Positions 1 through 64,000 of a DNA stretch of 64,000 nucleotides are shown one piece after another (positions within the stretch are counted from its first letter, which is position 1; the number at the start of each line of letters is the position of its first letter). The notes under the pieces were generated by a model. The model saw nothing but the letters and a program-made list of their open reading frames with translations. It searched no databases and was not told the DNA's origin. The translations under genes and the position numbers were made by a program. The DNA is from Thermococcus henrietii (GTDB lineage: Archaea; Methanobacteriota_B; Thermococci; Thermococcales; Thermococcaceae). Location of the stretch: positions 1,612,001 to 1,676,000 of the forward strand of contig NZ_LT900021.1 in the NCBI RefSeq assembly GCF_900198835.1. Direction: 5' to 3'.

Positions 1-2
1 TG

Positions 3-800
3 CTCCTCATGGTTATCGCGTCTGCAATCTTCATAGGGGTTATCCTCGGCTACGGTACGGCGGCGATAACGATAATCCCATTTAAAAGAGGTTACGACCC
101 GGACCTGATAGCCGCACCGCTGATAAGTTCGCTTGCGGACCTTATAACGATGCCAACGATGGTCTACTTTGCCCTGCTCTATCTCCACCATCCGATTCCG
201 TTCTACATCTTGGCCTTTACGATGCTTGGAATCCTCGTATTGCTTGCTCTAAAAGCCAAATTCAGGCACGAACACAAGCGAGCTTTTGGGGAGCTTGCGG
301 CAGTCATTGGAGCCATGGCACTCATAGAAACCGTAACAGGAGGCCTACTCGTCACTTACGAGAAAATCATCAACGCGGTAATCATCGTCAGCGTCATGTG
401 GCCGAGCGTGAACGACAGCATGGGCAACTTCGGCTCGATAATAGCGGCAAGGGTTTCAACAAAAATCCACCTTGAGGGTGTGGAGGCCGTCAAGAGCAGG
501 GAAACGCTCTACGACTTCGTAGTCCTCTTAATTCTTGCACCAATAATAGGCTACCTCACAAACCTCATATCAATGTGGGTGGTGGTTCACTACATCCACC
601 GGCCCGCGAGAATCCTCTGGAACTTTGTCTTGGGCTTTCCAGTTGTAATCTTGGTGGCCATGTTGATAGGTCTCGTCGTAGCGATACTGGCAGATAAGTA
701 CAACTGGGACCCGGACAACGTGGCGATTCCAGTCGTTACGACGCTCAGCGACGTCATAGGGACAATGTTCCTTGTCTGGGTGGCGCTGAGCGCAATGTAA
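3..800 (+). CDS. MgtE/SLC41-type divalent cation transporter, 5' truncated by window edge
   Basis: Integral membrane protein with about eight hydrophobic segments. Two internal copies of the MgtE membrane-domain motif are visible: YDPDLIAAPLISSLADL near the left end and WDPDNVAIPVVTTLSDV near the C-terminus. Each has the DPD...P...T/S...D pattern that lines the Mg2+ path in MgtE. The frame is open to the window edge, so the ATG at base 9 is probably internal and the start lies outside. The first motif sits very early, which also argues for missing N-terminal helices. Mg2+ or another divalent ion is the likely substrate. No cytoplasmic N or CBS domain is seen in the visible part. Confidence 0.8.
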   Translation, partial: LLMVIASAIFIGVILGYGTAAITIIPFKRGYDPDLIAAPLISSLADLITMPTMVYFALLYLHHPIPFYILAFTMLGILVLLALKAKFRHEHKRAFGELAAVIGAMALIETVTGGLLVTYEKIINAVIIVSVMWPSVNDSMGNFGSIIAARVSTKIHLEGVEAVKSRETLYDFVVLLILAPIIGYLTNLISMWVVVHYIHRPARILWNFVLGFPVVILVAMLIGLVVAILADKYNWDPDNVAIPVVTTLSDVIGTMFLVWVALSAM

Positions 801-806
801 AAAGAA

Positions 807-1040
807 TCAGGCTTCGGAAAGCACCTTGAACGAGAGCCTTCCGTCCTTTACAATTTTTCTGAACTCCTGAATGAGCTCCTTACCACCAACGAGTTCCATC
901 CTAACCTCAGACATGCCCGTAGCGTCGGGCGGAAGGAAGTGTATATCCCTAATCCTGCCAGAGACCTTGGAAAGGAGACGACCCAAAACGTTTCCCCTCT
1001 CGCGGTAGGGGAGTCTCATGTTAACTTCAAGGATTTGCAT
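807..1040 (-). CDS. Small ACT/NIL-like domain protein, function unknown
   Basis: A 77-residue soluble protein. The opening MQILEVNMRLPYRERGNVLG and the alternating hydrophobic pattern suggest a single beta-alpha-beta ACT-like regulatory fold, but no ligand or partner can be named. The ATG at 1040 is preferred because GGTGAT precedes it at normal spacing; the ATG at 1046 lies too close to that ribosome site. Its stop is only a few bases from the end of the transporter gene, tail to tail. It is transcribed away from the dppA-like gene behind its own TATA box with an adjacent palindrome. The family name is an inference. Confidence 0.6.
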   Translation of the reverse strand: MQILEVNMRLPYRERGNVLGRLLSKVSGRIRDIHFLPPDATGMSEVRMELVGGKELIQEFRKIVKDGRLSFKVLSEA

Positions 1041-1051
1041 GCCCATCACCG

Positions 1052-1070
1052 CTTTATTCTTTGAATAAAG
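1052..1070 (-). promoter_or_regulatory. Palindrome between TATA box and start codon of the ACT-like gene
   Basis: CTTTATTC TTT GAATAAAG has perfect 8-base arms and a 3-base centre. On the minus strand it lies just downstream of a TATA box (TTTTATAGG, about 1071-1080) and upstream of the ATG at 1040, so it covers the expected transcription start. This is the usual place for an archaeal repressor site. The regulator is not known. Confidence 0.45.
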
Positions 1071-1189
1071 TCCTATAAAACCTTTTTCATGAGCGGGGAT
1101 TATCGACCTTTGTCAAAAATATTCCCGGCAGTTATCGAAGGTCCGTTAGATTTTTATCTCAGCGCTTCTACACTTCTCTGGTGATTGCC

Positions 1190-2035
1190 ATGAGGGCATT
1201 CATTTCTCTCGACCTTGAAGGGCTACCTCATATTGTCAGCAGGGAGCACCTATTCGTAAAGGGTGCGCTCTACGCAGAAGCGAGGAAGATAGCGACCGAG
1301 GTTGTAAGGGTCGTCGCCGAGACGCTCCACCACGAGCTCGAAGTTGATGAGGTTGTCATAGCGGACAGCCACGGCCCGATGGTGAACATCCTCGTTGAAG
1401 AAACGCCGGACTACGTCAGGCTCGTCCGGGGCTTTCCGAGACCCCTGAGCATGGTCGCCGGGGCGAAGGGCTCGGACTTCGCAATCTTCCTCGGCTACCA
1501 CGCCAAGGCCGGAACCGGCGGGGCAACCTTTGACCATACTTACAGCAGTGCGACCGTGGACAGGCTTGAGATAAACGGCGTTGAGGTCAGCGAGACGCTT
1601 CTCAACGCATACCTGCTCGGCGAGTGGAACGTTCCGGTTGCGATGGTCGCCGGAGACAAAGCGCTGATAGAAACGGACGTGAAGACTCACCTCCCCTGGG
1701 CGGTCGGCGTTCCCCTGAAGGAGAGCCTCGGCAGGTATTCGGCAGTGAGCCCCGGAATGGAGGGGATAAAGAAGCTCCTCCGCGAAGGAACCCTTGAGGC
1801 CTTCAGGCGCGTCGAGCGCGGTGAGGTTAAGCCACTGGAAACCGAGAGGCCGGTCGAGGTCAAGCTCCGCTTCCTCAACAGCGCCTACGCGGAAGTCGCC
1901 GAGCTGTTGCCCTTCGTCGAGAGGCTCGACGGAAAGACCGTCCGCTTTGAGGCGAAGAACGTTGAGGAAGCATACAGGACGTTCGAGGTCCTCATCCTTG
2001 CCGCCTCCGGTGTCAGCTCGATAGTGAACCGCTAA
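1190..2035 (+). CDS. dppA: D-aminopeptidase, M55 (DppA) family
   Basis: A zinc peptidase that removes N-terminal D-amino acids from short peptides in the M55 family. Family features are visible: SLDLEG near the N-terminus (metal-binding Asp and Glu), DSHGP, LGYHAKAG, and INGVEVSE with the later Glu. Length from the ATG at 1190 is 281 residues, normal for the family. GGTGAT lies immediately upstream of this ATG, so the earlier in-frame GTG at 1181 is not used. It stands alone, without the peptide transporter genes seen in Bacillus, so its physiological substrate here is not known. Cytoplasmic; no signal peptide. Confidence 0.85.
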   Translation: MRAFISLDLEGLPHIVSREHLFVKGALYAEARKIATEVVRVVAETLHHELEVDEVVIADSHGPMVNILVEETPDYVRLVRGFPRPLSMVAGAKGSDFAIFLGYHAKAGTGGATFDHTYSSATVDRLEINGVEVSETLLNAYLLGEWNVPVAMVAGDKALIETDVKTHLPWAVGVPLKESLGRYSAVSPGMEGIKKLLREGTLEAFRRVERGEVKPLETERPVEVKLRFLNSAYAEVAELLPFVERLDGKTVRFEAKNVEEAYRTFEVLILAASGVSSIVNR

Positions 2036-2180
2036 CGATTTAAGCAGGAAGTCCTCAACTTAAGTCGCCCCCGGGAAACCGCGGGGGATGAGCGCCTCGG
2101 CGAGCCGTGAGTCCCCTTCGCTCCCCGGGGGCACAACCACAAACTTCGCCTGCGCGAAGTTTGACCAAGGTCGGTAGCTC
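2036..2180 (+). ncRNA. Structured GC-rich segment resembling an IS605-type 3' end (omega RNA-like)
   Basis: The hairpin CCCCCG-GGAAACCG-CGGGGG lies at 2068-2087. A competing long-range pairing joins GCCCCCGGG at 2067-2075 with CCCGGGGGC at 2124-2132. A further perfect 9-base-pair hairpin, AAACTTCGC-CTGC-GCGAAGTTT, lies at 2141-2162. No protein-coding potential is apparent. A GC hairpin with a small purine-rich loop followed by GATGAG-like sequence recalls the right end of IS200/IS605 tnpB elements, where the guide RNA lies, but no tnpB is present. A solo remnant or an unrelated structured RNA are both possible. The strand is a guess. Confidence 0.35.
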
Positions 2181-2285
2181 CTTTTTCAGAGTTAACTTTT
2201 GAGGGATTTTTCTCGTCAGTTGGCAGTTTTGAGTGGGAGAACTTATGACGCTGCTTCTTGGTGTGAAGGGTTTTAACTTTAAACC

Positions 2286-2579
2286 GACGCCCGGAGGGCG
2301 TCAAAAGAGAGTAAACCCTTTCAAAGGGCTATTTTGGCCAGTTCTCTCCTAGAAAGCCCGATTTTCTCAGTAAAATCTTCTTCCTTTGAGCCTTTGAGCG
2401 AGAGCTACGAGCTTTTGGTGAAGCTTTTTCCAAAAGCTTCAGCGCTGGCGGAGAAACTTTTCTTGTGAAAAGTTTCATCAAAGTGAAGCATGCTTTTTTA
2501 AAGGGTTCATTTTCAGATGAGTTTGCTCCCAAACTCACCGTTCTCGAGCGTGTTTCCTTCATTAGCGCCCTTCGGGCGC
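2286..2579. repeat. Cluster of short perfect hairpins in a non-coding region
   Basis: At least six inverted repeats occur within 300 bases: GACGCCC/GGGCGTC (2286-2302), CCCTTT/AAAGGG (2316-2328), AGCTTTTGG/CCAAAAGCT (2410-2438), GAAACTTTTC/GAAAAGTTTC (2453-2476), GAGTTTG/CAAACTC (2519-2536) and GCGCCC/GGGCGC (2565-2579). Reading frames through the region have no family resemblance and are taken as chance. From 2580 to 2735 I see only AT-rich non-coding sequence. The density of hairpins suggests a dispersed intergenic element or a structured transcript. Confidence 0.4.
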
Positions 2580-2737
2580 GTTTCGAGTTTAAACACCTTC
2601 CCCAAGCAGGCATGAAAATAAACCCTCCGTACTTTTCGCGGGGTCTCACTTTCATCTTTAAACCCTTGTGCACGGCCTCGGAATCCTCCCCCGCACCCTC
2701 ACCAATCGGTCCGCTGGGCTCTCCTCATCGGCCGGAA

Positions 2738-3385
2738 TCACAGGTAGGTGGCAAAGAGCAAATCCTCAAGCTTTCCGCCGGCTTTTCGGAAGACCGCCAC
2801 GCTCCAACCGACGTTTCCAACCTTCTCCGGCCTGTGGGCGTCGCTGGCGAAGGTCAGCTTAACGCCCCTCTTTATGCACTCCCTCACAAACTCCAAATCT
2901 GGAACGCGGTAGCGGGAGCTTATCTCAAAGGCCTTTCCCCTTTCCTCGGCGAGGGCGATGAGTTCAAGGAGGTCCTCCCATGAGGGATAGCCAATGTATG
3001 GGAAGCTCGCCCCGAAGTGACCTATTACATCGACGTTCTCGTCGAGAAGGGCAATCCTGACGAGCTCGACGTACTGCTCCGGCCGGTCAACCCACTCGTG
3101 AACGCTCGCTATCACGAAGTCGAGCTTTTTAGCCATCCAGTCAGGCACGTCAACGCCGTTGGGAGTTATGTTGCCCTCGATTCCGGCCAGAACCGTTATC
3201 TCGCTATCCTCGCCCCAGCGCCTTATCTCGCTCAGGTAAGCGTTGAAGTTACCCCGCAGGAGGTAGTGGCTGTGGTCCGTTATCGCGACGAGAGATAGAC
3301 CCTTCCGCTCGGCCTCCGCGATGTTCTCGAAGACCTCCCCAAGGCCGTCAGAGTGGAGCGTGTGGGTGTGCGAATCGTGAATCAT
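2738..3385 (-). CDS. PHP-domain phosphoesterase
   Basis: A metal-dependent phosphoesterase of the PHP superfamily, as in histidinol phosphatase and YcdX-like proteins. The four family motifs are in order: DSHTHTLHSDG at the N-terminus, AITDHSH, GIEG followed by VIASVHE, and SDAHRPE near the C-terminus, supplying His and Asp ligands for two or three metal ions. Length is 215 residues. No histidine-pathway genes are adjacent, so histidinol phosphate is not a safe substrate call. The gene is transcribed toward the hairpin-rich intergenic region and away from the methylmalonyl-CoA genes. Confidence 0.8.
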   Translation of the reverse strand: MIHDSHTHTLHSDGLGEVFENIAEAERKGLSLVAITDHSHYLLRGNFNAYLSEIRRWGEDSEITVLAGIEGNITPNGVDVPDWMAKKLDFVIASVHEWVDRPEQYVELVRIALLDENVDVIGHFGASFPYIGYPSWEDLLELIALAEERGKAFEISSRYRVPDLEFVRECIKRGVKLTFASDAHRPEKVGNVGWSVAVFRKAGGKLEDLLFATYL

Positions 3386-3505
3386 GTTCAGGGCTATTCT
3401 GGGGCTTTAAAAAAGCTTGTGGACAAAAAATCCAACGTAAAGCTAAACCTTGAGTTTTGACAACCTTTAAATACGACAAGAAAGAAACCTTAGCCGGTGG
3501 TGTCA

Positions 3506-3934
3506 ATGGTCGAGCGCTCAAAGGTTCGCGTCGTCATAGCGAAGCCCGGTCTTGACGGTCACGACAGGGGAGCCAAGGTTGTGGCGAGGGCCCTGAAGGA
3601 AGCTGGCTATGAAGTCATCTACACGGGAATCAGGCAGACACCGGAGCAGATAGTCGAGACGGTTATTCAGGAAGATGCCGCAGTCCTTGGGATAAGCATC
3701 CTCTCCGGCGCGCACATGGTCCTTATTCCGAAGATTATCAAGCTCCTTGAGGAGAGGGGCATAAAGCCGAACGAGGACATCGTAATCTTCGCCGGCGGAA
3801 TAATCCCGCCCGACGACGCGGAGGAGCTGAAGAAGATGGGCGTCGCGGAGGTCTTTGGCCCGGGAACGCCCCTGAGAACGGTGATAGAGTTCGTTGACAG
3901 GGCCGTCGAGAACCTCAAGCGCTTCAAGGCTTAA
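3506..3934 (+). CDS. mcmA2: Methylmalonyl-CoA mutase, B12-binding small subunit
   Basis: A 142-residue stand-alone cobalamin-binding domain of methylmalonyl-CoA mutase, which interconverts methylmalonyl-CoA and succinyl-CoA. The signature DGHDRG at residues 17-22 supplies the His that replaces the lower ligand of cobalt, and GISILSGAH and GGIIPPDD follow the Rossmann-like pattern. The ATG at 3506 has GGTGGTG immediately upstream; the GTG codons before it are part of that ribosome site. In archaea the catalytic large subunit is a separate gene, which is not in this window. MeaB and the epimerase follow directly, making a functional cluster. Confidence 0.9.
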   Translation: MVERSKVRVVIAKPGLDGHDRGAKVVARALKEAGYEVIYTGIRQTPEQIVETVIQEDAAVLGISILSGAHMVLIPKIIKLLEERGIKPNEDIVIFAGGIIPPDDAEELKKMGVAEVFGPGTPLRTVIEFVDRAVENLKRFKA

Positions 3935-3968
3935 CTTTATATTCTCCCTCTGGATAATTTCTCCAGTG

Positions 3969-4940
3969 ATGAAAATGACGCTCGAGCCCCTCATTCAGTC
4001 GGCACTATCGGGCGATAAGAAGGCCATAGCAAGGCTCATAACCCTCGTTGAAAACGACGAGGAAAAGGCAAGGGAGATAATACGGAGGATTTACCCCCAC
4101 ACGGGAAGGGCCTACGTCGTCGGCATAACGGGTCCGCCCGGTTCTGGAAAGTCAACCCTTCTCGACAAGCTCATCAAGCTCGCCAGGAACGAGGGACACA
4201 AGGTTGGAGTCATAGCCATTGACCCGACGTCGCCATTCACGGGGGGTGCACTGCTCGGCGACAGGCTGAGGATGCAGAGGCACTCGACCGACCCAGGCGT
4301 CTTCATCAGGAGCATGGCGACGCGCGGTTCCCTCGGCGGTCTGGCGAAAGCTACTAACGACGCGGTTAAGGTTCTGGACGCCTCAGGCTACGACCTGATA
4401 TTCGTCGAGACCGTTGGAGTCGGGCAGATTGAGGTTGATATCGTGAAAACGGCCGATACGGTCGTTCTCGTAACCGTTCCGGGACTCGGCGACGAGGTTC
4501 AGGCCATCAAGGCAGGACTCATGGAAGTGGCAGACATCTTCGCCATCAACAAGGCAGACAGGGAAGGGACGGAGATGGTGTACCTCGAGCTCAAGATGGC
4601 CCTCGAGTTCGAGAGGGACAAGTGGAGGCAAATCGGCTGGGAGCCTCCGATAGTCGAGACCACAGCTTTCACCCTCAAGGGCGTCAGACCCCTCTGGGAG
4701 GCGATAAAGAGGCACAGAAAGCACATGGAGGAGAGCGGAAGGTTAAGGGAGAGGAGGGCCTTCCGCGCGAGGGAGGAAGTGAAGACGATTATCGCCTCGA
4801 CGATAGCGAGCAAGGTGGAGGAGAGGCTCGCGAAGGGCGAAGCGAAAGAGCTCATCGAGGAGGTTGTTGAGAGGAAGCTCGACCCCTATTCGGCCTCTCA
4901 AATCGTGATGGAGAAGCTTAAGGAGGACCTCTGGAGGTGA
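3969..4940 (+). CDS. meaB: MeaB/ArgK-type GTPase, chaperone of methylmalonyl-CoA mutase
   Basis: A G3E-type P-loop GTPase that loads and protects the B12 cofactor of methylmalonyl-CoA mutase; older annotations call it an LAO/AO transport ATPase. The P-loop GPPGSGKST starts at residue 55 from the ATG at 3969. [25 protein letters not shown] and NKADREG are further family motifs. The total is 323 residues, which is usual. An upstream in-frame extension overlapping the B12-subunit gene is rejected because the family begins with a helical segment like [14 protein letters not shown]. The epimerase gene starts 4 bases after its stop. Confidence 0.9.
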
Positions 4941-4944
4941 TTGC

Positions 4945-5346
4945 ATGTTCAAGAAGATAGACCACGTTGGTATAGCCGTTAAGAACCTTGAGGAGGCGGT
5001 AAAGGTCTGGGAGGGCCTCGGCTTGAAAGTTGAGGAAATCGAGGAAGTGCCGGACCAGAAGGTTAGAACCGCGATAATCCACATCGGAGAGAGCAGGATT
5101 GAACTCCTCGAGCCGACCGCCGAGGACTCGCCGATAGCGAAGTTCATAGCCAAGCGCGGTGAGGGAATACACCACATAGCCCTCGGCGTTACGGACATCG
5201 AGGAGCACCTCAAGGAGCTCAAGGAGAAGGGCTACAGGCTTATAGACGAGGAGCCGAGGATTGGAGCCGGCGGGGCTAAGATAGCCTTCGTCCACCCGAA
5301 GGCCGTAACCGGTGTGCTTCTCGAACTCTGCGAGAGGAGAGGATAA
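4945..5346 (+). CDS. mce: Methylmalonyl-CoA epimerase
   Basis: A vicinal-oxygen-chelate (glyoxalase-fold) metalloenzyme that interconverts (R)- and (S)-methylmalonyl-CoA. Paired beta-alpha-beta-beta-beta modules are visible: [14 protein letters not shown] at the start and [14 protein letters not shown] in the middle. The metal ligands expected are the two motif His residues and Glu residues such as the one in VLLELCE at the C-terminus. The 133-residue length matches the family. GAGGTGATT precedes the ATG. As third gene after the B12 subunit and MeaB it completes the local methylmalonyl-CoA module; a T-run follows. Confidence 0.92.
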
Positions 5347-5370
5347 AATCCCCTGATGACTTGAGAGCGT

Positions 5371-5382
5371 CTTTTTTCTTTT
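5371..5382 (+). terminator. T-rich terminator after mce
   Basis: CTTTTTTCTTTT lies 25 bases after the mce stop. Oligo-T runs on the coding strand are sufficient signals for archaeal RNA polymerase. The next gene has its own TATA box (CATTTATAAGG near 5430), which supports a transcript boundary here. Confidence 0.6.
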
Positions 5383-5505
5383 GCACTATCATATAATGTT
5401 GTTATTGGGGCCACCAGTAACATTTATAAGGAGATTATCAGAAGTGCCATCAGATTTACTTTAATGTTCCTATGAGTTCCAATGTACATCGAGAAGTGAT
5501 GCCCC

Positions 5506-5928
5506 ATGTTCCTGAAGGGTAAAAGTAGGGGCGGACTTCAAACGGTTCTCGACTACCGCCGGCTTTCCACGGTGTTAAGGTCAATCCCGGATGAGAAGGT
5601 ACTAATAACAAGAAAGATGCCTGGAGAGGTTTCCGATTCGAACGTTATTCACATCTGGGTCACCCGGGTTAGGCACCCTCAAGCGGTTGAACCCACAAAC
5701 CTCTACGTCATAGAGCAGAGGGTCTGGGACTCCCTTTCCAAAGGCGCCAGGAACGTAATCCTCGATGCCTTTGAATACCTCCTGCTCGAAAACGGGCTTG
5801 AGAGGACCCTCCGCTTCGTAGGAAAGCTTAGGGACATGACCCTTCTTTCCAACTCAAACTTCTACGTTACCGTCAGCGATGGCATTGATGAGCGGGTCCT
5901 CGCAATGCTGAAGAGAATCGTTGAGTGA
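5506..5928 (+). CDS. DUF835-like protein
   Basis: A 140-residue soluble protein of unknown function. The central and C-terminal parts match the pattern of DUF835, a domain common at the end of Thermococcales sensor-like proteins: EKVLITRKMPGE, then VILDAFEYLLLENG and LRFVGKLRDMTLLSNSNFYV. Here the domain stands alone, without an attached sensor or membrane region. It is monocistronic behind a TATA box near 5432 and upstream of smc, which has its own promoter (TTTATATATC near 5930). A signalling role is only a family-level inference. Confidence 0.6.
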   Translation: MFLKGKSRGGLQTVLDYRRLSTVLRSIPDEKVLITRKMPGEVSDSNVIHIWVTRVRHPQAVEPTNLYVIEQRVWDSLSKGARNVILDAFEYLLLENGLERTLRFVGKLRDMTLLSNSNFYVTVSDGIDERVLAMLKRIVE

Positions 5929-5972
5929 GGTTTATATATCATCCTTTCCCCTTCTCCACTTAGGTGTGAGCT

Positions 5973-8900
5973 ATGCCTTACATTGAGAAGATAGAAATGA
6001 AGGGCTTCAAATCCTACGGTAACAAAAAGGTCGTCGTTCCGCTCGCAAAGGGTTTTACTGCAATCGTTGGGGCCAACGGTTCTGGAAAGAGCAACATCGG
6101 TGACGCGGTTCTCTTCGTTCTCGGCGGGCTCTCCGCCAAGGCAATGCGAGCCAGCAGGATAAGCGACCTAATCTTCGCGGGCTCGAAGAGTGAACCTCCA
6201 GCCAAGTACGCCGAAGTTGCGATGTACTTCAACAACGAGGACAGGGGTTTTCCTGTTGACGAGGACGAGGTTGTAATCAAGAGGCGCGTTTACAAGGACG
6301 GCAGGAGCACTTACTGGCTCAACGGAAAGAGGGCAACGAGGAGCGAGATAATAGACCTCCTGAGCGCGGCGATGATTTCGCCTGAGGGCTACAACATCGT
6401 CCTCCAGGGGGACATAACGAAGTTCATCAAGATGTCTCCCACTGAGAGGAGGCTCATCATAGACGACATCTCCGGCATAGCGGAGTACGACGCCAAGAAG
6501 GAGAGGGCCCTGAAGGAGCTCAAGCAGGCTGAAGAAAACCTCGCGCGCGTTGATTTGCTCATAAGGGAAGTTAAAGCCCAGCTCGACAAGCTTGAGAAGG
6601 AACGCAACGACGCCCTTCGCTACCTCGACCTGAAGGAGCGCGTTGAGAGGGCCAGAGTCACTCTCCTCCTCGGCGAGATAAAGAGGCTTGAGAAGATTAT
6701 TGAGGACGAGAGCACGAGGGACAGGGAGATAGAGGCCGAGGTAAACGCTCTCAACGCCAAGCTGAAGGAAATCGCCAAGGAGATAGTAGCAAAGGAGAAA
6801 GAGCTCGCCGAAGTCGAGAGGGAACTTGAGGAGAAGAGCGAGGACGGTATACTCGAGGTTACGAGAAAAATAAGCGAGGTAAAGTCGAAGATTGAGATGG
6901 CGAGAAGGAACATCGAGAACGCCAAGGGGGAAATCGAGGAGAGCCAGCGGAGGCTGAAGAAGGCAAAGGACGAGCTCAAGAGAATCGGCGAGGAGATAGA
7001 AAAGAGCAGGAACGCGATAAAGCGCTGGTCGAAGAGGAGGGAGAAGCTCCTGGCCGACATAAAGACGCTCGAGGCAAGCAGGAATGAGCTCGTCGTGAAG
7101 CTCGGCGAGATTGACAGGCGCTATTCCCTCGCGAGGGAGGAGTTTGACAAGGTCGTCGAGGAGCTTGAGGAGGCTAAAAAGGGCCTCTACATGAAGGAGA
7201 GCGAGATTGAGAAGTTCACCGAGGAAATCGAGAGGGCCAGAACGAGGATAACGCAGGCCAACCTTAAGAGAAACGCCCTCCGTGAGAGGATTGAGGAAAC
7301 CAAGAGGGCCCTTGAGGAGAAGCGCTCCGAGCTCTCTGAAGTCGAAGGAAAGCTCTCGAAGGTGGAAGCGAGGCTCAGGAAGCTTGAAAAGGAGCTCGAG
7401 GAGAAGACAAAGAAGCTCAGGAAGCTCGAGCCCGAGCTTGCAAAGGCCAAGGAGGAGCTCATAAAGGCCGAAGCCCAGAGGGAAGTCCGCGGAAACAGGG
7501 CTGTGGAGTTCCTTAAGAAGAGCAACATCCCCGGTTTATACGGCACGCTCGGCGAGCTGATAACCGTTAAGGACGGGAGATATGCCCTAGCGGTTGAGGT
7601 GGCCCTCGGAGGGAACTACGATAACGTTGTCGTTGAGGACGACAGGGTGGCCGAGAGGGCCATAAAACTCCTCAAGGAGAGGAAGCTCGGAAGGCTAACC
7701 TTCCTCCCGCTCAACAAGATAAAGCCCCGCTCGATGCGCGAGAGGCCGTCCCTCGGGATCCCCGCCATGGACGTCGTGAGCTACGACCCGCGCTTCAGGA
7801 ACGCGGTGGCTTACGCCCTCGGCGACACCCTCATCGTCGAGGACATGGACGAAGCGAGGAGCGTCGGCATAGGGAAGGTCAGAATGGTAACCCTCGGCGG
7901 TGAGTTGCTCGAGAGGAGCGGTGCAATAACGGGCGGTCATTACAGGCCACGGGGCAGGCTCGGGGTCAACGTTGATGAGATTAAGGCGAAGGTGGAGAGG
8001 CTTGAGCGCGAGAAGGAGGCACTTGAGGCGGAGGTAAACTCGCTGAAGGCCGAGAGGAAGGGGATAGAAAATACTCTCTTCGAGCTCCGCATGAGGAAGA
8101 GCGAGCTGTCGAAGGACTTGCAGGTTCTCCAGCGCGACCTTGAGAGACTTCTTGCAGAGGACAAGTCCCTGAAGGAGGAAATCGAGGAGAGCGAGAAGCT
8201 CATAGAGACCCTCACCGCGAAAATCGACGAGGCAAAGGGCGAGATGGCAAAGCTCCGCGGAAGGATTGAAAGGCTCGAGAAGAAGAGGGAGAAGCTCAGG
8301 AAGGCCCTCGACAACCCCGAGGCGAGGGAGCTGAACGCGAGGATTAGAGAAGTGGAAGGGCAGATTGCGAAACTCAAGGAGGAGCTCAGCAGGGTCGAGA
8401 GCAAGCTCGAGAGCCTTGAGAGCAGGATAAACGAGGAACTGCTCCCGAGGAAGGCCGACCTCGAGGAGGAAATCGAGGGCCTAATCAACAGGATAAACGC
8501 CCTCCAGGCCAACATAAAGGAGAACGAGGAAGCGATAAAGAGGTTCGAGGCCGAGCTCGAGGAGCTGAAGAAGGCCGAGGAGAACGTGAAGGACGAACTG
8601 AAGGAGCTCCGCGAGAGGCGCGAGAGGCTGAAGAAGGAGATAGCCGAGCTGAGGAAGGAGAAGGACGAGCTGAGCTCGAAGCTCCAAGAGCTCAGGATAG
8701 AGGCCAACACCCTCAAGATAAAGCTCGCGCAGGCCGAAACGACGCTCAAGGAGAAGAGGGCCGAGCTCAAGCACTTCGACGCGAAGCTGATTAAGTCGAT
8801 AAAGGAAATCCCGCTGGAGCTTGAGGCCTTGAGGGAAGAGATTGAGCGCATGGAGGAGGAGATACGCGCCCTCGAACCGGTTAACATGAAGGCCATTGAG

Positions 8901-9539
8901 GACTTCGAGGTCGTCGAGCGTCGCTACCTCGAGCTCAAGAGCAAGCGCGAGCAGGTTCTGGCCGAGAAGGAGAGCATAGAGGAGTTCATAGAGGAGATAG
9001 AGGGCCAGAAAAAGCAGGTGTTCCTCCAGACGCTCGAGGCGATAGCGAAGAACTTCTCGGAGCTCTTCGCCAAGCTCTCGCCGGGAGGAGAGGCCAAGCT
9101 AATCCTCGAGAATCCGGAGGACCCGTTCGCGGGTGGCCTTGAGATTGAGGCGAAGCCGGCAGGTAAGGACGTGAAGAGGATTGAGGCAATGAGCGGTGGC
9201 GAGAAGGCGATAATCGCTCTGGCCTTCGTCTTTGCGATACAGCGCTACAAGCCCGCCCCGTTCTACCTCCTCGACGAGATAGACGCGCACCTCGACGATG
9301 CAAACGTCAAGCGCGTGGCGGATTTGATTAAAGAGGCATCGCAGGAGAGCCAGTTCATTATAATAACCCACCGTGACGTCATGATGGCCAACGCCGACAG
9401 GATAATCGGGGTTGCCATGAGGAACGGCGTCTCAAAGGTCGTCTCGCTCAGCCTCGAGAAGGCCAGGAAAATCCTCGAGGAAATCAGGCGGAGAAGCGAC
9501 GAGGAGCACAGGGAGATGTTCGGCCGTCTGGAGGGCTGA
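5973..9539 (+). CDS. smc: Chromosome segregation ATPase SMC
   Basis: An 1188-residue condensin ATPase. Order: N-terminal head with the ABC-type P-loop GANGSGKS (33-40); long coiled coil rich in E, K and R; hinge at about 515-660 (GLYGTLGELITVKDG to LGRLTFLPLNKIKP); second coiled coil; C-terminal head with ABC signature MSGGEK (around 1074) and Walker B FYLLDEIDAHLDD (D1101, E1102). It forms a dimer that organises and segregates DNA together with the kleisin ScpA, whose gene starts two bases after this stop. All catalytic motifs are intact and the length is typical for archaeal SMC. Confidence 0.97.
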   Translation: MPYIEKIEMKGFKSYGNKKVVVPLAKGFTAIVGANGSGKSNIGDAVLFVLGGLSAKAMRASRISDLIFAGSKSEPPAKYAEVAMYFNNEDRGFPVDEDEVVIKRRVYKDGRSTYWLNGKRATRSEIIDLLSAAMISPEGYNIVLQGDITKFIKMSPTERRLIIDDISGIAEYDAKKERALKELKQAEENLARVDLLIREVKAQLDKLEKERNDALRYLDLKERVERARVTLLLGEIKRLEKIIEDESTRDREIEAEVNALNAKLKEIAKEIVAKEKELAEVERELEEKSEDGILEVTRKISEVKSKIEMARRNIENAKGEIEESQRRLKKAKDELKRIGEEIEKSRNAIKRWSKRREKLLADIKTLEASRNELVVKLGEIDRRYSLAREEFDKVVEELEEAKKGLYMKESEIEKFTEEIERARTRITQANLKRNALRERIEETKRALEEKRSELSEVEGKLSKVEARLRKLEKELEEKTKKLRKLEPELAKAKEELIKAEAQREVRGNRAVEFLKKSNIPGLYGTLGELITVKDGRYALAVEVALGGNYDNVVVEDDRVAERAIKLLKERKLGRLTFLPLNKIKPRSMRERPSLGIPAMDVVSYDPRFRNAVAYALGDTLIVEDMDEARSVGIGKVRMVTLGGELLERSGAITGGHYRPRGRLGVNVDEIKAKVERLEREKEALEAEVNSLKAERKGIENTLFELRMRKSELSKDLQVLQRDLERLLAEDKSLKEEIEESEKLIETLTAKIDEAKGEMAKLRGRIERLEKKREKLRKALDNPEARELNARIREVEGQIAKLKEELSRVESKLESLESRINEELLPRKADLEEEIEGLINRINALQANIKENEEAIKRFEAELEELKKAEENVKDELKELRERRERLKKEIAELRKEKDELSSKLQELRIEANTLKIKLAQAETTLKEKRAELKHFDAKLIKSIKEIPLELEALREEIERMEEEIRALEPVNMKAIEDFEVVERRYLELKSKREQVLAEKESIEEFIEEIEGQKKQVFLQTLEAIAKNFSELFAKLSPGGEAKLILENPEDPFAGGLEIEAKPAGKDVKRIEAMSGGEKAIIALAFVFAIQRYKPAPFYLLDEIDAHLDDANVKRVADLIKEASQESQFIIITHRDVMMANADRIIGVAMRNGVSKVVSLSLEKARKILEEIRRRSDEEHREMFGRLEG

Positions 9540-9541
9540 CG

Positions 9542-10216
9542 ATGGAATCGAGAAGGGAAGAGGAAATCACCCCGATTGACATACTGCTCCAGCTCGTCCA
9601 GATGGGGCGCGTTGACCCCTGGAACATCGACATCGTTGATTTGACCGAGAAGTACATTCAAAGGCTCAGGGAGATGAAGGAGCTCGACCTCCGCGTTTCA
9701 GCGAGGGCAATCCTAGCGGCTTCAATCCTCGTCAGAATGAAGAGCGAGGCTTTACTCTACGAGGGAGAGGAGAACGAGAAGGAAGAAGAGGAAGAGAGGA
9801 TTCGCGTCGAGGTTGAGCCCTTAGCGCCTCCTCTCAGGAGGGTGGAGCGCTACTACACCTTCGACGACCTCCTTGAGGCGCTGATGGACGCGCTTGAGGA
9901 AGCCGAGAGGAGGAAGCCGAGGAAGAGAAAGCGCGAGGAGATTGATGAGGAGGTTTTCGTAGTTGACGACTTCCGCGTTGACATCGAGAAGCACGTCAAC
10001 AGGCTCTACGAGATAGTCAGGAAGCTCTACGAGGAGACGAGAAAGCCCATAAAGTTCTGGGATTTGGTCTTCGACAACACACCTAAGGTCATCGCGAGGA
10101 CCTTCCTCTACCTACTCTTCTTAGCGAACATGGGCAAGGTCGACCTCGTTCAGGAGGAGCCCTTCGGGGAGATACTGGTCGTGCCAATGGTTGAGACCGC
10201 AAAGAGCGGGAGCTAG
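9542..10216 (+). CDS. scpA: Kleisin ScpA, SMC partner
   Basis: A 224-residue kleisin that bridges the SMC heads. The N-terminal pattern PIDILLQLVQMGRVDPWNID is a family hallmark, followed by a helical domain (ARAILAASILVRMKSEALL), an acidic linker, and a C-terminal winged-helix region (PIKFWDLVFDNTPKVIARTF...LFLANMGKVDL). It is cotranscribed with smc, with start and stop two bases apart. No scpB follows; instead a broken PIN gene on the other strand overlaps its stop codon. Confidence 0.93.
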   Translation: MESRREEEITPIDILLQLVQMGRVDPWNIDIVDLTEKYIQRLREMKELDLRVSARAILAASILVRMKSEALLYEGEENEKEEEEERIRVEVEPLAPPLRRVERYYTFDDLLEALMDALEEAERRKPRKRKREEIDEEVFVVDDFRVDIEKHVNRLYEIVRKLYEETRKPIKFWDLVFDNTPKVIARTFLYLLFLANMGKVDLVQEEPFGEILVVPMVETAKSGS

Positions 10217-10403
10217 ACCCTTTCCTTTACCCACTTTAGAAACTCCACAGGGGTCATAACCCAAATTCCTCTCTCGGCAATATAGTCTGAGACGTTCCAC
10301 GTGAGTATTACTACAAAAGGGTTAGGACGTACCTGTTAACCCCTCCAGAACGGATTAGTGAAGCGAAGACAACGTTGGTGTCCACAACTACAGCGATTTC
10401 CAT
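10213..10403 (-). pseudogene. Remnant of a PIN-domain (VapC-type) toxin with internal deletion
   Basis: Reading from the ATG at 10403 gives MEIAVVVDTNVVFASLIRSG, the typical first strand and helix of a PIN nuclease with its Asp. A stop follows about 31 codons in. In another frame the sequence continues VVILTWNVSDYIAERGIWVM and then TPVEFLKWVKERV, a normal PIN C-terminus with the TWN.SDY motif. The two ends are present but the middle, with the remaining acidic residues, is missing. The start overlaps the antitoxin gene upstream as in an intact pair, so the toxin was lost by internal deletion and frameshift. Confidence 0.75.
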
Positions 10404-10609
10404 GCGCCCTTCCCCACCTTCCGAGAAAGCTCCATTGCATCTTGGAGCTCGAGTTCAGAATTCATGGATATCGCCTCAAGAACGAGAAACCGCTGGACAG
10501 CCCTAACTAAGCGTTCCTCAGGAACGCCCCTGATTCGCGCCAAGGTTTTGAACTCCGGAGGAATTGGAACCTCGACCTTTCGAAACGATGCATCGCTCTC
10601 GATGCTCAA
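10388..10609 (-). CDS. VapB-like antitoxin left beside a broken PIN toxin
   Basis: A 73-residue protein with a short strand (FRKVEVPIPPEFKTLARI) and two helices, like small Thermococcales antitoxins paired with PIN toxins. The start is a TTG at 10609 after GGTGAAGGGG. Its 3' end overlaps the start of the PIN remnant by 16 bases, the classic toxin-antitoxin arrangement. It appears intact although its partner is destroyed; it may persist as a free antitoxin or be in decay. The family name rests mainly on context. Confidence 0.55.
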   Translation of the reverse strand: MSIESDASFRKVEVPIPPEFKTLARIRGVPEERLVRAVQRFLVLEAISMNSELELQDAMELSRKVGKGAWKSL

Positions 10610-10623
10610 TCCCCTTCACCCAA

Positions 10624-11073
10624 CTAAGTTTCACTCGATTCCCTATTAACCTTTTCCCGCTCCCGTCTTTTCGCCGGCCTCAGAGTTATTGCGAGTAAGG
10701 GCTCCTCGCTCCCGATGTAGAGGTTTCGCTTTTCCCTGTTGAGGTAGAAGCAGTAAATGCCGTCTGGAATCTCAGAAAGGAACTTGAGCGAAGACGTTTC
10801 CCTCGCGAGCCTCTTATCCGGAAAGACGCACCGATAGGTTCCTTTCAATTCCTTCACGCGCTCACGGATTTCATCGAGGCGAAGCCTCTCGCAGTCGAGC
10901 CTGGCACAGACGAGGCTCTTCCTTCCGTCGGTGAAGATTACAACGCGCTCGTTGATGTCAATCCTCCGCGAGCGGTCGAGAAACGCCCAGAGTTCCGAGT
11001 AGACCCGCTCAAGCTTCCTCCTCTTTGCCAGTCTTTTCACGAGCCTTTCCTCTGCGTGCCTCGTCAGGAGCAT
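10624..11073 (-). CDS. Conserved-looking hypothetical protein (RHAEERL start)
   Basis: A basic protein of 149 residues from the ATG at 11073, which follows a strong GGAGGTGTG. The beginning, [14 protein letters not shown], then a region with [17 protein letters not shown], is vaguely like DUF4258 or BrnT-type small nuclease folds, where a His-Ala...Arg motif opens the domain; this is weak. The C-terminus is a charged tail ([11 protein letters not shown]). It lies upstream of the antitoxin remnant, with a 14-base gap, so the two may share a transcript. Function not recognised. Confidence 0.5.
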
Positions 11074-11113
11074 GTTCACACCTCCACACCTAGTTGAAAA
11101 AGCCATTGGGCAT

Positions 11114-11137
11114 CTGCATAGATACCTACATATGCAG
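11114..11137. promoter_or_regulatory. Dyad in the divergent promoter region
   Basis: CTGCATA (11114-11120) and TATGCAG (11131-11137) are 7-base inverted arms separated by 10 bases. They lie between two divergent genes, ahead of a TATA box (AGTATTTAAGG, about 11156) for the membrane protein. A shared regulator is possible. Only the dyad itself is seen. Confidence 0.3.
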
Positions 11138-11187
11138 GTTCTGACTAACGAGAAAAGTATTTAAGGATTCAAACGAAAAACCGAGTG

Positions 11188-11544
11188 ATGAAGGCGAGAA
11201 CCTACGTGCTCCTCTTCGTACTGTTTGCACTGGTCGATGCCCTTACAACGTGGTTCGGGGTTAGGTTGGGCTTTGCTGAAGCCAACGGGGTAATAGCTGA
11301 GAGACTCAGGAACCCGGCGCTCTTTTTCGGCAGCTACGCTCTCTTCACGGCACTCGGGGCCAGTGTCATAGCGATTTCAATCAGATTGGAAAAGCTCAGC
11401 CCCGCTTTCAAACTTATCGCACTCGGAATGGTGCTCTTGAAGGCGGTTCCCGCCGTTAACAATCTCATTCTCCTCGCAGGCATCTCAAAGTCGAGCGTTA
11501 TTGCCACGACTGTTGGGCCACTGTTGAGGGTAGCACTTCCATGA
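11188..11544 (+). CDS. Small membrane protein, DUF5658-like
   Basis: A 118-residue protein with four predicted membrane segments. The segment LVDALTTWFGVRLGFAEANG resembles the DUF5658 family, in which a helix with D.LTT and a following E.N are conserved. The ATG at 11188 follows GTG directly; both are in frame and the ATG is preferred. The transcript starts from a TATA box about 25 bases upstream, so the leader is very short. No function is known for the family. Confidence 0.55.
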   Translation: MKARTYVLLFVLFALVDALTTWFGVRLGFAEANGVIAERLRNPALFFGSYALFTALGASVIAISIRLEKLSPAFKLIALGMVLLKAVPAVNNLILLAGISKSSVIATTVGPLLRVALP

Positions 11545-11632
11545 CAGTCGGCACTTCTAAGCCCCAACAGGGCATTTCTTCAACAACGCCACACTCGGAA
11601 AGCTTTTATGGTTCCCCACCGAAGGGCTCAAC

Positions 11633-14020
11633 ATGTCCTATCTTCGCAGGGATTTAATCGAGCCCCGCGTTTACCAGGAGGTAATCTACGCCCGCTGTAA
11701 GGAGCGGAACTGCCTCGTCGTCCTGCCTACCGGCTTAGGAAAGACGCTCATAGCGATGCTCATAGCCGATTACAGGCTTTCGAAGTACGGGGGAAAGGTT
11801 CTCTTCTTAGCTCCGACCAAACCACTGGCGATGCAACACGCCGAGAGCTTCAGGCGACTCTTCAACCTTCCGCCCGAGAAGATTAACGTCCTCACCGGCG
11901 AGCTTTCCCCCGAGAAGCGCGCCGAGCTGTGGAGGAAGAGCGTTGTCATTACCGCGACGCCCCAGACCGTTGAAAATGATATCCTAACCGGGAGGATTTC
12001 GCTTGAGGACGTCGTCCTGCTCGTCGTCGATGAGGCTCACAGGGCCGTTGGCAACTACGCCTACGTCTTCATAGCGAAGGAGTACCTTAAGACCGCCAAA
12101 CATCCCCTCGTCCTCGGATTAACTGCATCGCCCGGTAGCGACGAGGAGAAGATTCGCGAGATAGTTGAGAACCTAGGGATAGAACGCATAGAAATCAGAA
12201 CCGAGAGCTCGCCGGACGTCAAGCCCTACGTCCAGAAGATAGCCTTCGACTGGGTTAAGGTCGAACTGCCGGGAATCTACAAAGATGTAAGAAAAATCCT
12301 GCGCGAGATGCTCAAGGATTCCCTAAAACCCCTCGCCGATGCCGGGCTTGTGAGCTCCTCTTCGCCAGACATCTCGAAGAGGGAGGTCCTTCAGGCGGGC
12401 TCGAAGATAAACCAGGCGATGGCCAAAGGCGACTACTCCATCGGCTACCTCAAGAAGCACCAGGCCAAGGCCATGAAGCTCCACCACGCGATTGAACTTT
12501 TGGAGACCCAGGGACTAACTGCACTCAGGAGCTACCTCAAGAAGCTCCGCGAGGACCGCTCGAAGTCCGGTAGAGAACTCATGGAAGACCCGCGCATGAG
12601 GAAGGTCACCTACCTCCTCGTTCAGGCGAAGGAACTTGGCCTCGACCACCCGAAGATGGAGAAGCTGAAGGAGCTTATCCGGAAACAACTTGAGAAAAAG
12701 CCGGACTCTAAAATAATCGTTTTCACGAACTACCGCGACACGGGCAGGAAGATAGTTGAGGAGCTCAAGGAGATGGGCATCTCGGCGGAGCGCTTCATAG
12801 GACAGGCGAGCAGGGGAACGGACAGGGGGATGAGCCAGAGGGAGCAGAAAGAAGTCCTAGACAGGTTCTCGCGCGGTGAGTTCAACGTTTTAGTTGCCAC
12901 GAGCGTCGGTGAGGAGGGGCTGGATGTTCCCGAGGTGGATTTGGTCGTCTTCTACGAGCCCGTGCCTTCAGCAATAAGGAGCATACAGCGCCGCGGCAGA
13001 ACAGGAAGACACAGGCCCGGAAAGGTGGTAATCCTCATGGCCAAGGGGACGCGCGACGAGGCCTACTACTGGAGCTCCCGGAGGAAGGAGAAAGGCATGT
13101 TCGAGGCGATAAGGAAAGTCGCAAGGGAGCTTGAATCAAAGCTTGAGAGGGAATCAAAAGGCCGGGAGAGGGTTGAGATGGGGAAGGGGAGGATAACTTC
13201 CCTTGACGCGTTTCTAAAGGTTGGCAGGGTCAAGAAGGCCGGGAGCGGGGAAAAGGCAGAAGAACCGGAGAAAAAGGCCGAATCAAAAGCCCTGCAGATT
13301 CAAGATGAGAAAAAAGCTGAGAGCAAGAGCGGGGAAATCCCGGTTAAACCCATCTTCGTGAGGAAACCGAAGGGAATAGTAGTCTACGTTGACTCGCGCG
13401 AGCTAAGGAGCGGGGTGCCGAAGATTCTGAAGGAGCTTGGGGCTGAGATTGAGGTCAGAACCCTCGACGTTGCCGATTACGTCGTCAGCGAGGAGGTGGG
13501 AATAGAGAGGAAGAGTGCCAACGACTTCATACAGTCAATCATAGACGGCAGGCTCTTCGACCAGGTTGAGAGGCTTAAGAGGGCCTACGAGAAGCCCGTA
13601 ATAATCATCGAGGGAGAGCTCTACGGCATCAGGAACGTCCACCCCAACGCGATTAGGGGAGCCATAGCCTCGGTAACCGTTGACTGGGGTGTTCCGGTGC
13701 TCTTCTCCTCGGGGAAGGAGGAAACGGCCCATTTCATTTACCTCTTAGCTAAACGCGAGCAGGAGGAGCGGAAGAAGGAAGTGAGGCTGAGGAGCGAGAA
13801 GAAGGCCCTAACCCTGGCTGAGAGACAGCGCCTAATCGTTGAGGGCCTTCCAAACGTCTCCTCGACGCTGGCCAAGCGCCTGCTGAGGCACTTCGGCAAC
13901 GTCGAGCGGGTATTCACAGCAACGGAAGAGGAGCTCAAGGAGGTCGAGGGGATAGGCGAAAAGAAGGCGAGGGAGATAAGGAAAGTCATAACCGCCCCCT
14001 ACGTTGAGGACGAGGGGTGA
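11633..14020 (+). CDS. hef: Hef helicase/XPF-family nuclease
   Basis: A 795-residue fork-processing enzyme, the archaeal relative of FANCM and XPF. The superfamily 2 helicase half has LPTGLGKT (31-38), DEAH (133-136), TASPG and the late motif QRRGRTGRHRPG. A charged linker (about 500-570) leads to the XPF nuclease: VDSRE with D587 and IERKSANDF with E625, R626, K627 and D631. A C-terminal double helix-hairpin-helix (GLPNVSSTLAKRLL, VEGIGEKKAREI) binds DNA. It acts on stalled forks and flaps and normally works with PCNA. No intein is present. The last 22 bases overlap the neighbouring gene tail to tail. Confidence 0.95.
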   Translation: MSYLRRDLIEPRVYQEVIYARCKERNCLVVLPTGLGKTLIAMLIADYRLSKYGGKVLFLAPTKPLAMQHAESFRRLFNLPPEKINVLTGELSPEKRAELWRKSVVITATPQTVENDILTGRISLEDVVLLVVDEAHRAVGNYAYVFIAKEYLKTAKHPLVLGLTASPGSDEEKIREIVENLGIERIEIRTESSPDVKPYVQKIAFDWVKVELPGIYKDVRKILREMLKDSLKPLADAGLVSSSSPDISKREVLQAGSKINQAMAKGDYSIGYLKKHQAKAMKLHHAIELLETQGLTALRSYLKKLREDRSKSGRELMEDPRMRKVTYLLVQAKELGLDHPKMEKLKELIRKQLEKKPDSKIIVFTNYRDTGRKIVEELKEMGISAERFIGQASRGTDRGMSQREQKEVLDRFSRGEFNVLVATSVGEEGLDVPEVDLVVFYEPVPSAIRSIQRRGRTGRHRPGKVVILMAKGTRDEAYYWSSRRKEKGMFEAIRKVARELESKLERESKGRERVEMGKGRITSLDAFLKVGRVKKAGSGEKAEEPEKKAESKALQIQDEKKAESKSGEIPVKPIFVRKPKGIVVYVDSRELRSGVPKILKELGAEIEVRTLDVADYVVSEEVGIERKSANDFIQSIIDGRLFDQVERLKRAYEKPVIIIEGELYGIRNVHPNAIRGAIASVTVDWGVPVLFSSGKEETAHFIYLLAKREQEERKKEVRLRSEKKALTLAERQRLIVEGLPNVSSTLAKRLLRHFGNVERVFTATEEELKEVEGIGEKKAREIRKVITAPYVEDEG

Positions 14021-15048
14021 AGGACTACCCTCAGAACCGGGAGCCTGTCCTGATACCACGTCAGGTTCTCGATGTTGAAGAACCATACGTCGGCGTTGAT
14101 GTCGTAGGGGATTCCGGCGTTCCAGAGGGCCGAGGCCATAACCTTTCCGAAGTCCTCGTCAGCCTGAATCGGGCACTGAACGCTTTTATCCTTCTTTGAA
14201 AACCAGAACGGCCTCCACGCACCAACCCACGTGGGAATTCCGGTCTTTTTCGACCAGTTGAGGGCGGCGTTTATCGCGCTCTCTATTAAGGTCATGTTGT
14301 AGGTGCAGTGCTTCGGGCCGCCCGCGTAGACGTGCCACTCGGCGAGGGTGTAGCCGTCGTTGGTAACGTTGAGGTAATTGAGGTAGAAGGGGCTTGAAAC
14401 CCGCACAGGGGTTACGAAAACGAGCCGGTAGGGGTCGATTTTTCTGATTTCGGCTATCGTCTGAGCGTAAACCTTGTTGAGGACGTTGGGATAGTCTTTT
14501 ATCGGCCCACTCGACTCGATGAGGAGGTCGTAGGAAAGAAGGTAGGAGGTTCCTTTGAAGTACTCGGCGACGGTCTTCCACCAGAGGATGAAGTGCTCCT
14601 GGGCCTTCTCGCTCGTCGGGTCGTTCCTCAGCTCCGGTGCCGTATATGTGATAATTGGGATAAGGCCGGCTTTGAGTGTGTCGTTGACTATCTCGCCGAG
14701 CTGGACCAACGCGGTTTTGTTGTTCACGACGTCAGCTTCTACCCTTATCCTGACGTTGGAGAAGCCAGCTTTCTTGAAGTATTCTGGCACGTTCACACCC
14801 TTCGAGCGCCAGTAGAAGTAGTAGCGGTGAACCCTCGCGAAGCTCATCCAGTCAACGTCGATTCCAACGCCCAGGAGCTTCTCGTACTGCTGAGCCGTTA
14901 TAGGCTCTTCTCCGAGCGATTGCGTGGACCAATTAGTGGCCGGGGCAACGGTGTGATTAGGAGCCCGGTTTTCAACGACCTTGGCGTGTATGCTCCAAAG
15001 GAACGCGAGGAGGACGAGGAGTAGGAGCGCGACGCCGAGCCTCTTCAT
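13999..15048 (-). CDS. Secreted or membrane-anchored GH5-like glycosidase, catalytic residues altered
   Basis: A 349-residue protein from the ATG at 15048, with a signal anchor (KRLGVALLLLVLLAFLWSI). The rest follows the GH5 (cellulase A) barrel: early NVRIRVE, mid YDLLIES where the acid/base Glu would be E178, and EWHVYAGG with the usual His and Tyr. At the position of the nucleophile Glu (normally G-E after W-V) it has WVGAW, so Ala277 replaces it. The Asn normally preceding the acid is also missing. It may be inactive, bind sugars, or use another residue. Its 3' end overlaps hef by 22 bases. Confidence 0.65.
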   Translation of the reverse strand: MKRLGVALLLLVLLAFLWSIHAKVVENRAPNHTVAPATNWSTQSLGEEPITAQQYEKLLGVGIDVDWMSFARVHRYYFYWRSKGVNVPEYFKKAGFSNVRIRVEADVVNNKTALVQLGEIVNDTLKAGLIPIITYTAPELRNDPTSEKAQEHFILWWKTVAEYFKGTSYLLSYDLLIESSGPIKDYPNVLNKVYAQTIAEIRKIDPYRLVFVTPVRVSSPFYLNYLNVTNDGYTLAEWHVYAGGPKHCTYNMTLIESAINAALNWSKKTGIPTWVGAWRPFWFSKKDKSVQCPIQADEDFGKVMASALWNAGIPYDINADVWFFNIENLTWYQDRLPVLRVVLHPSSST

Positions 15049-15101
15049 GAGATTCAATACACAACATGAGAGGATTAAGCTTTTGGTACAACTCTCTAGA
15101 G

Positions 15102-15396
15102 CTTTCAATTCTCCTCGAGTCTTATTGCAACGGCCTTGCTGAGTTTGATAATCTACAGGCCATCATCGCTTTCAATTCTCCTAGAGTCTTATTGCAACTG
15201 ACACGGTGGGCTTTAGGGTCCTATACGTAGTTCGCTTTCAATTCTCCTCGAGTCTTATTGCAACTCACCCTCACCGTGAACGTGAAAAACGAGACAATAC
15301 TTTCAATTCTCCTCGAGTCTTATTGCAACTGAACTGCATTGCTTCAGGCGTGTCTTTGGCATCTATCTTTCAATTCTCCTCGAGTCTTATTGCAAC
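15102..15396 (-). CRISPR. CRISPR array, 5 repeats, 4 spacers
   Basis: The 30-base repeat reads CTTTCAATTCTCCTCGAGTC followed by TTATTGCAAC on the plus strand, and occurs at 15102, 15169, 15235, 15300 and 15367. The reverse complement (GTTGCAATAAGAC...GAATTGAAAG) is the known Thermococcales form, so transcription is leftward with the leader on the right. Spacers are 37, 36, 35 and 37 bases. The copy at 15169 has CTAGAG instead of CTCGAG; the others are identical. No cas gene lies in the window, so processing and interference would depend on cas loci elsewhere. Confidence 0.97.
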
Positions 15397-15849
15397 AGGG
15401 CGTGAAACTCGCCCTTTCGTCCAGAGGAGAAATAAGAACGCCCCAATATTTAAGCATTTCTGAAAAAGCCACTATAAAATCCATCAGAGGCCCTGAATTC
15501 AAGCGGTGAGGGAACACCGATTTTCAGGTAGAAGCAAGAGACTCACCAAAAAATCTGAGCCGAATAAATTTGATGGCATTCCCCTAAACGTTACCGGGAC
15601 GATAGACAAAAACAAACGATTATAACAGCACTAAATTGAACAGGGCACGATTTCAGTTGGGATTGGCAAAATTCACGGACTCAAAACGTCCTGCCCTTCT
15701 TTTCGAAGAAAATTCGTCACATCAAATCCAGCAAAATATTATAGATGGTTACATTTTTTGGAGACCCAAAATCCAACCCCCTGGTTGTTTCCAAGCTCCA
15801 AATAAGGAAACAGAGCCAATCAAACATAGAACTCAAAGAAGGCCTTGCC
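15397..15849 (-). promoter_or_regulatory. CRISPR leader and AT-rich gene-free region
   Basis: Directly beside the last repeat is a hairpin, AGGGCG-TGAAACT-CGCCCT (15397-15415). On the minus strand a TATA-like CTTAAATATTGG lies at 15443-15454, correctly placed to start a transcript into the array; a second AT stretch (TTTTATAG) is near 15472. From about 15480 to 15849 I see AT-rich sequence without a convincing gene; the one longer frame is antisense to maf and has no family features. The leader's outer limit cannot be set from sequence alone. Confidence 0.5.
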
Positions 15850-16410
15850 TCAGCGTGATAACACATCAAAGCCAAGCTCCCTGAGCTTCCATATTATCTC
15901 CATCGGGAAGCCCACGACGTTATAGTAGTCCCCCTTAATCCACTCGACGAAGAGGCCCGCCTTTCCCTGAATTCCATAGGCTCCGGCCTTGTCCATCGGC
16001 TCGCCCGTTCTTATGTAAGCCCAGATTAGCTCGTCGTCAAGGTTTCTGAACTTGACTTCAGTCGTCACGAAACCGGTTATCTCCCTTCCCTCGTGGATTA
16101 TGCAATAACCGGTCGTGACGCGATGAACCCTTCCGCTGAGGAGCTTGAGCATCTCGTAGGCTTCATTCTCGTCCCCTGGCTTTCCAAGGATTTTTCCGTC
16201 GATGCTAACGACTGTGTCAGCCCCGATGACCGTTCCGCCGGTCCGGGAGTAAACCTCCCGCGCCTTCAGCCTCGCAAGCTCGACGGCACATTCCTCTGGA
16301 ACAGTGCTGGAACACTTCTCCTCGGCGTTGCTCGGGATTACGTGAAAGTCAGCGATGAAGCGCGACAGTATCTCCCGTCTCCTCGGTGAAGCCGACGCCA
16401 GAACGAGCAT
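15850..16410 (-). CDS. maf: Maf-like nucleotide pyrophosphatase
   Basis: A house-cleaning enzyme that hydrolyses non-canonical or modified nucleoside triphosphates to monophosphates. The signature is clear: LASASPRRREIL at residues 4-15, GADTVVSIDGKILGKP in the middle, GRVHRVTTG, and DKAGAYGIQGKAG. Length is 186 residues, normal. The ATG at 16410 is preceded by GGGGGTGAG. It is probably monocistronic, between the CRISPR leader and a C/D box sRNA. Confidence 0.92.
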   Translation of the reverse strand: MLVLASASPRRREILSRFIADFHVIPSNAEEKCSSTVPEECAVELARLKAREVYSRTGGTVIGADTVVSIDGKILGKPGDENEAYEMLKLLSGRVHRVTTGYCIIHEGREITGFVTTEVKFRNLDDELIWAYIRTGEPMDKAGAYGIQGKAGLFVEWIKGDYYNVVGFPMEIIWKLRELGFDVLSR

Positions 16411-16455
16411 TCACTCACCCCCAAACGTTAAAAGGAAAGCGCCCAAGTTGAACGG

Positions 16456-16507
16456 GCGATGACGATAATTTCGCTAGCTGAACCGTGATGAGTACCCTCG
16501 CAACCGA
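16456..16507 (+). ncRNA. C/D box sRNA, predicted 2'-O-methylation guide
   Basis: Box layout in 52 bases: C-like GCGATGA (16456-16462), 15-base guide, D' CTGA (16478-16481), 3-base spacer, C' GTGATGA (16485-16491), 12-base guide, D-like CCGA (16504-16507). A short GGC/GCC stem closes the ends. These spacings are normal for archaeal C/D RNAs. The guide before D' (AATTTCGCTA) is complementary to UAGCGAAAUU, a well conserved part of 23S rRNA helix 71; the fifth position upstream of D' would select the C of UAGC. The target of the second guide was not recognised. C and D boxes deviate by one base each. Confidence 0.6.
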
Positions 16508-16509
16508 GC

Positions 16510-16878
16510 CTAATCGAGGCACTCCTCTATTGCCTCAACTATGCACTCAACGTCCCTCTCGAACTCGAGAACCGAACAGCGGTTCCCGTCTATCGGCGGG
16601 CAGTTCTCGGCTATTCTCCTCAGCTTGACGTGGACGATGCCCTTCCTGCCGTCCTTCTCGAGCGTGTACTTCCGGTAGAGAACGTCGCAGTCCTCGCCCT
16701 CAAGCTCCTCGACGCTCGCGTTGAAGTTTGCCTTTATGACCCTGTCAACGCCGTTCACTATCTCCATCGCTATGTCGTAGCTCCTGTCCCCGATGACCAT
16801 CGGAGGGCAGATGTGCTCCATGTTGTGTTTATCGAACTTGTGGAAGCTCTCCGGAATGATAACGACGTCGTACTTCAT
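16510..16878 (-). CDS. Hypothetical protein, cysteine-containing
   Basis: A 122-residue soluble protein beginning MKYDVVIIPESFHKFDKHNM at the ATG at 16878, which follows GGTGGTGT. It has six Cys residues spread along its length (HICPP, GEDCD, ENCPP, NRCS, VECI, EECLD). The spacing does not form an obvious zinc motif. It ends in an acidic helix. No family is recognised. Its stop is two bases from the end of the C/D box sRNA on the other strand. Confidence 0.6.
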   Translation of the reverse strand: MKYDVVIIPESFHKFDKHNMEHICPPMVIGDRSYDIAMEIVNGVDRVIKANFNASVEELEGEDCDVLYRKYTLEKDGRKGIVHVKLRRIAENCPPIDGNRCSVLEFERDVECIVEAIEECLD

Positions 16879-16926
16879 GGACACCACCAAAAAGAATTGG
16901 AAGGGGCATTAAAAAAGCTTTGGACT

Positions 16927-18735
16927 TCAGGTGCTGGCCCAGATTGGTATGCCAGCCTGGATGAGCCTCTTGAGTTCCTTGCCAATCGGCGTGCTCTTGC
17001 TGACCTTGACAAGGCCTTTCTTGCTCGGCGTCGCGGTGAAGACGTACTGCTCACCACCGTAGAACTTGAGCGGTTTCTTCGCGTAGTCGGGCGAGACGCG
17101 AAGGACAATCGTTTTCTTCTTTTCCTCGACCTCGACGGGTATCTTCTCCTTGGGCTTTTCAGCCTCGCGCTCGGCGAAGCTCTTGACGTCTATGCTTATG
17201 CCTATCCTCTTCTCCAGCTCTGTGATGCGCTTGCCCTTCTTGCCTATGATTGCCGGAATGTCGAACTCGTCGGCGTAAATCACGGCCTTGTGCGGGCTGA
17301 CTACCTCGACCTCGGTGTAAACATCGGGCAGGAACTTCTTAATTTCCTGCTTGAGCCTCTTCTCGGCGAGTCTCAGTGCAGGGGCCTTCTCCTCCTTCTT
17401 AACCGGGACGACGCTTATCTCCTCGCCGTAGGTGTAGATTTCGTACTCAAGTTCACCCGTCTCGAAGTCCCTAACCTCTATGACCGGCCTCGCGAGGTCC
17501 TCCTCCTTCATCCCACTCGGGACCTTGACGAGGTACTCGAGCGTCAGAACCTTCGCAACTCTGCCCGCCTTGATGAAGAGAACCGTATCGACTATCTGCG
17601 GTATCATTCCGAGCTCGACCCTTCCAATGAAGCGCTGAATGGCGTCTATCGGCTTCGTCGCGTGAACCACTCCAACCATTCCGACGCCAGCCAGACGGAG
17701 GTCGGAGTAAATCTTGAAGTCGCTCGTCTTCCTCATCTCGTCGAATATCGTGTAGTCCGGCCTCACGAGAAGCAGTATGTCGCCGGTGAGCTCCATCTTA
17801 CCGTTTAGAGCGGTGTACTGCGTTATCTCCTCGCTCACCTGCAGGTCCCTCGGCTTCTCCATCGTCTTCACTATCTTGCCCATGCTCGCGTACCACTCAG
17901 CTAAAGCCTGGGCGAAGGTCGTCTTTCCTTCACCGGGCGCACCGGCGATGAGTATTCCCTCGGCCTTGTCCTTGAGCCTCTCCAACAGCCTCTCGCTCAG
18001 CTCGTAGTCCTCTATGCTGAGTTTTTTAACCGGCCTGACGGCGGTAATCTCAATCCTGTCGGCGAAGGGCGGCTTGGCTATGACGATACGGTAGTTCCTG
18101 AGCTGGACGACGGTAGCTCCCGGCTCGTCGAGCTCTATGAAGCTGTCTGGTTCCCTCTTCGCCCTCTCGACTATGTCGTCGGCTATCTCCTCCAGCTCCT
18201 CGTCGCTCAGCGGTTCGTCGCGGATTGGAACGAGCCTCCACTCGCCGGGCTTCCCCTTCTTGGCGAGGGGCTTAACCCCTGCCTTGAGGTGGACGCTCAT
18301 CGTCGTCTCGTCGAAGAAGTCCTCGAGGCGGTGGCGAACCTCCTTCTTGGCGGTTAAATAAATCACGTCGATGCCCTTGGCTATCGCAATGTCCCTCTGC
18401 ACCTGGTCGCCGGTTATCAGGGTGGCGTTGAGCTGTTTTGCCGTCTCACGGACCATGTGGTCTATCTCGCCGGCCTTGGCTCGTCTAATCTGCCAGAGCT
18501 CCGGCCTCTCGCCGTAGAACTCGAGGAGTATCTCTCCCCTGTCGGCCATGTCGCGGAGCTTTTTGAGCTCCTCAAGGCCCGTATGGCCTATCGCCTTTCC
18601 CTCGTTGGCCTGGTGTTCTATCTCGGCTATGACCGCTTCAGGAACAACGACCTTGACCTTCTCGTCGAGGGTTGAGAGGAACTGCGTTAGTCTTCCATCA
18701 ACTATCACGCTCGTGTCTGGAACGAACACTCTCAT
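16927..18735 (-). CDS. PINA: PIN-domain, hexameric ATPase and KH-domain protein
   Basis: A 602-residue three-part protein. An N-terminal PIN domain (VFVPDTSVIVDGRL...ITGDQVQRDIA, about 1-140) is followed by a PilT/VirB11-type ATPase with GAPGEGKTT near 264 and DYTIFDEMR, then a C-terminal KH domain (IPAIIGKKGKRI near 493). The Sulfolobus homologue forms hexamers that drive Holliday junction migration with Hjm and Hjc, so a role in recombination or fork repair is likely. The ATG at 18735 follows GGTGAGAG. It is divergent from the MinD-like gene. Confidence 0.85.
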   Translation of the reverse strand: MRVFVPDTSVIVDGRLTQFLSTLDEKVKVVVPEAVIAEIEHQANEGKAIGHTGLEELKKLRDMADRGEILLEFYGERPELWQIRRAKAGEIDHMVRETAKQLNATLITGDQVQRDIAIAKGIDVIYLTAKKEVRHRLEDFFDETTMSVHLKAGVKPLAKKGKPGEWRLVPIRDEPLSDEELEEIADDIVERAKREPDSFIELDEPGATVVQLRNYRIVIAKPPFADRIEITAVRPVKKLSIEDYELSERLLERLKDKAEGILIAGAPGEGKTTFAQALAEWYASMGKIVKTMEKPRDLQVSEEITQYTALNGKMELTGDILLLVRPDYTIFDEMRKTSDFKIYSDLRLAGVGMVGVVHATKPIDAIQRFIGRVELGMIPQIVDTVLFIKAGRVAKVLTLEYLVKVPSGMKEEDLARPVIEVRDFETGELEYEIYTYGEEISVVPVKKEEKAPALRLAEKRLKQEIKKFLPDVYTEVEVVSPHKAVIYADEFDIPAIIGKKGKRITELEKRIGISIDVKSFAEREAEKPKEKIPVEVEEKKKTIVLRVSPDYAKKPLKFYGGEQYVFTATPSKKGLVKVSKSTPIGKELKRLIQAGIPIWAST

Positions 18736-18801
18736 CTCTCTCACCGCTCTTCGCTGAGGCTAAAGGTTCATAAAGGTTTAGGCTAACCTTAAAGGGGTGG
18801 G

Positions 18802-19542
18802 ATGATGGGCCGATTAATCTCGATTGCGAGCGGGAAGGGTGGAACCGGGAAAACGACCACCACCGCGAACCTTTCGATAGCACTCGGCAAGATGGGCTAC
18901 AAGGTTCTGGCGATTGACGCCGACCTGACGATGGCAAACCTGAGTCTCGTCATGGGAATAGACGACGCTGAGACGACGATTCATGACGTTCTGGCTGGAA
19001 CGGCCCAGATTAATGATGCAATCTACGCGACGAGCTACGATAACGTTTACCTCGTTCCTGCTGCCGTTGACTGGGAACACGTCATAAGGGCCGACCCAAG
19101 GCGATTGCCTGGCACGATAAAGCCCCTCAAGCCCCACTACGACTTCATCATCATTGATTGCCCCGCGGGGCTCCAGATGGACGCGATGAACGCGATGATG
19201 AGCGGGGAGGAGGTAATCCTCGTCACGAACCCGGAAATCTCGTGCATAACCGACACCATGAAGGTTGGAATCGTCCTCAAAAAGGCTGGTCTGGCCGTTC
19301 TCGGCTTCGTCCTGAACCGCTACGGCAGGAGCGACAACGACATCCCTCCAGACGTTGCAGAGGAGGTCATGGAGGTCCCACTTTTGGTCGTCGTTCCGGA
19401 GGACCCGAAGGTCAGGGAGGCGACGCTTGAGGGAGTCCCCGTCGTCGAGTACGCCCCCGACTCCGACGGCGCGAAGGCCTTCTACGAGCTGGCCGAGACG
19501 GTCGTGAGGATAGCTGGCTTCAAGGCGAGGGTGATGGGATGA
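18802..19542 (+). CDS. minD: MinD/ParA-family ATPase
   Basis: A 246-residue deviant Walker A ATPase: ASGKGGTGKTTTTANLS near the N-terminus with the signature Lys, IDADLTMANLSLVMG, and IIIDCPAGLQMDAMNAM as Walker B and switch. Bacterial MinD positions the division septum; archaeal members position chemotaxis arrays or other cell-surface complexes, so the precise role here is open. The C-terminus lacks a clear amphipathic membrane helix. The ATG at 18802 or 18805 both follow GGGGTGG. It overlaps the GPN GTPase gene by 4 bases, so the two are translationally coupled. Confidence 0.85.
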   Translation: MMGRLISIASGKGGTGKTTTTANLSIALGKMGYKVLAIDADLTMANLSLVMGIDDAETTIHDVLAGTAQINDAIYATSYDNVYLVPAAVDWEHVIRADPRRLPGTIKPLKPHYDFIIIDCPAGLQMDAMNAMMSGEEVILVTNPEISCITDTMKVGIVLKKAGLAVLGFVLNRYGRSDNDIPPDVAEEVMEVPLLVVVPEDPKVREATLEGVPVVEYAPDSDGAKAFYELAETVVRIAGFKARVMG

Positions 19543-20279
19543 TTCTGGCCTTCATTGGCACCGCGGGGAGCGGGAAGACAACCCTAACGGCCGAGTTCGG
19601 AAAGTATCTTGAGGAGAACGGCTACTCGGTCTCGTACGTCAACCTCGACACGGGCGTTAGAAAGCTCCCCTACCGGCCGGACGTCGATGTGCGCGACGAT
19701 GTGACCGCGTGGGAGCTCATGGAAGAAGGTTTGGGCCCGAACGGGGCGATAGTCAGGAGCTACGACCTCCTCGTTCCGAAGGTCAATGACTACGCCGAAA
19801 GAATCAGGGAGCTCGACGGGAGAAGCGACTATGTCCTAATAGACACCCCCGGCCAGATGGAGACGTTCCTCTTCCACGAGTTCGGGGTAAAGCTCATGGA
19901 GGCCTTCCCCGACGCCCTCGGCGTCTACCTCTTCTCGCCGGAGATACTGAGGAAGCCGACCGACTTCTGCTTCGCGCTCTTCTTCGGCCTCATGATAGAC
20001 CTAAGGCTCGGCGTAACGACCGTTCCGGCGCTGAGCAAGATTGACACGGCCAACGCCGACGAGCTGAGGAAGTACCTCGACGATATTGAATACCTTACGG
20101 CGAGGCTCAAGCTCGAACCCTCAACCCAGGGGCTTTTAGCGTACAAGCTCTGCTCAACACTTCCGGAGCTGGCGCCGCCAACGAGAGTTCTCTACATCTC
20201 GGCCAAAACGAGGGAAGGCTTTGACGAACTTGAGACGGTGGCTTATGAGCATTACTGCACCTGTGGAGACCTGACGTGA
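19539..20279 (+). CDS. GPN-loop GTPase
   Basis: A 246-residue GTPase of the GPN (XAB1/Npa3) family, represented structurally by a Pyrococcus abyssi homologue. Visible motifs: P-loop GTAGSGKTT at the N-terminus, the defining GPN tripeptide in EGLGPNGAIV, IDTPGQME, and SKIDTAN as the base-recognition loop. Eukaryotic members help assemble RNA polymerase II; the archaeal role is not established. It starts inside the last codons of the MinD-like gene and seems cotranscribed with it. Confidence 0.92.
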   Translation: MILAFIGTAGSGKTTLTAEFGKYLEENGYSVSYVNLDTGVRKLPYRPDVDVRDDVTAWELMEEGLGPNGAIVRSYDLLVPKVNDYAERIRELDGRSDYVLIDTPGQMETFLFHEFGVKLMEAFPDALGVYLFSPEILRKPTDFCFALFFGLMIDLRLGVTTVPALSKIDTANADELRKYLDDIEYLTARLKLEPSTQGLLAYKLCSTLPELAPPTRVLYISAKTREGFDELETVAYEHYCTCGDLT

Positions 20280-20375
20280 ACGGGCGTTCAAGGAACGCTC
20301 TTTTCCCTGCAAACTCTCCCAAGTGGAAAGGGCGAAGGCTTTTCTCCTCCATCTCGAAGGAAGATGGGTGAGAGC

Positions 20376-21815
20376 ATGTGCCTTATCGCCGGTGGAATCG
20401 GTGAGGTCAGGGAGAGGCTCATAAGGATGGCCTTAGCCGGAAAGCACCGCGGGCCAGACAGCTTCGGCGTCTGGACGGACGGGGGAGTGCTCAAGTCGAG
20501 CGACTTCTCAAGGCTGGACGAGGTTCCAGACGGAAAAATAGGCCTCCTCCAGTGTAGGCTGGCCATGACCGGTTCAAAAACCTTCACACAGCCCTTCGTT
20601 AACGAGTTAGCTCTCGTTCACAACGGCGAAATCTACAATCACTTCCAGATTCGGGCGTTCCTTGAGGGGAAGGGCGTTTCCTTTGAGAGCGACGTTGACA
20701 CGGAAGTAATACTTCGCCTAATCGAGTTTTTGAAGGAAAGGGGTTTGAGCTTCCCCCACGCGGTTAAGGAGGCAATGCGCTGGCTTGAGGGCGACTACGC
20801 GGTGGCCTTCTCAGATGGGGAGAGGATTTACCTGTTCAGGGACCCAATGGGGATACGACCCCTTTACTTCTCACCCAACGGCTTCTTCGCCAGCGAGAAG
20901 AAGGTTCTCTGGGCGGTTGGGGAGAAAGCAATTCCGGTCGAGCCCGGCGAGCTCGTCGTTCTGGGAGACGGAGTCCGGCGCGCGAGGCTGTTCTCACTGG
21001 AGTGCCTGAAGGGAAAGCCCCTCCCCGGGGAGAGCGTTCTAAGAGGACTCGAAAACGTCCTTGACTACGCGGTAAAGCTTAGAAGCGCCCAAAGGACGGG
21101 AATCCTCTTCTCCGGCGGGCTTGACAGCACGCTCATTGCTTATCTCGCGTCGAGGCACTCAGACGTCGTCCTCTACACCGCCGGAACAGAGGACAGTCCG
21201 GACTTGGAGTGGGCGAGGAAGGTTTCCGACCACTTCGGCTGGGAGCTGAGGGAGAGGGTTTTCGACTTGGACGACGTGGAAGAGGCCATCAAAAATGTCA
21301 TCTTCGCCATCGAGGAGCCGAACCCGATGAACCTTGCCATAGGGGTTCCCCTCTACTTCGCCACCGGGCTCGCTAAAATGGACGGTGTAAAGGTTCTCCT
21401 GAGCGGACAGGGGGCGGACGAGCTCTTCGGGGGCTACGCGAAGTACATCGAGAGGCCGGAGCTCATGTGGGAGGACCTGCTCAACATAGCCGAGCGGAAC
21501 CTCGCGCGCGACGACAAGATAGCGATGCTCAACGAGGTCGAAGGACGCTTCCCGTTCCTCTCGCTCCCGGTCGTTGGCATAGCCCTGAGAACCCCGGGCG
21601 AGCTCAAGATATCCGGAGGGGAGAGAAAGGTAGTCCTCAGGAGGCTCGCTTTAAGGCTCGGAGTCCCGGAGTGGATAGCAAACCGGGAGAAGAAGGCCGC
21701 TCAATACGGTAGCAGGGCGCAGAAGCTCCTTGAAAAGCTCGCGAAGAGGGAAGGCCTCTCGCTGAGAGAATTTGCCGAAAGGCTCTTCCGCGAGACATTT
21801 CCAAACGCTTTTTAA
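20376..21815 (+). CDS. asnB: Asparagine synthase, glutamine-hydrolysing
   Basis: A 479-residue two-domain enzyme making asparagine from aspartate, ATP and glutamine. Starting at the ATG at 20376 puts Cys at residue 2 (MCLIAGG), required because that Cys is the N-terminal nucleophile of the glutaminase domain; GGTGAGAGC lies just upstream. Glutaminase signatures are HRGPDSFG and LVHNGEIYN. The synthetase domain has the PP-loop SGGLDST near 246-252. It is shorter than E. coli AsnB (about 550), as common for archaeal members. Another aminated product cannot be excluded. Confidence 0.85.
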   Translation: MCLIAGGIGEVRERLIRMALAGKHRGPDSFGVWTDGGVLKSSDFSRLDEVPDGKIGLLQCRLAMTGSKTFTQPFVNELALVHNGEIYNHFQIRAFLEGKGVSFESDVDTEVILRLIEFLKERGLSFPHAVKEAMRWLEGDYAVAFSDGERIYLFRDPMGIRPLYFSPNGFFASEKKVLWAVGEKAIPVEPGELVVLGDGVRRARLFSLECLKGKPLPGESVLRGLENVLDYAVKLRSAQRTGILFSGGLDSTLIAYLASRHSDVVLYTAGTEDSPDLEWARKVSDHFGWELRERVFDLDDVEEAIKNVIFAIEEPNPMNLAIGVPLYFATGLAKMDGVKVLLSGQGADELFGGYAKYIERPELMWEDLLNIAERNLARDDKIAMLNEVEGRFPFLSLPVVGIALRTPGELKISGGERKVVLRRLALRLGVPEWIANREKKAAQYGSRAQKLLEKLAKREGLSLREFAERLFRETFPNAF

Positions 21816-21837
21816 CCCCCTTTTCCAATCCAGGCAC

Positions 21838-22866
21838 ATGAGAGTCCTCATGGTCGGCCACTATCCACCGCACGGCGGGGGCGTCGCGAGGCACCTTGAC
21901 AATCTCGTTCGAGAGCTGAGAAAGAGGCACGAGGTCCACGTTCTCACCTACGGCCCGGTCGAGCCGAGGGACTTCGAGAAGGACCTGGTTCATCAGGTCA
22001 GGGTTCCACCGGTTTACGGGCTGAGGGGGACGAGCTTCGCGTTTTTAGGTGCGAGGAAGATAGTTCAACTCCACCGGCGCTTCGGGTTCGATATAATCCA
22101 CGCCCACTTCGTTGGAACGACCAGCTTCGCCGGAGTTCTGGCGAAAGAACGGCTTAACCTTCCGCTCGTCGTTACCGCCCACGGAAGCGATTTAGAGCAC
22201 ACTGCAAAGCTGACGCTTGGAAGGTTTTACGTCAGGAGAAGCCTTGAGAGAGCTGATGCTGTCATAACAGTCAGCCACTACCTCGCCAAGCTCGCCCAGA
22301 GGCGGGGGGCCGGAAACGTCAGGGTAATCCCCAACGGTGTCGAAGAGATGGAGGAAATCCCGGCGGAGAGGAGGTACATCACCTTCATCGGGGCGCTCAG
22401 GGAGTACAAGTCGCCCGAAACCTTCATCGAGCTCGCGAGGCACTTTCCGGGGGAAGAGTTTCTCGTCGTTGGCGACGGCCCGCTGAGAAAGAAGCTTAAA
22501 GAGAAAGCTCCGGGCAACGTCCGTTTCCTCGGCTATAGGAGGGACGTGAACAGAATTCTATTGGAGAGCAGGCTACTCGTCCTCCCCTCGAAGAGAGAAG
22601 GCTTCGGCCTCGTGATTTTGGAGGCAAACTCCCTTGGAGTTCCGGCCGTTGGAAGGCGCGTCAGTGCTATTCCAGAGCTGATACGCGAGGGAAAGAACGG
22701 GCTGACCTTTGAAAGCTTTGACGGGCTCGTTGAGGCCGTAAGAACGCTCCTCGAGCCGAAGGTGAACCGGAAGGCCGGGACAATCGGAAGGCGCGTCGCC
22801 CGGTTTTACTCATGGGAGAAGGTCGCGAGGGAGGTTGAAGCCCTTTACGAGTCCCTCACGGGATAG
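21838..22866 (+). CDS. GT4-family glycosyltransferase
   Basis: A 342-residue GT-B glycosyltransferase. The N-terminal Rossmann start RVLMVGHYPPHGGGVARHL is typical of GT4 enzymes, as are VTAHGSD, VIPNGVE and the C-terminal SKREGFGLVILEANSLGVPAVG, with the E-x7-E motif that contacts the sugar nucleotide. The donor and acceptor are unknown; N-glycan, lipid or compatible-solute glycosylation are all possible. The ATG at 21838 lies about 25 bases after a TATA-like CTTTTTAACC inside the end of asnB, implying a short or absent leader. Confidence 0.85.
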   Translation: MRVLMVGHYPPHGGGVARHLDNLVRELRKRHEVHVLTYGPVEPRDFEKDLVHQVRVPPVYGLRGTSFAFLGARKIVQLHRRFGFDIIHAHFVGTTSFAGVLAKERLNLPLVVTAHGSDLEHTAKLTLGRFYVRRSLERADAVITVSHYLAKLAQRRGAGNVRVIPNGVEEMEEIPAERRYITFIGALREYKSPETFIELARHFPGEEFLVVGDGPLRKKLKEKAPGNVRFLGYRRDVNRILLESRLLVLPSKREGFGLVILEANSLGVPAVGRRVSAIPELIREGKNGLTFESFDGLVEAVRTLLEPKVNRKAGTIGRRVARFYSWEKVAREVEALYESLTG

Positions 22867-22906
22867 GTTTTTAACGGCTTTTTTAGGGATTTCCACGGGT
22901 GAGAGC

Positions 22907-23926
22907 ATGACGATTGTGATAAACACGCGAGACGGCCTCGACGAGAGGAAGATTAAAGTCGCCGGGAGGCTCATCATAGAGGGAAAGCTCGTTGCCTTTC
23001 CGACTGAGACAGTTTACGGCCTTGGAGCCGACGCGCTGAACGAAAACGCCGTGAGAAGGATTTTCGAGGCCAAGGGAAGACCGGCCGACAACCCGCTCAT
23101 AGTCCACATCGCAGATTTCAACGACCTTAAGAAGCTCGCGAGGGAGATTCCAGAGGAGGCCAAGCTCCTGGCGGAGAAGTTTTGGCCGGGGCCCCTAACC
23201 CTCGTCCTGCCGAAGAGGGAAGAGGTTCCGCTCGTTACAACTGGAGGACTCGACACCGTTGCCGTAAGAATGCCGGCCCACCCGATAGCGCTCGCACTGA
23301 TAAGGGCCAGCACGCCTATCGCGGCGCCTTCCGCCAACATAAGCGGGAAGCCGAGTCCAACCCTGGCAGAGCACGTGGTCGATGACTTCTACGGCAGGAT
23401 AGAGGCGATAATCGACGGCGGACCAACATGGGTAGGTGTCGAGTCGACGGTGATAGACATCAGCTCCGAGAGGCCGACGCTCCTTCGGCCCGGTGGGTTG
23501 CCCCTTGAGGAGATTGAGAAGGTCATCGGCCCGGTCGAGATTCACCCGGCGGTTAAGGGGAAGGCCGTTGACCTCGCGAGGGCGCCGGGAATGAAGTACA
23601 GGCACTACTCGCCGAACGCCCCGGTTGTGGTGGTCGAGGGGCCGAGGGAGAAGGTTAGAGAAAAGATTGAGGAACTCGTTGCGGAGTACCGCTCTAAGGG
23701 CTACCGCGTGGGAGTAATGGCCACCGAGGAGTTCGAGGCCGACGAGTTCTTCCACCTTGGAAAAACTGTCGAGGACGTTGCCAGAAACCTGTTTAGGGCT
23801 CTTAGGGAGCTCGACAGACGCGGTGTTGATGTAATAATCGCGGAGGGAGTCGAGGAGCGGGGCCTAGGTCTAGCAGTCATGAACAGGCTGAGGAAGGCTT
23901 CGGGTTACCGAATAATCCGCGCTTAG
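22907..23926 (+). CDS. sua5: Threonylcarbamoyl-AMP synthase (Sua5)
   Basis: Makes threonylcarbamoyl-AMP from threonine, bicarbonate and ATP, the first step of t6A37 modification of ANN-decoding tRNAs. The YrdC domain (about 1-205) shows AFPTETVYGLGAD, EAKGRPADNPLIVHI, FWPGPLTLVL and APSANISGKPSPT. A linker with APGMKYRHYSPNAP leads to the C-terminal Sua5 domain. The full 339 residues identify Sua5 rather than the short TsaC. The ATG at 22907 follows GGTGAGAGC; an upstream in-frame stretch overlaps the glycosyltransferase gene and is not part of the family. Confidence 0.93.
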   Translation: MTIVINTRDGLDERKIKVAGRLIIEGKLVAFPTETVYGLGADALNENAVRRIFEAKGRPADNPLIVHIADFNDLKKLAREIPEEAKLLAEKFWPGPLTLVLPKREEVPLVTTGGLDTVAVRMPAHPIALALIRASTPIAAPSANISGKPSPTLAEHVVDDFYGRIEAIIDGGPTWVGVESTVIDISSERPTLLRPGGLPLEEIEKVIGPVEIHPAVKGKAVDLARAPGMKYRHYSPNAPVVVVEGPREKVREKIEELVAEYRSKGYRVGVMATEEFEADEFFHLGKTVEDVARNLFRALRELDRRGVDVIIAEGVEERGLGLAVMNRLRKASGYRIIRA

Positions 23927-23987
23927 GCAACGCTTAAATATTGCTTTCAAGTAAATCAACCCGATTCGAGTGGGTGGGGTGAGGACT

Positions 23988-25169
23988 TTGATTTCGCCGG
24001 GTATTGACTCTTCGCCTGAGGAACTTGAGGAGCTCGGGTTCAAATACATAGACAATGGTAAAGCCAAGGATGGGCTCAAACTAATCCTTCGAGCAGCCAA
24101 GGGGTACGAGGCGAGAGGGGATAAGGAAAACGCCGCGAGACTGTACCGTTATCTGGGCTACTTCCTCGCCAAGAGGGCCGGAATCGAGAAGGCTAGGCCC
24201 TCCCTCCTTAAGAGCGCTTACCTCTACATAGACCTTATCGAGGAGGAGATTTCAAAGCCAGAGGTTGATATTGACCGTCTCGACGACTATTGCTTCAGCG
24301 TCCTTGAAGCGTTTGCAACCCTCAACGACACCCGCTTGCTTGGCAAGTACTCCCTTGAGTTCGCCAACATATACGAGGACCTCGGAAACTCCTACGAGGA
24401 GGTGAGCGATGTAGCCCTCGCAATAAGGGCCTACGAGTCGGCGTTCCGCTACTACAGACTGGCAGGCTCTGAGGAAGAGGCGAGAAAGATTGCGGAGAAA
24501 CTTATAAGCCTCTACGGCCAGATTGCTGAGACAAAACTCGGTGAAGGCGACGCTGAGGCGGCGGCAGACGCCTTTTACGAGCTGGCTCGCTACACGAAGG
24601 TCATATTCGGCTACGACGCCCACTTCAAGGAGATGATGGACACCGCCGCGAAGAACTACGAGAGGGCCAGCAAGCTGGCCTACTCCGAGGGGGACCTGAA
24701 CGGGACCACTAGCTACCTCGTTAAGGCTCAGTACGCTTATCTGCTCGCGGGCAACAGCGGAAGGGCGAAGCTTATAGGGATTAACACCATCAGGATGCTC
24801 AACCAGGTCGTCAGCTCCCACCGCGCGTCTGGAAACGATAAGATGGCATCACAGAAGCTTATGGAGGCCACAGAGGCTCTGATAGGCGTCGGAAAGGTTG
24901 AGGAGGCAATGAATGCCTACAAGAGCGCCCTTGAGCTCGTCGGCGGACTCCAGCACAGAACCCGTGTAAGGCTCGCCGTTGCGAAGGTATACGCGTCCCA
25001 GAAAGGCTCGGTTGAGGTCCTCGACGAAATTGACGTAGTTGAGTTTCACCTGAAGAAGAACAACCTTCCAAAGGCATTCGAGGTCGCGGACAAGATACTC
25101 GAAAAGAGAGACGAGCTAACCGAGGTAAGAAGGAAGATACTGGAGGCGGAGGGACTCACTGAGTTCTGA
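23988..25169 (+). CDS. TPR-like alpha-helical repeat protein
   Basis: About 393 residues, almost entirely helical, with repeated helix pairs such as DGLKLILRAAKGYEARGD, ALAIRAYESAFRYYRLAGS and EEAMNAYKSALELVGG. These follow the TPR pattern and resemble SNAP-type repeats; such proteins are scaffolds for protein-protein contacts. No enzyme domain or membrane segment is seen. The start is uncertain: GGGGTGAGGAC points to the TTG at 23988, while a GTG at 23970 is also in frame. A TATA box (CTTAAATATTG) lies near 23933. Partner unknown. Confidence 0.65.
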   Translation: MISPGIDSSPEELEELGFKYIDNGKAKDGLKLILRAAKGYEARGDKENAARLYRYLGYFLAKRAGIEKARPSLLKSAYLYIDLIEEEISKPEVDIDRLDDYCFSVLEAFATLNDTRLLGKYSLEFANIYEDLGNSYEEVSDVALAIRAYESAFRYYRLAGSEEEARKIAEKLISLYGQIAETKLGEGDAEAAADAFYELARYTKVIFGYDAHFKEMMDTAAKNYERASKLAYSEGDLNGTTSYLVKAQYAYLLAGNSGRAKLIGINTIRMLNQVVSSHRASGNDKMASQKLMEATEALIGVGKVEEAMNAYKSALELVGGLQHRTRVRLAVAKVYASQKGSVEVLDEIDVVEFHLKKNNLPKAFEVADKILEKRDELTEVRRKILEAEGLTEF

Positions 25170-25578
25170 GCTCTGCCCTTGGAATCGGAACGTGGTACGG
25201 AAGACGCATCTCCTTGGCTATGACCGCCAGCATTGGCGTCAGCTCGATGGAGAGGAAGTTGACGACTTCAACGAAGAGGAGGGAATCGACCTTCTTTTCG
25301 TCCTCCCATGTGTTCAGTATCTCATCAATCTTCTCCTTCTGAGGCGGCAGGTACATAAGGGCACCCTCAACAACCGCCTTAGCTATTTGGGGGTTGTATG
25401 AGACCTCGTACGTGAAGAGAACTTCGATTCCGTTTACCTTCCCGGTTGGGGTTCTAATTTCACCGAGGCGAAGCTCCCTGACCCTGGGAGATATCTTGAC
25501 TTCAATCTCCCCTGGGGGAACGTTCTGGGCGTTTTTTTCCATCTCAACTTTTGTAATATTGTATCCCAGCACCGGCAT
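25156..25578 (-). CDS. Conserved-looking hypothetical protein, possible SecB-like fold
   Basis: A 140-residue soluble protein starting at an ATG with GGTGAAAG upstream. It alternates strands and helices: VLGYNITKVEMEKN, ELRLGEI, VLFTYEVSYNP, then MYLPPQKEKIDEIL and a C-terminal LPYHVPIPR. The long strand region followed by two helices and a C-terminal P-rich segment faintly resembles SecB-type chaperones; this is a weak fold-level impression. Its last 14 bases overlap the end of the TPR gene tail to tail. Function unknown. Confidence 0.55.
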   Translation of the reverse strand: MPVLGYNITKVEMEKNAQNVPPGEIEVKISPRVRELRLGEIRTPTGKVNGIEVLFTYEVSYNPQIAKAVVEGALMYLPPQKEKIDEILNTWEDEKKVDSLLFVEVVNFLSIELTPMLAVIAKEMRLPYHVPIPRAELRTQ

Positions 25579-25660
25579 CTTCTTTCACCACCTTGGATTT
25601 AGTCGGGCCGTATAAAACGCTATCGGTAGGCCTTTAAAAGTTCCCGCCGAAGTTCCGCCG

Positions 25661-26365
25661 ATGCCGAGGGAAAAGGTTGTCCGCGTCTGGGACGAGAGGG
25701 AAATCATCTACACCCCAAAGCGGTGGCGCTACCTCTGGGAGAAGCGCGAGAAGGCCTTAGCCATAATGGAGCGTCTGGCACAGTTCGACCCCCTGCTCTA
25801 CGGGAGCGTCGCGAGGGGCGACGTGAGGAGGGACAGCGACGTGGACATCTTCATCCCGATTAGGGTCCCGAGCTATCTCATAGAGCTGGCCCTGGAAGGC
25901 CTCGTGAGGAGAAGGAAGATAGTCATGGCAACCCCCTGGCACCTGATAAAGGGAGTGATTGAGATTGACGAAGAAACGACCGTGACGTTTCCCCTCATCG
26001 AGCCGACGGACAGGGAGCTGGACTTCTACCGCTGGGGAGGGGCCGTTGATTTGTGGGGCGTCAAAACGAAGGAGCGCGTTCCGGGCGTCAATAAGAAGCT
26101 GATTTTGATAATTCCCACCGAGAGGGGCCACGTCGAGCGCGAGGTGGTTGGAAGGGAGAGCGAGGTCGCCAAAACCCTCGGCGTTAGCGTTGACATAGTT
26201 ACGGAGCGCGTTCACGTCCTCACGAGGAGGGACGCGATTGGAAGAACCGGGGTCTACCTCAACGAGGAGGTTCCGGACTGGATGACCTTTGAGGAGGCCT
26301 TGAAAATAATCGCCGACCGCGACCCGAACGTCAGGAGGAAGGTGAGGGAGCGGGGAGGGGTTTAG
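25661..26365 (+). CDS. Nucleotidyltransferase-fold protein
   Basis: A 234-residue protein with a pol-beta-type nucleotidyltransferase core at about 45-70: LYGSVARGDVRRDSDVDIFI, the GS...DxD motif that binds Mg-NTP. A larger C-terminal part (about 100-234) is outside the minimal MNT type and includes FYRWGGAVDLWG and a basic region (TERGHVEREVVGRESEVAK) that could bind nucleic acid. Unlike minimal MNT antitoxins it is long and has no HEPN partner next to it. Substrate unknown; an RNA-modifying or regulatory role is conceivable. Confidence 0.7.
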   Translation: MPREKVVRVWDEREIIYTPKRWRYLWEKREKALAIMERLAQFDPLLYGSVARGDVRRDSDVDIFIPIRVPSYLIELALEGLVRRRKIVMATPWHLIKGVIEIDEETTVTFPLIEPTDRELDFYRWGGAVDLWGVKTKERVPGVNKKLILIIPTERGHVEREVVGRESEVAKTLGVSVDIVTERVHVLTRRDAIGRTGVYLNEEVPDWMTFEEALKIIADRDPNVRRKVRERGGV

Positions 26366-26371
26366 GGTCGG

Positions 26372-26424
26372 ACTGTATGCAGTACATGAGTTTATAAAGG
26401 GTTGTACTGTATAGAGTACATGAG
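26372..26424 (+). promoter_or_regulatory. TATA box bracketed by two near-identical operators
   Basis: ACTGTATGCAGTACATGAG (26372-26390) and ACTGTATAGAGTACATGAG (26406-26424) match at 17 of 19 positions, 34 bases apart. Each contains a small dyad (ACTG....CAGT; TACT......AGTA). The TATA box TTTATAAAGG (26391-26400) lies exactly between them, and the right copy covers the expected transcription start. Binding of both sites would block TBP/TFB and polymerase, so this looks like a tightly repressed promoter for the following orphan gene. Confidence 0.6.
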
Positions 26425-26429
26425 GAAGT

Positions 26430-27185
26430 ATGTGGAGTAAGCTTGAAAATGGTGACTTCCTCTTTTGGTTTGCTGTAGCCATTGTAATGATACTGGCGGT
26501 TATCGCTGGGATAATGTGGGGAATTCAGTACGTTGGCCCACTTGCTACACTAGGAACAGTTATCATACTTGCGTTCCAAGCATGGTGCAATAAGCAAACT
26601 GCAGAGATTATGAGAGAGCAGGCAGGAATAATGAGACAGAATATGATACTCTCCTTGAAAAAGGAGCATACAGCACAGCTCCAGTATAAAGCTATAGAGC
26701 CTCTCAATGAAATATTCTCCAGACTAAAAATGGAGAACAATAAATTGAGAGTAGAAACGCCTAAAGAATCTGGGATAGAAGTCACAACTGTTGATGCCAG
26801 CTCCCTGCTTAATGGCAACTTGGAGAACAATGAAGACGCTTGGAGACTTCAACTCATAGCATTTGCGACCTCTGTTAATCCAAATTTGGATGTACACCTT
26901 TTGTATGACCTAGTGAAATATCATCTTCCTGAGAAGATTATAGCACATTTCAAAGGGCTAGTGCTTGCAACAGCAAACAGCGATGAATCCAGCTTTAACG
27001 AGCATCTGAACAATATAAAGGGAACACTGAATGCATTTAGAACCTTTATTATGCTTTCAGATGAGTGTCCATACATTAAAGGAGCCATGAATAAAAACGA
27101 GATTTCAGTGTTAATTGAACAAGTGCAAAAACTCAGGGAGAATATTAAAATTGAGACCAAAAAGAAGGAGAAATTCTACTACTGA
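26430..27185 (+). CDS. AT-rich orphan with two membrane helices
   Basis: A 251-residue protein. Two adjacent hydrophobic segments near the N-terminus (FLFWFAVAIVMILAVIAGI; YVGPLATLGTVIILAF) form a hairpin or anchor. They are followed by an amphipathic region with NKQTAEIMREQAGIMRQNM and a soluble, mostly helical domain to a Lys-rich end. Base composition is clearly richer in A and T than its neighbours, with AAT, AAA and ATA codons common, suggesting acquisition by transfer. It has its own two-operator promoter. No family is recognised. A role in defence or stress is only a guess from composition and tight control. Confidence 0.7.
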   Translation: MWSKLENGDFLFWFAVAIVMILAVIAGIMWGIQYVGPLATLGTVIILAFQAWCNKQTAEIMREQAGIMRQNMILSLKKEHTAQLQYKAIEPLNEIFSRLKMENNKLRVETPKESGIEVTTVDASSLLNGNLENNEDAWRLQLIAFATSVNPNLDVHLLYDLVKYHLPEKIIAHFKGLVLATANSDESSFNEHLNNIKGTLNAFRTFIMLSDECPYIKGAMNKNEISVLIEQVQKLRENIKIETKKKEKFYY

Positions 27186-28543
27186 CAGCACTTCTCCTTC
27201 ATGCTCGCGGGCAGAATCTCCTTGAAGCCCGTGTACTTCCAGAGGGCCTTCGGGAGCTTTACAACGCCCTCCTCCGTCTGGTGGTTCTCGAGTATCGCCA
27301 CGATGGCCCTCGATGTCGCTATCGCCGTCGAGTTCAGCGTGTGGACGAACTTCGGCTTCTCGTGGGTCTTGTCGCGGAAGCGGATGTTCAAGCGCCTCGC
27401 CTGCCAGTCGGTACAGTTACTGGCAGAGACGACCTCCCTGAACTTGCCCTGACCCGCCATCCAGGCCTCGATGTCGTACTTTTTAGCCGCTACGTAACCC
27501 AAATCGCCGGTGCAGATGTTCACGACCCTGTAGGGAATCTCAAGCTCCTGGAATATCTCCTCGGCGTTGGCTATGAGCTTCTCGTGCCACTCCCAGCTCT
27601 CCTCAGGCCTCGAATAGACGAACTGCTCGACCTTGTGGAACTGGTGCACCCTGAAGATTCCCTTCGTGTCCTTTCCGGCGGTTCCGGCCTCCTTTCTGAA
27701 GCAGGGGCTAACGCCGACGTAGAGGAGCGGTAAGTCCTTACCGTCGAGGATTTCGTTGGCGTGCATGCCCGCTAACGGGTGCTCCGCCGTCGGAATCAGG
27801 TAGAGGTCCTCACCCTCAACCTTGTATATGACGTCCTCGAAGTCCTCGAAGGTCGTCGCCCCCTCCTCAACGAAGCGACGCACCATGTAGGGCGGGACAA
27901 CCGGCGTGAAGCCCTTCTCGATGAGCTTGTCGAGGGCGAAGCGGATTAAGGCCAAATCCAGTATGACCAGCTCGTTGAGGAGGTAGTAGAATCTCGCACC
28001 GCTCACCTTCGCGGCCCTTTCAAGGTCCGCACCGCGGAGGAGCTCAAGCATGTCAACGTGGAGCCTCGGCCTCCAGCTCAAAACCTCGTACTCCATCTTT
28101 CCGAGGCTCTGCTCCTTGAAGGTCTCAAGGAAGCCCTCCCAGACCTTGGCCTTGCCCCAGAACCTAATCGGCACGTTGTCCTCGTCGCTCTCACCAACCG
28201 GAACGCTCTCGTGGGTGATGTTGGGCAGGCGCCATAGGTAGTAGTCTATTTTCTTCTTTAGGGCCTCAACCTCTTTCTCAAGCTCCTCAATCTGCTTCAC
28301 TATCTCGTTGCTCCTCGCGAGGAGCTCTTCTATCGGCTCTCCAGCCTTCTTGCGCTTGCCTATCTGTATGGCAAGCTGGTTGCGCTCCTTCCTGAGCTGG
28401 TTGATTTTCTTCAGGTTCTCGCGCCACTTCCTGTCGAGTTCGAGGATTTCATCAACCCATTTGACCTTCTCGGTTTCGCCTCTCTTGATGAGGTCCTTTT
28501 TGACGACCTCGGGCTTTTCGCGGATGAGCTTTATGTCGAGCAT
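27179..28543 (-). CDS. serS: Seryl-tRNA synthetase
   Basis: Charges tRNA-Ser. The bacterial/eukaryal type, 454 residues: an N-terminal long coiled-coil arm that grips the tRNA (about 30-100), then the class II core with motif 2 (SPCFRKEAG...GIFRVHQFHKVEQF) and motif 3 (STAIATSRAIVAILENHQ). All are intact. The ATG at 28543 is preceded by AGGTG at good spacing; a GTG nine bases earlier is less likely. The 3' end overlaps the orphan gene by 7 bases tail to tail. Confidence 0.97.
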   Translation of the reverse strand: MLDIKLIREKPEVVKKDLIKRGETEKVKWVDEILELDRKWRENLKKINQLRKERNQLAIQIGKRKKAGEPIEELLARSNEIVKQIEELEKEVEALKKKIDYYLWRLPNITHESVPVGESDEDNVPIRFWGKAKVWEGFLETFKEQSLGKMEYEVLSWRPRLHVDMLELLRGADLERAAKVSGARFYYLLNELVILDLALIRFALDKLIEKGFTPVVPPYMVRRFVEEGATTFEDFEDVIYKVEGEDLYLIPTAEHPLAGMHANEILDGKDLPLLYVGVSPCFRKEAGTAGKDTKGIFRVHQFHKVEQFVYSRPEESWEWHEKLIANAEEIFQELEIPYRVVNICTGDLGYVAAKKYDIEAWMAGQGKFREVVSASNCTDWQARRLNIRFRDKTHEKPKFVHTLNSTAIATSRAIVAILENHQTEEGVVKLPKALWKYTGFKEILPASMKEKCCQ

Positions 28544-28660
28544 AGCCAACACCTAACCAAAGAACGGGGAGGCCTTTAAAAAAGGTTTCCTAAGCTACAC
28601 AACCACCTACACAAAAGCGCTATAAAAGCGCGCGCCGAAGTCCTCAGAGGGGCCGGCGCG

Positions 28661-29743
28661 ATGAAAGCCTACTCGTCGCTTCTCCACAGGTACGAGCGCC
28701 TCTACGAGAGGGCCCTTGAGGAGGGCAACGCGGGAAAGGCGCGTTTCTTCGCCCTCCAGTGCGCCGGCCTCTTGAGAAAGCTCGCATCCGAGGAGTTGCA
28801 GTTCTCGCACTACTACCTTGAAATGGCATTGGAATGGGAGAGAAAGGCGGAGAACGTAGAACACAATGTAAAAATGCAGGGGGATAAAATTGAGAGATTA
28901 ATCACGAGGTCGAGCGTAACCTGGGAGGATGTAGGGGGACTTAGGGAGGCCAAGAAACTCCTTGCGCAGTCAGTTGGAATAATGCTGGCAAAGGTCCCCG
29001 GAAACTTCAAGCCCTGGAAGGGAACTTTGCTCTTCGGCCCACCCGGGACGGGAAAGACGCTCCTCGCCAAAGCCCTCGCCGGCAGCATGAGGGCAACGTT
29101 CATAAACGTCAAGGTGAGCGACGTTCTCAGCAAGTACTTCGGCGAGTCGAGCAAGATAGCATCGTCTATTTACTCAAAGGCCCGGGAGAGAGCTCCAAGT
29201 GTCGTTTTCATAGACGAGTTCGACGCCTTGGCCATGAAGCGTTCCTCGATTGATGATGCCGCGAGGAGACTTTTAGGAACGATACTAGCCGAGATAGACG
29301 GATTCACGGGCAACGAGAAGGTCGTAACCCTCGCCTCTACCAACGCCCCATGGGACCTCGACGAGGCTATGCTCTCCCGCTTCCCACTGAGGATTTACGT
29401 GCCGCTGCCGGATGAAGAGGGAGCGAAGGAAATCTTCCAGATACATCTACGGGGGTTTTCATTGAAGGTCAAGTTGGATTCGCTGGCGAAAACAGCCGTA
29501 AAAAGGCTCTACTCGGGAAGGGAGATAGCGAACTCCTGCACCTTTGCGGTTCTCCACATGCTGGAGGAGATGAACCCCGAGCTGAGCGACCCACTCAAGG
29601 TGGGCTCGATAGCGGGGAAGGAGCTCACGATAAGGCCCCTTGAGGCTAAAGACTTCAAATACGCTTTCAAACGGGTTAAGAGCCCGGTAAAGAAGGAAAT
29701 GTTGAAGAGGTACGAAAGGTGGGCGAGGGAGTACGGCGTTTAG
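28661..29743 (+). CDS. Vps4/katanin-like AAA ATPase with MIT-like N-terminus
   Basis: A 360-residue single-AAA protein. Residues 1-70 are helical (SSLLHRYERLYERALEEGNA...) like a MIT domain. The AAA core has VTWEDVGGLREAKK before Walker A GPPGTGKT (126-133), the pore-loop VSDVLSKYFGESS, Walker B VVFIDEFDALA, and the Vps4-like stretch STNAPWDLDEAMLSRFPLRI. Vps4 proteins disassemble ESCRT-III filaments in division or membrane remodelling. No ESCRT-III (CdvB) gene is nearby and Thermococcales mainly divide with FtsZ, so the substrate here is open. Its 3' end overlaps moeA by 4 bases. Confidence 0.8.
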   Translation: MKAYSSLLHRYERLYERALEEGNAGKARFFALQCAGLLRKLASEELQFSHYYLEMALEWERKAENVEHNVKMQGDKIERLITRSSVTWEDVGGLREAKKLLAQSVGIMLAKVPGNFKPWKGTLLFGPPGTGKTLLAKALAGSMRATFINVKVSDVLSKYFGESSKIASSIYSKARERAPSVVFIDEFDALAMKRSSIDDAARRLLGTILAEIDGFTGNEKVVTLASTNAPWDLDEAMLSRFPLRIYVPLPDEEGAKEIFQIHLRGFSLKVKLDSLAKTAVKRLYSGREIANSCTFAVLHMLEEMNPELSDPLKVGSIAGKELTIRPLEAKDFKYAFKRVKSPVKKEMLKRYERWAREYGV

Positions 29744-30942
29744 CCAAAGAATGTAACCTCAACCTCTTCCCCGGCCTCAAGTATCTCCACGTTCTCGGGA
29801 ACCTCGATGAAGCCGTCCGCATCGATGAAGCTCGTGACGGCACCGCTCCCCTTGAGTATCGGAACGGCCTTCTCGCCCTCAATCCTCACCGGGAGGAACT
29901 GCCTTCTGCCCTTCACCGAGAAGACCTTGTGGGCGAGCTTCTTCTTGACCTTCCTGACCTCGCTCTCCCTTCCGATGAGCCTTCTCAGGAGCGGGGCGAC
30001 GAGCAGGGTGAAGTTCGTCAGACAGCTCGTCGGATAACCGGGGAGGCCGAAGACGGGCTTTCCATTTATCAGGCCGATTATCGTCGGCTTTCCTGGCTGA
30101 ATCGCTATGCCGTGTATCTTAACCTCGCCGAGCTCCTCGATTATCGAGCTGGTCAAATCCCGTATCCCACCGCTCGCGCCACCGCTGAGGAGCACGATGT
30201 CACAGCACTCAACGCCCTTCTCTATCAGGGCATTCAGGCTCTCTCGGTCGTCCTTCGCTATGCCGAGGAAAACCGCTTCACCTCCAAGCTCCCTGACGGC
30301 GTCGGCTATTGCCCTTCCGTTGATGTCGTAAATCTGGCCCGGTTTGAGCTCCTCGCCCGGGAGAACGAGCTCGTTTCCGGTGCTTATGACGGCCACCTTC
30401 GGCTTCCTGAAGACGGGAACCTCGGCCAAACCAACCGCCGAGAGAAGTGCAGTCTCCTTGAAGCCGAGCCTCGTCCCGCGCTTCAGGAGGGGCTTGCCGG
30501 CAGGTATGTCGGCCCCGGCCTTCATGACGCCTAGTCCTGGGTAGGCGGGCTTGTAGATGATTACCTCGTCGCCGTCCCGGTCAACGTCCTCGAACTGTAC
30601 CACCGCGTCGGCGCCTTTGGGCAAAGGAGCGCCGGTGGAGATGTAGACGCTCTCGCCGGGCTTCAGCTCGAAGTCCGGAAAATCACCGGCGTTAACCTCG
30701 CCGGTTACCTTGAGCCTGACGGGCTCGCTCTCGCTCGCCATGAAGGTGTCTTCCGCTCTAACCGCGTAGCCGTCAACGGTGGCTCTGTCAAAAGGTGGCA
30801 CGTTTATCGGCGAAACGATATCTTCTGCAAGAACCCTGCCGAGGGCTTCGCCCAGCGGAACCCTCTCGACCTTTGGTTCGAGCGGGAAGGAGTCTATGAC
30901 CTCGAGGGCCTTTTCAAGGGGCACGACTTTGAGGAACGCCAT
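29740..30942 (-). CDS. moeA: Molybdopterin molybdenumtransferase MoeA
   Basis: Inserts molybdate or tungstate into adenylated molybdopterin; in Thermococcales tungsten is the usual metal, used by aldehyde:ferredoxin oxidoreductases. The 400 residues show the MoeA order: PPFDRATVDGYAVRAED near the N-terminus, YISTGAPLPKGADAVVQFED, VAVISTGNEL, LLSGGASGG, and FGLPGYPTSC, then the C-terminal domain IV. The ATG at 30942 follows GGTGATAGA. It stands alone, tail to tail with the Vps4-like gene. Confidence 0.95.
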   Translation of the reverse strand: MAFLKVVPLEKALEVIDSFPLEPKVERVPLGEALGRVLAEDIVSPINVPPFDRATVDGYAVRAEDTFMASESEPVRLKVTGEVNAGDFPDFELKPGESVYISTGAPLPKGADAVVQFEDVDRDGDEVIIYKPAYPGLGVMKAGADIPAGKPLLKRGTRLGFKETALLSAVGLAEVPVFRKPKVAVISTGNELVLPGEELKPGQIYDINGRAIADAVRELGGEAVFLGIAKDDRESLNALIEKGVECCDIVLLSGGASGGIRDLTSSIIEELGEVKIHGIAIQPGKPTIIGLINGKPVFGLPGYPTSCLTNFTLLVAPLLRRLIGRESEVRKVKKKLAHKVFSVKGRRQFLPVRIEGEKAVPILKGSGAVTSFIDADGFIEVPENVEILEAGEEVEVTFFG

Positions 30943-31015
30943 TCTATCACCGGGAGAAAAGAAAAGCCTTGGCGTATAAATGGGTTGCGTAAACGAGAAC
31001 GTTTAACCGGAAAGC

Positions 31016-31156
31016 TCACCACTCGTCCTCATCTTCCCAGTCTTCGTCCTCCCACTCTTCCTCCCAATCCTCGTCCTCCCACTCCTCCAGCTCGAACTCC
31101 TCGTCGAGGAACTCCTCTTCCTCATCCATCACTTTCTTCTTCTTGGGTGGGTCCAT
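31016..31156 (-). CDS. Very acidic, Trp-rich 46-residue protein
   Basis: An ATG at 31156 with GGGGAGAGT directly upstream opens a 46-residue frame. It starts MDPPKKKKVM, continues with runs of Glu and Asp, and ends with a repeating pattern of Trp spaced by acidic residues (WEDEDW, WEDEDW, DEDEW). About half of the residues are Glu or Asp and five are Trp. The low complexity with maintained frame and good ribosome site suggests a real gene. The basic KKKK patch and acidic tail recall histone- or polymerase-binding tails, but no function can be assigned. Confidence 0.6.
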   Translation of the reverse strand: MDPPKKKKVMDEEEEFLDEEFELEEWEDEDWEEEWEDEDWEDEDEW

Positions 31157-31279
31157 ACTCTCCCCTCGCCTGGAATTTGGTTCAATGACCTATAAACTTT
31201 ATTCCAAAAATTTAAAAGGTCCGGACGCTCCCGATGGGATTTCGAAAAAGGTTTATATCCCCCGTGAGAAGTGGAAACC

Positions 31280-32035
31280 ATGAGGGTTGCGATTGTCACA
31301 AACGACGCGCGGGTCTACTACACCGCCACGAAGGTCCTGAAGGAGTACCGAATCCCCTTCCTGAGCCTGCGCGTTGGCGAGAGGATTCCCTACGACGTTG
31401 AGGTCGTCCTGACGGGTGAGAGGGATAAGGTGGACTTCCCGGTTAAGGTCATCGTTCACGATGAGAACTTCATAGACGAACTCCTCGCGAAGCTCGAAGG
31501 AAGGGAGAGGTTTAAGAACATCTTCATTGCAATAGACCCCGGAGCGAGACCGGGTTTGAGTGTTGTGGCGGATGGGAGGGTTATAGAGGTTCACCGCCTT
31601 GGAAGTCCAAGGGACGTTGAAATCGTTGTGGACCTGCTTGAGAAGTATCCCGGTGCGAGGATAAAAATCGGCCACGGCGCTAAAAGGCACAGGACGATGA
31701 CCCTCAAGGCCCTCGGCGAGATGCTCGGCTACGATTACCCGATAATCGTCGTCAACGAGTTCAGAACGACGCCAAAGGTTGGAGGAATCGAGAGCTCCTC
31801 CGTCGTTGACATAGTCGCTTCAATCAACATCGGCCTGAGGGGCGGAAGGGAGACGACGATAGGGGAGCTCCTCGAGGTAAAAGAACCCACGAAAAGGGAA
31901 ATCGAGGATATTAAGAGGAGGAGTAGGGAGCTGAGTGGGAATATAACAATCCCCTCAAGCCTCGCGAGGGAGGTTGCCCTCGGGAACCTGACCCTTGAGG
32001 AGGCGATTGAACTTCACAGGAGGCGTTCAAGATGA
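31280..32035 (+). CDS. RNase H-fold (RuvC-like) protein, function unknown
   Basis: A 251-residue protein with an RNase H-type nuclease pattern: first strand [15 protein letters not shown] with D86, a later strand IIVVNE with E160, and a helix [13 protein letters not shown] with D177. These three acidic residues are placed as in RuvC and YqgF. The N-terminal 80 residues form a separate alpha/beta domain. The ATG at 31280 lies about 25 bases after a TATA box (GTTTATAT, near 31250), so the message is nearly leaderless. It overlaps cdc48 by 4 bases and is surely coexpressed with it. Confidence 0.6.
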
Positions 32036-34545
32036 TATTCGGAAAGGAACCCGAAAAGGTGGATGAGGTTAAGCTCCGGGTTGCGGAGGCCTTGAAGAGG
32101 GACGTCGGCAGGGGCATAGTTCGCTTTGACAGGAAGTATCAGAAGCAACTCGGTGTTGAACCGGGCGACATCGTTGAGCTCGTTGGGGAGAGAACAACCG
32201 CCGCCATAGTGGCGAACCCGCACCCGGACGATAGGGGACTCGACATAATCAGGATGGACGGTTACATCAGGAGGAACGCAGGGGTGAGCATAGGCGACTA
32301 CGTGACGGTTAAGCGCGCCGAGGTTCAGGAGGCGAAGAAAGTAGTGCTTGCACCAGCCCAGAAGGGAGTATTCATCCAAATTCCGGGTGATTTGGTCAAA
32401 CAGAACCTCCTCGGCAGGCCCGTCGTCAAGGGCGACCTCCTAGTTGCAAGCAACAGGAGCGAGACATACTACGGCGGCTCCCCCTTCGACGACCTCCTAA
32501 GGGGTCTCTTCGAGGCGATGCCGCTAGGCTTCGGCGAGCTCAAGTTCGTGGTTGTAAACACGGTTCCCAAGGGAATAGTCCAGATAACCTACAACACTGA
32601 AGTGGAGGTTCTCCCGCAGGCCGTTGAGGTTCGTGAAGAGAGCATTCCAGAGGTCACCTACGAGGACATCGGTGGCCTAAGCGACGCGATTCAGAAGATT
32701 CGCGAGATGGTCGAGCTTCCCCTAAAGCATCCGGAGCTCTTCGAAAGGCTTGGTATCGAGCCTCCGAAGGGTGTCCTGCTCTACGGTCCTCCGGGAACGG
32801 GTAAGACCCTCCTCGCGAAGGCCGTCGCCAACGAGGCAAACGCCCACTTCATAGCCATCAACGGCCCCGAAATAATGAGCAAGTTCTATGGCGAAAGTGA
32901 GGAGCGCCTAAGGGAGATTTTCAAGGAGGCCGAGGAGAACGCCCCGAGCATCATCTTCATCGATGAGATTGACGCGATAGCGCCGAAGAGGGAGGAAGTC
33001 GTTGGAGAAGTCGAGAAGAGGGTTGTTTCACAGTTGCTTACCCTCATGGACGGTCTCAAGAGCAGGGGCAAGGTAATCGTTATTGCCGCAACCAACAGGC
33101 CCGACGCGATTGACCCCGCGCTGAGAAGGCCGGGACGCTTCGACAGGGAGATTGAGGTCGGCGTTCCGGATAAGCAGGGTAGAAAAGAGATACTCCAGAT
33201 ACACACCAGAGGAATGCCCCTTGAGCCGGACTACGACAAGGCCACCGTCCTCAGGATTCTGAAGGAAATGAAGTCCAAGGGCTCCTTCGATGAGAAAAAG
33301 CTTGAATCGCTGATTCGCAGGGTTGAGGAGGCAAGGGACGAAGGGGAGGTCAAGGAGGCCCTCAAGAGCGAGGGTGAAATCTACGCTGAAGTGCGGAGCA
33401 GGCTCATCGACAAGATGCTCGAGGAGATTGCCGATAAGACGCACGGCTTCGTTGGAGCGGACCTCGCGGCATTGGCCAGAGAAGCCGCGATGGTCGTTCT
33501 GAGGAGGCTGATAAACGAAGGCAAGATAAGTCCCGAGCAGGAGAAGATACCGCCGGAGGTTCTCCAGGAGCTCCGCGTCAGGAAGGAAGACTTCTACGAG
33601 GCGCTCAAGATGGTCGAACCCTCCGCTCTGAGGGAGGTCCTCATAGAGGTTCCCAATGTCCGCTGGGAGGACATCGGAGGTCTCGAAGACGTCAAACAGG
33701 AGCTCAGAGAGGCGGTAGAATGGCCACTCAAGTACCCGAAGGCGTTCGAGAGGCTCGGCATAACGCCCCCAAGGGGCATACTCCTCTACGGTCCGCCGGG
33801 AACCGGTAAGACACTCCTCGCGAAGGCAGTAGCGAACGAGAGCGAGGCCAACTTCATCGGAATCCGCGGGCCGGAAGTTCTGAGCAAGTGGGTTGGCGAG
33901 AGTGAGAAGAGGGTAAGGGAGATATTCAGGAAGGCAAGGCAGGCGGCCCCGACGGTGATATTCATCGACGAGATTGACGCGATAGCGCCCGCGAGAGGTG
34001 CTGAAGGCGACCGCGTTACGGACAGACTCATCAACCAGCTGTTGACTGAGATGGACGGCATAGAGCGGAACAGCGGCGTCGTGGTTATAGCGGCCACCAA
34101 CAGGCCCGACATCCTCGACCCGGCCCTGCTAAGGCCAGGGCGCTTTGACAGGCTCGTGCTCGTTCCAGCGCCCGACGAGAAGGCCAGGTTGGAGATACTG
34201 AAGGTCCACACGAGGCGCGTTCCCCTCGCGAAGGACGTCAACCTTGCCGAGCTCGCCAAGAAGACAGAGGGTTACTCCGGCGCTGACATCGAGGCCCTGG
34301 TCAGGGAGGCGGCGCTCATAGCGATGCGCAGGGTCATGCGCGAACTTCCGAGCGAGCTCGTTGAGAGCGAGAGCGAAGAGTTCCTCGAGAGACTGAAGGT
34401 TTCGAGGAGGGACTTCGAGGAGGCCATGAAGAAAGTCAAGCCTAGCATAACTCCCTACATGATTGAGTACTATAAGAACTTCGAGGAGGGCAGGAAGAGA
34501 AAGCCCGAGAGGGAGCGCGGGGGCGTGGATTACTACACCTTCTGA
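32032..34545 (+). CDS. cdc48: Cdc48/VAT double-AAA unfoldase
   Basis: An 837-residue AAA+ segregase that unfolds proteins for the proteasome and remodels complexes. N-domain: double-psi barrel and four-stranded part (about 1-190). D1: Walker A GPPGTGKT at 252-259, [15 protein letters not shown] region with [12 protein letters not shown]2: Walker A at 587-594, [16 protein letters not shown]1 carries a charged helical insertion (about 405-460, [20 protein letters not shown] and onward). A C-terminal YYTF matches the usual hydrophobic-Tyr tail. Starts within the stop of the RNase H-fold gene (ATGA). Confidence 0.96.
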
Positions 34546-34570
34546 ATTTTTTGGAAAAGGTTTTATACGT

Positions 34571-34587
34571 TAATCCCCAAGGGATTA
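34571..34587 (+). promoter_or_regulatory. Palindrome at the transcription start of the PRC-barrel gene
   Basis: TAATCCC CAA GGGATTA has perfect 7-base arms. It follows the TATA box (GGTTTTATACG, about 34559-34569) closely, so it covers the region between TATA and the transcription start. A T-run just after the cdc48 stop (ATTTTTT at 34546) separates the transcripts. Likely a repressor site; regulator unknown. Confidence 0.45.
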
Positions 34588-34614
34588 CACGATTAAGCCC
34601 AGGGGTGGCGAAGA

Positions 34615-34947
34615 ATGGTCAAGATAATGGCATCCAAGCTTAGGGATGTGGAGCTAATAACGGACACTGGAATAAGACTCGGATGGGTCTACGACCTCAG
34701 CTTCGACGAGGAGACCGGTGAAATCCTTGTAATCGTCGCCGAGCCCGATGAGGACCTCGACACGAGTGAGTTCGTAACTGACCATGAGGGGCTTCTCCTA
34801 ATCCCCATCAGCGCAGTTAAAAGCATCGGCGAGGTCATAATAATAGACTCCAACAAACTTGCCGTACGCTCGAAACTCAAACACCTTCCAAAAACAACCG
34901 TTCAAAGGACCAAACCCCTCGAAGGGGGTCTGAAGAAAAAGGATTAA
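34615..34947 (+). CDS. PRC-barrel domain protein
   Basis: A 110-residue protein with the PRC-barrel beta fold: ASKLRDVELITDTGIRLGWV, GEILVIVAEPDED, and LLLIPISAVKSIGEVIIID. Archaeal PRC-barrel proteins of this size occur with division or RNA-processing genes; recent work links some (CdpB) to the FtsZ cell-division machinery, but whether this paralogue does so cannot be told from sequence. A basic C-terminal tail (QRTKPLEGGLKKKD) follows the barrel. It overlaps the phosphoesterase gene by 4 bases tail to tail. Confidence 0.8.
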   Translation: MVKIMASKLRDVELITDTGIRLGWVYDLSFDEETGEILVIVAEPDEDLDTSEFVTDHEGLLLIPISAVKSIGEVIIIDSNKLAVRSKLKHLPKTTVQRTKPLEGGLKKKD

Positions 34948-35642
34948 AGGCCCTCGAAGAGTCTGTCCGCTAAAAACCTCGGCAGTCCCGCCTCTATTAT
35001 CTTCCTCGCGCTTTCTTCGACGTCGTATTCAATGCGATAGAAGGTTACCTCCTTCGTTTCCGTATCAATCAGCGCGTAGCTCGCCCTCCAGTCCCCGTCC
35101 CTCGGCTGGCCGACGGAGCCCGGGTTTATTATCCTTCTCCCCCCGATTTCCTTCAGCATCGGTACGTGGGTGTGGCCGAGAAGGAGGTCATCCTGGCGGA
35201 CATAGCTCAGTACGGCCCTGAACTCACTTTCGGGAAGCCAGGGGAAGAGGTACTCGTCGAGAGGAGCCCTTGGGGAGCCGTGGATGAGGAGGTAGCTTCT
35301 ATCGGTGTCGTCCGTGAAGAGTTGCCTTACTGGAAGTCGCCGGAGGAACTCAAGGTTCTCAAAGGTCATGACACGCTGGTGCCACCTCACGGCCTGTCTC
35401 GCGTAGGGGTTGAAGCTCCAGTCCGCGCCGAAGGCTATGGCGTTGTCGTGGTTTCCTCTGACGCAGAGAAAGGTTCTCTTCTCCATTTGCTTCCGCACGA
35501 ACTCAACGACCTCGTTTGGGCTTGCCCCGTAGCCAACGAGGTCGCCCATGCAGAGGAAAACATCAGCATCCTTAATCTCGTCCCACACGGCTTCGAGGGC
35601 CTCAAGGTTCGAATGAATATCGCTTATGAGTGCTATGAGCAT
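34944..35642 (-). CDS. Calcineurin-like metallophosphoesterase
   Basis: A 232-residue metallophosphoesterase. All motifs for a two-metal centre are present: LISDIHSN at the N-terminus, MGDLVGYGASP, VRGNHDNA, LLIHGSPR and LLGHTHVP. The overall form is of the DUF2436/YfcE-like group active on phosphodiesters, but substrate is unknown. The ATG at 35642 is used in preference to the upstream GTG, which belongs to the GGTGGCGGG ribosome site. Cytoplasmic. Confidence 0.88.
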   Translation of the reverse strand: MLIALISDIHSNLEALEAVWDEIKDADVFLCMGDLVGYGASPNEVVEFVRKQMEKRTFLCVRGNHDNAIAFGADWSFNPYARQAVRWHQRVMTFENLEFLRRLPVRQLFTDDTDRSYLLIHGSPRAPLDEYLFPWLPESEFRAVLSYVRQDDLLLGHTHVPMLKEIGGRRIINPGSVGQPRDGDWRASYALIDTETKEVTFYRIEYDVEESARKIIEAGLPRFLADRLFEGL

Positions 35643-35674
35643 GCCCGCCACCGTGGAAAAATTGGGGTGGGAAC

Positions 35675-36460
35675 TTAAAGCTTCTTTCCCAGCCAGAACA
35701 GACCAAAGCCAAGAACCATGAGACCGACGCCGAGGGAGAACTGGTACTCCGGAGAGCCACTGGCGCGGCAGGCCTCAACAATCTCTCGGTAGTGCTCGGT
35801 GCAGTTCCTGGACTCGAAGTAGCCCTCTGGGTCGTTATAAATCGTCATACTGCTTACCTGTGTCCCGGGCATTATCTCTATTCCACCGAGTTCTCGATGA
35901 TAAATCAAATCCCTCACACGGACTGTGCCGTTTGAATAGCTTACCTCCAGCCTTCTGGACTCTCTCGCTGGAAATATGGTGGCCATATCAGTGATATTGA
36001 AACCAATCGGACCGATGGCTTTCATGTAGAAGCGTTTCAATCCAATAGTGTAACTTTCATGGAACACGAAATACCTGCCGTTGTAGGATATTACCACAGG
36101 AAGGACATTTGAAAGGTACGGGTTGAACTCATAGACTGTGAGATTACCGATGCACTGGGGGACCTTGAACTTTTCAAAGTGACCAGCTTTATCAGCTATG
36201 TAAACCCCTTCTTTTAGCCTGAATCTGACCGCTCCTGAAGAGGATGCCACAACTATGCTGTTCCCGGTGCAATTGCCTTTAAAGGCTAGTACATAGGCGT
36301 TTATGTATTCTCCGTTCTTCACCGTGTGGTTTCCAAGTTCAAAAACTGGAATTGCAATAGGACAGGCGATTCCCGAGCAGTTCGGCCTATTGTACGTCGC
36401 GGTGAGAATGAAGCCGATTGTGAAGAGAACGATTCCGAAAAGCTTCAGCCAGCGTCTCAT
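35675..36460 (-). CDS. Membrane-anchored extracytoplasmic protein, unknown function
   Basis: A 261-residue protein with an N-terminal membrane segment (LKLFGIVLFTIGFILTATY) and a C-terminal one (FSLGVGLMVLGFGLFWL), enclosing a beta-rich domain. The domain has several N-glycosylation sequons (GNCTG, GNLTV, SNGTV, RNCTEH) and paired cysteines, as expected outside the cell. It ends in KK after the last helix. A start at the ATG at 36460 gives a compact signal anchor. No family is recognised; such proteins are common as species-group surface proteins in Thermococcus. Confidence 0.65.
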   Translation of the reverse strand: MRRWLKLFGIVLFTIGFILTATYNRPNCSGIACPIAIPVFELGNHTVKNGEYINAYVLAFKGNCTGNSIVVASSSGAVRFRLKEGVYIADKAGHFEKFKVPQCIGNLTVYEFNPYLSNVLPVVISYNGRYFVFHESYTIGLKRFYMKAIGPIGFNITDMATIFPARESRRLEVSYSNGTVRVRDLIYHRELGGIEIMPGTQVSSMTIYNDPEGYFESRNCTEHYREIVEACRASGSPEYQFSLGVGLMVLGFGLFWLGKKL

Positions 36461-36520
36461 CACGACCCTCACTGAATTACGCATCAAAAGTATAAAAAGA
36501 TTTTGGAGAAGAAGCGAAAT

Positions 36521-37912
36521 TCACTCCTGCTTAGCCTTCCACCTGCTCCAGCGGTAGAGGGCCGCGAGGGCCTTTATCGCCCTGTCCGGCTCCGGATAGG
36601 CGGGAATTCCCTCTTCGTTGAGCCTGTCGATGGCTTCCTTGGCCTCGATTCCGCCGACGATGGCAACGACGAGGGGCTTCTTCCTTCCGCTGGCGTTGTA
36701 CTCGCGGATGACTATGTCGGCCAAATCCCTCGGGTCGAGAACGGCGGTCTGGCAGTACAGGACGGCTATGCTGTGCATCTCCGGGTGCTCGAGGGCGGCC
36801 TTGATAGCTCCCTCGTAGCCCTCGGCGCCGGCCATACCGGTCAGGTCAACGGGGTTCTTGTAGCTTCCAAAGGGTGGCATATAGTTGGCGAAGACCTTGA
36901 GCTGTTCGAGGTCATCGTAGAGGTGCAGGCCGGCTTCCTCGGCCGCATCTGTGGCCATAACACCTATTCCACCGCCGTTGGTGATTATGACGAGGTTCTC
37001 TCCCGGGGGCTCGGGAAGGTTGCTAAGGGTCCTCGCGTAGTCGAAGGCCTCACCGATGGTATAGGCCCTTATTATTCCCGCCTGCTTGAACGCCGCATCG
37101 TAAATCTTGTCGCTTCCCGCGAGGGAGCCTGTGTGGCTCGCGGCGGCCTTGGCACCGCGCTCGCTCCTTCCGGCCTTTATGACGACTATCGGCTTGACCT
37201 TGCTGACGTCCTTTGCGGTCTCCATGAAGCGCCTTCCGTCCTTGACGCCCTCCATGTAGATGAGTATGGCCTTGGTGTTCTCGTCCTCCTTGAAGAACTC
37301 GAGTAAATCAGCGTCGTCTATGTCGCTCTTGTTTCCAACGCTGACGACCGCCGAGAGGCCGACCTTCTCGAGGATAGTCCAGCCCATGAGGGCTATTCCA
37401 AGCGCTCCGCTCTGGCTGATGAGCGCGAGCGGGCCCGGAAGGACGTCGGTCGGACCGAAGGTGGCGTTGAGCTTGTCCGGAGTGTAAACGACACCGAAGA
37501 TGTTCGGGCCGAGGATTCTCATGCCGTACTTTCTGGCGGTCTCAACGAGCTGTTCCTCGACCTTCTTGCCCTCAGGGCCGAGCTCACCGAAGCCGGAACT
37601 TATAATCGGGAGAACCTTGACGCCCTTCTTTCCGCAGTCCTCGACGACCTGCGGGACGAACTTGGCGGGAACGACTATAACGGCCATGTCGACCTCGTCG
37701 GGAACCTCAAGAATGCTCTTGTAGGACTTGAAAACGCGGTTGCCAATCTTAATCTCAACGCCCTTGATGTTGACGGGGTAGATTTTGCCCTCGTAGCCGT
37801 ACTCCACGAGGTTCTTCATAATCGCGTACCCTATCTTGCCCGGCTTCTCGGAGGCGCCTATCACGGCGATGCTCTTCGGCCTGAAAAGGGCTTCGATGTT
37901 CGGGTCAACCAT
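36521..37912 (-). CDS. acdA: ADP-forming acyl-CoA synthetase, alpha subunit
   Basis: Catalyses acyl-CoA + ADP + Pi to acid + CoA + ATP, the main ATP-forming step of archaeal fermentation of sugars and amino acids. The 463 residues show the CoA-binding Rossmann domain (SIAVIGASEKPGKIG) and two ligase-CoA domains. The phosphorylated His is in AASHTGSLAG, about His260 from the ATG at 37912. GAGGTGAT precedes that ATG. The beta subunit, carrying the ATP-grasp domain, is not adjacent. Several alpha paralogues exist in Thermococcales, so acetyl versus branched or aryl substrate is undecided. Confidence 0.93.
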   Translation of the reverse strand: MVDPNIEALFRPKSIAVIGASEKPGKIGYAIMKNLVEYGYEGKIYPVNIKGVEIKIGNRVFKSYKSILEVPDEVDMAVIVVPAKFVPQVVEDCGKKGVKVLPIISSGFGELGPEGKKVEEQLVETARKYGMRILGPNIFGVVYTPDKLNATFGPTDVLPGPLALISQSGALGIALMGWTILEKVGLSAVVSVGNKSDIDDADLLEFFKEDENTKAILIYMEGVKDGRRFMETAKDVSKVKPIVVIKAGRSERGAKAAASHTGSLAGSDKIYDAAFKQAGIIRAYTIGEAFDYARTLSNLPEPPGENLVIITNGGGIGVMATDAAEEAGLHLYDDLEQLKVFANYMPPFGSYKNPVDLTGMAGAEGYEGAIKAALEHPEMHSIAVLYCQTAVLDPRDLADIVIREYNASGRKKPLVVAIVGGIEAKEAIDRLNEEGIPAYPEPDRAIKALAALYRWSRWKAKQE

Positions 37913-37938
37913 TTTTATCACCTCGGATGACATTTACA

Positions 37939-37956
37939 CTTTTACGTCTGTAAAAG
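37939..37956 (-). promoter_or_regulatory. Palindrome downstream of the acdA TATA box
   Basis: CTTTTAC GTCT GTAAAAG has perfect 7-base arms. On the minus strand the TATA-like GGTTTTAACTG (about 37960-37969) is directly upstream, and acdA starts at 37912, so the palindrome lies between TATA and the transcript start. This fits a repressor site. The motif does not match the TGM sequence of sugar regulators. Confidence 0.45.
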
Positions 37957-38134
37957 GCAGTTAAAACCTTTCCCTTCTCTTTTTGCCGATATCGGACTCG
38001 ACGGACGTTAAAACACCTGAAGTTCCCAACTGATGTTTCAAAATTCTCAGCGAGGATTTCTTAGGCTTTCGAAGAACCCTTAGGTTTGCCGAAAAGTTTT
38101 TAGCAATTTTGGGGAGAACCTCTTGGGTGTGCGG

Positions 38135-38590
38135 ATGGGAAGGAAGCATCATGATGCCGGCCTCATTGAAAACTGGCTTGTTAAGTGGTTGAGCGTTCTC
38201 TTTGACATAGTCGTTATAGGCCTCGCCACGATAACCATGGGCTACGTCGTTTACTTGATGTTCAGCCTCATCACCGAGACCCTGCACGCCTTCAACATCG
38301 AGGAGGTCCTGCACCAGATAGTCCTCGTTATAATCTTCCTCGAAATCTTTGAACTGCTCACCATGTACGTCAAGGAGCACCACGTCAGCATGAGGAACGT
38401 CGTCGAGCTCGGCGTTCTGGCGATGGTGAGAAAGATTATAATCACCCTTGACTACAATCAGCTCGGCTGGCAGACGCTCCTCGGCATGGCGGCGCTGATT
38501 TTCGTGATGGGCTGGATTTACGTGCAGGAGAGGCAGAGGAGAACGAGGCACGAGGAGTTCCTCATCGAGAAGGGCCTCTACCGCCGATGA
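38135..38590 (+). CDS. psiE: PsiE-family membrane protein
   Basis: A 151-residue protein with four membrane helices: WLSVLFDIVVIGLATITMGYV, the region before LIIF-like VLVIIFLEIFELLTMYV, MRNVVELGVLAMVRKII and LLGMAALIFVMGWIYV. The pattern FLEIFELL...Y...H...R.....G..A..R is the family core. In E. coli the gene responds to phosphate starvation; the biochemical role is unknown. The ATG at 38135 follows GGGTGTG. Its stop codon is embedded in the C box of the downstream sRNA. Confidence 0.8.
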   Translation: MGRKHHDAGLIENWLVKWLSVLFDIVVIGLATITMGYVVYLMFSLITETLHAFNIEEVLHQIVLVIIFLEIFELLTMYVKEHHVSMRNVVELGVLAMVRKIIITLDYNQLGWQTLLGMAALIFVMGWIYVQERQRRTRHEEFLIEKGLYRR

Positions 38591-38636
38591 CGACCCTTCC
38601 CCTCCCTGATGGGTGATGAGCAACCCGGTAGGCCGA
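38584..38636 (+). ncRNA. Second C/D box sRNA, overlapping the psiE stop codon
   Basis: Layout in 53 bases: C-like CCGATGA (38584-38590, containing the psiE TGA), 15-base guide, D' CTGA (38606-38609), 3-base spacer, C' GTGATGA (38613-38619), 13-base guide, D-like CCGA (38633-38636). A GCC/GGC stem flanks the boxes. Spacing and even the single-base box deviations match those of the candidate at 16456. Guides are CGACCCTTCCCCTCC and GCAACCCGGTAGG; I could not recognise their targets, so support is from architecture only. Confidence 0.5.
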
Positions 38637-38682
38637 GGCAAACCCTAAATACTCTTTTCCCCACTTTTCTTGGGTGGTGAAG

Positions 38683-39702
38683 ATGGGAGTCCAAATCGGC
38701 GAGCTGGTTCCGAGAAAGGAAATCGAGCTGGAGAGGCTTTATGGAAAGAAAGTGGCGATTGATGCCTTCAACGCCATGTATCAGTTCCTCTCGACCATAA
38801 GACAGCGCGACGGGACGCCCCTAATGGATTCGAAGGGCAGGATAACCTCTCACCTGAGCGGGTTCTTCTACAGGACGATTAATCTGATGGAGGCGGGCAT
38901 AAAGCCAGCTTATGTCTTCGACGGCGAGCCACCAGCCTTCAAGAAAAGGGAGCTTGAGAAGAGGCGTGAGGCCAGGGAGGAGGCCGAGGAGAAGTGGCAC
39001 GATGCCCTTGAGAGGGGCGACATAGAGGAGGCCAAGAAGTACGCGATGAGGGCGACGAGGCTCAACCAGACCCTCATAGAGGACGCCAAGAAGCTCCTTG
39101 AGCTAATGGGTGTTCCGGTGGTTCAGGCCCCGAGCGAGGGAGAGGCTCAAGCCGCCTACATGGCCTCCAAGAAGGCCGTCTACGCCTCCGCGAGCCAGGA
39201 CTACGACAGCCTTCTCTTCGGGGCGCCGAGGCTCGTCAGGAACCTCACGATAACGGGAAGGAGGAAGCTACCCAGCAAGAACGTCTACGTTGAGGTTAAG
39301 CCGGAGCTGATAATTCTCGAAGAGGTTCTCAACGAGCTTGGCATAGACAGGGAGAAGCTCATCGAGCTGGCAATTCTCGTTGGAACGGACTACAACCCGG
39401 GCGGAATCAAGGGAATCGGGCCCAAGAAGGCCCTGACGATAGTCAAGCGCTCGAAGGACCCCCTGAAGAAGTACCAGAAGGAGAGCGACGTTGATTTGTA
39501 CGCGATAAAGGAGTTCTTCCTGAATCCCCCCGTTACGGACGAGTATGAGCTCAAGTGGCGCGAGCCCGACGAGGAGGGAATCCTCAGGTTCCTCTGCGAT
39601 GAGCACGACTTCAGCGAGGAGCGCGTTAAGAACGGCCTCGAAAGGCTGAAGAAAGCAGTAAAGGCAGGAAAACAGAGAACGCTCGAGAGCTGGTTCCGCT
39701 AA
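38683..39702 (+). CDS. fen: Flap endonuclease FEN-1
   Basis: Removes 5' flaps in Okazaki fragment maturation and long-patch repair. The 339-residue sequence begins [16 protein letters not shown], the family start, and has catalytic acids D27 (VAIDAFN), D80 (VFDGEPP), those of [14 protein letters not shown] and VGTDYNPGG, plus the H3TH loop [11 protein letters not shown]. It ends in the PCNA-binding QRTLESWF. The ATG at 38683 follows GGTGGTGAAG. Its last 4 bases overlap the tfb gene on the other strand. Confidence 0.98.
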
Positions 39703-40598
39703 AGCGGTATCTTGAGGTTCAGCTTGTCAACGAGCTCCTTGTAGCGGTTCCGAACGGTGACCTCGGTGACGCGCGCGACCTCGGCAACTTCCCTCTGCGT
39801 CCTTTTCTCCCCTTCAAGCAGTCCCGCTATGTAGAGCGCCGCCGCAACCAGACCGGCCGGGCTCTTTCCGCTCGTGAGGCCCTTCTCGTAGGCCTCCTCG
39901 AGTATCTGGATTGCCCTCCTCCGCACCTTCTCGCTCAGGCCGAGCTCGTCGGCGAACTTGTTCACGTAATCAGTCGGTTTGACGAAGAGCTTCTTTGGAG
40001 TCAAGTTGAGGTGCCTCGCTATGAAGCGGAAGCTCCTTCCGATTTCCTTCTTGTCAACGCGCGAGATGTCGGCTATCTCGTCGAGCGTTCTGGGGACCTT
40101 CAAAAGTCGGCAGGCTGCATACACGCAGGCCGCTATGACGGCCTCTATCGAGCGACCCCTTATGAGGCCCTTTCTGACTGCCTCCCTGTAGAGCCTTGCC
40201 GCCTCCTCTTCAACGTGCCTCGGGAGCTTGAGCTGGCTCGCTATCCTGTCGAGCTCGCTCAGTGCGAACGCCAAATTCCTCTCAGCGGCATCGCTGACCC
40301 TTAAGCGGCTCTGCCACTTCCTGAGGCGGTACATTTTCTCCCTCATCAAGCCGGTGAGGGAGCGGTCTATTCCTATGTCGGTCGAGAGACCCTTATCGTG
40401 GAGGAGTATGCTCTCCGGCGCTCCAACGCGTGCCCTCTTCTCCCTCTGGCTGGGGTCAAAGGCTCTCCACTCGGGGCCCTCATCGACAACGTTTTCCTCG
40501 ATGACGTAACCGCAAACCTTACAGACTATTTCACCCCTGCTGGGGTCGTAGATGAACTCGGTAGAGCCACAGACGGGACACACTCTCTTCCCGCTCAC
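39699..40598 (-). CDS. tfb: Transcription initiation factor B (TFB)
   Basis: A 299-residue TFIIB homologue that bridges TBP-promoter DNA and RNA polymerase. Zn ribbon: CPVCGS and CKVCG. B-reader region: [17 protein letters not shown]. Two cyclin repeats follow, and a C-terminal recognition helix ([23 protein letters not shown]) reads the BRE. The start is GTG at 40598 after GGGGGTGTTTGA. It is last in an apparent operon with yhbY-like, eS19, PDCD5 and a small gene, so TFB is coupled to translation genes. Thermococcales have two TFBs; which one this is cannot be told. Confidence 0.97.
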
Positions 40599-40620
40599 TC
40601 AAACACCCCCGGCCGGCGGG

Positions 40621-40914
40621 CTATTTTGCAAGCCCCTTATAAACCTTAACTTTCGGAAAGACGAACTTCAACAGCCAGAGCAGGTCCTCCTTCTGGAAGG
40701 TTATCCTCTCCAAAACCCGGACGTCCCAGTCGTCCTCGACTATGTTGGCGTAAATCCAGAGGAAAACGGGGTTCTCCTCGCTACCCACGTGCCGGTTCTT
40801 GTAGAGGACGTCCGCCGTGCCGTCCTCGTTTTTCCGCACGGAGACGACCTTCCAAGTGTCGAGACTGACCTCTCCCTTTTCGTCGAGAATCTTCACTATC
40901 TCCCGCGCGTCCAT
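40621..40914 (-). CDS. Hypothetical protein between PDCD5 and tfb
   Basis: A 97-residue soluble protein from the ATG at 40914, which has GGTG six bases upstream. It has an N-terminal helix (MDAREIVKILDEKGEV), a small sheet (WKVVSVRKNEDGTADVLYKN), and a C-terminal part with tryptophans (FLWIYANIVEDDW; DLLWLLKF). No family is recognised. Its place in the middle of the operon, 14 bases after PDCD5 and 22 before tfb, suggests a housekeeping role. Confidence 0.65.
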   Translation of the reverse strand: MDAREIVKILDEKGEVSLDTWKVVSVRKNEDGTADVLYKNRHVGSEENPVFLWIYANIVEDDWDVRVLERITFQKEDLLWLLKFVFPKVKVYKGLAK

Positions 40915-40928
40915 TAATGCACCGTCCG

Positions 40929-41267
40929 CTACCACTTAATCCTGAACTCCCTTCTCGTCCTCGCGTCAATCTGGGCCAGTATCTTCTTCAGCTTGGCGTC
41001 GTCTATCGGTTCCCTTATCTGGCCGGCCTGGTAGAGCTGAACGAGGACGAGCTCAACCTGTCTCGCGAGTTCCGGCTTGACGAGCTTAACGCGACCGAGC
41101 CTCTCCCTCGCGTCAGGCGTCAGGATTTTCCTCATTATAGCATCGAGCTGGGCCTGGAGCTCCATCTCCTGCTTTATTGCCTCCTCCTGGGCCTTCTGCT
41201 GTTCAAGGTACTTCTTCTGAAGCTCCATGAGCTTGCGCTTCCTAATCTCCTCAATGTCCTCGGCCAT
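40929..41267 (-). CDS. PDCD5/TFAR19-family DNA-binding protein
   Basis: A 112-residue helical protein homologous to human PDCD5. It has a charged N-terminal helix (EDIEEIRKRKLMELQKKYL), a three-helix core (ILTPDARERLGRVKLVKPELARQVE) and a basic C-terminus (DARTRREFRIKW). The archaeal function is unknown, though DNA binding and chaperone links are reported for the family. GGAGGTGAGGGGC before the ATG at 41267 fixes the start; a longer upstream frame is not part of the protein. It follows eS19, a common archaeal order. Confidence 0.93.
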   Translation of the reverse strand: MAEDIEEIRKRKLMELQKKYLEQQKAQEEAIKQEMELQAQLDAIMRKILTPDARERLGRVKLVKPELARQVELVLVQLYQAGQIREPIDDAKLKKILAQIDARTRREFRIKW

Positions 41268-41340
41268 GCCCCTCACCTCCGGTTCAGGCTCAGAAGTGGG
41301 AGTTAAAAAGGTATTGGGTGGGATGTGAGAAAAGGGGAGC

Positions 41341-41793
41341 TCAGTACTTCTTGAGCTCCGGAATCTGCTCCTCGAGCTCCTTCTTGAGCTCGGTGGCAAT
41401 CTTGTCAAGGAAGCTCTGGCCCTTCGGGGTTATGACCCTTCCCTCTCCCGGAACCTTCTGAACGAAGCCGGCCGCCTCAAGCTGCTGGAGAGCCTTCCTG
41501 ATTATGCTTCCCCCGGCCTTGTAGAAGTGCTCCGGGGCGTGTCCGCGGTTCTTCCTGCCTCCGTACCAGGTCCTGAGCCTCTCGATTCCGACGGGGCCGT
41601 CGATGTAGACCTTTCTGAGTATGCTGGCAACCCTGTAGTACCACCAGTCGTCCTGCTCTGGAAGTCTCTCCTTGTGCCTTCCGGTCTTAACGAAGGGCGC
41701 CCACTCGGGGGGCTTTATCTCCTCAACCTCTTTGAGTGCCTGCGCGACCCTCTCGACGAGCAGGTCACCGGGAACGTCATAGACAGTCGCCAT
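41341..41793 (-). CDS. rps19e: Ribosomal protein eS19
   Basis: A small-subunit ribosomal protein shared by archaea and eukaryotes, needed for 18S/16S maturation. Full 150 residues with the winged-helix pattern: [33 protein letters not shown] at the start, [22 protein letters not shown], the basic loop [21 protein letters not shown], and [13 protein letters not shown]. It begins 4 bases after the end of the CRM-domain gene and is followed by PDCD5, all in the same direction. Confidence 0.98.
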
Positions 41794-41796
41794 CTT

Positions 41797-42207
41797 TCAA
41801 TCCCTCCCCTTCCTAAACTTCTTCCTGAAGTTAGCGATGTCGAGCCTGACTTTACGGACGGGCTTCTCCCGCCTCTCAGCCGACGCCTTTCTTTCAAGGC
41901 GCCTTAAATACCTTTCCCAGCCTTCCCTCGGTTTGAACAATATAAACCTTTTGCCCCTGACGTCTATCAGCTCGCTGTCGGTGAGCTCAGCTACCTTCTC
42001 CGCTATGGCCTTCCTGTCCATTCCGGTCGAGATGAGCGCTCCCTTCCTTATCTCAACCTTAAGGACACCGTCCTTCTCAAGCTGAGTGTTTATCTCCTCA
42101 ATCACGCTCTCGGCGAGACCCTTCTTACCAATCCACGCTCGCGGTTCGATGTCGTAGTATCTCGCGCGCAGAGCCCTCCTCACCTTACCGGGTAAGCGTT
42201 TCTCCAT
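41797..42207 (-). CDS. CRM-domain (YhbY-like) RNA-binding protein
   Basis: A 136-residue protein with a CRM fold at about 10-95: YDIEPRAWIGKKGLAESVIEEI contains the GKxG RNA-binding loop, and VLKVEIRKG and LIDVRGKRFILFKP form later strands. The C-terminal tail is very basic (LRRLERKASAERREKPVRKV). Bacterial YhbY binds pre-50S ribosomes; with eS19 immediately downstream a ribosome assembly role is likely. The ATG at 42207 follows GAGGTGAGAG. First gene of the operon running to tfb. Confidence 0.85.
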   Translation of the reverse strand: MEKRLPGKVRRALRARYYDIEPRAWIGKKGLAESVIEEINTQLEKDGVLKVEIRKGALISTGMDRKAIAEKVAELTDSELIDVRGKRFILFKPREGWERYLRRLERKASAERREKPVRKVRLDIANFRKKFRKGRD

Positions 42208-42228
42208 CTCTCTCACCTCTTAACCTCT

Positions 42229-42251
42229 GGCCCGAAAGGGCCTTAAAAAGG
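42229..42251. promoter_or_regulatory. Symmetric TATA box and hairpin shared by divergent genes
   Basis: CCTTAAAAAGG (42241-42251) reads as a good TATA box in both directions. The PTPS start (42279, plus) is about 30 bases to the right and the CRM-domain gene start (42207, minus) about 35 to the left, so one element may serve both. Overlapping it is GGCCC-GAAA-GGGCC (42229-42242), which covers the leftward start region and could be an operator or an RNA hairpin in the leader. Confidence 0.45.
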
Positions 42252-42278
42252 TTGGCCCCTCAAGTGTTGGTGACCCCC

Positions 42279-42626
42279 ATGAAAGCAAGGGTAGTTGAAC
42301 GCTTCAGGTTTGAATCCGCTCACGCGGTTGTCATCGACGGAAAGCCGGAGGAAATTCACGGGCACACGTTCAGGCTTGAGATTGCAGTTGAGGGACCCCT
42401 CAGAAACGGCTATGTGATTGACTTCCTCGAGCTGAGGCGCATCGTGGAGGAAATCATCGGAAGGCTCGACCACAGGAACCTCAACTCCCTCTTCGAGAAC
42501 CCAACGACGGAGAACGTCGCGCTCTGGATTGCGGGGCAGGTTAATGCGAAGCTCCCCGAGGGCGTTTCTCTGAAGAGGCTGACCCTATGGGAGGGCGACG
42601 AGAACGGGGTCGAGCTGGAGTTTTGA
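42279..42626 (+). CDS. 6-pyruvoyl-tetrahydropterin synthase family protein
   Basis: A 115-residue T-fold enzyme. Zinc ligands are in FRFESAHAVV (His) and IHGHTF (two His), and the LDHRNLN and PTTENVALWI motifs are standard. The residue four before HGH, Cys in QueD and classical PTPS, is not Cys here; the loop reads KPEEIHGH with two Glu. A Glu in this region marks PTPS-III, which makes 6-hydroxymethyl-dihydropterin for folate or methanopterin. QueD-type 7-deazaguanine synthesis for archaeosine is the alternative. Divergent from the ribosomal operon. Confidence 0.8.
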   Translation: MKARVVERFRFESAHAVVIDGKPEEIHGHTFRLEIAVEGPLRNGYVIDFLELRRIVEEIIGRLDHRNLNSLFENPTTENVALWIAGQVNAKLPEGVSLKRLTLWEGDENGVELEF

Positions 42627-42674
42627 GAAAATGTTTTTAGAGGTTGCTCCCATAACCCCCTTGTGGTGAGTTAA

Positions 42675-42857
42675 ATGGAAAAAGTTGCAGATAATCCAAA
42701 TTCAACCCTCAGGGAGAAACTTTTCCGTGAACTTCTGGCTGAGGAGGAGTTTAGACTAATGGTGAAAGAGGCCAAAAAAACTGCCCGTATCGGAATGTTC
42801 GGAAAAGGTAGGGCCGAGGACTTTTTTGAGGCAAAGATTGAGGTGTATGAACAGTGA
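42675..42857 (+). CDS. vapB: VapB-type antitoxin
   Basis: A 60-residue protein that precedes a PIN toxin gene and overlaps it by 4 bases. It is charged and mostly helical ([39 protein letters not shown]). Unlike AbrB-type antitoxins it has no visible swapped-hairpin strand motif; a C-terminal toxin-neutralising helix with EDFFEAK is plausible. TATA-like TGTTTTTAGAGG lies near 42630, and GGTGAGTTAA before the ATG. The pair is somewhat more AT-rich than its surroundings. Confidence 0.7.
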   Translation: MEKVADNPNSTLREKLFRELLAEEEFRLMVKEAKKTARIGMFGKGRAEDFFEAKIEVYEQ

Positions 42858-43324
42858 TTTTCATTGACTCAAGCGTTCTCTACAATGCACTTGTTGTAAC
42901 AGAACTCACGGAGTATTCAGCTAAGATATTCGAGCTGAACGAACCTAAGATAACCTCCGAAATCGTTATTGATGAGGTATGGTTTGCACTCCTTAAAAGG
43001 GACGTGGGTTCTCCTTGGAAGATTAAGAAGGAGCTCAGGGACAATGAGGAATTTAGAAACACGGCAGTTAAGTACCTAAGTGGAATACTTGGCTTTCTTA
43101 GCGCTCAGAACGTTATAGTTGTAGCTGATTCCTCGAATTGGGCAAAGATTGCCTATCATGTTAGGGAATTTGGTCTAATGCCCCATGATGCCAGAATCCT
43201 CGCTACTGCCGTGGAACATGGGTGTGATAAGCTCGCAACCCTCGATAAAGATTTCGACCCTGTGAGAGATATTCTTACTCTTGTTCCAGAAGATTTCTGG
43301 CAAAAACTCACTACGCAGGGTTAG
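42854..43324 (+). CDS. vapC: VapC-type PIN endoribonuclease toxin
   Basis: A 156-residue PIN-domain protein, intact. Acidic active-site candidates: D5 in [10 protein letters not shown], Glu in IDEVWFALL, Asp in [14 protein letters not shown], and Asp in TLDKDFDPV. VapC toxins cleave tRNA or rRNA when not bound by the antitoxin. The GTG start at 42854 overlaps the antitoxin stop (GTGA), indicating coupled translation. The gene ends against DUF192 on the other strand with a 4-base overlap. Confidence 0.88.
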
Positions 43325-43791
43325 TTCTTCTCGGCTTTCAATTCCTTAACGCTCTCCGCCATAGCGAAGCCGTTGGCCTTGTCAAAGGGGACCTTACCGG
43401 GGAGAGAGACTCTGACCGGAACGCTCTTCCCCTTCTCCTCGCTGACCTGCCAGCTTATTAAATCCCCCTCTTCCACCTCAAGGGACCTGATGAGGCCAAC
43501 GGGCCCCTCTATGATGTACTTGGCCGGTTTCTTCGGAGCGTAAACGCGCCACTTCTTTGCCCTCTTGAAGTCAACCACACTCTTCGTCGAGTCGAGCCAG
43601 ATTACGTCGATGTCGCTCAGCATGAAGAGCATGTGGATTGAAGCGTTGAGCCGGCTTTCAACGGGGAGTACGAAAACGAGGGCATAACTTACGTTGCCCA
43701 CGAGCATTAGTCCCCTAAAGCGCTTGAAGAAGGTGTCCGCGAGTTCAACGCGCCCGTGCCAGACCCTGCCCTTCGTCTCGTTGATTATCAT
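43321..43791 (-). CDS. DUF192 family protein
   Basis: A 156-residue protein matching DUF192, small beta-rich proteins of unknown role often found in archaea and cyanobacteria. Diagnostic motifs: [17 protein letters not shown] near the N-terminus, [22 protein letters not shown], and [24 protein letters not shown] 35-residue Lys/Glu-rich extension follows the domain. No signal peptide is present, although many family members are secreted. It is monocistronic and convergent with VapC. Confidence 0.85.
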
Positions 43792-43888
43792 GTTCGATGC
43801 TTGGGGCTCATCTTAATAAGCCTGCCGGCGAAAAACTTTTAAACACAAAAGGTAACTAAAATATGGAAAAGGGAAGGGGGTGGTGGGA

Positions 43889-44314
43889 ATGGCCGAGGAG
43901 AAGAAGGTCAGGACCCTTGAGCAGATTCAGGATGAGATTAGGAGCTACCTCGGTGAAATCGAGTACCTCAGGAGCCAGGTCGGGGCGATAGATGCCACCA
44001 TCGCTGACCTCAGGACCGTTGACGCCACTCTTGCCTACATTAAGGACAAGGGTGAGGGCAAGGCAATCTATATCCCGCTCGGAAGTGGCATAGCGATAAA
44101 GGGCAAGATTGAGAACCCCGACGACGTTATCATGGACGTTGGAGCCGGAATCCTCGTCGGGGCCACTATCGACGAGGCCAGGGAGAACATCGAGAAGAGG
44201 ATTAACGCCCTCATGAACCTCCGTCTGGCCCTGCTGAGGAAGATTGAGGAGGACACCAGGAAGGTCAACGAGCTCCTCAAGGAGCTCCAAGAGATGAGCC
44301 CCAAGAAGGAGTGA
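43889..44314 (+). CDS. pfdA: Prefoldin alpha subunit
   Basis: A 141-residue subunit of the hexameric, jellyfish-like holdase that hands unfolded proteins to the thermosome. Two long coiled-coil helices (VRTLEQIQDEIRSYLGEIEYL...; ARENIEKRINALMNLRLALLRKI) flank two beta hairpins (AIYIPLGSGIAIKGKIENPDD; VIMDVGAGILVGATI). The ATG at 43889 follows GGTGGTGGGA. A short T-run (TTCTTTTTT, about 44325-44333) lies between it and the next gene, which may reduce read-through. Confidence 0.95.
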   Translation: MAEEKKVRTLEQIQDEIRSYLGEIEYLRSQVGAIDATIADLRTVDATLAYIKDKGEGKAIYIPLGSGIAIKGKIENPDDVIMDVGAGILVGATIDEARENIEKRINALMNLRLALLRKIEEDTRKVNELLKELQEMSPKKE

Positions 44315-44349
44315 CCCCTCTCGGCCATTCTTTTTTAGGGGGTGAGACC

Positions 44350-44640
44350 GTGGAGGCAGTGAAGGCTTACGAGCTCGAACTTGAGCTCAGACAGGTTAGG
44401 GAGCTCAGGAAGGCGATAGAGCTTAAGATGAAGGAACTTGAATACGCCGAGGGAATCATCACGGCCACCAAGGCCGAGAGGAAGCTCTACAGGGCCTTCG
44501 CGGACCTGCTCGTTGAGGTGACGAAGGATGAGGCAATCGAGCACATCGAGAGAATGCGCCTGGCCTACAAGAGGGAACTCGAAAGACTCAAGGAGAAGGA
44601 AAAGGAGATAATGGAGAAGCTCTCCAAGCTCAGCTCCTGA
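44350..44640 (+). CDS. Prefoldin beta-like coiled-coil protein
   Basis: A 96-residue protein with two helices around a short hairpin: EAVKAYELELELRQVRELRKAIELK, a central segment AERKLYRAFADLLVEVTKDEA, and a C-terminal helix of alternating Glu and Lys. The form is that of prefoldin beta, though it lacks the classic QQ-rich N-terminus. Thermococcus species carry a second prefoldin pair, so this may be the beta partner of the adjacent alpha gene. GTG 44350 after GGGGGTGAGACC is preferred; a GTG at 44311 overlapping the previous stop is possible. Confidence 0.65.
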   Translation: MEAVKAYELELELRQVRELRKAIELKMKELEYAEGIITATKAERKLYRAFADLLVEVTKDEAIEHIERMRLAYKRELERLKEKEKEIMEKLSKLSS

Positions 44641-45181
44641 GTTCCTCCGCTATCTCAAAGCCCTTCTTGAGGGCCTTGACGTTTATTTCCTCGGTTCCCC
44701 TTGGAACTGCGTCGCGGACAGCCTTCTCTATCGCTTCCCTGCTCACTATCCCTGTCACGCCGACGAGTATGCCGAGGGTTAGAATGTTCATCGTCAGGCT
44801 TAATCCGGTTGTCTCTTCGGCTATCTCGGTCAGGGGCAAAGCGATGACGTTGAGCTTCTTCTCGAACTCCTCGTCGCGGTGGGGAACGAGGTCCTTCTCG
44901 ACTATTACTGTGGCGCCTTCCTTCACGGTGTGGAGGTACTTGCTGTAGGCCTCCTGCGAGAAGAAGACGGCGTAGTCGGGGTGGAGCGTCTTGGGGTAGT
45001 CAATCGGCTCGTCGCTTATAACCACTTCGGCCCTGCTCGCACCGCCCCTCGACTCCGGCCCGTAGCTCTGGGTCTGGACCGCGTAGAGGTTCTCGTAGAC
45101 AGCGGCGGCCCTTCCAAGGATAACGCTCGCCAGAATGACACCCTGGCCGCCGAACCCGCTGAAGAGGACTTCCTTCCTCAT
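44630..45181 (-). CDS. korG: 2-oxoacid:ferredoxin oxidoreductase gamma subunit (second cluster)
   Basis: A 183-residue gamma subunit (POR/KOR gamma fold). Marks: LFSGFGGQGVILASVILGRAA at the N-terminus, TQSYGPESRGGASRAEVVIS, and the C-terminal VPRGTEEINVKALKKG. It binds in the complex that oxidatively decarboxylates 2-oxoacids with CoA, reducing ferredoxin. The ATG at 45181 overlaps the beta stop (ATGA). It is closely similar in pattern to the gamma subunit of the first cluster at 47168, so the two arose by duplication. Confidence 0.9.
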   Translation of the reverse strand: MRKEVLFSGFGGQGVILASVILGRAAAVYENLYAVQTQSYGPESRGGASRAEVVISDEPIDYPKTLHPDYAVFFSQEAYSKYLHTVKEGATVIVEKDLVPHRDEEFEKKLNVIALPLTEIAEETTGLSLTMNILTLGILVGVTGIVSREAIEKAVRDAVPRGTEEINVKALKKGFEIAEELRS

Positions 45182-46026
45182 TGCTCCCACCCCATCATCT
45201 TCTTGGCCCTCTTTATGTACTCCTGATACTCCCTCACGAGGCCGGGCCTGTCCCTGTCCGCGAACTCGCCGATTACTATCTTGCCCTCAAGCTCCTCCTC
45301 GCTCATCTTCTTAGCTTTGGCGAGCGGAACGGTTATCTTCTGATACCAGCGGATTAGCTCTGGTGCCGTCTTCATCCTGTTCCTCCTTCCGAAGCTTATC
45401 GGACACGGGCTTAAGAACTCGACCAGGGTGAAGCCTTCCTTCTGCAGGGCCTTCTTTATGCTGTTGATTCCCTGGAGGTAGTTGAAGACCGTCCAGCGGG
45501 CAACGTAGTTCGCCCCGGCAGAAACCGCCAGGTTGGCTATGTCGAAGGGGTTCTCGAACTGGCCGTAGGGAGCGGTAGTCCCGCGCAGGCCCTTTAGAGC
45601 GGTCGGGGCGACCTGTCCGCCGGTCATTCCGTAGGTGAAGTTGTTGATGAGGATTACCGTCACGTCGAGGTTCCTCCTGATGGCGTGGATGAAGTGGTTT
45701 CCGCCTATTGCCGCGGCATCTCCATCGCCCATGAAGGCGATTATCTTCAAATCGGGGTTGGCGAGCTTTATGCCGGTGGCGAAGGCCAGAGCCCTTCCGT
45801 GGGTCGTGTGAAGGCCGTCGAAGTTGACGAAGCCCGGAACGCGGGAGGAACAGCCTATTCCGCTGACCCAGACAATCTCGTCCTGGTTGAGGCCGAGGTC
45901 GTCTATCGCGCGGAGGGTGAACTGGAGAACGCTACCGATTCCACAGCCCGGACAGAAGATAGTGGGCAACATGTCCTTTCTCAGGTATTTGTCGCGGATT
46001 TCGTAAGCGGACTTCAGGTACATCAT
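45178..46026 (-). CDS. korB: 2-oxoacid:ferredoxin oxidoreductase beta subunit (second cluster)
   Basis: A 282-residue TPP-binding subunit. The four-cysteine pattern of the family begins with PTIFCPGCGIGSVLQ; GIGCSSRVPGFVNFDGLHTTHGRALAFATGIK and the TPP/Mg motif GDGDAAAIGGNHFIHAIRRN are intact. It lies between alpha and gamma with 4-base overlaps. Two ATGs, 46026 and 46023, are adjacent; both follow GGTGGTGGG. Which oxoacid this paralogous complex uses is unknown; no delta ferredoxin gene is in this second set, so it may share the one at 50378. Confidence 0.92.
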   Translation of the reverse strand: MMYLKSAYEIRDKYLRKDMLPTIFCPGCGIGSVLQFTLRAIDDLGLNQDEIVWVSGIGCSSRVPGFVNFDGLHTTHGRALAFATGIKLANPDLKIIAFMGDGDAAAIGGNHFIHAIRRNLDVTVILINNFTYGMTGGQVAPTALKGLRGTTAPYGQFENPFDIANLAVSAGANYVARWTVFNYLQGINSIKKALQKEGFTLVEFLSPCPISFGRRNRMKTAPELIRWYQKITVPLAKAKKMSEEELEGKIVIGEFADRDRPGLVREYQEYIKRAKKMMGWEQ

Positions 46027-47171
46027 CCCACCACCCTTTCGACTATCTCCATCGGCGTGTGCACCTCACCGCCTATCTTGGCTATCAGCTCGACCTCCGC
46101 CTTTCCGTTGGCGCCTTCTTTGACGAGGTGGTAGAGCTGTCCAAGGTTCATCTCGGGCACGTATATCCTTCTCACCCGCTCTGCCAGCTCCTTGATGTAG
46201 TCGAAGTCGAAGGGCCATATCGTGTTGAGCTTCAGCAGGCCGGCCTTGACGCCCTTCTCGCGGAGTATCTTGACGGCCCTCACTGCGGAGCGCGAAACTA
46301 TTCCGGTCGTGACTATCGCAACCTCGGCATCGTCGAGCATGAACTCCTCCATGCTGATTATCTCGTCCTTGTGGTCGAGTATCTTCCTGAAAATCCTCTT
46401 TATGAGCCTCTCGTGGATTTCGGCATCGACGGTCTTCGGATGACCGTACTCGTCGTGGGTCAGACCCGTAACGTAGGTTCTGTAACCCTTCCCGAAAATC
46501 GGCATCGGTGGAACGCCATCTCCGTGCGGGTCGCCGAAGGGGAGTTTCGCTTCCTCCTCGTTCTGGGGAAGCTTACGGTAAACGGTCTCAATTTCCTCCG
46601 GTTTTGGAATGTAAACGCGCTCGCGCATGTGGGCTATCTCGGCATCAGTGAGCAGAACGACCGGCGTCCTGTACTTTTCAGCCAAGTTGAAGGCCCTAAT
46701 CGTGAAGTCAAAGGCTTCCTGAACGGTTGACGGGGAGAGAACTATCAGCATGTGGTCGCCGTGCGTTCCCCAGATGGACTGCATTATGTCGCCCTGAGCC
46801 GGTAAAGTTGGCTGGCCCGTCGAGGGACCTCCGCGCTGGACGTCAACGACAACAATCGGCGTTTCAGTCATCACGGCGTAGCCGAGGTTTTCCTGCATCA
46901 GCGAGAAACCGGGACCGCTCGTTGCGGTCATCGCCTTCGCTCCAGCCCAAGAAGCACCTATTATCGCCGCTATGCTCGCTATCTCGTCCTCCATCTGAAT
47001 GCTAACTCCATCGACGAGGGGCATGTAGAGGGCCATCGCCTCGAATATCTCGCTCGCGGGGGTTATCGGGTAGCCGGCGTAGAACCTGCAACCGGCCAGT
47101 ATAGCCGCCCTCGCTATGGCCTCATCGCCCTGGATGAAGTCCGACCTGCCGACCGGAAACGGGTACCTCAT
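46023..47171 (-). CDS. korA: 2-oxoacid:ferredoxin oxidoreductase alpha subunit (second cluster)
   Basis: A 382-residue alpha subunit with the pyrimidine-binding and transketolase-C-like domains. Family motifs: FIQGDEAIARAAILAGCRFYAGYPITPASEIFEAM, MEDEIASIAAIIGASWAGAKAMTATSGPGFSLM, and VDVQRGGPSTGQPT. It starts 4 bases within the gamma gene of the first cluster, so the two clusters are one continuous unit. It lacks the N-terminal extension present in the first-cluster alpha, a sign of divergence after duplication. Confidence 0.92.
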   Translation of the reverse strand: MRYPFPVGRSDFIQGDEAIARAAILAGCRFYAGYPITPASEIFEAMALYMPLVDGVSIQMEDEIASIAAIIGASWAGAKAMTATSGPGFSLMQENLGYAVMTETPIVVVDVQRGGPSTGQPTLPAQGDIMQSIWGTHGDHMLIVLSPSTVQEAFDFTIRAFNLAEKYRTPVVLLTDAEIAHMRERVYIPKPEEIETVYRKLPQNEEEAKLPFGDPHGDGVPPMPIFGKGYRTYVTGLTHDEYGHPKTVDAEIHERLIKRIFRKILDHKDEIISMEEFMLDDAEVAIVTTGIVSRSAVRAVKILREKGVKAGLLKLNTIWPFDFDYIKELAERVRRIYVPEMNLGQLYHLVKEGANGKAEVELIAKIGGEVHTPMEIVERVVG

Positions 47172-47680
47172 TTCAATCCCTCCTCATAACCGGCCCTGAA
47201 GGCCTTGATGTTTATCTCCTCGGTTCCCTTCGGAACGCGCCTTCTAATCGCCTCCTCAACGCTCTCCTTCTTCACAACATTGGTTTTCGCAACAAGGTAG
47301 CCGAGCGCGACCATGTTGACCGTCAGGGCGAGTCCTGTGGTTTCTTCGGCGATTCTGGTAAAGGGTGCGCCGACGTAGTCCCTATCGGGCTTTACAAGGT
47401 CGGTCTCGATTATTAAAAGCCCATCCTCCTTCAGCGAGTCCTTGACGGTGTCGTAGCCGAGCTGGGCGAGGGCTACCAGAACGTCCGCTCTAGTGACCAT
47501 TACGTCATAAATCGGTTCCTTTGAGATTATGACGTCCGCTATGGAGTGACCTCCCCTGCTCGCGGAGCTGTAGTCCTGGGTCTGAAGGACGTTCAAGCCC
47601 TCAATCGCGGCGGCCTCGCCGAGGATTACTCCAGCCAAAACGACTCCCTGACCGCCGATTCCGGCGAGCCTAATCTGCAT
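47168..47680 (-). CDS. korG: 2-oxoacid:ferredoxin oxidoreductase gamma subunit (first cluster)
   Basis: A 170-residue gamma subunit: IRLAGIGGQGVVLAGVILGEAA at the N-terminus, TQDYSSASRGGHSIADVIIS, and VPKGTEEINIKAFRAGYEEG at the end. It should follow korB directly, but here an HEPN/MNT pair lies between. The ATG at 47680 comes 2 bases after the HEPN stop with GGGGGTGT as ribosome site, so its translation now depends on a site inside the inserted genes' 3' end. It overlaps the second-cluster alpha by 4 bases. Confidence 0.9.
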   Translation of the reverse strand: MQIRLAGIGGQGVVLAGVILGEAAAIEGLNVLQTQDYSSASRGGHSIADVIISKEPIYDVMVTRADVLVALAQLGYDTVKDSLKEDGLLIIETDLVKPDRDYVGAPFTRIAEETTGLALTVNMVALGYLVAKTNVVKKESVEEAIRRRVPKGTEEINIKAFRAGYEEGLK

Positions 47681-47682
47681 GT

Positions 47683-48060
47683 TTACACCCCCAGATACTC
47701 CTTCGTGAACTTCAAAAACTCCTCCGCACCTTTCAAAACGACCCGGGCGTCTCCCTCGGTGTATTCAACGAAAACGTCATAATCGGCTGTATGCCTCATG
47801 TTCAGGGCCTTTGAATACGCTGTGTAGAGCTTAGCCGGAAGCACCCCAGTCTTCACGAACTCCTTTCCGAGCTGGGCATGAATCCCCGCGTGGCTCTTGG
47901 GGTTAACTCCCTTTGAGAGCAGAAGCGCCCTGGCGCAGTAGAACATCGAGTAGTACGCGCTTGAGATTGCGAAACCGTAGTAACCTTTGGAGTAAAGCTC
48001 CCAGGAAGCTTTGAGCCTCTCCTCGGCTCTCCTGATGAGTGCCCCGATTTCCTCGTTCAT
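47683..48060 (-). CDS. HEPN-domain toxin
   Basis: A 125-residue all-helical HEPN protein. The pattern AEERLKASWELYSKGYYGFAISSAYYSMFYCARALL, then HAGIHAQLG, and the C-terminal MRHTADYDVF is typical of HEPN toxins paired with MNT antitoxins. Such HEPN proteins are RNases in related systems, silenced when the MNT partner adenylates the Tyr of the RxxxDY-type motif. It overlaps the MNT gene by 4 bases. Both lie inside the oxidoreductase operon, between korB and korG, and in the same direction. Confidence 0.85.
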   Translation of the reverse strand: MNEEIGALIRRAEERLKASWELYSKGYYGFAISSAYYSMFYCARALLLSKGVNPKSHAGIHAQLGKEFVKTGVLPAKLYTAYSKALNMRHTADYDVFVEYTEGDARVVLKGAEEFLKFTKEYLGV

Positions 48061-48335
48061 ACCGCTATGCCCTCCCTTGCGGCGGTCTCGTAGAGGCTGT
48101 CTCTCCTCGTGTGAAGGACAATCATGACCGAAATCCCCAATTCAAGCGTTAGCTCGGCGCTGAGCTCTCCTGCCCTGTCCCAGTCCTCAGGTTCTATCTT
48201 ATCGAGCACCACGAGGACGTCGAGGTCGCTCTCGGGTTTAGCCTCACCCCTCGCCCGGGAGCCGAAGACTATGACCTCCTCCACTCTGTCCCCAAAGGCT
48301 TCCTTCACTTTCTTCCCAACGGTCTCAAACATCAT
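48057..48335 (-). CDS. MNT nucleotidyltransferase antitoxin
   Basis: A 92-residue minimal nucleotidyltransferase. The motif VIVFGSRARGEAKPESDLDVLVVLD gives GS...DxD for Mg-ATP. In characterised HEPN/MNT pairs it adds AMP units to a Tyr of the HEPN toxin. The ATG at 48335 (or 48332) lies within the last codons of korB, with GGGTGGC upstream provided by korB itself, so it is translationally coupled to the enzyme subunit. A longer upstream frame inside korB is rejected. Confidence 0.87.
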   Translation of the reverse strand: MMFETVGKKVKEAFGDRVEEVIVFGSRARGEAKPESDLDVLVVLDKIEPEDWDRAGELSAELTLELGISVMIVLHTRRDSLYETAAREGIAV

Positions 48336-49185
48336 CGCCACCCTTAAGGCCAAAGTGCTCCTGAACCTCGTCAATCAGCTTGTTGAGCTCCTCCGTGAAT
48401 TCCGGTCTCTGCCTGTTGACGAACTCGCCGATGACGAACTTACCCTCGAGCTCCTCAGGTGACATCTTCTTGGCCTTGCTTATCGGGACGCTGTTCTTCA
48501 GGAACCAGCGGAGCATTTCAGCGGGCTCTTTCATTCTGTTCCTCCTTCCGAACTGGACGGGACACTGCGAGATGACCTCGACGAGGGAGAAGCCCTTAAC
48601 GGTTAGGGCCTTCTTGATGCTCTCGATGAGCTGGTAAACGTGAGCTGTGGTCCATCTGGCTACATAGCTCGCCCCTGCCGCCGCTATCGTCTCGGAAATC
48701 TGAAGCGGGTGCTCGATGTTGCGGTAGGGTGTTGTCGTCGTTTTTGCCCCGAAGGGCGTCGTCGGAGCGACCTGTCCGCCGGTCATTCCATAGATGAAGT
48801 TGTTGACGAGAATCACCGTTATGTCGATGTTCCTCCTCGCGGCGTGAAGCAGGTGGTTTCCGCCTATGCTCGCCAAATCGCCGTCACCGCTTATGACAAC
48901 GACCTTCTTGTCCGGCAAACCGACCTTAACTCCCGTAGCGAAGGCTATCGCCCTTCCGTGCGTCGTGTGGAGGGTATCTGCCAGAAAGTAGGGCGAGGCT
49001 ATCCAGGCGGAACAGCCTATTCCGCTCACGACCACCAAATCCTTCGGGTCGAGTTTGAGCTGATCAACGGCGTTGGCGAAGGCGTTCAGCACAGTTCCAC
49101 CGCCACAGCCGGGACATAGAGCGGTTGGCAGGGCCTCCTTGCGGAGGTACTTAACCATCGGGTACTTGGAATAAATCTCGGGCAT
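48325..49185 (-). CDS. korB: 2-oxoacid:ferredoxin oxidoreductase beta subunit (first cluster)
   Basis: A 286-residue TPP subunit: ALCPGCGGGTVLNAFANAVD, VSGIGCSAWIASPYFLADTLHTTHGRAIAFATG and the TPP motif GDGDLASIGGNHLLHAARRN. It belongs with delta and alpha upstream, the order seen for 2-oxoglutarate:ferredoxin oxidoreductase in Pyrococcus. It ends GGDDV, and the MNT gene begins inside these codons. The Arg-rich FGRRNRM segment near the C-terminus is shared with the second cluster. Confidence 0.93.
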   Translation of the reverse strand: MPEIYSKYPMVKYLRKEALPTALCPGCGGGTVLNAFANAVDQLKLDPKDLVVVSGIGCSAWIASPYFLADTLHTTHGRAIAFATGVKVGLPDKKVVVISGDGDLASIGGNHLLHAARRNIDITVILVNNFIYGMTGGQVAPTTPFGAKTTTTPYRNIEHPLQISETIAAAGASYVARWTTAHVYQLIESIKKALTVKGFSLVEVISQCPVQFGRRNRMKEPAEMLRWFLKNSVPISKAKKMSPEELEGKFVIGEFVNRQRPEFTEELNKLIDEVQEHFGLKGGDDV

Positions 49186-50375
49186 CAGGCAACACCCCTT
49201 ATCTCGCGCAGGATTTCCTCAACGGTTAAGGGAACGCCACCAATCTTGTTCACGCCCTTGAGCAGGACGTCGTCGTTGACGTAACGCTGGACCTCGAGAA
49301 TCATCTGGCCGAGGTTCATCTCGGGGACGAGTATTGCCCTAACGCGCTTTCCGAGCTCTCTCATTCTCTCTCCAGGGAACGGGTGGACCGTTTTCGGCAC
49401 GAAGAGGCCGACCTTTATTCCCTCTTCCCTCGCCTTCAGGACAGCTCCGAGGGCGGGTCTTGCCGTTACTCCCCAGCTGACGACGAGTATCTCGGCGTCG
49501 TCGGTGAAGTGCTCCTCGTACTTCTCGTAGACGTGCCTGTTTTTCTCTATCTTCCTGTGGATTCTCCTCACGAGCCTGTCGTGGACTTCCGGCGTGTAAA
49601 CGTCCCTCAAACCGTTCTCCTTGTGGGTTGAGCCTGTTACATGGGTGAAGTAGCCGTGGCCGAAGAGGGGCATCGGTGGAACGCCGTCTCCGTGCGGGTC
49701 GCCGAAGGGGAGCTTCGCTTCCTCCTCGTTCTGGGGAAGCTTGCGGTAGGTTATCTCCACCTCGTCCACACTCGGAATCTTCACCAGCTCGCGAGTGTGG
49801 GCGAGAACGCCATCGAAGAGGAACACCACCGGCGTTCTGAGCCTCTCGGCGATGTTGAATGCCCTGATGATTTCCCAGAAAGCGTCCTGCCCGCTCGTTG
49901 GAGAGACGGCAACAATCGGGTGGTCGCCGTGCGTTCCCCATCTAGCCTGGAAGAAGTCTCCCTGGGCTCCCTTTGTAGCCTGTCCCGTGCTTGGTCCACT
50001 CCTTTGCACATCAACAAGGACGAGGGGCGTTTCAGTCATCACCGCATAGCCAAGGTTTTCCTGCATCAGCGAGAAGCCCGGGCCGGCCGTTGCGGTCATG
50101 ACCTTGAAGCCCGTCCAGGAGGCACCAACCATCGCCGCGATGCTTCCAATCTCGTCCTCCATCTGGAGGTAGTAGCCACCGAGCTTCGGAAGTTCGCGCG
50201 CCATCGTCTCCGCTATCTCGCTCGACGGGGTTATCGGGTAGCCAGCGTAGAATCGACAGCCCGCAAACAGAGCGCCGTAAGCTACGGCCTCGTTGCCCTG
50301 CATGAAGTAGTTGCCGGGCTTGTAGAGCTTCCTGAGGAGCCTAATCTGCTCCGGCTCGTCACCGCGGATTATCAT
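49185..50375 (-). CDS. korA: 2-oxoacid:ferredoxin oxidoreductase alpha subunit (first cluster)
   Basis: A 396-residue alpha subunit. An N-terminal extension (MIIRGDEPEQIRLLRKLY) precedes YFMQGNEAVAYGALFAGCRFYAGYPITPSSEIAE; GASWTGFKVMTATAGPGFSL and VDVQRSGPSTGQATKGAQGD follow. By gene order delta-alpha-beta this is likely 2-oxoglutarate:ferredoxin oxidoreductase, which makes succinyl-CoA from glutamate-derived oxoacid. The ATG at 50375 follows AGGTGGTGACC; the ribosome site overlaps the delta stop. Confidence 0.93.
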   Translation of the reverse strand: MIIRGDEPEQIRLLRKLYKPGNYFMQGNEAVAYGALFAGCRFYAGYPITPSSEIAETMARELPKLGGYYLQMEDEIGSIAAMVGASWTGFKVMTATAGPGFSLMQENLGYAVMTETPLVLVDVQRSGPSTGQATKGAQGDFFQARWGTHGDHPIVAVSPTSGQDAFWEIIRAFNIAERLRTPVVFLFDGVLAHTRELVKIPSVDEVEITYRKLPQNEEEAKLPFGDPHGDGVPPMPLFGHGYFTHVTGSTHKENGLRDVYTPEVHDRLVRRIHRKIEKNRHVYEKYEEHFTDDAEILVVSWGVTARPALGAVLKAREEGIKVGLFVPKTVHPFPGERMRELGKRVRAILVPEMNLGQMILEVQRYVNDDVLLKGVNKIGGVPLTVEEILREIRGVA

Positions 50376-50377
50376 GG

Positions 50378-50647
50378 TCACCACCTTACCGCGATGGCGA
50401 AGTCCGGGCAGAGCAGTTCACAGAGCTTGCACTTGACGCACTTCTCTGCGTGAACCGGGACTGGATAGTGCACACCCTTCTCGCTCAGCTCCTTGCTCCA
50501 CTCGAAGACCTTCCTCGGGCACATCTCGACACAAATTCCACAGCCCTTGCAGAGAAATGTATCAACGTCAATCTCGACTATTCCTTCCGCCTTTCCGACG
50601 ACAAGATAGCCGTTTTTTTCAACAACGGTGTTCGCGTTTTCGGCCAT
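50378..50647 (-). CDS. korD: 2-oxoacid:ferredoxin oxidoreductase delta subunit, 2x[4Fe-4S] ferredoxin
   Basis: An 89-residue ferredoxin-like subunit with two cluster motifs: CKGCGICVEMCP and CVKCKLCELLCP. It passes electrons from the TPP site to soluble ferredoxin. The N-terminus (MAENANTVVEKNGYLVVGKAEG) is a short non-cluster extension. The ATG at 50647 has GAGGTGGTCCCG upstream; a much longer frame running upstream is not part of the protein. First gene of the operon, with its promoter just upstream. Confidence 0.94.
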   Translation of the reverse strand: MAENANTVVEKNGYLVVGKAEGIVEIDVDTFLCKGCGICVEMCPRKVFEWSKELSEKGVHYPVPVHAEKCVKCKLCELLCPDFAIAVRW

Positions 50648-50685
50648 CGGGACCACCTCTCGACGTGGCCTTTTACGTTTGTCAA

Positions 50686-50718
50686 CATTTAAAGCTTTCG
50701 CGGGGGACATTGATGTCC
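50686..50718 (-). promoter_or_regulatory. korD promoter with upstream palindrome
   Basis: On the minus strand GAAAGCTTTAAATG contains the TATA box (TTTAAA at 50688-50693), about 40 bases before the korD ATG. Upstream is GGACAT CA ATGTCC (50705-50718), a perfect palindrome with 6-base arms. A site upstream of TATA/BRE suits an activator as well as a repressor. It drives the 6-kb oxidoreductase operon including the HEPN/MNT pair. Confidence 0.45.
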
Positions 50719-50790
50719 AGAAAAGGTTCATTCGAGGGCAAACGTGCATCGGGATAAAAGTTTTGGAGAAGGCAGGGGGCTTTCGAAGAA

Positions 50791-51765
50791 TCACCACATG
50801 ACCAGTTGCCAGTCGAGGAGGCCGTTCTCGACGATATAGCTCCACCGCTCCCTGCACTCCGGCTTGAGGTTTTCGATGTATTTCAAATCCTGCGTCGCCG
50901 AGAACTTCTTTATCGCCCTGCCGATAACGCGGTCGTAGTCGGTCAGACAGTTGTGGGGTCCGCGCTTTGAGCCAGCCCCAACGGGGTCGCTCAGGATTCT
51001 CTTGTCCGGGAACTTTTTCTTCGCCCAGATTAGAACCTCGACCGCGCTCCAGAGCCACGGCGGGCGGTACTCGTTCCTCTCCCACAGCCTCTCGTAGAGC
51101 GTCCCCTTCTGAATGTCGGTGATGTTTATCGAGAAGGTGTCCGTGTAGGGCTCGGCCTTGATTATGCTCCCCTTGACGTCCTCGATGGCGGTTCTTTCGC
51201 TCAGGAAAATCGGCTTCAGCAGGAGGTAAGTTTTGACCTTCGCTCCAGCTTTTCTCGTTATCTCAGAAGCCCTCACGAAGTCCCCGAAGGTGTTGCCCTT
51301 GTTTATCGAGACGTCGGCGACGTCGTCGTTGGCCGTCTCCAAGCCGATAGCGACCTCGAAGTGCTTGTCCGGGACTATCTCGGCCAGCTCTTTAACCGCG
51401 TCGTAGCGAACCAGCTCGCTCCTGCTCTCGATGACGATTTCCTCAACGTTGTCCATCTCCGCCAGAAGCTCAAAGATTTTTCTCCTCGTTTCCGGTTTGA
51501 GCTCGCCGTTGTCGAGGAATGAACCTGAGGTGAACATTCTCACCGCGAAAGGGCCTTTTTTGCCTTTTATTTTCTCCAGCGCTTCCCTCACGTAGTCCAC
51601 TATTGCTTCCTGGCTCCACTTGACTTTGGGGGCCGAGGTGGGGTAGGCGCACATGTAGCAGGCCTTTCCTATTCTGAAGCGATAGCAACCTATAGTGGGC
51701 AGGATTATGAAGAGCGCCGTTCCCGGCTTTCCGGCAACGTTGTCCTCGCTCGTCCAGTAGGTCAT
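50791..51765 (-). CDS. Radical SAM enzyme of the archaeosine (RaSEA) type
   Basis: A 324-residue radical SAM protein. The cluster cysteines are C27, C36 and C39 (GCYRFRIGKACYMCAYPT), a C-x8-C-x2-C spacing different from the usual CxxxCxxC but typical of this group (TIGR01210). In Thermococcus kodakarensis a member, RaSEA, works with ArcS to convert q0N-lysine to archaeosine at tRNA position 15. Further marks: FTSGSFLDNGE, IESRSELV, GLETANDDV. arcS is not adjacent here. The ATG follows GGTGAGAGG. Confidence 0.8.
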   Translation of the reverse strand: MTYWTSEDNVAGKPGTALFIILPTIGCYRFRIGKACYMCAYPTSAPKVKWSQEAIVDYVREALEKIKGKKGPFAVRMFTSGSFLDNGELKPETRRKIFELLAEMDNVEEIVIESRSELVRYDAVKELAEIVPDKHFEVAIGLETANDDVADVSINKGNTFGDFVRASEITRKAGAKVKTYLLLKPIFLSERTAIEDVKGSIIKAEPYTDTFSINITDIQKGTLYERLWERNEYRPPWLWSAVEVLIWAKKKFPDKRILSDPVGAGSKRGPHNCLTDYDRVIGRAIKKFSATQDLKYIENLKPECRERWSYIVENGLLDWQLVMW

Positions 51766-51799
51766 CCTCTCACCTAGCCCGGGGTCTGAGATAGGGTTT

Positions 51800-53074
51800 T
51801 TAAAGGTGCTCCATATTCAATGTTTTCTCGAGGCTCTCCTTCGCGATTTCTAGCAGGTCTTCAGGGGTCAGCACTTCCATTCCTTCTGGTTTACGTTCGA
51901 GGACGTCTTCGCTCGGAACAACGAGCACTCTGCGGCAGTCGAAGCGCGAAAGCTTCTCCTCAATCTTCCGCACTTCCTCTCTCTTCACCCGCTCCTTCCA
52001 CTTGACCTCTCCGACGAGTTCGAGCCTGTTAAATCCCCGCAGAGCAATGTCGAGCTCAAGCTGGGGAAGCTCAACACTCACCCTTCTCAGGCCGTAAGCC
52101 TTGGCGAGCAAATCCGCTATGAAGTCCTCGACGTGCCTTGGAAGTTTGTAGTCAACGGCCCTTCTTATGAACTCAACGGACGTTTCAAGCTCGGTGTAGG
52201 CGTACTTGGCCTCAAGGTAGAAGTGCAGGTCGAGGAGAGGTGAGACGTGCCTGTAAACGAACTTTTTGCGCCTCTTGCCCTGAACCAGGAACTTGCGCAG
52301 GATTCCCATCTTCGTGAGGATTGTGAGGTACTTCTGGAGTGTCCCGGGGTTGTCCTTCTTCAGCAGGCCGCGGGAGAAGAGTGCAGAGGAAAGCTCGGTG
52401 CTCGTCCCCTTTCCGTTGGCGACTTCCATCATTATCCCGAGGTAAACCCTCGTCAGCTCGTGGCCCTCTTCGCTGAATGTCTCGCCAACGAGCTCGCTCA
52501 CGAATGAACCTGAGGACGAAAAGAAGCCGGTTAAAAAGTCCCTCAGCGGAGGTTTGTAAGCCGGCACGAGCATGGGCTCCCTCAGGTAGGTGGATGCCTC
52601 TATCAGCTCCTTTCCCTTCACTTCCTTCGACAGCTCGACTAAGATTTCGCGCTCGTCTATGAGTCCGATTTTCACGAGGAAGGCTATCCCGAGGAGCGGG
52701 CTTTCCCTCATCGAGAGCAACCTTTGGGCGAGCCACATCGTTGAGGTTACGAGGATTATCCCGCTATCCTGCTCAGTTGAGTACGCATGCAGGAGGTCGA
52801 GGAAACCATCGGGGAGGCGGTGGAACTCGTCGATGACGATTCTTCTCTTCCCTTTAACCAGCCTTGGAAAGAGTCTCATGAACTCCTGATAGGTCATCTT
52901 GTCGCTGCTCAGCCTGTCGTGGACGGTGCCGTCCTTGTTCACGAAGAAGAACTCGTCGTAGTCGAGAAAGTGCTCGACGAGGAAGGTCTTGCCGGTCTTT
53001 CTCCTCCCGTAGAGCATCTTCCAGCCCGGGTATCTCAGGAGGGCACGTTCAATTCTTCGAGGAATTATTCTCAT
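51800..53074 (-). CDS. Archaeal STAND-like ATPase with DUF234-type C-terminus
   Basis: A 424-residue ATPase. P-loop YGRRKTGKTFLVEHFL near residue 25, Walker B RRIVIDEFHRLPDGF, sensor-like ILVTSTMWLAQR, then winged-helix regions (SSALFSRGLLKKDNPGTLQKYLTILTKMGILRKF) and a C-terminal DUF234-like domain with LELVGEVKWKERV, a nuclease-like strand pattern. This family is expanded and variable in Thermococcales, and its role is unknown; links to mobile DNA are suspected. The start codon lies in the middle of a 24-base palindrome. Confidence 0.8.
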   Translation of the reverse strand: MRIIPRRIERALLRYPGWKMLYGRRKTGKTFLVEHFLDYDEFFFVNKDGTVHDRLSSDKMTYQEFMRLFPRLVKGKRRIVIDEFHRLPDGFLDLLHAYSTEQDSGIILVTSTMWLAQRLLSMRESPLLGIAFLVKIGLIDEREILVELSKEVKGKELIEASTYLREPMLVPAYKPPLRDFLTGFFSSSGSFVSELVGETFSEEGHELTRVYLGIMMEVANGKGTSTELSSALFSRGLLKKDNPGTLQKYLTILTKMGILRKFLVQGKRRKKFVYRHVSPLLDLHFYLEAKYAYTELETSVEFIRRAVDYKLPRHVEDFIADLLAKAYGLRRVSVELPQLELDIALRGFNRLELVGEVKWKERVKREEVRKIEEKLSRFDCRRVLVVPSEDVLERKPEGMEVLTPEDLLEIAKESLEKTLNMEHL

Positions 53075-53218
53075 GAGAATAATTCCCGCGGGAATAGTTA
53101 TAAAGGTTTTGGGCTTCCCCCCGAATATAACCCCTCATTGCGCTGAGCCTTCCTGATGCTGTGCCTTTGATTCTTTTTAGAATGATTCTTCGGGAGAATT
53201 ATTCCCGCAGGGATAATT
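53062..53218 (-). promoter_or_regulatory. Palindrome cluster controlling the ATPase gene
   Basis: A perfect 24-base palindrome (53062-53085, half-site GAATTATTCTCA) is centred on the ATG at 53074. Overlapping it is ATTCCCGCGGGAAT (53082-53095). The minus-strand TATA box CCTTTATAAC follows at about 53096-53106. Farther upstream are AGAATGATTCT (53180-53190), ATTCT/AGAAT arms (53185-53199) and ATTATTCCCGCAGGGATAAT (53199-53218), which repeats the ATTCCCGC motif. Two operator groups 120 bases apart suggest cooperative or looped repression, perhaps autoregulation. The rest of 53219-53400 holds only a weak dyad (AGCTGAG/CTCAGCT near 53262-53285) and the vapB promoter. Confidence 0.55.
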
Positions 53219-53400
53219 ATGCAGTTCAGATTGGGGTGAGGGTTATAAGGTGAGCTGAGAACTCTGGCTATGCTCAGCTTGAAGGGGAATCTCAAAACCT
53301 GACTCCCCTCGTCCTCAGGCTTCTCTCGAAGGAAGGATAAGCGGCATCTTTTTCAATAACTATTTATATCTGCCAGAATTATCAATAAACTGGTGGTTAT

Positions 53401-53619
53401 ATGGAGATAGTGGTGAAACGTCTCGACTCCCAGGGCAGGCTTCTCATTCCCCGTGAGATTAGGGAGAAGCTTGGTGACGAAGTCATAATAGTTGACCTTG
53501 GCGATAGGGTGGAGCTCCTTCCGAGGAGGAGAGCCAACCTGCGGAAGTTCTTCGACAGTGTTGAGATTGATGAGCTGAAGGAATGGGAGGAGCTCAAAAA
53601 GGAGCTGTGGATGGAATGA
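53401..53619 (+). CDS. vapB: VapB antitoxin, AbrB/SpoVT type
   Basis: A 72-residue antitoxin with an N-terminal swapped-hairpin AbrB domain (VVKRLDSQGRLLIPREIREKLGDEVIIVDLGDRVELLP) and a C-terminal acidic helix (IDELKEWEELKKELWME) that would occupy the toxin. The TATA box CTATTTATATC lies near 53361-53371, and GGTGGTTAT precedes the ATG. The toxin gene starts at the antitoxin stop (ATGA). The AbrB domain normally also represses its own promoter. Confidence 0.9.
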   Translation: MEIVVKRLDSQGRLLIPREIREKLGDEVIIVDLGDRVELLPRRRANLRKFFDSVEIDELKEWEELKKELWME

Positions 53620-54032
53620 GGTTCATCGACGCCAACGTCTTCATCTACGCGTTTCTAAGGCCGAAGAAGGAGCCACCGGAGAACGTTAAGGAAATCAAGG
53701 AGCGGGCCAAGGCGATACTCACGAGGGTGAGTGATGGCGAGCGTGTTGTAACTACGGTCGTCCATCTGAGCGAAGTGGCCAACGTCGTCGAGAGCAGGGG
53801 CAGGAAAGAGAAAGCAGTTGAGGTCGTTCTGGCGGTTTTGACGAGTGAGAACATTGAAGTTCTTCCGGTCTCTCCCAGTGATTACTTGAAGGCAACTCTC
53901 ATAGCCGAGGAGAAAAACCTCGGCGTGAACGACGCTTTGGCCTACGTTAAGATGAAAGAACTCGGCATAGGAGAGATTTACACGTTCGATAGGGACTTTG
54001 AAAAGCTCGATGTCATGGTGGTGAACGAATGA
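53616..54032 (+). CDS. vapC: VapC PIN endoribonuclease toxin
   Basis: A 138-residue intact PIN domain: MRFIDANVFIYAFL (first Asp), HLSEVANVVESRG (Glu), LGVNDALAYVKMKELG (Asp) and YTFDRDFEKLD (last Asp). The ATG at 53616 overlaps the vapB stop by 4 bases. Its own stop overlaps the surE start (ATGA at 54029-54032), so surE is cotranscribed with the toxin-antitoxin pair, an unusual neighbour. Confidence 0.92.
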   Translation: MRFIDANVFIYAFLRPKKEPPENVKEIKERAKAILTRVSDGERVVTTVVHLSEVANVVESRGRKEKAVEVVLAVLTSENIEVLPVSPSDYLKATLIAEEKNLGVNDALAYVKMKELGIGEIYTFDRDFEKLDVMVVNE

Positions 54033-54814
54033 GAATCCTCCTTACCAACGACGACGGAATCTACTCCAACGGACTGCGCGCCGCTGTAAAAGCCCTTAGT
54101 GAGCTCGGCGAAGTTTACGTCGTCGCCCCGCTCTTCCAGAGGAGCGCGAGCGGCAGGGCCATGACGCTCCACAGGCCGATAAGGGCCAAGCGCGTTGACG
54201 TCCCCGGGGCGAGAATAGCCTACGGAATAGACGGGACTCCCACTGACTGCGTGATTTTCGCTTTGGCCCGCTTCGGTGGCTTCGACCTGGCGGTCAGCGG
54301 GATCAACCTCGGCGAGAACCTGAGCACCGAGATAACCGTCTCCGGAACGGCCTCGGCCGCTATAGAGGCTTCCACCCACGGGATTCCGAGCATAGCGATT
54401 AGCCTTGAGGTGGAGTGGAAGAAGACCCTCGGCGAGGGTGAAGGGGTTGACTTCTCCGTCTCGGCGCACTTCCTCAGGAGAATAGCCGGTGCGGTCCTTG
54501 AGCGGGGCCTTCCGGAGGGCGTTGACATGCTCAACGTCAACGTCCCGAGCAACGCGACGGAGAAAACCGAGATAGCGATCACCCGCCTCGCCCGGAAGCG
54601 CTACTGCCCGACGGTCGAAGAGCGCATTGACCCGAAGGGCAACCCCTACTACTGGATCGTCGGCAGGCTCGTTCAGGACTTCGAGCCGGGAACCGATGCT
54701 TACGCCCTGAAGGTCGAGAGGAAGGTCAGCGTCACGCCGATAAACATCGACATGACGGCGAGGGTGGATTTTGGGGAACTGGAGATGTTGTTGGAAAGCA
54801 CGTTGAAAGGTTGA
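54029..54814 (+). CDS. surE: SurE 5'/3'-nucleotidase
   Basis: A metal-dependent nucleoside monophosphate phosphatase linked to stress survival. The 261 residues start MRILLTNDDGIYSNGLRA, with D8 and D9 as metal ligands; QRSASGRAMTL and SGINLGENLSTEITVSGTASAAIEAS follow, containing the Ser and Asn of the active site. The C-terminal arm used for dimer swapping is present. The start overlaps the toxin stop. The downstream membrane gene is 7 bases after its stop. Confidence 0.95.
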   Translation: MRILLTNDDGIYSNGLRAAVKALSELGEVYVVAPLFQRSASGRAMTLHRPIRAKRVDVPGARIAYGIDGTPTDCVIFALARFGGFDLAVSGINLGENLSTEITVSGTASAAIEASTHGIPSIAISLEVEWKKTLGEGEGVDFSVSAHFLRRIAGAVLERGLPEGVDMLNVNVPSNATEKTEIAITRLARKRYCPTVEERIDPKGNPYYWIVGRLVQDFEPGTDAYALKVERKVSVTPINIDMTARVDFGELEMLLESTLKG

Positions 54815-54821
54815 GAGTGCT

Positions 54822-55274
54822 ATGAAACGACTGCTCCCTCTTTCCATTCCCTTCGTCGAGTTCGCGCTTGCCTTTGCAGTTCCGCGGGAGAACTACGTGA
54901 AGGCCGTCTGCTGGTCGAGAAATCCACCGGCCTGCTCCTTTGAGTTTTCTCCATCACCAATCTTTTTCCTTGCCGTTGCGCTTCCATTCCTCATTCTTAC
55001 AGTTTACTTCCTCTGGAGGAAGCGGAGAGAAATCGCCCTGCTCTCGGGTTCTGCCGGGATTGTGGTGCTCGCGGGAACGGCGCTCCTGACCTTTGACGAG
55101 GGAATCGCCCTGCTCACCGTTCTGCTCCTCGCACCCCTTCTCCAGTGGGCTGGAGAGAAGGTTTTGGAGATACAACCTGATAAAAACGAGGAAATTATAT
55201 GGACCATCTCGGCCGTTCTGAGCTTCCTCGCCGTCTGGATTGTGGTCCGCATGGGGCTCGCGGTCAGCGTGTGA
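54822..55274 (+). CDS. Small membrane protein, unknown function
   Basis: A 150-residue protein with four or five hydrophobic stretches: LLPLSIPFVEFALAFAV at the N-terminus, IFFLAVALPFLILTVYFLW, IALLSGSAGIVVLAGTALLTF, IALLTVLLLAPLLQW and WTISAVLSFLAVWIVVRMG. A short extracellular-looking loop with two Cys (AVCWSRNPPACSF) follows the first. No family is recognised. It is probably cotranscribed with surE and is convergent with ftsY. Confidence 0.6.
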   Translation: MKRLLPLSIPFVEFALAFAVPRENYVKAVCWSRNPPACSFEFSPSPIFFLAVALPFLILTVYFLWRKRREIALLSGSAGIVVLAGTALLTFDEGIALLTVLLLAPLLQWAGEKVLEIQPDKNEEIIWTISAVLSFLAVWIVVRMGLAVSV

Positions 55275-55286
55275 GAAAAGGGAAAG

Positions 55287-56270
55287 TCAATCCTCCCCAA
55301 AAATCCTGTCCACAAACCACTTCTCGTCGAAAGGCTTTAAGTCGTCGTAGCCCTGACCGACGCCGACGAAGAGTATCGGCGCGCCAATTGCGTGGCTTAT
55401 GCTCAAAGCCGCTCCACCCCTCGCGTCCGCGTCGAGCTTGGTGAGGATTACGCCGTCTATTCTGACGGCCTCGTTGAACTGCTTGGCTTGCTCAACAACG
55501 GCGTTTCCGCTCAGGCTGTCGCCGACGAAGATTACCAAGTCAGGTTTGGTGACGCGCACTATCTTCTTCATCTCGTCCATGAGGTTTCTGTTGAGCTCGT
55601 TCCTTCCGGCGGTGTCAACGAGAACCACATCAACCCCCCTCGCCTTGGCGTGCTGGATTGCGTCGTAGGCGACCGCCGCCGGGTCGGCACCGTAGTCGTG
55701 CTTTATCACCTTAACTCCAACGCGCTTCGCGTGCTCCTCTATCTGCTCTATCGCTCCGGCCCTAAACGTGTCGCTCGCCGCTATGACGACGCTCAGCCCG
55801 TTCTTCTTGAGCCAGTTGGCGAGCTTGGCAATGGTTGTGGTCTTCCCCGAGCCGTTGAAGCCGACGAAGACTATCACGAAGGGCTTCTCTTCTTTGGAGC
55901 GAATCATCTCGAGGAGGTCAATCTTTTTCTCCGGAGTGAGGATTTCGAGAATTGCCTCGCGGAGCGCTTCCTCTATCAGCTTGCCCTTGTTGGTTCCGAT
56001 GCGGACCTTCTTTCCGACCAGCTTCTCCTTAATCTTCTCCCGCAGGGCCTCGACGGTTTCGAGGGCAACGTCCGCCTCGAGAAGCTCAAGCTCCAGCTCG
56101 TCCAAAGCTTCCTCAACGTCCTTCTCTTTAATCTCGACCTGAAGGAGCCTCTCCATGAGGCCGGGCTTCTTTTCCGGCTCGGTCTTTTCGACCCTCTTCT
56201 CTTCCTCCTCAATCTTCTCCTCGACCTGCTTGGTGAACTTCTTGAGCTTTTCCCTGAGCTTTCCGAACAT
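55287..56270 (-). CDS. ftsY: Signal recognition particle receptor FtsY
   Basis: The SRP receptor GTPase that docks ribosome-SRP complexes at the membrane for co-translational insertion. The 327 residues have a charged N-terminal region (about 1-45, Lys/Glu rich), the N domain helices, and the G domain: [57 protein letters not shown] and the closing [17 protein letters not shown]. All are intact. The ATG at 56270 follows GGGTGAGAG; TATA-like TTTTTATAGG precedes it. Confidence 0.96.
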
Positions 56271-56332
56271 GCTCTCACCCGGAGAAAAGAGGGGGAAGGC
56301 CTATAAAAAGCCCTCGGCGATAGCTGGTTTCA

Positions 56333-56812
56333 TCACCGCTCAGACCCGAAGCCACTCGTCATCGGGCGCCTTACGTAGGTCTTCCTCTCAACGACGCGAC
56401 CGTTTTCGAGCTTATAAACCTTCAAGAGCTCGGCCCCCATTGTCTCTCGCCTGTATGCTATGAGATAGTCGAGGTGGTTCCTGATTTTGTATCGGGTTAT
56501 TGAGTCGGCCACGTAGCGCTCCTCGTAGAGGAGGACGAGCTTTCCTTCCTCCCGCTTCATCTCAAGCCAGCGGAGCAGTTTCTCGCGCTCTGCTCCCTTT
56601 CGGGAGAGCGGGTTGATGATAAGGTAAACGGGGAAGTCAGCCCTGAAGGGATTGCCCACGTAGATTTCTCCCTCGACGGGGAACGGAAGTTCTTCCGCTA
56701 ATGCCCTTCCCTTCCTTTCGGCCCACGATTGGAAGTAGAGCCGCGCGAGCCTCTTACCTCCCCCCGAAATCATCAGAGTTCCGGATTCGAGCGTAAGTAT
56801 TTCCCTCAGCAT
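56333..56812 (-). CDS. Hypothetical protein
   Basis: A 159-residue basic protein with alternating strands and helices: EILTLESGTLMISGGGKRLARLYF, LPFPVEGEIYVGNPFRADFPVYLIINPL, and a C-terminal part with RYKIRNHLDYLIAYRRETMG. GGKRLAR and GEIYVGNP could be binding loops, but no known family is recognised. No membrane segments. It is 62 bases upstream of the ftsY start in the same direction, and ftsY appears to have its own promoter. Confidence 0.6.
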   Translation of the reverse strand: MLREILTLESGTLMISGGGKRLARLYFQSWAERKGRALAEELPFPVEGEIYVGNPFRADFPVYLIINPLSRKGAEREKLLRWLEMKREEGKLVLLYEERYVADSITRYKIRNHLDYLIAYRRETMGAELLKVYKLENGRVVERKTYVRRPMTSGFGSER

Positions 56813-56941
56813 ACGCCTCCCTTTAACTTTTACCGGGCAGTTAAATCTTTTTCGGGATTTTTCACACCAAGGTTCACCGCAAAGTATTTATCGGGGCCCA
56901 CTGAATAAGTTTTTACAAACAATGACGGGGTGTGTTAGAGC

Positions 56942-58258
56942 ATGCGAAAACTGTTCGGTTTGTTGTTGGTGGGCCTGATGGCCCTTAGCGTCGTGGCCAG
57001 CGGCTGTATAAGCGGAGGAGGAACTTCAACCCAGAGTCCAACAGCAACGAAAGTCCCGAATAAGATAAACATACTCTACACGTACACGGGCTCGTTCAGC
57101 GACCCCGCCAAAGGTAAACAGGCGGCACAGGCCCAGCTCCAGCAGGGAGCGTGGGTCATCTATCAGGTCGCGGGCGGTACTGGCTTGGGTGTCTTTGAGG
57201 CAGTTGGCGACTACCTTAAGGCCAACGGCAAGAAAATGGGACCCCCCTTTGCCATCGGTGTTGACTCAGCTCAGGACTGGATTAAGCCGGGAGTTATAAT
57301 CGCTAGCATGATGAAGCGCGTTGACGTTGGTGTTTACAACGCCGTCAAGGAGGCAGAGGAGAACCAGTTCCGCGGCGGCGTCGTCGAGCTCGGTCTCAAG
57401 GACGGGGGTGTTAAGCTCTCCACGATAGCAGACGTCAAGGCTATGTTCGACTCCCTCCCAGCCGATGTCAGGGCCAAAAAGCTGAAGGACCTTGGCTTCC
57501 AGAACGAGCAGCAGCTTTTGGAGTACCTTAACAAGACCCGCCAGCAGGTTCCGAGCTGGATATGGCAGGCCGTTGACCAGCTTCAGCAGGAGATAATAAG
57601 CGGCAAGATACTGGTTCCCAAGGCAACCCAGAAGAGCCAGATTGAACAGCTCAGGAAGGCCACCAGCTGGCAACAGATGGAGAAGCTTGGGGAGGAATGG
57701 GCAAAGGAGTCACCCAAGCCTGAGACTTACTTCAACAAGACCCTCAACGAGAGGCAGAACACCAAGAAGATAGCCATCGTCTTCGACGTCGGTGGCAGGG
57801 GTGACCTGAGCTTCAACGACATGGCCTACATGGGTGCCGAGAGGGCCGTTAAGGATTTCGGACTCCAGCTCACCCAGCTTCAGAGCAACAGCCCGAACGA
57901 CTACTACACCAACCTCCAGAGCCTCGCCAAGACCGGCCAGTATGACATCATAATCGCCGTCGGATTTATGATGACCGACGCCGTCAAGAAGGTCGCCCAG
58001 GAGTACCCGAAGCAGAGGTTTGTCCTAATCGACGGCTACGACCCCAACATGCCGCACAACGTCCAGATGGTCCTCTTCAAGGAGAACGAGGGTTCAGCCT
58101 TGGCTGGAGCGCTCGCCGCCCTCATAGCCCTCAACGACGGTAAGGACACCATAGGTATCGTCCTCGGTATGGAAATTCCGGTTCTCTACAAGTTCGAGGG
58201 CGGCTACCGCTTCGGTGCCTACTGGGCCCTCGACTACTACAAGAACCACAAGCAGTGA
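56942..58258 (+). CDS. BMP/PnrA-type nucleoside-binding lipoprotein, circularly permuted
   Basis: A 438-residue substrate-binding lipoprotein of the first gene in an ABC operon. A signal peptide ends in the lipobox VVASGC (Cys22), then a Thr/Ser linker. In PnrA/BMP proteins the part with DxGG..D.SFN comes first and the part with F.DP.KG...AGGTG.G second. Here residues 41-225 (ILYTYTGSFSDPAKGKQAA, YQVAGGTGLGVFEA, IGVDSAQD, GKILVP) are the usual second half, and residues 275-438 (KIAIVFDVGGRGDLSFNDMA, ENEGSALAGALAAL, GMEIPVLYKFEGGYRFGA) are the usual first half. The natural junction ...YYKNHKQ/NILYTY is split between the two termini. A linker (about 229-274) joins the old C- and N-ends. Both lobes look complete, so binding of a nucleoside is probably kept. 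Confidence 0.9.
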   Translation: MRKLFGLLLVGLMALSVVASGCISGGGTSTQSPTATKVPNKINILYTYTGSFSDPAKGKQAAQAQLQQGAWVIYQVAGGTGLGVFEAVGDYLKANGKKMGPPFAIGVDSAQDWIKPGVIIASMMKRVDVGVYNAVKEAEENQFRGGVVELGLKDGGVKLSTIADVKAMFDSLPADVRAKKLKDLGFQNEQQLLEYLNKTRQQVPSWIWQAVDQLQQEIISGKILVPKATQKSQIEQLRKATSWQQMEKLGEEWAKESPKPETYFNKTLNERQNTKKIAIVFDVGGRGDLSFNDMAYMGAERAVKDFGLQLTQLQSNSPNDYYTNLQSLAKTGQYDIIIAVGFMMTDAVKKVAQEYPKQRFVLIDGYDPNMPHNVQMVLFKENEGSALAGALAALIALNDGKDTIGIVLGMEIPVLYKFEGGYRFGAYWALDYYKNHKQ

Positions 58259-58300
58259 TTTCCTTCCCTTTGTTCTTCTTCCCTTTAGGAGGTGAAAGCG

Positions 58301-59836
58301 ATGGAAGAGAGGACTCCAGTGCTCGAGATGCGTGACATCGTGAAGGTTTACCCGGACGGCACAAAGGCTCTGAAGGGCGTCACGATTAAGGTCTACGAGG
58401 GTGAAATCCTCGGTCTCCTCGGCGAGAACGGTGCCGGAAAAACGACGCTGATGAAGGTTCTCTTCGGAATGCTCAAGCCGACGAAGGGCAAGATTTTTCT
58501 CAGGGGTAAAGAAGTCCGCTTCAAGAGCCCCGCCGATGCAATAGCGAACGGAATCGGAATGGTTCACCAGCACTTCACGCTCGTTGAGGTCTTCAACGCC
58601 CTCGAGAACATCATCCTCGGAATGGAGGGGCACGGACTGCTGTCCAAGATTGACGTCGAGAACGCGAGGAGGAAGCTCCAGAAGCTGATGGATGAGCTCA
58701 ACTTCCAGGTTCCCCTCGACGTCCCCGTCGAAAACCTCCCCGTCGGCGTCCAGCAGAGGATTGAAATTCTCAAGATGCTCTACCGCGACGTTGACATACT
58801 CATTCTCGACGAGCCGACCGCGGTTCTCACTCCGATTGAGGTTAAGGAGCTTTTCGCAGTTCTTAGGAAGCTCAAGGAGCAGGGAAAGACGATAATCTTC
58901 ATCAGCCACAAGCTCAACGAGGTCATGGAGATAACCGACCGCGTTACGGTCATAAGGAAAGGTGAGGTCGTCGGAACCGTCAAGACGAGCGAGGCAACGC
59001 CCCAGCTCCTCGCGAGGATGATGGTTGGCAGGGACGTCGTTCTCAGGATTGAGAAGCCCCCGAAGGAGCCTGGTGACGTCGTCTTCCGCGTCGAGGACCT
59101 ATGGGTGAAGGGAGACAGGGGCGAAGAAGCTGTTCGCGGGCTGACCTTCGAGGTCCGCGCTGGCGAGATATTCGGCATAGCCGGTGTTGAAGGCAACGGC
59201 CAGAGCGAGTTGATAGAAGCCATAGCTGGTCTGAGAAAAATCGAAAGGGGCAAGGTTTACCTCAAAGGAATCGACATCACAGGCAAGAAACCGAGGGAGC
59301 TCTACGACATGGGGGTGGCGCACATACCAGAGGACAGGACGCACATGGGTTTAATCCTCGAGATGACGGTGATGGAGAACTCAATTCTGGGAATGCACTG
59401 GAGGGAGGAGTTTTCCAGGGGACCCCTTATCGATTGGGGCAAGGTCGAGGAGCACGCAAAGAGACTGATAGAGGAGTTCGAGGTCAGCGCACCTGGAACG
59501 AAAGCCCCGGTAAAGAGCCTGAGCGGTGGAAACCAGCAGAAGCTGATAGTTGCGAGGGAGGTAAGCAAAAAGCCCGAGTTCATCATAGCGGCACAGCCAA
59601 CGCGTGGTGTTGACGTTGCCTCGACCGAGTACATCAGAAACTACCTCGTCAAACTGAGGAACGAGGACAAGGCCGTTCTGCTCGTCTCTGCCGACCTGGA
59701 TGAGGTTCTCCAGCTCAGCGACAGGATGGCGATAATGTACGAGGGCCAGTTCATGGGAATAGTCAAGCCCGACGAGGTTACCGAGGAGCAGATTGGACTC
59801 ATGATGGGAGGTGTTAAGGGTGAACCTCAAAAATGA
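58301..59836 (+). CDS. ABC transporter ATPase, double NBD, nucleoside/simple-sugar type
   Basis: A 511-residue protein with two nucleotide-binding domains. NBD1: LGENGAGKTTLMKVLFG, LPVGVQQRIEILKMLYRDVDILILDEPTAVLTP. NBD2: Walker A is the degenerate GVEGNGQSELIEAI usual for this family, with SLSGGNQQKLIVAREV and a Walker B whose Asp/Glu are replaced by FIIAAQPTRGVD, also family-typical. ATP hydrolysis thus rests mainly on one composite site. The ATG at 58301 follows AGGAGGTGAAAGCG. A T-rich stretch separates it from the lipoprotein gene. Confidence 0.94.
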   Translation: MEERTPVLEMRDIVKVYPDGTKALKGVTIKVYEGEILGLLGENGAGKTTLMKVLFGMLKPTKGKIFLRGKEVRFKSPADAIANGIGMVHQHFTLVEVFNALENIILGMEGHGLLSKIDVENARRKLQKLMDELNFQVPLDVPVENLPVGVQQRIEILKMLYRDVDILILDEPTAVLTPIEVKELFAVLRKLKEQGKTIIFISHKLNEVMEITDRVTVIRKGEVVGTVKTSEATPQLLARMMVGRDVVLRIEKPPKEPGDVVFRVEDLWVKGDRGEEAVRGLTFEVRAGEIFGIAGVEGNGQSELIEAIAGLRKIERGKVYLKGIDITGKKPRELYDMGVAHIPEDRTHMGLILEMTVMENSILGMHWREEFSRGPLIDWGKVEEHAKRLIEEFEVSAPGTKAPVKSLSGGNQQKLIVAREVSKKPEFIIAAQPTRGVDVASTEYIRNYLVKLRNEDKAVLLVSADLDEVLQLSDRMAIMYEGQFMGIVKPDEVTEEQIGLMMGGVKGEPQK

Positions 59837-60863
59837 GCTCAGAGGATACGCCAAACCCGTGGCCGAGAGCGTTTTGGCGATACTCATTGGAGCGTTCATA
59901 GGTGCCCTCGTCCTCTGGTTCAGTGGTTACGACGCGATTGCCGCGTACCGAGCCCTTCTATCGGGTTCCTTCGGTTCCCTCAGCAACTTTGCGGAGACCC
60001 TCAGCAAATCAACACCGCTCATTCTGACGGCGATAACCTTCGCTATAGGCGCGAGAACCGGGCTCTTCAACATCGGCGCCGAGGGAACCGTCTACTTCGG
60101 TGCCATAGCGGCCGTCGCGGTAACCCAGAGCGTACGGAATCCTTTGGCCGGAATACTAGCTGGAATCCTAGTCGGTGCGCTGTGGATGCTCCCCGCGGCG
60201 GTCCTCAAGGTGTACAGGGGCGTTCATGAAGTTATCTCCACGATAATGTTCAACTGGATTGCCTTCTTCTTGGCGAGCTGGCTCGCCCTCCAAGTCTTTG
60301 AGAACCCGATGAACCCCAACAGCACGCTGCCGATTCCACCGGGGGCAAGGCTACCCCTGCTCGTGAAGAACTCTACTCTCTCGCTGGCCTTCGTGATAGC
60401 GATAATCTCAGCAATCATTGTTTACGTGGTAATGTGGCACACCAAGCTCGGCTACGAACTCAGAACCAGTGGACAGAACCCGAGGGCGGCTGAATACGGT
60501 GGCACGAACCCTAAGGTGGCCATGCTCTGGTCCTTCGTCATCGGCGGAATGACTGCCGGACTCGCGGGTGCGCTCCAGGTCATGGGAATCCCGCCGAGCT
60601 ACTCCATCAGCCAGGGACTCGCGAACGTCTACGGCTACGGTTTCGACGGAATAGGTGTCTCCCTTGTCGGCAGGAACCACCCCCTCGGCATAATCTTCGC
60701 GGGGATACTCTTTGGAGCCCTCAACGCGGGGGCAACACAGATGCAGCAAACGGGCGTTCCCCTTGAGATGGTTAAGGTCATCGAGGGCATCATCATCGTG
60801 GCCGTCGCCGTGCCCGGACTCCTTGACCTGTTCACCAGAGCGTTCAGGAGGGGAAGTGCATGA
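59820..60863 (+). CDS. ABC transporter permease 1 (nucleoside type)
   Basis: A 347-residue membrane protein of the BPD_transp_2 family (RbsC/YufP-like), about ten hydrophobic helices. The signature ITFAIGARTGLFNIGAEGTVYFGAIAAV and the coupling-helix region GYELRTSGQNPRAAEYGGTNP are visible. It overlaps the ATPase gene end; GTG 59820 with GGAGGTGTTAAGG upstream is the likely start. With permease 2 it forms the heterodimeric channel. Confidence 0.9.
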   Translation: MNLKNELRGYAKPVAESVLAILIGAFIGALVLWFSGYDAIAAYRALLSGSFGSLSNFAETLSKSTPLILTAITFAIGARTGLFNIGAEGTVYFGAIAAVAVTQSVRNPLAGILAGILVGALWMLPAAVLKVYRGVHEVISTIMFNWIAFFLASWLALQVFENPMNPNSTLPIPPGARLPLLVKNSTLSLAFVIAIISAIIVYVVMWHTKLGYELRTSGQNPRAAEYGGTNPKVAMLWSFVIGGMTAGLAGALQVMGIPPSYSISQGLANVYGYGFDGIGVSLVGRNHPLGIIFAGILFGALNAGATQMQQTGVPLEMVKVIEGIIIVAVAVPGLLDLFTRAFRRGSA

Positions 60864-61771
60864 ACGAGACTATGGTAATCAGCCTCCTGCTCGGTTCCCT
60901 AGCGGCGATGGTTCCAATAGCACTTACGAGCATAGGTGCCGTGATAAGCGAAAGGGCCGGTGTCGTCAACATCGGCTACGAGGGAATACTGATGCTCTCG
61001 GCGTTTTTCGGGGCGATATTCGCTGAGCTAGCTCACAACGGATGGGTTGGTCTCCTCGGAGGCGCACTAACCGGCCTTATCATAGGGATAATCCACGGCG
61101 TAATCACCGTCTACCTCAAGGGCGACCACGTCATTCCGGGCATCGGTATAAACCTCATAGGCTACGGTGGCGTTGCATTTGGAATCCTAGCGTACTGGGG
61201 CACCGCAGGACAGCATCAAGTCCCTCAGAACGCCCAGATTAAGCCCCTCTGGATGGACGCCTTCGGAAACTCCCTCAGCCCTATGGTACCGATAACGATA
61301 GCGGTCGCGGTAATAGTCTGGTGGATGCTCTTCAAGACGCCGTTCGGGCTGAGAATTCGCGCCGTCGGAGAGAACCCAGAAGCAGCGGACGCTATTGGAA
61401 TAAACGTCGAGCTCTACCGCTTCACGGCGGTCCTCATAGCGAGTGCCTTGGCCGGCGTTGCCGGTGCCTACCTCAGCGTTGACTGGCTCGGAACCGTAAC
61501 GAAAACGATAGCGGCCGGAAGGGGTTTCATAGCCCTGGCGAACATGGTCTTCAGCGGCTGGAACCCGATAGTGGCCCTCGGTGGAGCGTTCCTCTTCGGA
61601 TTCTTCGACAACTTCGCCATCTACATACAGAACAACCCCTGGCTCGCGGGAACGATACCCTGGCAGTTCATAGCGACCCTGCCGTACGTCGTGACCCTCA
61701 TAGTGGTCGCGGGAATAATAGGAAGGGCAAGGCCACCCAAGTGGGACGGCAGGCCCTACAAGCGCGAGTGA
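60860..61771 (+). CDS. ABC transporter permease 2 (nucleoside type)
   Basis: A 303-residue permease (YufQ-like), about nine helices. Signature: PIALTSIGAVISERAGVVNIGYEGILMLSAFFGAI, and coupling helix FGLRIRAVGENPEAADAIGINV. It overlaps permease 1 by 4 bases. The gene order lipoprotein, ATPase, permease, permease matches bacterial nucleoside importers. An oligo-T run (CATTTTTTC) at the stop ends the operon, tail to tail with the metal-binding protein gene. Confidence 0.9.
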   Translation: MNETMVISLLLGSLAAMVPIALTSIGAVISERAGVVNIGYEGILMLSAFFGAIFAELAHNGWVGLLGGALTGLIIGIIHGVITVYLKGDHVIPGIGINLIGYGGVAFGILAYWGTAGQHQVPQNAQIKPLWMDAFGNSLSPMVPITIAVAVIVWWMLFKTPFGLRIRAVGENPEAADAIGINVELYRFTAVLIASALAGVAGAYLSVDWLGTVTKTIAAGRGFIALANMVFSGWNPIVALGGAFLFGFFDNFAIYIQNNPWLAGTIPWQFIATLPYVVTLIVVAGIIGRARPPKWDGRPYKRE

Positions 61772-61776
61772 CCCTT

Positions 61777-62757
61777 TCATTTTTTCAATATTACCCCCAG
61801 CGCGGTTCCCAGGACGATTCCCGTAACGAGCGCCAGGAAAGCGTACGTAACAGCGGTGTTCTCTGCATTGTTCGGCTTCGCAGGTTTCTCGGGGGTCGAG
61901 AGTGCCTTCATTATCGATGCCGTGTTCTTGATGAGCCAGTCGGTGTAGTTCCCCGAGGCCCAGAAGACGGTTATCTCCGCAAGGGGCTTTCCGCTCTTCT
62001 GGGCGAGTTCGATTGCGGCATTCTTAAGCTGTTCCGAGCTGTCGGAGCCGTAAACTATGAGCGAGCTCTTCTTCGCGGTCGGAACGAGCTGGTCAACCCC
62101 TATCGCCGGAACCTCTTCCTCGGGCTTTATCGAGGCAACCGCCTTAATCCCGAGCCAGTCAATGGCGTACTCGTCTGGGGGCATCTGGATTACTGCGGTC
62201 GCGTTCTTGGGGGCTAAAGCTTTGTAGGCCTCGACTATCGCAAGGACCCTCTCGCGGAACTTCTCGAAGTCCCTCTCGTAAGTCACCGCGTTCGCCGGGT
62301 CCTCCTCGATTAGGGCCTTCTCGGTAGCTTCTGCTATGGCTATGGCGTTGTAGGGGTCGAGCCAGACGCCGTGAGGATTGTCCTTCCCGTTGTACCAGTA
62401 TTCCTTGGCGTAGTGGAAGCCGTATTTCATATAGTCGTCGACGAAAAGGGCCTTTCCCGTTACGGTGCCCTCCTGTTCAAGTTCTGCAATCCTCTTTTCA
62501 ACGGGCAGGTGACCTCCGGTGGTCACTATGACCCGGGCCTTTGAGAGCAGTTCAACCTGCTGGGCCGTCAGCTGGTAGTCGTGCGGGTCAACCCCGGGCG
62601 GAACTATCACCTCGACCTTAACGCCCGGGAACGCCTCCTGAACTATTGACGCTATCGGCGCTATCGTCGCTACCACCGTGACGTTCTCCTGAGCCGAGAC
62701 GCCGTTGAGGGGAACCAGCGCGAGCGTCAGCAGGATTATGAGCGCGAGCCTCTTCAT
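61777..62757 (-). CDS. ZnuA-like metal-binding protein, C-terminally anchored
   Basis: A 326-residue cluster 9 (ZnuA/TroA) substrate-binding protein with N-terminal signal (ALIILLTLALVPLNGVSA) and a C-terminal membrane helix (VTYAFLALVTGIVLGTALGVI) ending in KK, so it is anchored at both ends or at the C-end only. Metal-ligand His residues are in PGVDPHDYQL, TGGHLPVE and PHGVWLDPYNA. The fourth ligand would be in the region of IVYGSDSSEQ. Zinc or manganese uptake is likely, but no metal permease or ATPase gene is adjacent. It is divergent from the metallopeptidase gene. Confidence 0.85.
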   Translation of the reverse strand: MKRLALIILLTLALVPLNGVSAQENVTVVATIAPIASIVQEAFPGVKVEVIVPPGVDPHDYQLTAQQVELLSKARVIVTTGGHLPVEKRIAELEQEGTVTGKALFVDDYMKYGFHYAKEYWYNGKDNPHGVWLDPYNAIAIAEATEKALIEEDPANAVTYERDFEKFRERVLAIVEAYKALAPKNATAVIQMPPDEYAIDWLGIKAVASIKPEEEVPAIGVDQLVPTAKKSSLIVYGSDSSEQLKNAAIELAQKSGKPLAEITVFWASGNYTDWLIKNTASIMKALSTPEKPAKPNNAENTAVTYAFLALVTGIVLGTALGVILKK

Positions 62758-62850
62758 CTTAGGCCACCCTAATTCTCCCTTGGCCTTCGCCTTTTAAAGC
62801 TCTCCCACAACCCTTATAACCCATTCCCCTAACTACTACCGGGTGATGTT

Positions 62851-64000
62851 ATGAAGCGCCTCCTTGCGTGGGTAACACTTGCGGTCCTCCTGCTGGCCTC
62901 ATCGGTTCCCGGGGCGTCGGCGGTTGAAATTGACTCCCACGTAACGGTCGAGATAAGCCCCAACGCCGAGCTCCTTGGAATCGTTTACTACCTCGCCTTC
63001 GGGAAGGACCCCTTCGTCATCGACAGAGGGAGTTACCTGAGTGAGGTTGAGGCCCACTTCGGAAGGTTCAGAAACTCAACGGCGGTGCTCCTCCTGAAGT
63101 CCTACCTCTCCCGGGCGAGAACCGTGCCTGAGAGGGATTACTACCTGATGGAACTCGAGTACTACCTCCTCCTGTGCTCCGAACCGCCCGGCCTCATGCC
63201 CATGGTTGACATTGACTTCCCGTGGTTTGAGAACGAGTTCCTGCCGTCACTAAGGGAGTTCGCGAATGAGAGCGACTTCATGGACTTCTACGAGAGTCAC
63301 ATGGACTACTACGACGATGACCTCAGAATCTACGAGAACGCCCTTAAAATGCTACCTCCCGATGAGTTCATGACCGAGAACGCGGGAGTTCACAACGTTA
63401 CCTACGAGTTCCTCCACCCCTACCTCGTCGCGATACACGGCCACAGCTTCAGGCCCGTCCTGAACGGCACCTCGGTTTGGGGCGCCGGCGGAATGCTCCC
63501 CCTCGTCAGGAGAACACCCCAGAGAACGCTCTGGAGCTACAAAACCGCGAGGGACACGATGTTCGGGCTTCCTCTGAACAGGGACTACGTGATGAGCATG
63601 GGGCTCGACGAGTTACTCTACCTCGGCTTCATTTACCACGAGCTCGGTCACGACATCACGATTCCAGCCCTCGACGCCTACGGAAACCTGTCGAACCTCA
63701 CCTACTTCGTTGACGCCATAAGGAGCGACATGCCCTACCTGGCACGCTACGATATCCACTTCTGGAGCAAAACGGGGATGCTCTACGAGGGCTTCGCCGA
63801 CGCGTGGGAGGACTACGCGATAAGCCGGATAAACGAGAACTACACGCTCCTGGCAATCAACATGCAGAAGGCCTGGGGCGAGTTCTGGATTGGGTGGCTC
63901 CTCAACAGAACTGCCTACTATTCAGAGCTGAGCCGGAAAACCGGGAAGCCCTTCTCGGACTACGTTTGGAGTATCCTCGGCGAGATGAGGGGCTTTGCAT
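62851..64000 (+). CDS. Secreted DUF4932-type zinc metallopeptidase-like protein, 3' truncated
   Basis: The frame opens at the ATG at 62851 after GGGTGATGTT and runs off the window without a stop, at least 383 residues. Signal peptide: KRLLAWVTLAVLLLASSVPGASA. The zinc motif HELGH is at 263-267 (YLGFIYHELGHDITIPALDAY), and Glu313 in YEGFADAWEDYA could be the third ligand, as in gluzincins. Earlier parts are aromatic- and acid-rich. The pattern resembles DUF4932, so far without known substrate. TATA-like CCTTATAACCC lies near 62812. Confidence 0.75.
   Translation, partial: MKRLLAWVTLAVLLLASSVPGASAVEIDSHVTVEISPNAELLGIVYYLAFGKDPFVIDRGSYLSEVEAHFGRFRNSTAVLLLKSYLSRARTVPERDYYLMELEYYLLLCSEPPGLMPMVDIDFPWFENEFLPSLREFANESDFMDFYESHMDYYDDDLRIYENALKMLPPDEFMTENAGVHNVTYEFLHPYLVAIHGHSFRPVLNGTSVWGAGGMLPLVRRTPQRTLWSYKTARDTMFGLPLNRDYVMSMGLDELLYLGFIYHELGHDITIPALDAYGNLSNLTYFVDAIRSDMPYLARYDIHFWSKTGMLYEGFADAWEDYAISRINENYTLLAINMQKAWGEFWIGWLLNRTAYYSELSRKTGKPFSDYVWSILGEMRGFA

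Follow-up and report, generated by a model that had tools for sequence, protein, structure and literature searches.

A 15-bp palindrome array runs through the start codon of an archaeal ATPase gene and is a probable private operator for autoregulation

The window analysed here is a 64,000-nucleotide stretch of Thermococcus henrietii DNA (1612001-1676000 of the 2.16-Mb single-contig genome). On its minus strand lies a gene for a 424-residue ATPase (51800..53074), recognised from the ORF list, a match over cut-off to PF13173 and a structure model. Its start codon (53074-53072) sits inside a tandem array of 15-bp palindromic units, ATTCYNNNNRGAAT-N on the coding strand, three of which occupy 53052-53095, stretching across the ATG from a point immediately downstream of the TATA box to codons 2-8, with a second trio at 53170-53217. 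The coding strand reads CTTTATAA-CT-ATTCCCGCGGGAAT-T-ATTCTCATGAGAAT-A-ATTCCTCGAAGAAT. Unit 1, ATTCCCGCGGGAAT (53082..53095, minus strand), found from the sequence by repeat search, is the sole exact copy in the genome and lies directly below TTTATAA, just where the original prediction had seen a palindrome; unit 2, ATTCTCATGAGAAT (53067..53080, minus strand), holds the start codon; unit 3, ATTCCTCGAAGAAT (53052..53065, minus strand), defined by sequence and codon conservation, falls within codons 4-8. The palindrome across the ATG had been described as perfect over 24 bases; it is perfect and does hold the ATG, with a length of 26 (53061-53086), comprising unit 2 as its core and flanking half-units, and it overlaps ATTCCCGCGGGAAT by 5 bases. 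The distal trio (53170..53217, minus strand; plus-strand starts 53170, 53185 and 53201) lies about 95-145 bp upstream of the ATG and includes ATTATTCCCGCAGGGATAAT at 53198-53217. What had been taken for separate palindromes plus an upstream group is thus present, as units of one 15-bp tandem array with a trio at each place.

The distal array has counterparts in L003 and in L041/L277, and none was seen by eye in the remaining same-genus orthologues inspected. Upstream homology between L004 and L003 stops, breakpoint-like, at the end of L003's distal array, about 85-90 bp before the ATG. Adjoining the ATPase at 53401-54032 are a VapB-like gene (AbrB type, by eye) and a VapC-like PIN gene (PF01850), and neighbours resembling this pair (by eye) occur at L012 and L030. 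Control of the pair by the distal array was considered and set aside: the array ends about 180 bp before the pair's start, and has its counterparts in L003 and L041. No toxin-antitoxin partner gene was found beside the ATPase, which stands outside the two-gene arrangement of type II and type IV systems. The downstream neighbour (51765-50791) is radical-SAM-like by eye, and the neighbours vary among orthologues, likewise by eye.

The promoter is well defined. The TATA box TTTATAA (53098..53104, minus strand) is identified by its sequence, by conservation at -40 to -21 (mean 1.05 bits in 22 same-genus genes) and by published spacing; an A-rich, BRE-like stretch (about 53105-53113, from sequence) lies upstream of it, and 23 bases separate it from the ATG. 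In T. kodakarensis the TATA box lies a median 23 bp upstream of the transcript start and about 14% of mRNAs are leaderless, according to PMC4247193; in T. onnurineus it lies between -30 and -20, according to PMC5316973. Because the TATA spacing fits this published rule, the transcript of the window gene very probably has its 5' end at the ATG or beside it, i.e., it is leaderless, and the 5' arm of the palindrome would thus not be transcribed.

The palindrome cluster is real, as the original prediction held: shuffle and reversed-pattern controls agree. The best inverted repeat of the window-gene start scores z 7.7 (p 0.005, 200 dinucleotide shuffles), and by the same score p<=0.01 is reached at 0/63 and p<=0.05 at 1/63 of the other ORF starts of the window. 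The two-unit pattern with at most one mismatch has a single occurrence in its own genome, at the window-gene start, and the reversed pattern, at the same tolerance, has 0 matches in 61 genomes.

The protein combines three parts. The AAA_14 ATPase core (residues about 15-200, from the Pfam match and structure model) matches PF13173 with 36.4 bits against a curated cut-off of 27 (residues 19-115), and all 13 members of the family alignment match AAA_14 at E<=0.1. Its Walker A motif, G23-R-R-K-T-G-K29, and the Walker B residues V80, D82, E83 and F84 are invariant in this 13-sequence alignment. The core is followed by a predicted winged helix (residues about 202-276, from the model and its structural neighbours), which has PadR/MarR-type regulators among its structural neighbours, and by a C-terminal alpha/beta PD-(D/E)XK-like domain (model and alignment) in which D342, E356 and K358 are invariant in the same alignment. 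This last domain is a presumed nuclease, a label drawn from its D342...E356-V-K358 motif and strand order. The model has a mean pLDDT of 75, with residues 1-37 below 50; Foldseek alone gave no match for it at E<=0.001. The nearest solved fold is PAB2304 (2qen; Z 13.6, rmsd 4.0, 249 aligned), then SSO1545 (2fna; Z 12.4, rmsd 4.2, 244 aligned), and after these archaeal ATPases the full-length structural neighbours are NLR and CED-4 chains (Z about 9.3-10.7). A sequence search of the PDB with the 13-sequence alignment returned no family member (best E 0.14), NCBIfam gave no match for the window protein, and neither C-terminal DUF234 (PF03008) nor DUF4143 (PF13635) was detected in it at E 0.1; DUF234 is present in paralogues L060 and L054, and DUF4143 in L087, L076 and L086. 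Among six proteins scanned with PADLOC PDC-S01 and PDC-S27, the greater part of the sequence is matched in L076 (3e-113) and in L060 (2.5e-43), whereas the window protein matches only partly and weakly (E 1.9e-6, residues 18-113). The L076 and L060 matches to phage-defence candidates are in keeping with a need for tight control.

Within the genus, the array is kept with the gene. An orthologue (>=60% identity) occurs in 21 of 61 same-genus genomes (14/37 plus 7/24, some copies broken), and in 20 of these 21 the array lies within one mismatch at the orthologue's start; the original prediction had named a lack of conservation in orthologous promoters among the outcomes that would refute it, and this check did not refute it. 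In the 21st, G072 (L279), the array is more degenerate. The two-unit pattern, at up to one mismatch, is found in 27 of the 61 genomes, 20 times at an orthologue start and 7 times as an orphan; the remaining 34 genomes have neither orthologue nor pattern, G072 being counted among the 7 orphans. In an ATG-aligned set of 22 genes chosen by protein match alone, per-base information is 0.10-0.18 bits at -160 to -41 and 1.05-1.68 bits at -40 to +39, where the downstream share is partly coding constraint; upstream of the ATG, only BRE/TATA and the array are conserved. Codon 2 is AGA in 22/22 of these genes, codon 4 ATT in 22/22 and codon 7 AGA in 18/22, and the synonymous bases of codons 3, 5, 6 and 8 vary. 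Synonymous constraint over codons 2-9 is no more than a trend in the protein-chosen set (excess 0.27 vs 0.09, P 0.066), with windows near codon 221 as high or higher, which weakens it as strong evidence and leaves the principal arguments intact; a less clean test, on a set chosen partly with a DNA pattern containing codons 2-4, gave 0.30 vs 0.08 (P 0.025). Locus L014 is without an intact start frame, and L024 was left out of the protein comparisons.

The same form recurs far beyond the genus. A scan of named genomes gave 167 related loci, and the best 80 of the 167 come from Thermococci, Archaeoglobi, Thermoplasmata, several DPANN groups, Pyrodictiaceae and others; because these relatives are mostly MAGs, single taxon assignments may be wrong. 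The closest named relatives of the window gene among the best 80 are from Thermococcus MAGs. Over 78 of the 80 start regions (L188, with no start, and L210, near an edge, were dropped; several near-identical Thermococcus genes are included), direct self-match peaks at lag 15, at 0.471 vs 0.306 in shuffles (z 21.9), and the symmetry axes fall at -14.5 and +0.5, 15 bp apart. For 292 neighbouring starts the mean is still 0.338 when up to 3 are compared and the best one is kept (MWU P 8e-20). Lag-15 identity reaches 0.45 or more in 45/78 single genes vs 18/292 neighbours; the array is therefore not equally clear in all relatives. By eye, the motif differs by branch, with ATTCYNNNNRGAAT in the window's branch and mostly GTATAAYNNNNRTTATAC forms elsewhere. 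A TATA-like hexamer lies at -45 to -10 in 60/78 (in 34 of these at -32 to -28, and in another 11 at -11, where it is array-like) and, in an interval of equal width further up, in 23/78.

More than 20 distinct family genes over cut-off are present in the T. henrietii genome itself, and the original prediction had asked for the same palindromes before such paralogues. Many paralogues do have palindromes, but different ones. The AAA-type set comprised 33 start regions (32 distinct genes over cut-off, plus L023, whose start is set too far up) and includes genes resembling RFC, Cdc48 or Orc1 by eye (L089, L098, L099 and L068), these four having z 1.2 or less. An inverted repeat is significant at p<=0.01 in 13/33 and at p<=0.05 in 19/33, window gene included, that is, in 18 of the 32 AAA-type loci other than the window gene; against the 63 other ORF starts of the window the difference has MWU P 5.8e-10 (dinucleotide shuffles). 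The remaining 14/33, not significant by this single-repeat score, include non-family genes and some by-eye tandem cases, such as L056 and L059 with 15-bp repeats, which were missed because the score sees one inverted repeat only.

Array similarity makes the point quantitatively. Among 351 own-genome paralogue pairs (27 genes, after L089, L098, L099, L068, L023 and L080 were dropped) it has a median of 7 and a 95th percentile of 11 (shuffled 7 and 9). Among orthologues, the median is 25 and the minimum 20 for the window gene (n=25, chosen partly with the DNA pattern that contains codons 2-4), 36 and 30 for L060 (n=10), and 48 and 25 for L087 (n=11); sister groups, at about 49-57% identity, range from 6 to 14 (n=19), and their motifs differ. 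These group comparisons were made without L221 and L263 (both with a misplaced start), L250 (no start), L225, L238, L243, L255 and L271. A TTTGCAN6TGCAAA set is common to the L087 orthologues (11 compared, 74-94% identity) and a TACTAATCNNGATTAGTACTAATCATGATTAGT-like set to those of L060 (10 compared, 65-96% identity); in the two paralogue groups followed up, the motif is thus common to orthologues, not to paralogues. Since the motifs differ, one shared regulator for all ATPase paralogues was ruled out. There are exceptions: L057, L062, L063 and L064, PF01637 paralogues of the same genome, share one motif with scores up to 29, and could be recent duplicates or a cross-regulating set. By eye, other genera of the family have a AGTTTACTTGCAAGTAAATTACTGGTGAGTAAAT-like motif at seven loci, and so do L272-L274. 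Seven PF01637 genes of a further genus in the family, L295-L301, most of them encoding about 330-360 residues, show no visible array at their starts, some of these starts being uncertain; the rule of private arrays is accordingly not universal.

The motif class changes together with the winged helix. In 29 orthologues, chosen partly with the DNA pattern that contains codons 2-4, the base between units is C in 11 and A/T in 18, and, the first 14 columns being left aside in this and the following count, this split is reproduced perfectly by 12 winged-helix columns (216-276) and one ATPase column (51), the winged-helix columns including the recognition-helix region 239-246 with its two-residue gap. 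Strong columns (>=0.7) number 27/78 in the winged helix, 8/187 in the ATPase core and 0/138 in the C-terminal part. In the winged-helix tree and the ATPase tree alike, one branch separates the C class from the other sequences. In the winged-helix tree this split is 1.19 changes per column long (0.72+0.47); for the rest of the protein, the tree gives the C-class branch 0.075. The one motif change among close orthologues coincides with a branch of abrupt change in the winged helix and next to none elsewhere in the protein. For the C-terminal part the C-class clade is rejected (p-AU 0.0084), which brings recombination into play. A search for independent events of coevolution between winged helix and motif found one on the trees, so that the coevolution stands at n=1 and does not amount to a statistical test; a winged helix and an operator rewired together are as self-recognition predicts.

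We interpret the array, with good though incomplete confidence, as a private operator that the ATPase reads with its own winged helix for negative autoregulation of its leaderless gene. Palindromic sites lie at the gene's own promoter and are conserved with it, as in autoregulatory operators, and this reading is the best supported one because the array travels with the gene, is private within the genome, and changes motif class with the winged helix. The original prediction of control by the ATPase's own winged helices gains on these three counts. We envision that several ATPase molecules, or dimers, would bind the 15-bp-spaced palindromic units and cover the DNA between the lower edge of the TATA box and about +23, and that RNA polymerase would thereby be blocked at the leaderless promoter, holding down the amount of an ATPase-nuclease that is probably dangerous. 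The tandem spacing of 15 bp makes cooperative binding plausible, and in the few genes that have one the distal trio may add occupancy or looping. In this scheme we infer binding, repression over activation, oligomer state, ATP use and nuclease activity.

Other explanations have to be weighed against this one. The original prediction had the palindrome also form a hairpin that masks the start codon in RNA, and RNA starting at -12 or above would indeed let the 26-mer close as a hairpin of 11 bp (72 nt at -18.8 kcal/mol, z -1.97). However, the TATA spacing puts the predicted transcript start at the ATG, RNA beginning there shows no better folding than its shuffles (z 0.34), and a hairpin offers no role for the 15-bp period or for units 1 and 3; on the predicted start and the folding we discarded this role, which we hold to be very improbable. 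That the palindromes reflect chance or mere AT-rich promoter composition might be suspected, since AT-rich sequence is usual in promoters and short repeats in two copies are frequent, but the shuffle, reversed-pattern, neighbour-gene and orthologue controls leave this reading practically no probability.

The arrays might instead be operators read by a separate host regulator, or by several. For many known archaeal operators the reader is a separate winged-helix repressor, and reading by the ATPase is a matter of deduction; yet one protein cannot explain different motifs at different paralogues, the array persists in several unrelated gene contexts and across phyla, and the motif change accompanies a change in the ATPase's own winged helix, so that this option, which the original prediction had also offered, loses ground and appears unlikely. 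A different reading makes the array a mobility or maintenance site (a target, an end or a partition-like site) of a mobile ATPase-nuclease gene, with repression as a by-product. It draws on the gene's patchy distribution in several unrelated contexts, on the end of L003/L004 shared sequence at L003's distal array, and on the orphan two-unit arrays, which lack an intact orthologue alongside in 7 genomes and which count against a pure operator because an operator would not need them. At each of the 7 orphan sites another genome has the ATPase (contexts by eye): four follow a pterin-synthase-like gene (G072, G077, G029 and G082), one an M42-type peptidase gene (G079) and one the gene that precedes L009's ATPase (G030), and one lies beside vapC with a 52-residue stub (G034). 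Against a mobility site stand the fixed position of the array relative to TATA and ATG and the lack of any array, by eye, in about 110 bases inspected past the ATPase 3' ends; we regard it as quite improbable, and the orphan arrays may be scars.

Among known systems the protein stands closest to the archaeal AAA ATPases of the SSO1545/PAB2304 kind (2fna, 2qen; ATPase_2/AAA_14), whose match spans its ATPase core and winged-helix region and to which it adds the C-terminal PD-(D/E)XK-like domain; the open literature searched yielded nothing on an operator or self-regulation of SSO1545 or PAB2304. It shares the order of ATPase then winged helix with STAND/NLR-type ATPases (CED-4, plant resistosomes), the same neighbours that appear in the structural comparison, and to our knowledge these do not read the operator of their own gene. 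Members of the RepA family of repABC plasmids reportedly autorepress their individual operons specifically within one genome, which resembles the member-specific self-repression by an ATPase family proposed here; RepA belongs to a different, ParA-like ATPase family with a role in partition. The AbiEi and Rv2827c antitoxins autoregulate their own promoters through inverted repeats, with positive cooperativity for AbiEi and negative for Rv2827c, according to PMC7319586. As proposed for the window ATPase, each is a DNA-binding protein at its own inverted repeats; in contrast to these modules of two genes, toxin and antitoxin, the window gene has the presumed DNA reader, ATPase and presumed nuclease in one protein, and its sites run through the start codon.

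Autoregulation via multiple inverted repeats is already known in other families (PMC7319586). New, as far as the open literature searched goes, is an ATPase family whose private operators incorporate the start codon; among the matches listed in that literature, with subscription papers mostly outside, there was no report of palindromes or operators before these ATPases. Family ATPases are numerous in the genome, and private operators that are kept with the gene and, in the window's subfamily, recur in form across archaeal phyla suggest that such a protein sets its own level, and offer a way to test this. They would also constitute a natural set of matched winged-helix/operator pairs from which thermostable, mutually independent switches might be made, and a case of a regulatory site reaching into the first codons of leaderless genes. 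More speculatively, and in our view doubtful though worth stating, Archaea might keep orthogonal, self-addressed ATPase-nucleases in which every paralogue has a winged-helix/DNA address to itself, for the window gene the 15-bp array over its start codon, the array holding oligomeric ATPase and nuclease inactive until lost occupancy, for example upon virus attack, frees the protein and switches the gene on as a guard-type defence; gene-less arrays would then be relics or decoys.

Several broken copies and orphan sites merit a brief description. The orthologue L014 (G028) looks broken, being without the stretch around the Walker A motif, and has kept its array; G077 (L287/L292) has an ATPase remnant only, with in-frame stops. 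The orphan arrays lie at about 1501-1529 in L038, L045, L046, L051, L048, L036 and L030, and those of G072 and G077 are identical 29-base arrays. In the orphans after the pterin-synthase-like gene, A and T runs flank both sides, and these arrays could now be working as terminators.

Follow-up and report, generated by a model that had tools for sequence, protein, structure and literature searches.

The closest known relatives of the protein analysed here are the BMP/PnrA nucleoside-binding lipoproteins represented by the PDB entries 2fqw, 6y9u, 7x0r and 4pev, which are Treponema PnrA/TmpC, S. pneumoniae PnrA, C. thermocellum Lbp and an Aeropyrum pernix protein, respectively. Both halves of these proteins are homologous to those of a lipoprotein of Thermococcus henrietii encoded in the window (the whole stretch of 64,000 nucleotides that was analysed), and their invariant residues are kept in it. 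The two systems also share the lipoprotein signal, an ATPase and two BPD_transp_2 permeases. However, in the T. henrietii protein the halves are swapped, an extra linker is present and the lipid tether is predicted to be attached at lobe 2. A second known system is the canonical BMP operon of the Thermococcaceae. It occupies the same chromosomal site with the same gene order, and the halves of its binding protein (SBP) are 65-77% identical to those of the permuted one, but this SBP is collinear with the family and the ATPase and permeases belong to diverged lineages. For instance, permease 1 is about 57% identical between the canonical and permuted groups and 73-88% identical inside the permuted group.

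Natural circular permutations have mostly been inferred between distant proteins, in which intermediates and genetic context have been erased. In the literature searched, which covered few subscription papers, no permuted BMP/PnrA protein is reported, and no naturally permuted ABC binding protein was found other than TpMglB-2 (Tp0684) of Treponema. The latter (PDB 5JX2) is a type I ABC binding lipoprotein whose chain has been circularly permuted in nature with ligand binding retained; it binds glucose and is classed as "Type Ic / Cluster Bc". Its break is located within the N lobe, at the fourth hinge crossing, and the moved part is only 13% identical to an unpermuted homologue (PMC4990184). 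The initial annotation of the T. henrietii locus had called the natural permutation of an ABC binding protein rare; for type I binding proteins TpMglB-2 is a published precedent (PMC4990184).

Sequence and predicted secondary structure indicate that the T. henrietii protein also has a circularly permuted type I fold. However, its break falls between a lobe-2 helix and the next lobe-2 strand and not in the N lobe, and its significant PDB sequence matches are of the BMP/PnrA type only, with no MglB-type homology. TpMglB-2 belongs to a sugar family, not to BMP, and no canonical form at the same locus in the same genus has been reported for it. The BMP permutation is recent enough for the halves to have remained 65-77% identical, and both forms occur side by side at a single locus within one genus. 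What is new here is a permuted BMP cassette of one origin that is scattered on the species tree and exchanged at a single locus. It offers a rare chance to study a natural permutation beside the normal form at one chromosomal site. With halves this similar, and with both forms heading operons of one type at the same locus of sister species, allele swaps would allow a direct test of what a permutation costs, what it brings and how it came about.

Order of the halves in the BMP lipoprotein

The ORF 56942-58258 (+ strand, as are all features given below) encodes a protein of 438 amino acids with a lipoprotein signal peptide and the lipobox VASGC, whose cysteine is Cys22 (56942..57007). A TATA-like box, TATTTAT, is present upstream of the operon at 56885..56891; its role is presumed, and TATTTAT/TATATAT is conserved at this place when the upstream DNA of permuted loci is aligned with that of canonical ones. 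Residues 23-40 (57008..57061) form a variable, low-complexity tether that evolves fast and is predicted with low pLDDT. The segment that is C-terminal in canonical proteins follows (residues 41-257, 57062..57712). It comprises the lobe-2 strands onward and the canonical C-terminal tail, and corresponds to 4pev 219-412, to Bmp profile positions ~151-288 and to the same region of canonical orthologues. After a new linker (residues 258-274, 57713..57763), which canonical homologues lack, the chain continues with the segment that is N-terminal in canonical proteins (residues 275-438 and the stop codon, 57764..58258; Bmp 4-149, 4pev 39-211), which terminates in the lobe-2 helix.

The Pfam profile PF02608 (Bmp) matches the protein with 174.9 bits (cut-off 24.1) in two stretches, the profile positions 4-149 corresponding to residues 278-426. 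When whole genomes were scanned with the same profile, positions 151-277 were found in the upstream DNA and 4-149 in the downstream DNA. In 21 genomes the inverted order (profile ~150-288 ahead of 4-149) is seen at the DNA level. When the halves were aligned separately to a PnrA-type structure, both matched 4pev in swapped order, the chain positions 39-211 aligning with residues 261-428 and 219-412 with residues 41-238; the pattern recurs when the alignment profile is compared with other BMP structures. Every rotation of the mature protein was also compared with one canonical Thermococcaceae homologue by local alignment. The score increased from 800 without rotation (216 aligned residues) to 1376 on rotation; in a rotated alignment, 381 residues were aligned with 69% identity and the predicted secondary structure matched at 96% of them.

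Therefore, although both halves match the family profile and the lipoprotein is linked to an ATPase and two permeases, the N-to-C order is not collinear with that of the family, and the protein is a permuted variant of BMP/PnrA and not an ordinary member. In a profile search it shows up only as two incomplete domains whose order is reversed. The initial annotation, which had proposed a natural in-frame permutation with the sorting signal kept, is borne out by the Pfam match, the 4pev alignment and the rotation scan alike, and the ORF, the frame, Cys22 and the motifs it quoted are all located where it had placed them.

The three transporter genes that it had seen downstream code for an ATPase with two ABC domains (58301..59836; two Pfam ABC_tran matches, best NCBIfam name ABC_ATP_B6, below cut-off) and two BPD_transp_2 permeases by Pfam, permease 1 (59811..60863) and permease 2 (60860..61771). 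The ATPase start in the ORF list is the GTG at 58292; since this codon is inside the ribosome-binding site GGAGGTG, translation more likely begins at the ATG at 58301. No second BMP gene was found in a scan of the whole T. henrietii genome.

Cut site, linker and predicted fold

The canonical sequence across the cut is ..GYRFGVKWAEDYYKQKTGKDV/KIDVLYQYTG.., and the chain is opened in ..DYYKQKTGKDV/KIDVLYQYTG.., in the loop that joins two lobe-2 elements. In permuted proteins KINILYTYTG comes right after the lipobox tether and the chain ends in ..GYRFGAYWALDYYKNHKQ. According to the predicted elements, with lobes assigned from the known type I topology, the opened loop connects a long helix of the second lobe to the strand that follows it there, so that the new ends are placed inside lobe 2. 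A break between the lobes is thereby ruled out, both by the predicted elements and by the rotated alignment. It had been suggested in the initial annotation that lobe order is free in this fold, but the termini lie inside lobe 2 and the lobe order as such is unchanged.

The longest canonical C-termini extend to ..WQEMEELAKKWEKSS, and the permuted chain continues from residue ~257 with PKPETYFNKTLNERQNT (258-274) and then KKIAIVFDVGGRGDLSFND. In the alignment to canonical orthologues, residues 229-257 correspond to the C-terminal tail that these proteins normally have; thus only ~258-274 are genuinely new, and the linker of about 45 residues (~229-274) assumed at first shrinks to ~17 residues. 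Its length is constant across the 21 permuted proteins. The linker is not hydrophobic, which rules out that it is the remnant of a second signal peptide.

AlphaFold2, provided with an alignment of permuted proteins and of canonical halves entered separately, predicted a confident single fold for the permuted protein (pLDDT 92.1, pTM 0.91). Foldseek searches with the canonical model returned 442 PDB chains at E <= 0.001, 4pev being aligned across 393 columns, whereas the permuted model returned 18 chains and aligned with 4pev across 168 columns only, as would be expected when a reordered chain is aligned sequentially. The only PDB entry well aligned over the whole permuted model is 5er3, a solute-binding protein of Rhodopirellula baltica (416 columns, TM 0.62 by target), which is absent from the best 50 matches of the canonical model. 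For this reason 5er3 is a candidate for a further type I binding protein whose permutation has gone unnoticed, although it is only 10% identical to the permuted protein and has no BMP sequence match.

Selection acts on the permuted protein. The dN/dS values range from 0.01 to 0.17 in both halves and are higher in the linker, so the protein is under purifying selection. Of 80 positions that are invariant in 32 canonical relatives, 77 are retained in all 21 permuted proteins, and the invariant position lost at the cut in most of them is the glycine of the opened loop. That the protein is in decay, or has been repurposed and has lost its role as the binding protein, is very improbable: neither the dN/dS values nor the retained positions fit this view, and the gene, which is the sole BMP gene of T. 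henrietii, heads an intact transporter operon. We consider it very probable that the locus encodes a circularly permuted binding lipoprotein of the BMP/PnrA type that is functional and serves an ABC importer, its ligand being presumably a nucleoside.

The permuted protein would fold into the ordinary two-lobed trap, bind its ligand between the lobes like its canonical relatives and then pass it to the permeases, with the difference that the lipid tether would depart from lobe 2 and not from lobe 1. This arrangement raises the question of whether a tether on the other lobe alters delivery to the permease. A nucleoside-like ligand is presumed by analogy with the BMP/PnrA family; the best NCBIfam names, which are below cut-off, point to a B6 transporter and were counted against such a ligand.

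Distribution, single origin and horizontal spread

Among the 61 Thermococcus genomes searched, 57 carry a BMP gene, and 22 of the latter (about four in ten of the species examined) have the permuted form, which is complete in 21 and cut by a contig end in one. The permuted proteins of other genomes are 75-95% identical to the 438-residue protein. At this locus the remaining Thermococcus genomes are canonical, as are all other genera of the Thermococcaceae. No permuted BMP was found in these five other genera, and genome scans of the phylum gave none beyond Thermococcus. The search in other Thermococcus genomes that the initial annotation had recommended answers its concern about an assembly error. 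A mistake in the assembly or annotation of a single genome can practically be dismissed as the cause of the swap: the junctions are identical in 21 genomes, five of which are single contigs while the others include MAGs from separate projects, and the linker does not change in length. One MAG that is 53% complete (G006) contains both a permuted and a canonical operon (L079, L169). Either the bin is mixed or the genome carries both operons; it was handled as a possible mixture and did not count as an intermediate.

Both forms share the same site, with SurE, FtsY and u56k (a divergent 150-residue gene) on the left flank and ZnuA on the right. In the SBP tree the permuted form requires 1 change, with a branch support of 48%, which is low. 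In each of the trees of the ATPase, permease 1 and permease 2 the cassette genes form one group (1 change, 99-100% support; 100% for permease 1). Although the SBP branch is poorly supported, the trees of the linked genes strongly back a single origin, and the data show that the permuted gene arose once.

The species tree, built with rpoA1 and rpoB (5238 columns, 60 genomes), tells a different story from that of the cassette. On it the permuted form needs 10 changes, at least nine of which are forced by well-supported branches, and an AU test rejected the grouping of the permuted genomes into one clade (p 4e-75). The trees of the adjoining u56k and ZnuA genes require 10 changes each. Vertical inheritance with losses is ruled out by the species tree, the AU test and the flanking genes. 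The 9-10 changes on the rpo tree could also be accounted for without gene transfer by several independent permutations, but this is extremely improbable, since all permuted genes have one break and the same conserved linker, descend from a common ancestor together with the linked ATPase and permeases, and have neighbouring genes that do not follow the cassette. A single origin combined with a scattered occurrence implies instead repeated horizontal replacement of the operon: the four genes, from the SBP to permease 2, are transferred together as a cassette that takes the place of the resident operon, and several unrelated Thermococcus lineages have it at the chromosomal site where others have the canonical operon.

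Permease 1 of the permuted cassette groups, on a long stem, with canonical permeases of other genera (99% support), a grouping that is not seen in the ATPase tree. It may be that not all of the cassette shares one history.

With respect to the route of origin, the likeliest one is an in-frame tandem duplication of the mature part, after which the first N-half, just behind the lipobox, and the last C-half would have been lost. Permuted proteins usually arise by duplication and trimming. None of the 92 BMP-bearing genomes showed a tandem-duplicate intermediate, and after the permuted stop codon there is only a short pyrimidine-rich spacer and a ribosome-binding site, with no traces of the cut-off C-half. 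The missing intermediate would also suit an origin by fission and reverse-order fusion, in which two separately encoded halves were joined, or by a single recombination. We regard these routes as rather unlikely, though worth keeping in mind: split halves have not been seen either, and duplication with trimming explains why both old ends survive through the linker.

Cassette borders and a kinase fusion

The borders of the cassette were compared in five pairs of sister genomes with unlike forms. Genome G081, for instance, has the permuted form and its sister G076 the canonical one: u56k is 95.5% identical and ZnuA 83% between them, while the ATPase, permease 1 and permease 2 are 77, 66 and 70% identical. 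Against the distant permuted genome G035 the pattern is reversed, with 60% for u56k, 90, 86 and 90% for the three transporter genes, and 64% for ZnuA. On the left, the promoter and the signal peptide match those of the canonical sister as far as the Cys codon or thereabouts, beyond which the sequences diverge, clearly so in G081/G076 and G005/G015; the match is partial in G036/G003, and G025/G001 and G011/G021 gave no resolved left border. On the right, each of the five pairs has its border in the final ~60-100 nt of permease 2.

The conserved DNA at both ends, namely that of the signal peptide and the 3' end of permease 2, would allow divergent alleles to recombine homologously and spread, and an incoming mature protein would thereby be fitted to the export signal of the host. 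The exchange of a membrane-importer cassette whose border lies at the signal peptide leaves the host free to retain the export signal it already has. The signal-peptide regions of many Thermococcus lipoproteins are similar enough to match one another, and the 17-nt lipobox word GTGGCCAGCGGCTGTAT occurs 4 times in the T. henrietii genome (0 for the reversed control). It is possible that signal-peptide and lipobox DNA provides recombination points for lipoprotein shuffling in general.

No permuted SBP was found with permeases of the canonical lineage in the 21 genomes, despite at least nine changes on the species tree. A tentative explanation, which we hold to be less likely than not, is that the permuted SBP and its own permeases constitute a functionally insulated allele, in which matched pairs work best, and which repeatedly displaces the canonical one in unrelated Thermococcus by some advantage; the locus would then carry a horizontally spread topology polymorphism.

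G081 also possesses, away from any transporter, a gene for a 1042-residue fusion (L059:5340-8468; G081 C1:58339-61467) that consists of a BMP domain in canonical order, a likely transmembrane segment, DUF7662 and a Ser/Thr protein kinase. A role as an archaeal nucleoside-sensing receptor kinase is possible. Its C-half begins with ~80 residues that are close to the permuted lineage, the DNA being 86.5% identical over 274 nt to the permuted gene of the same genome, whereas the rest is close to the canonical lineage; this mixed ancestry suggests gene conversion.
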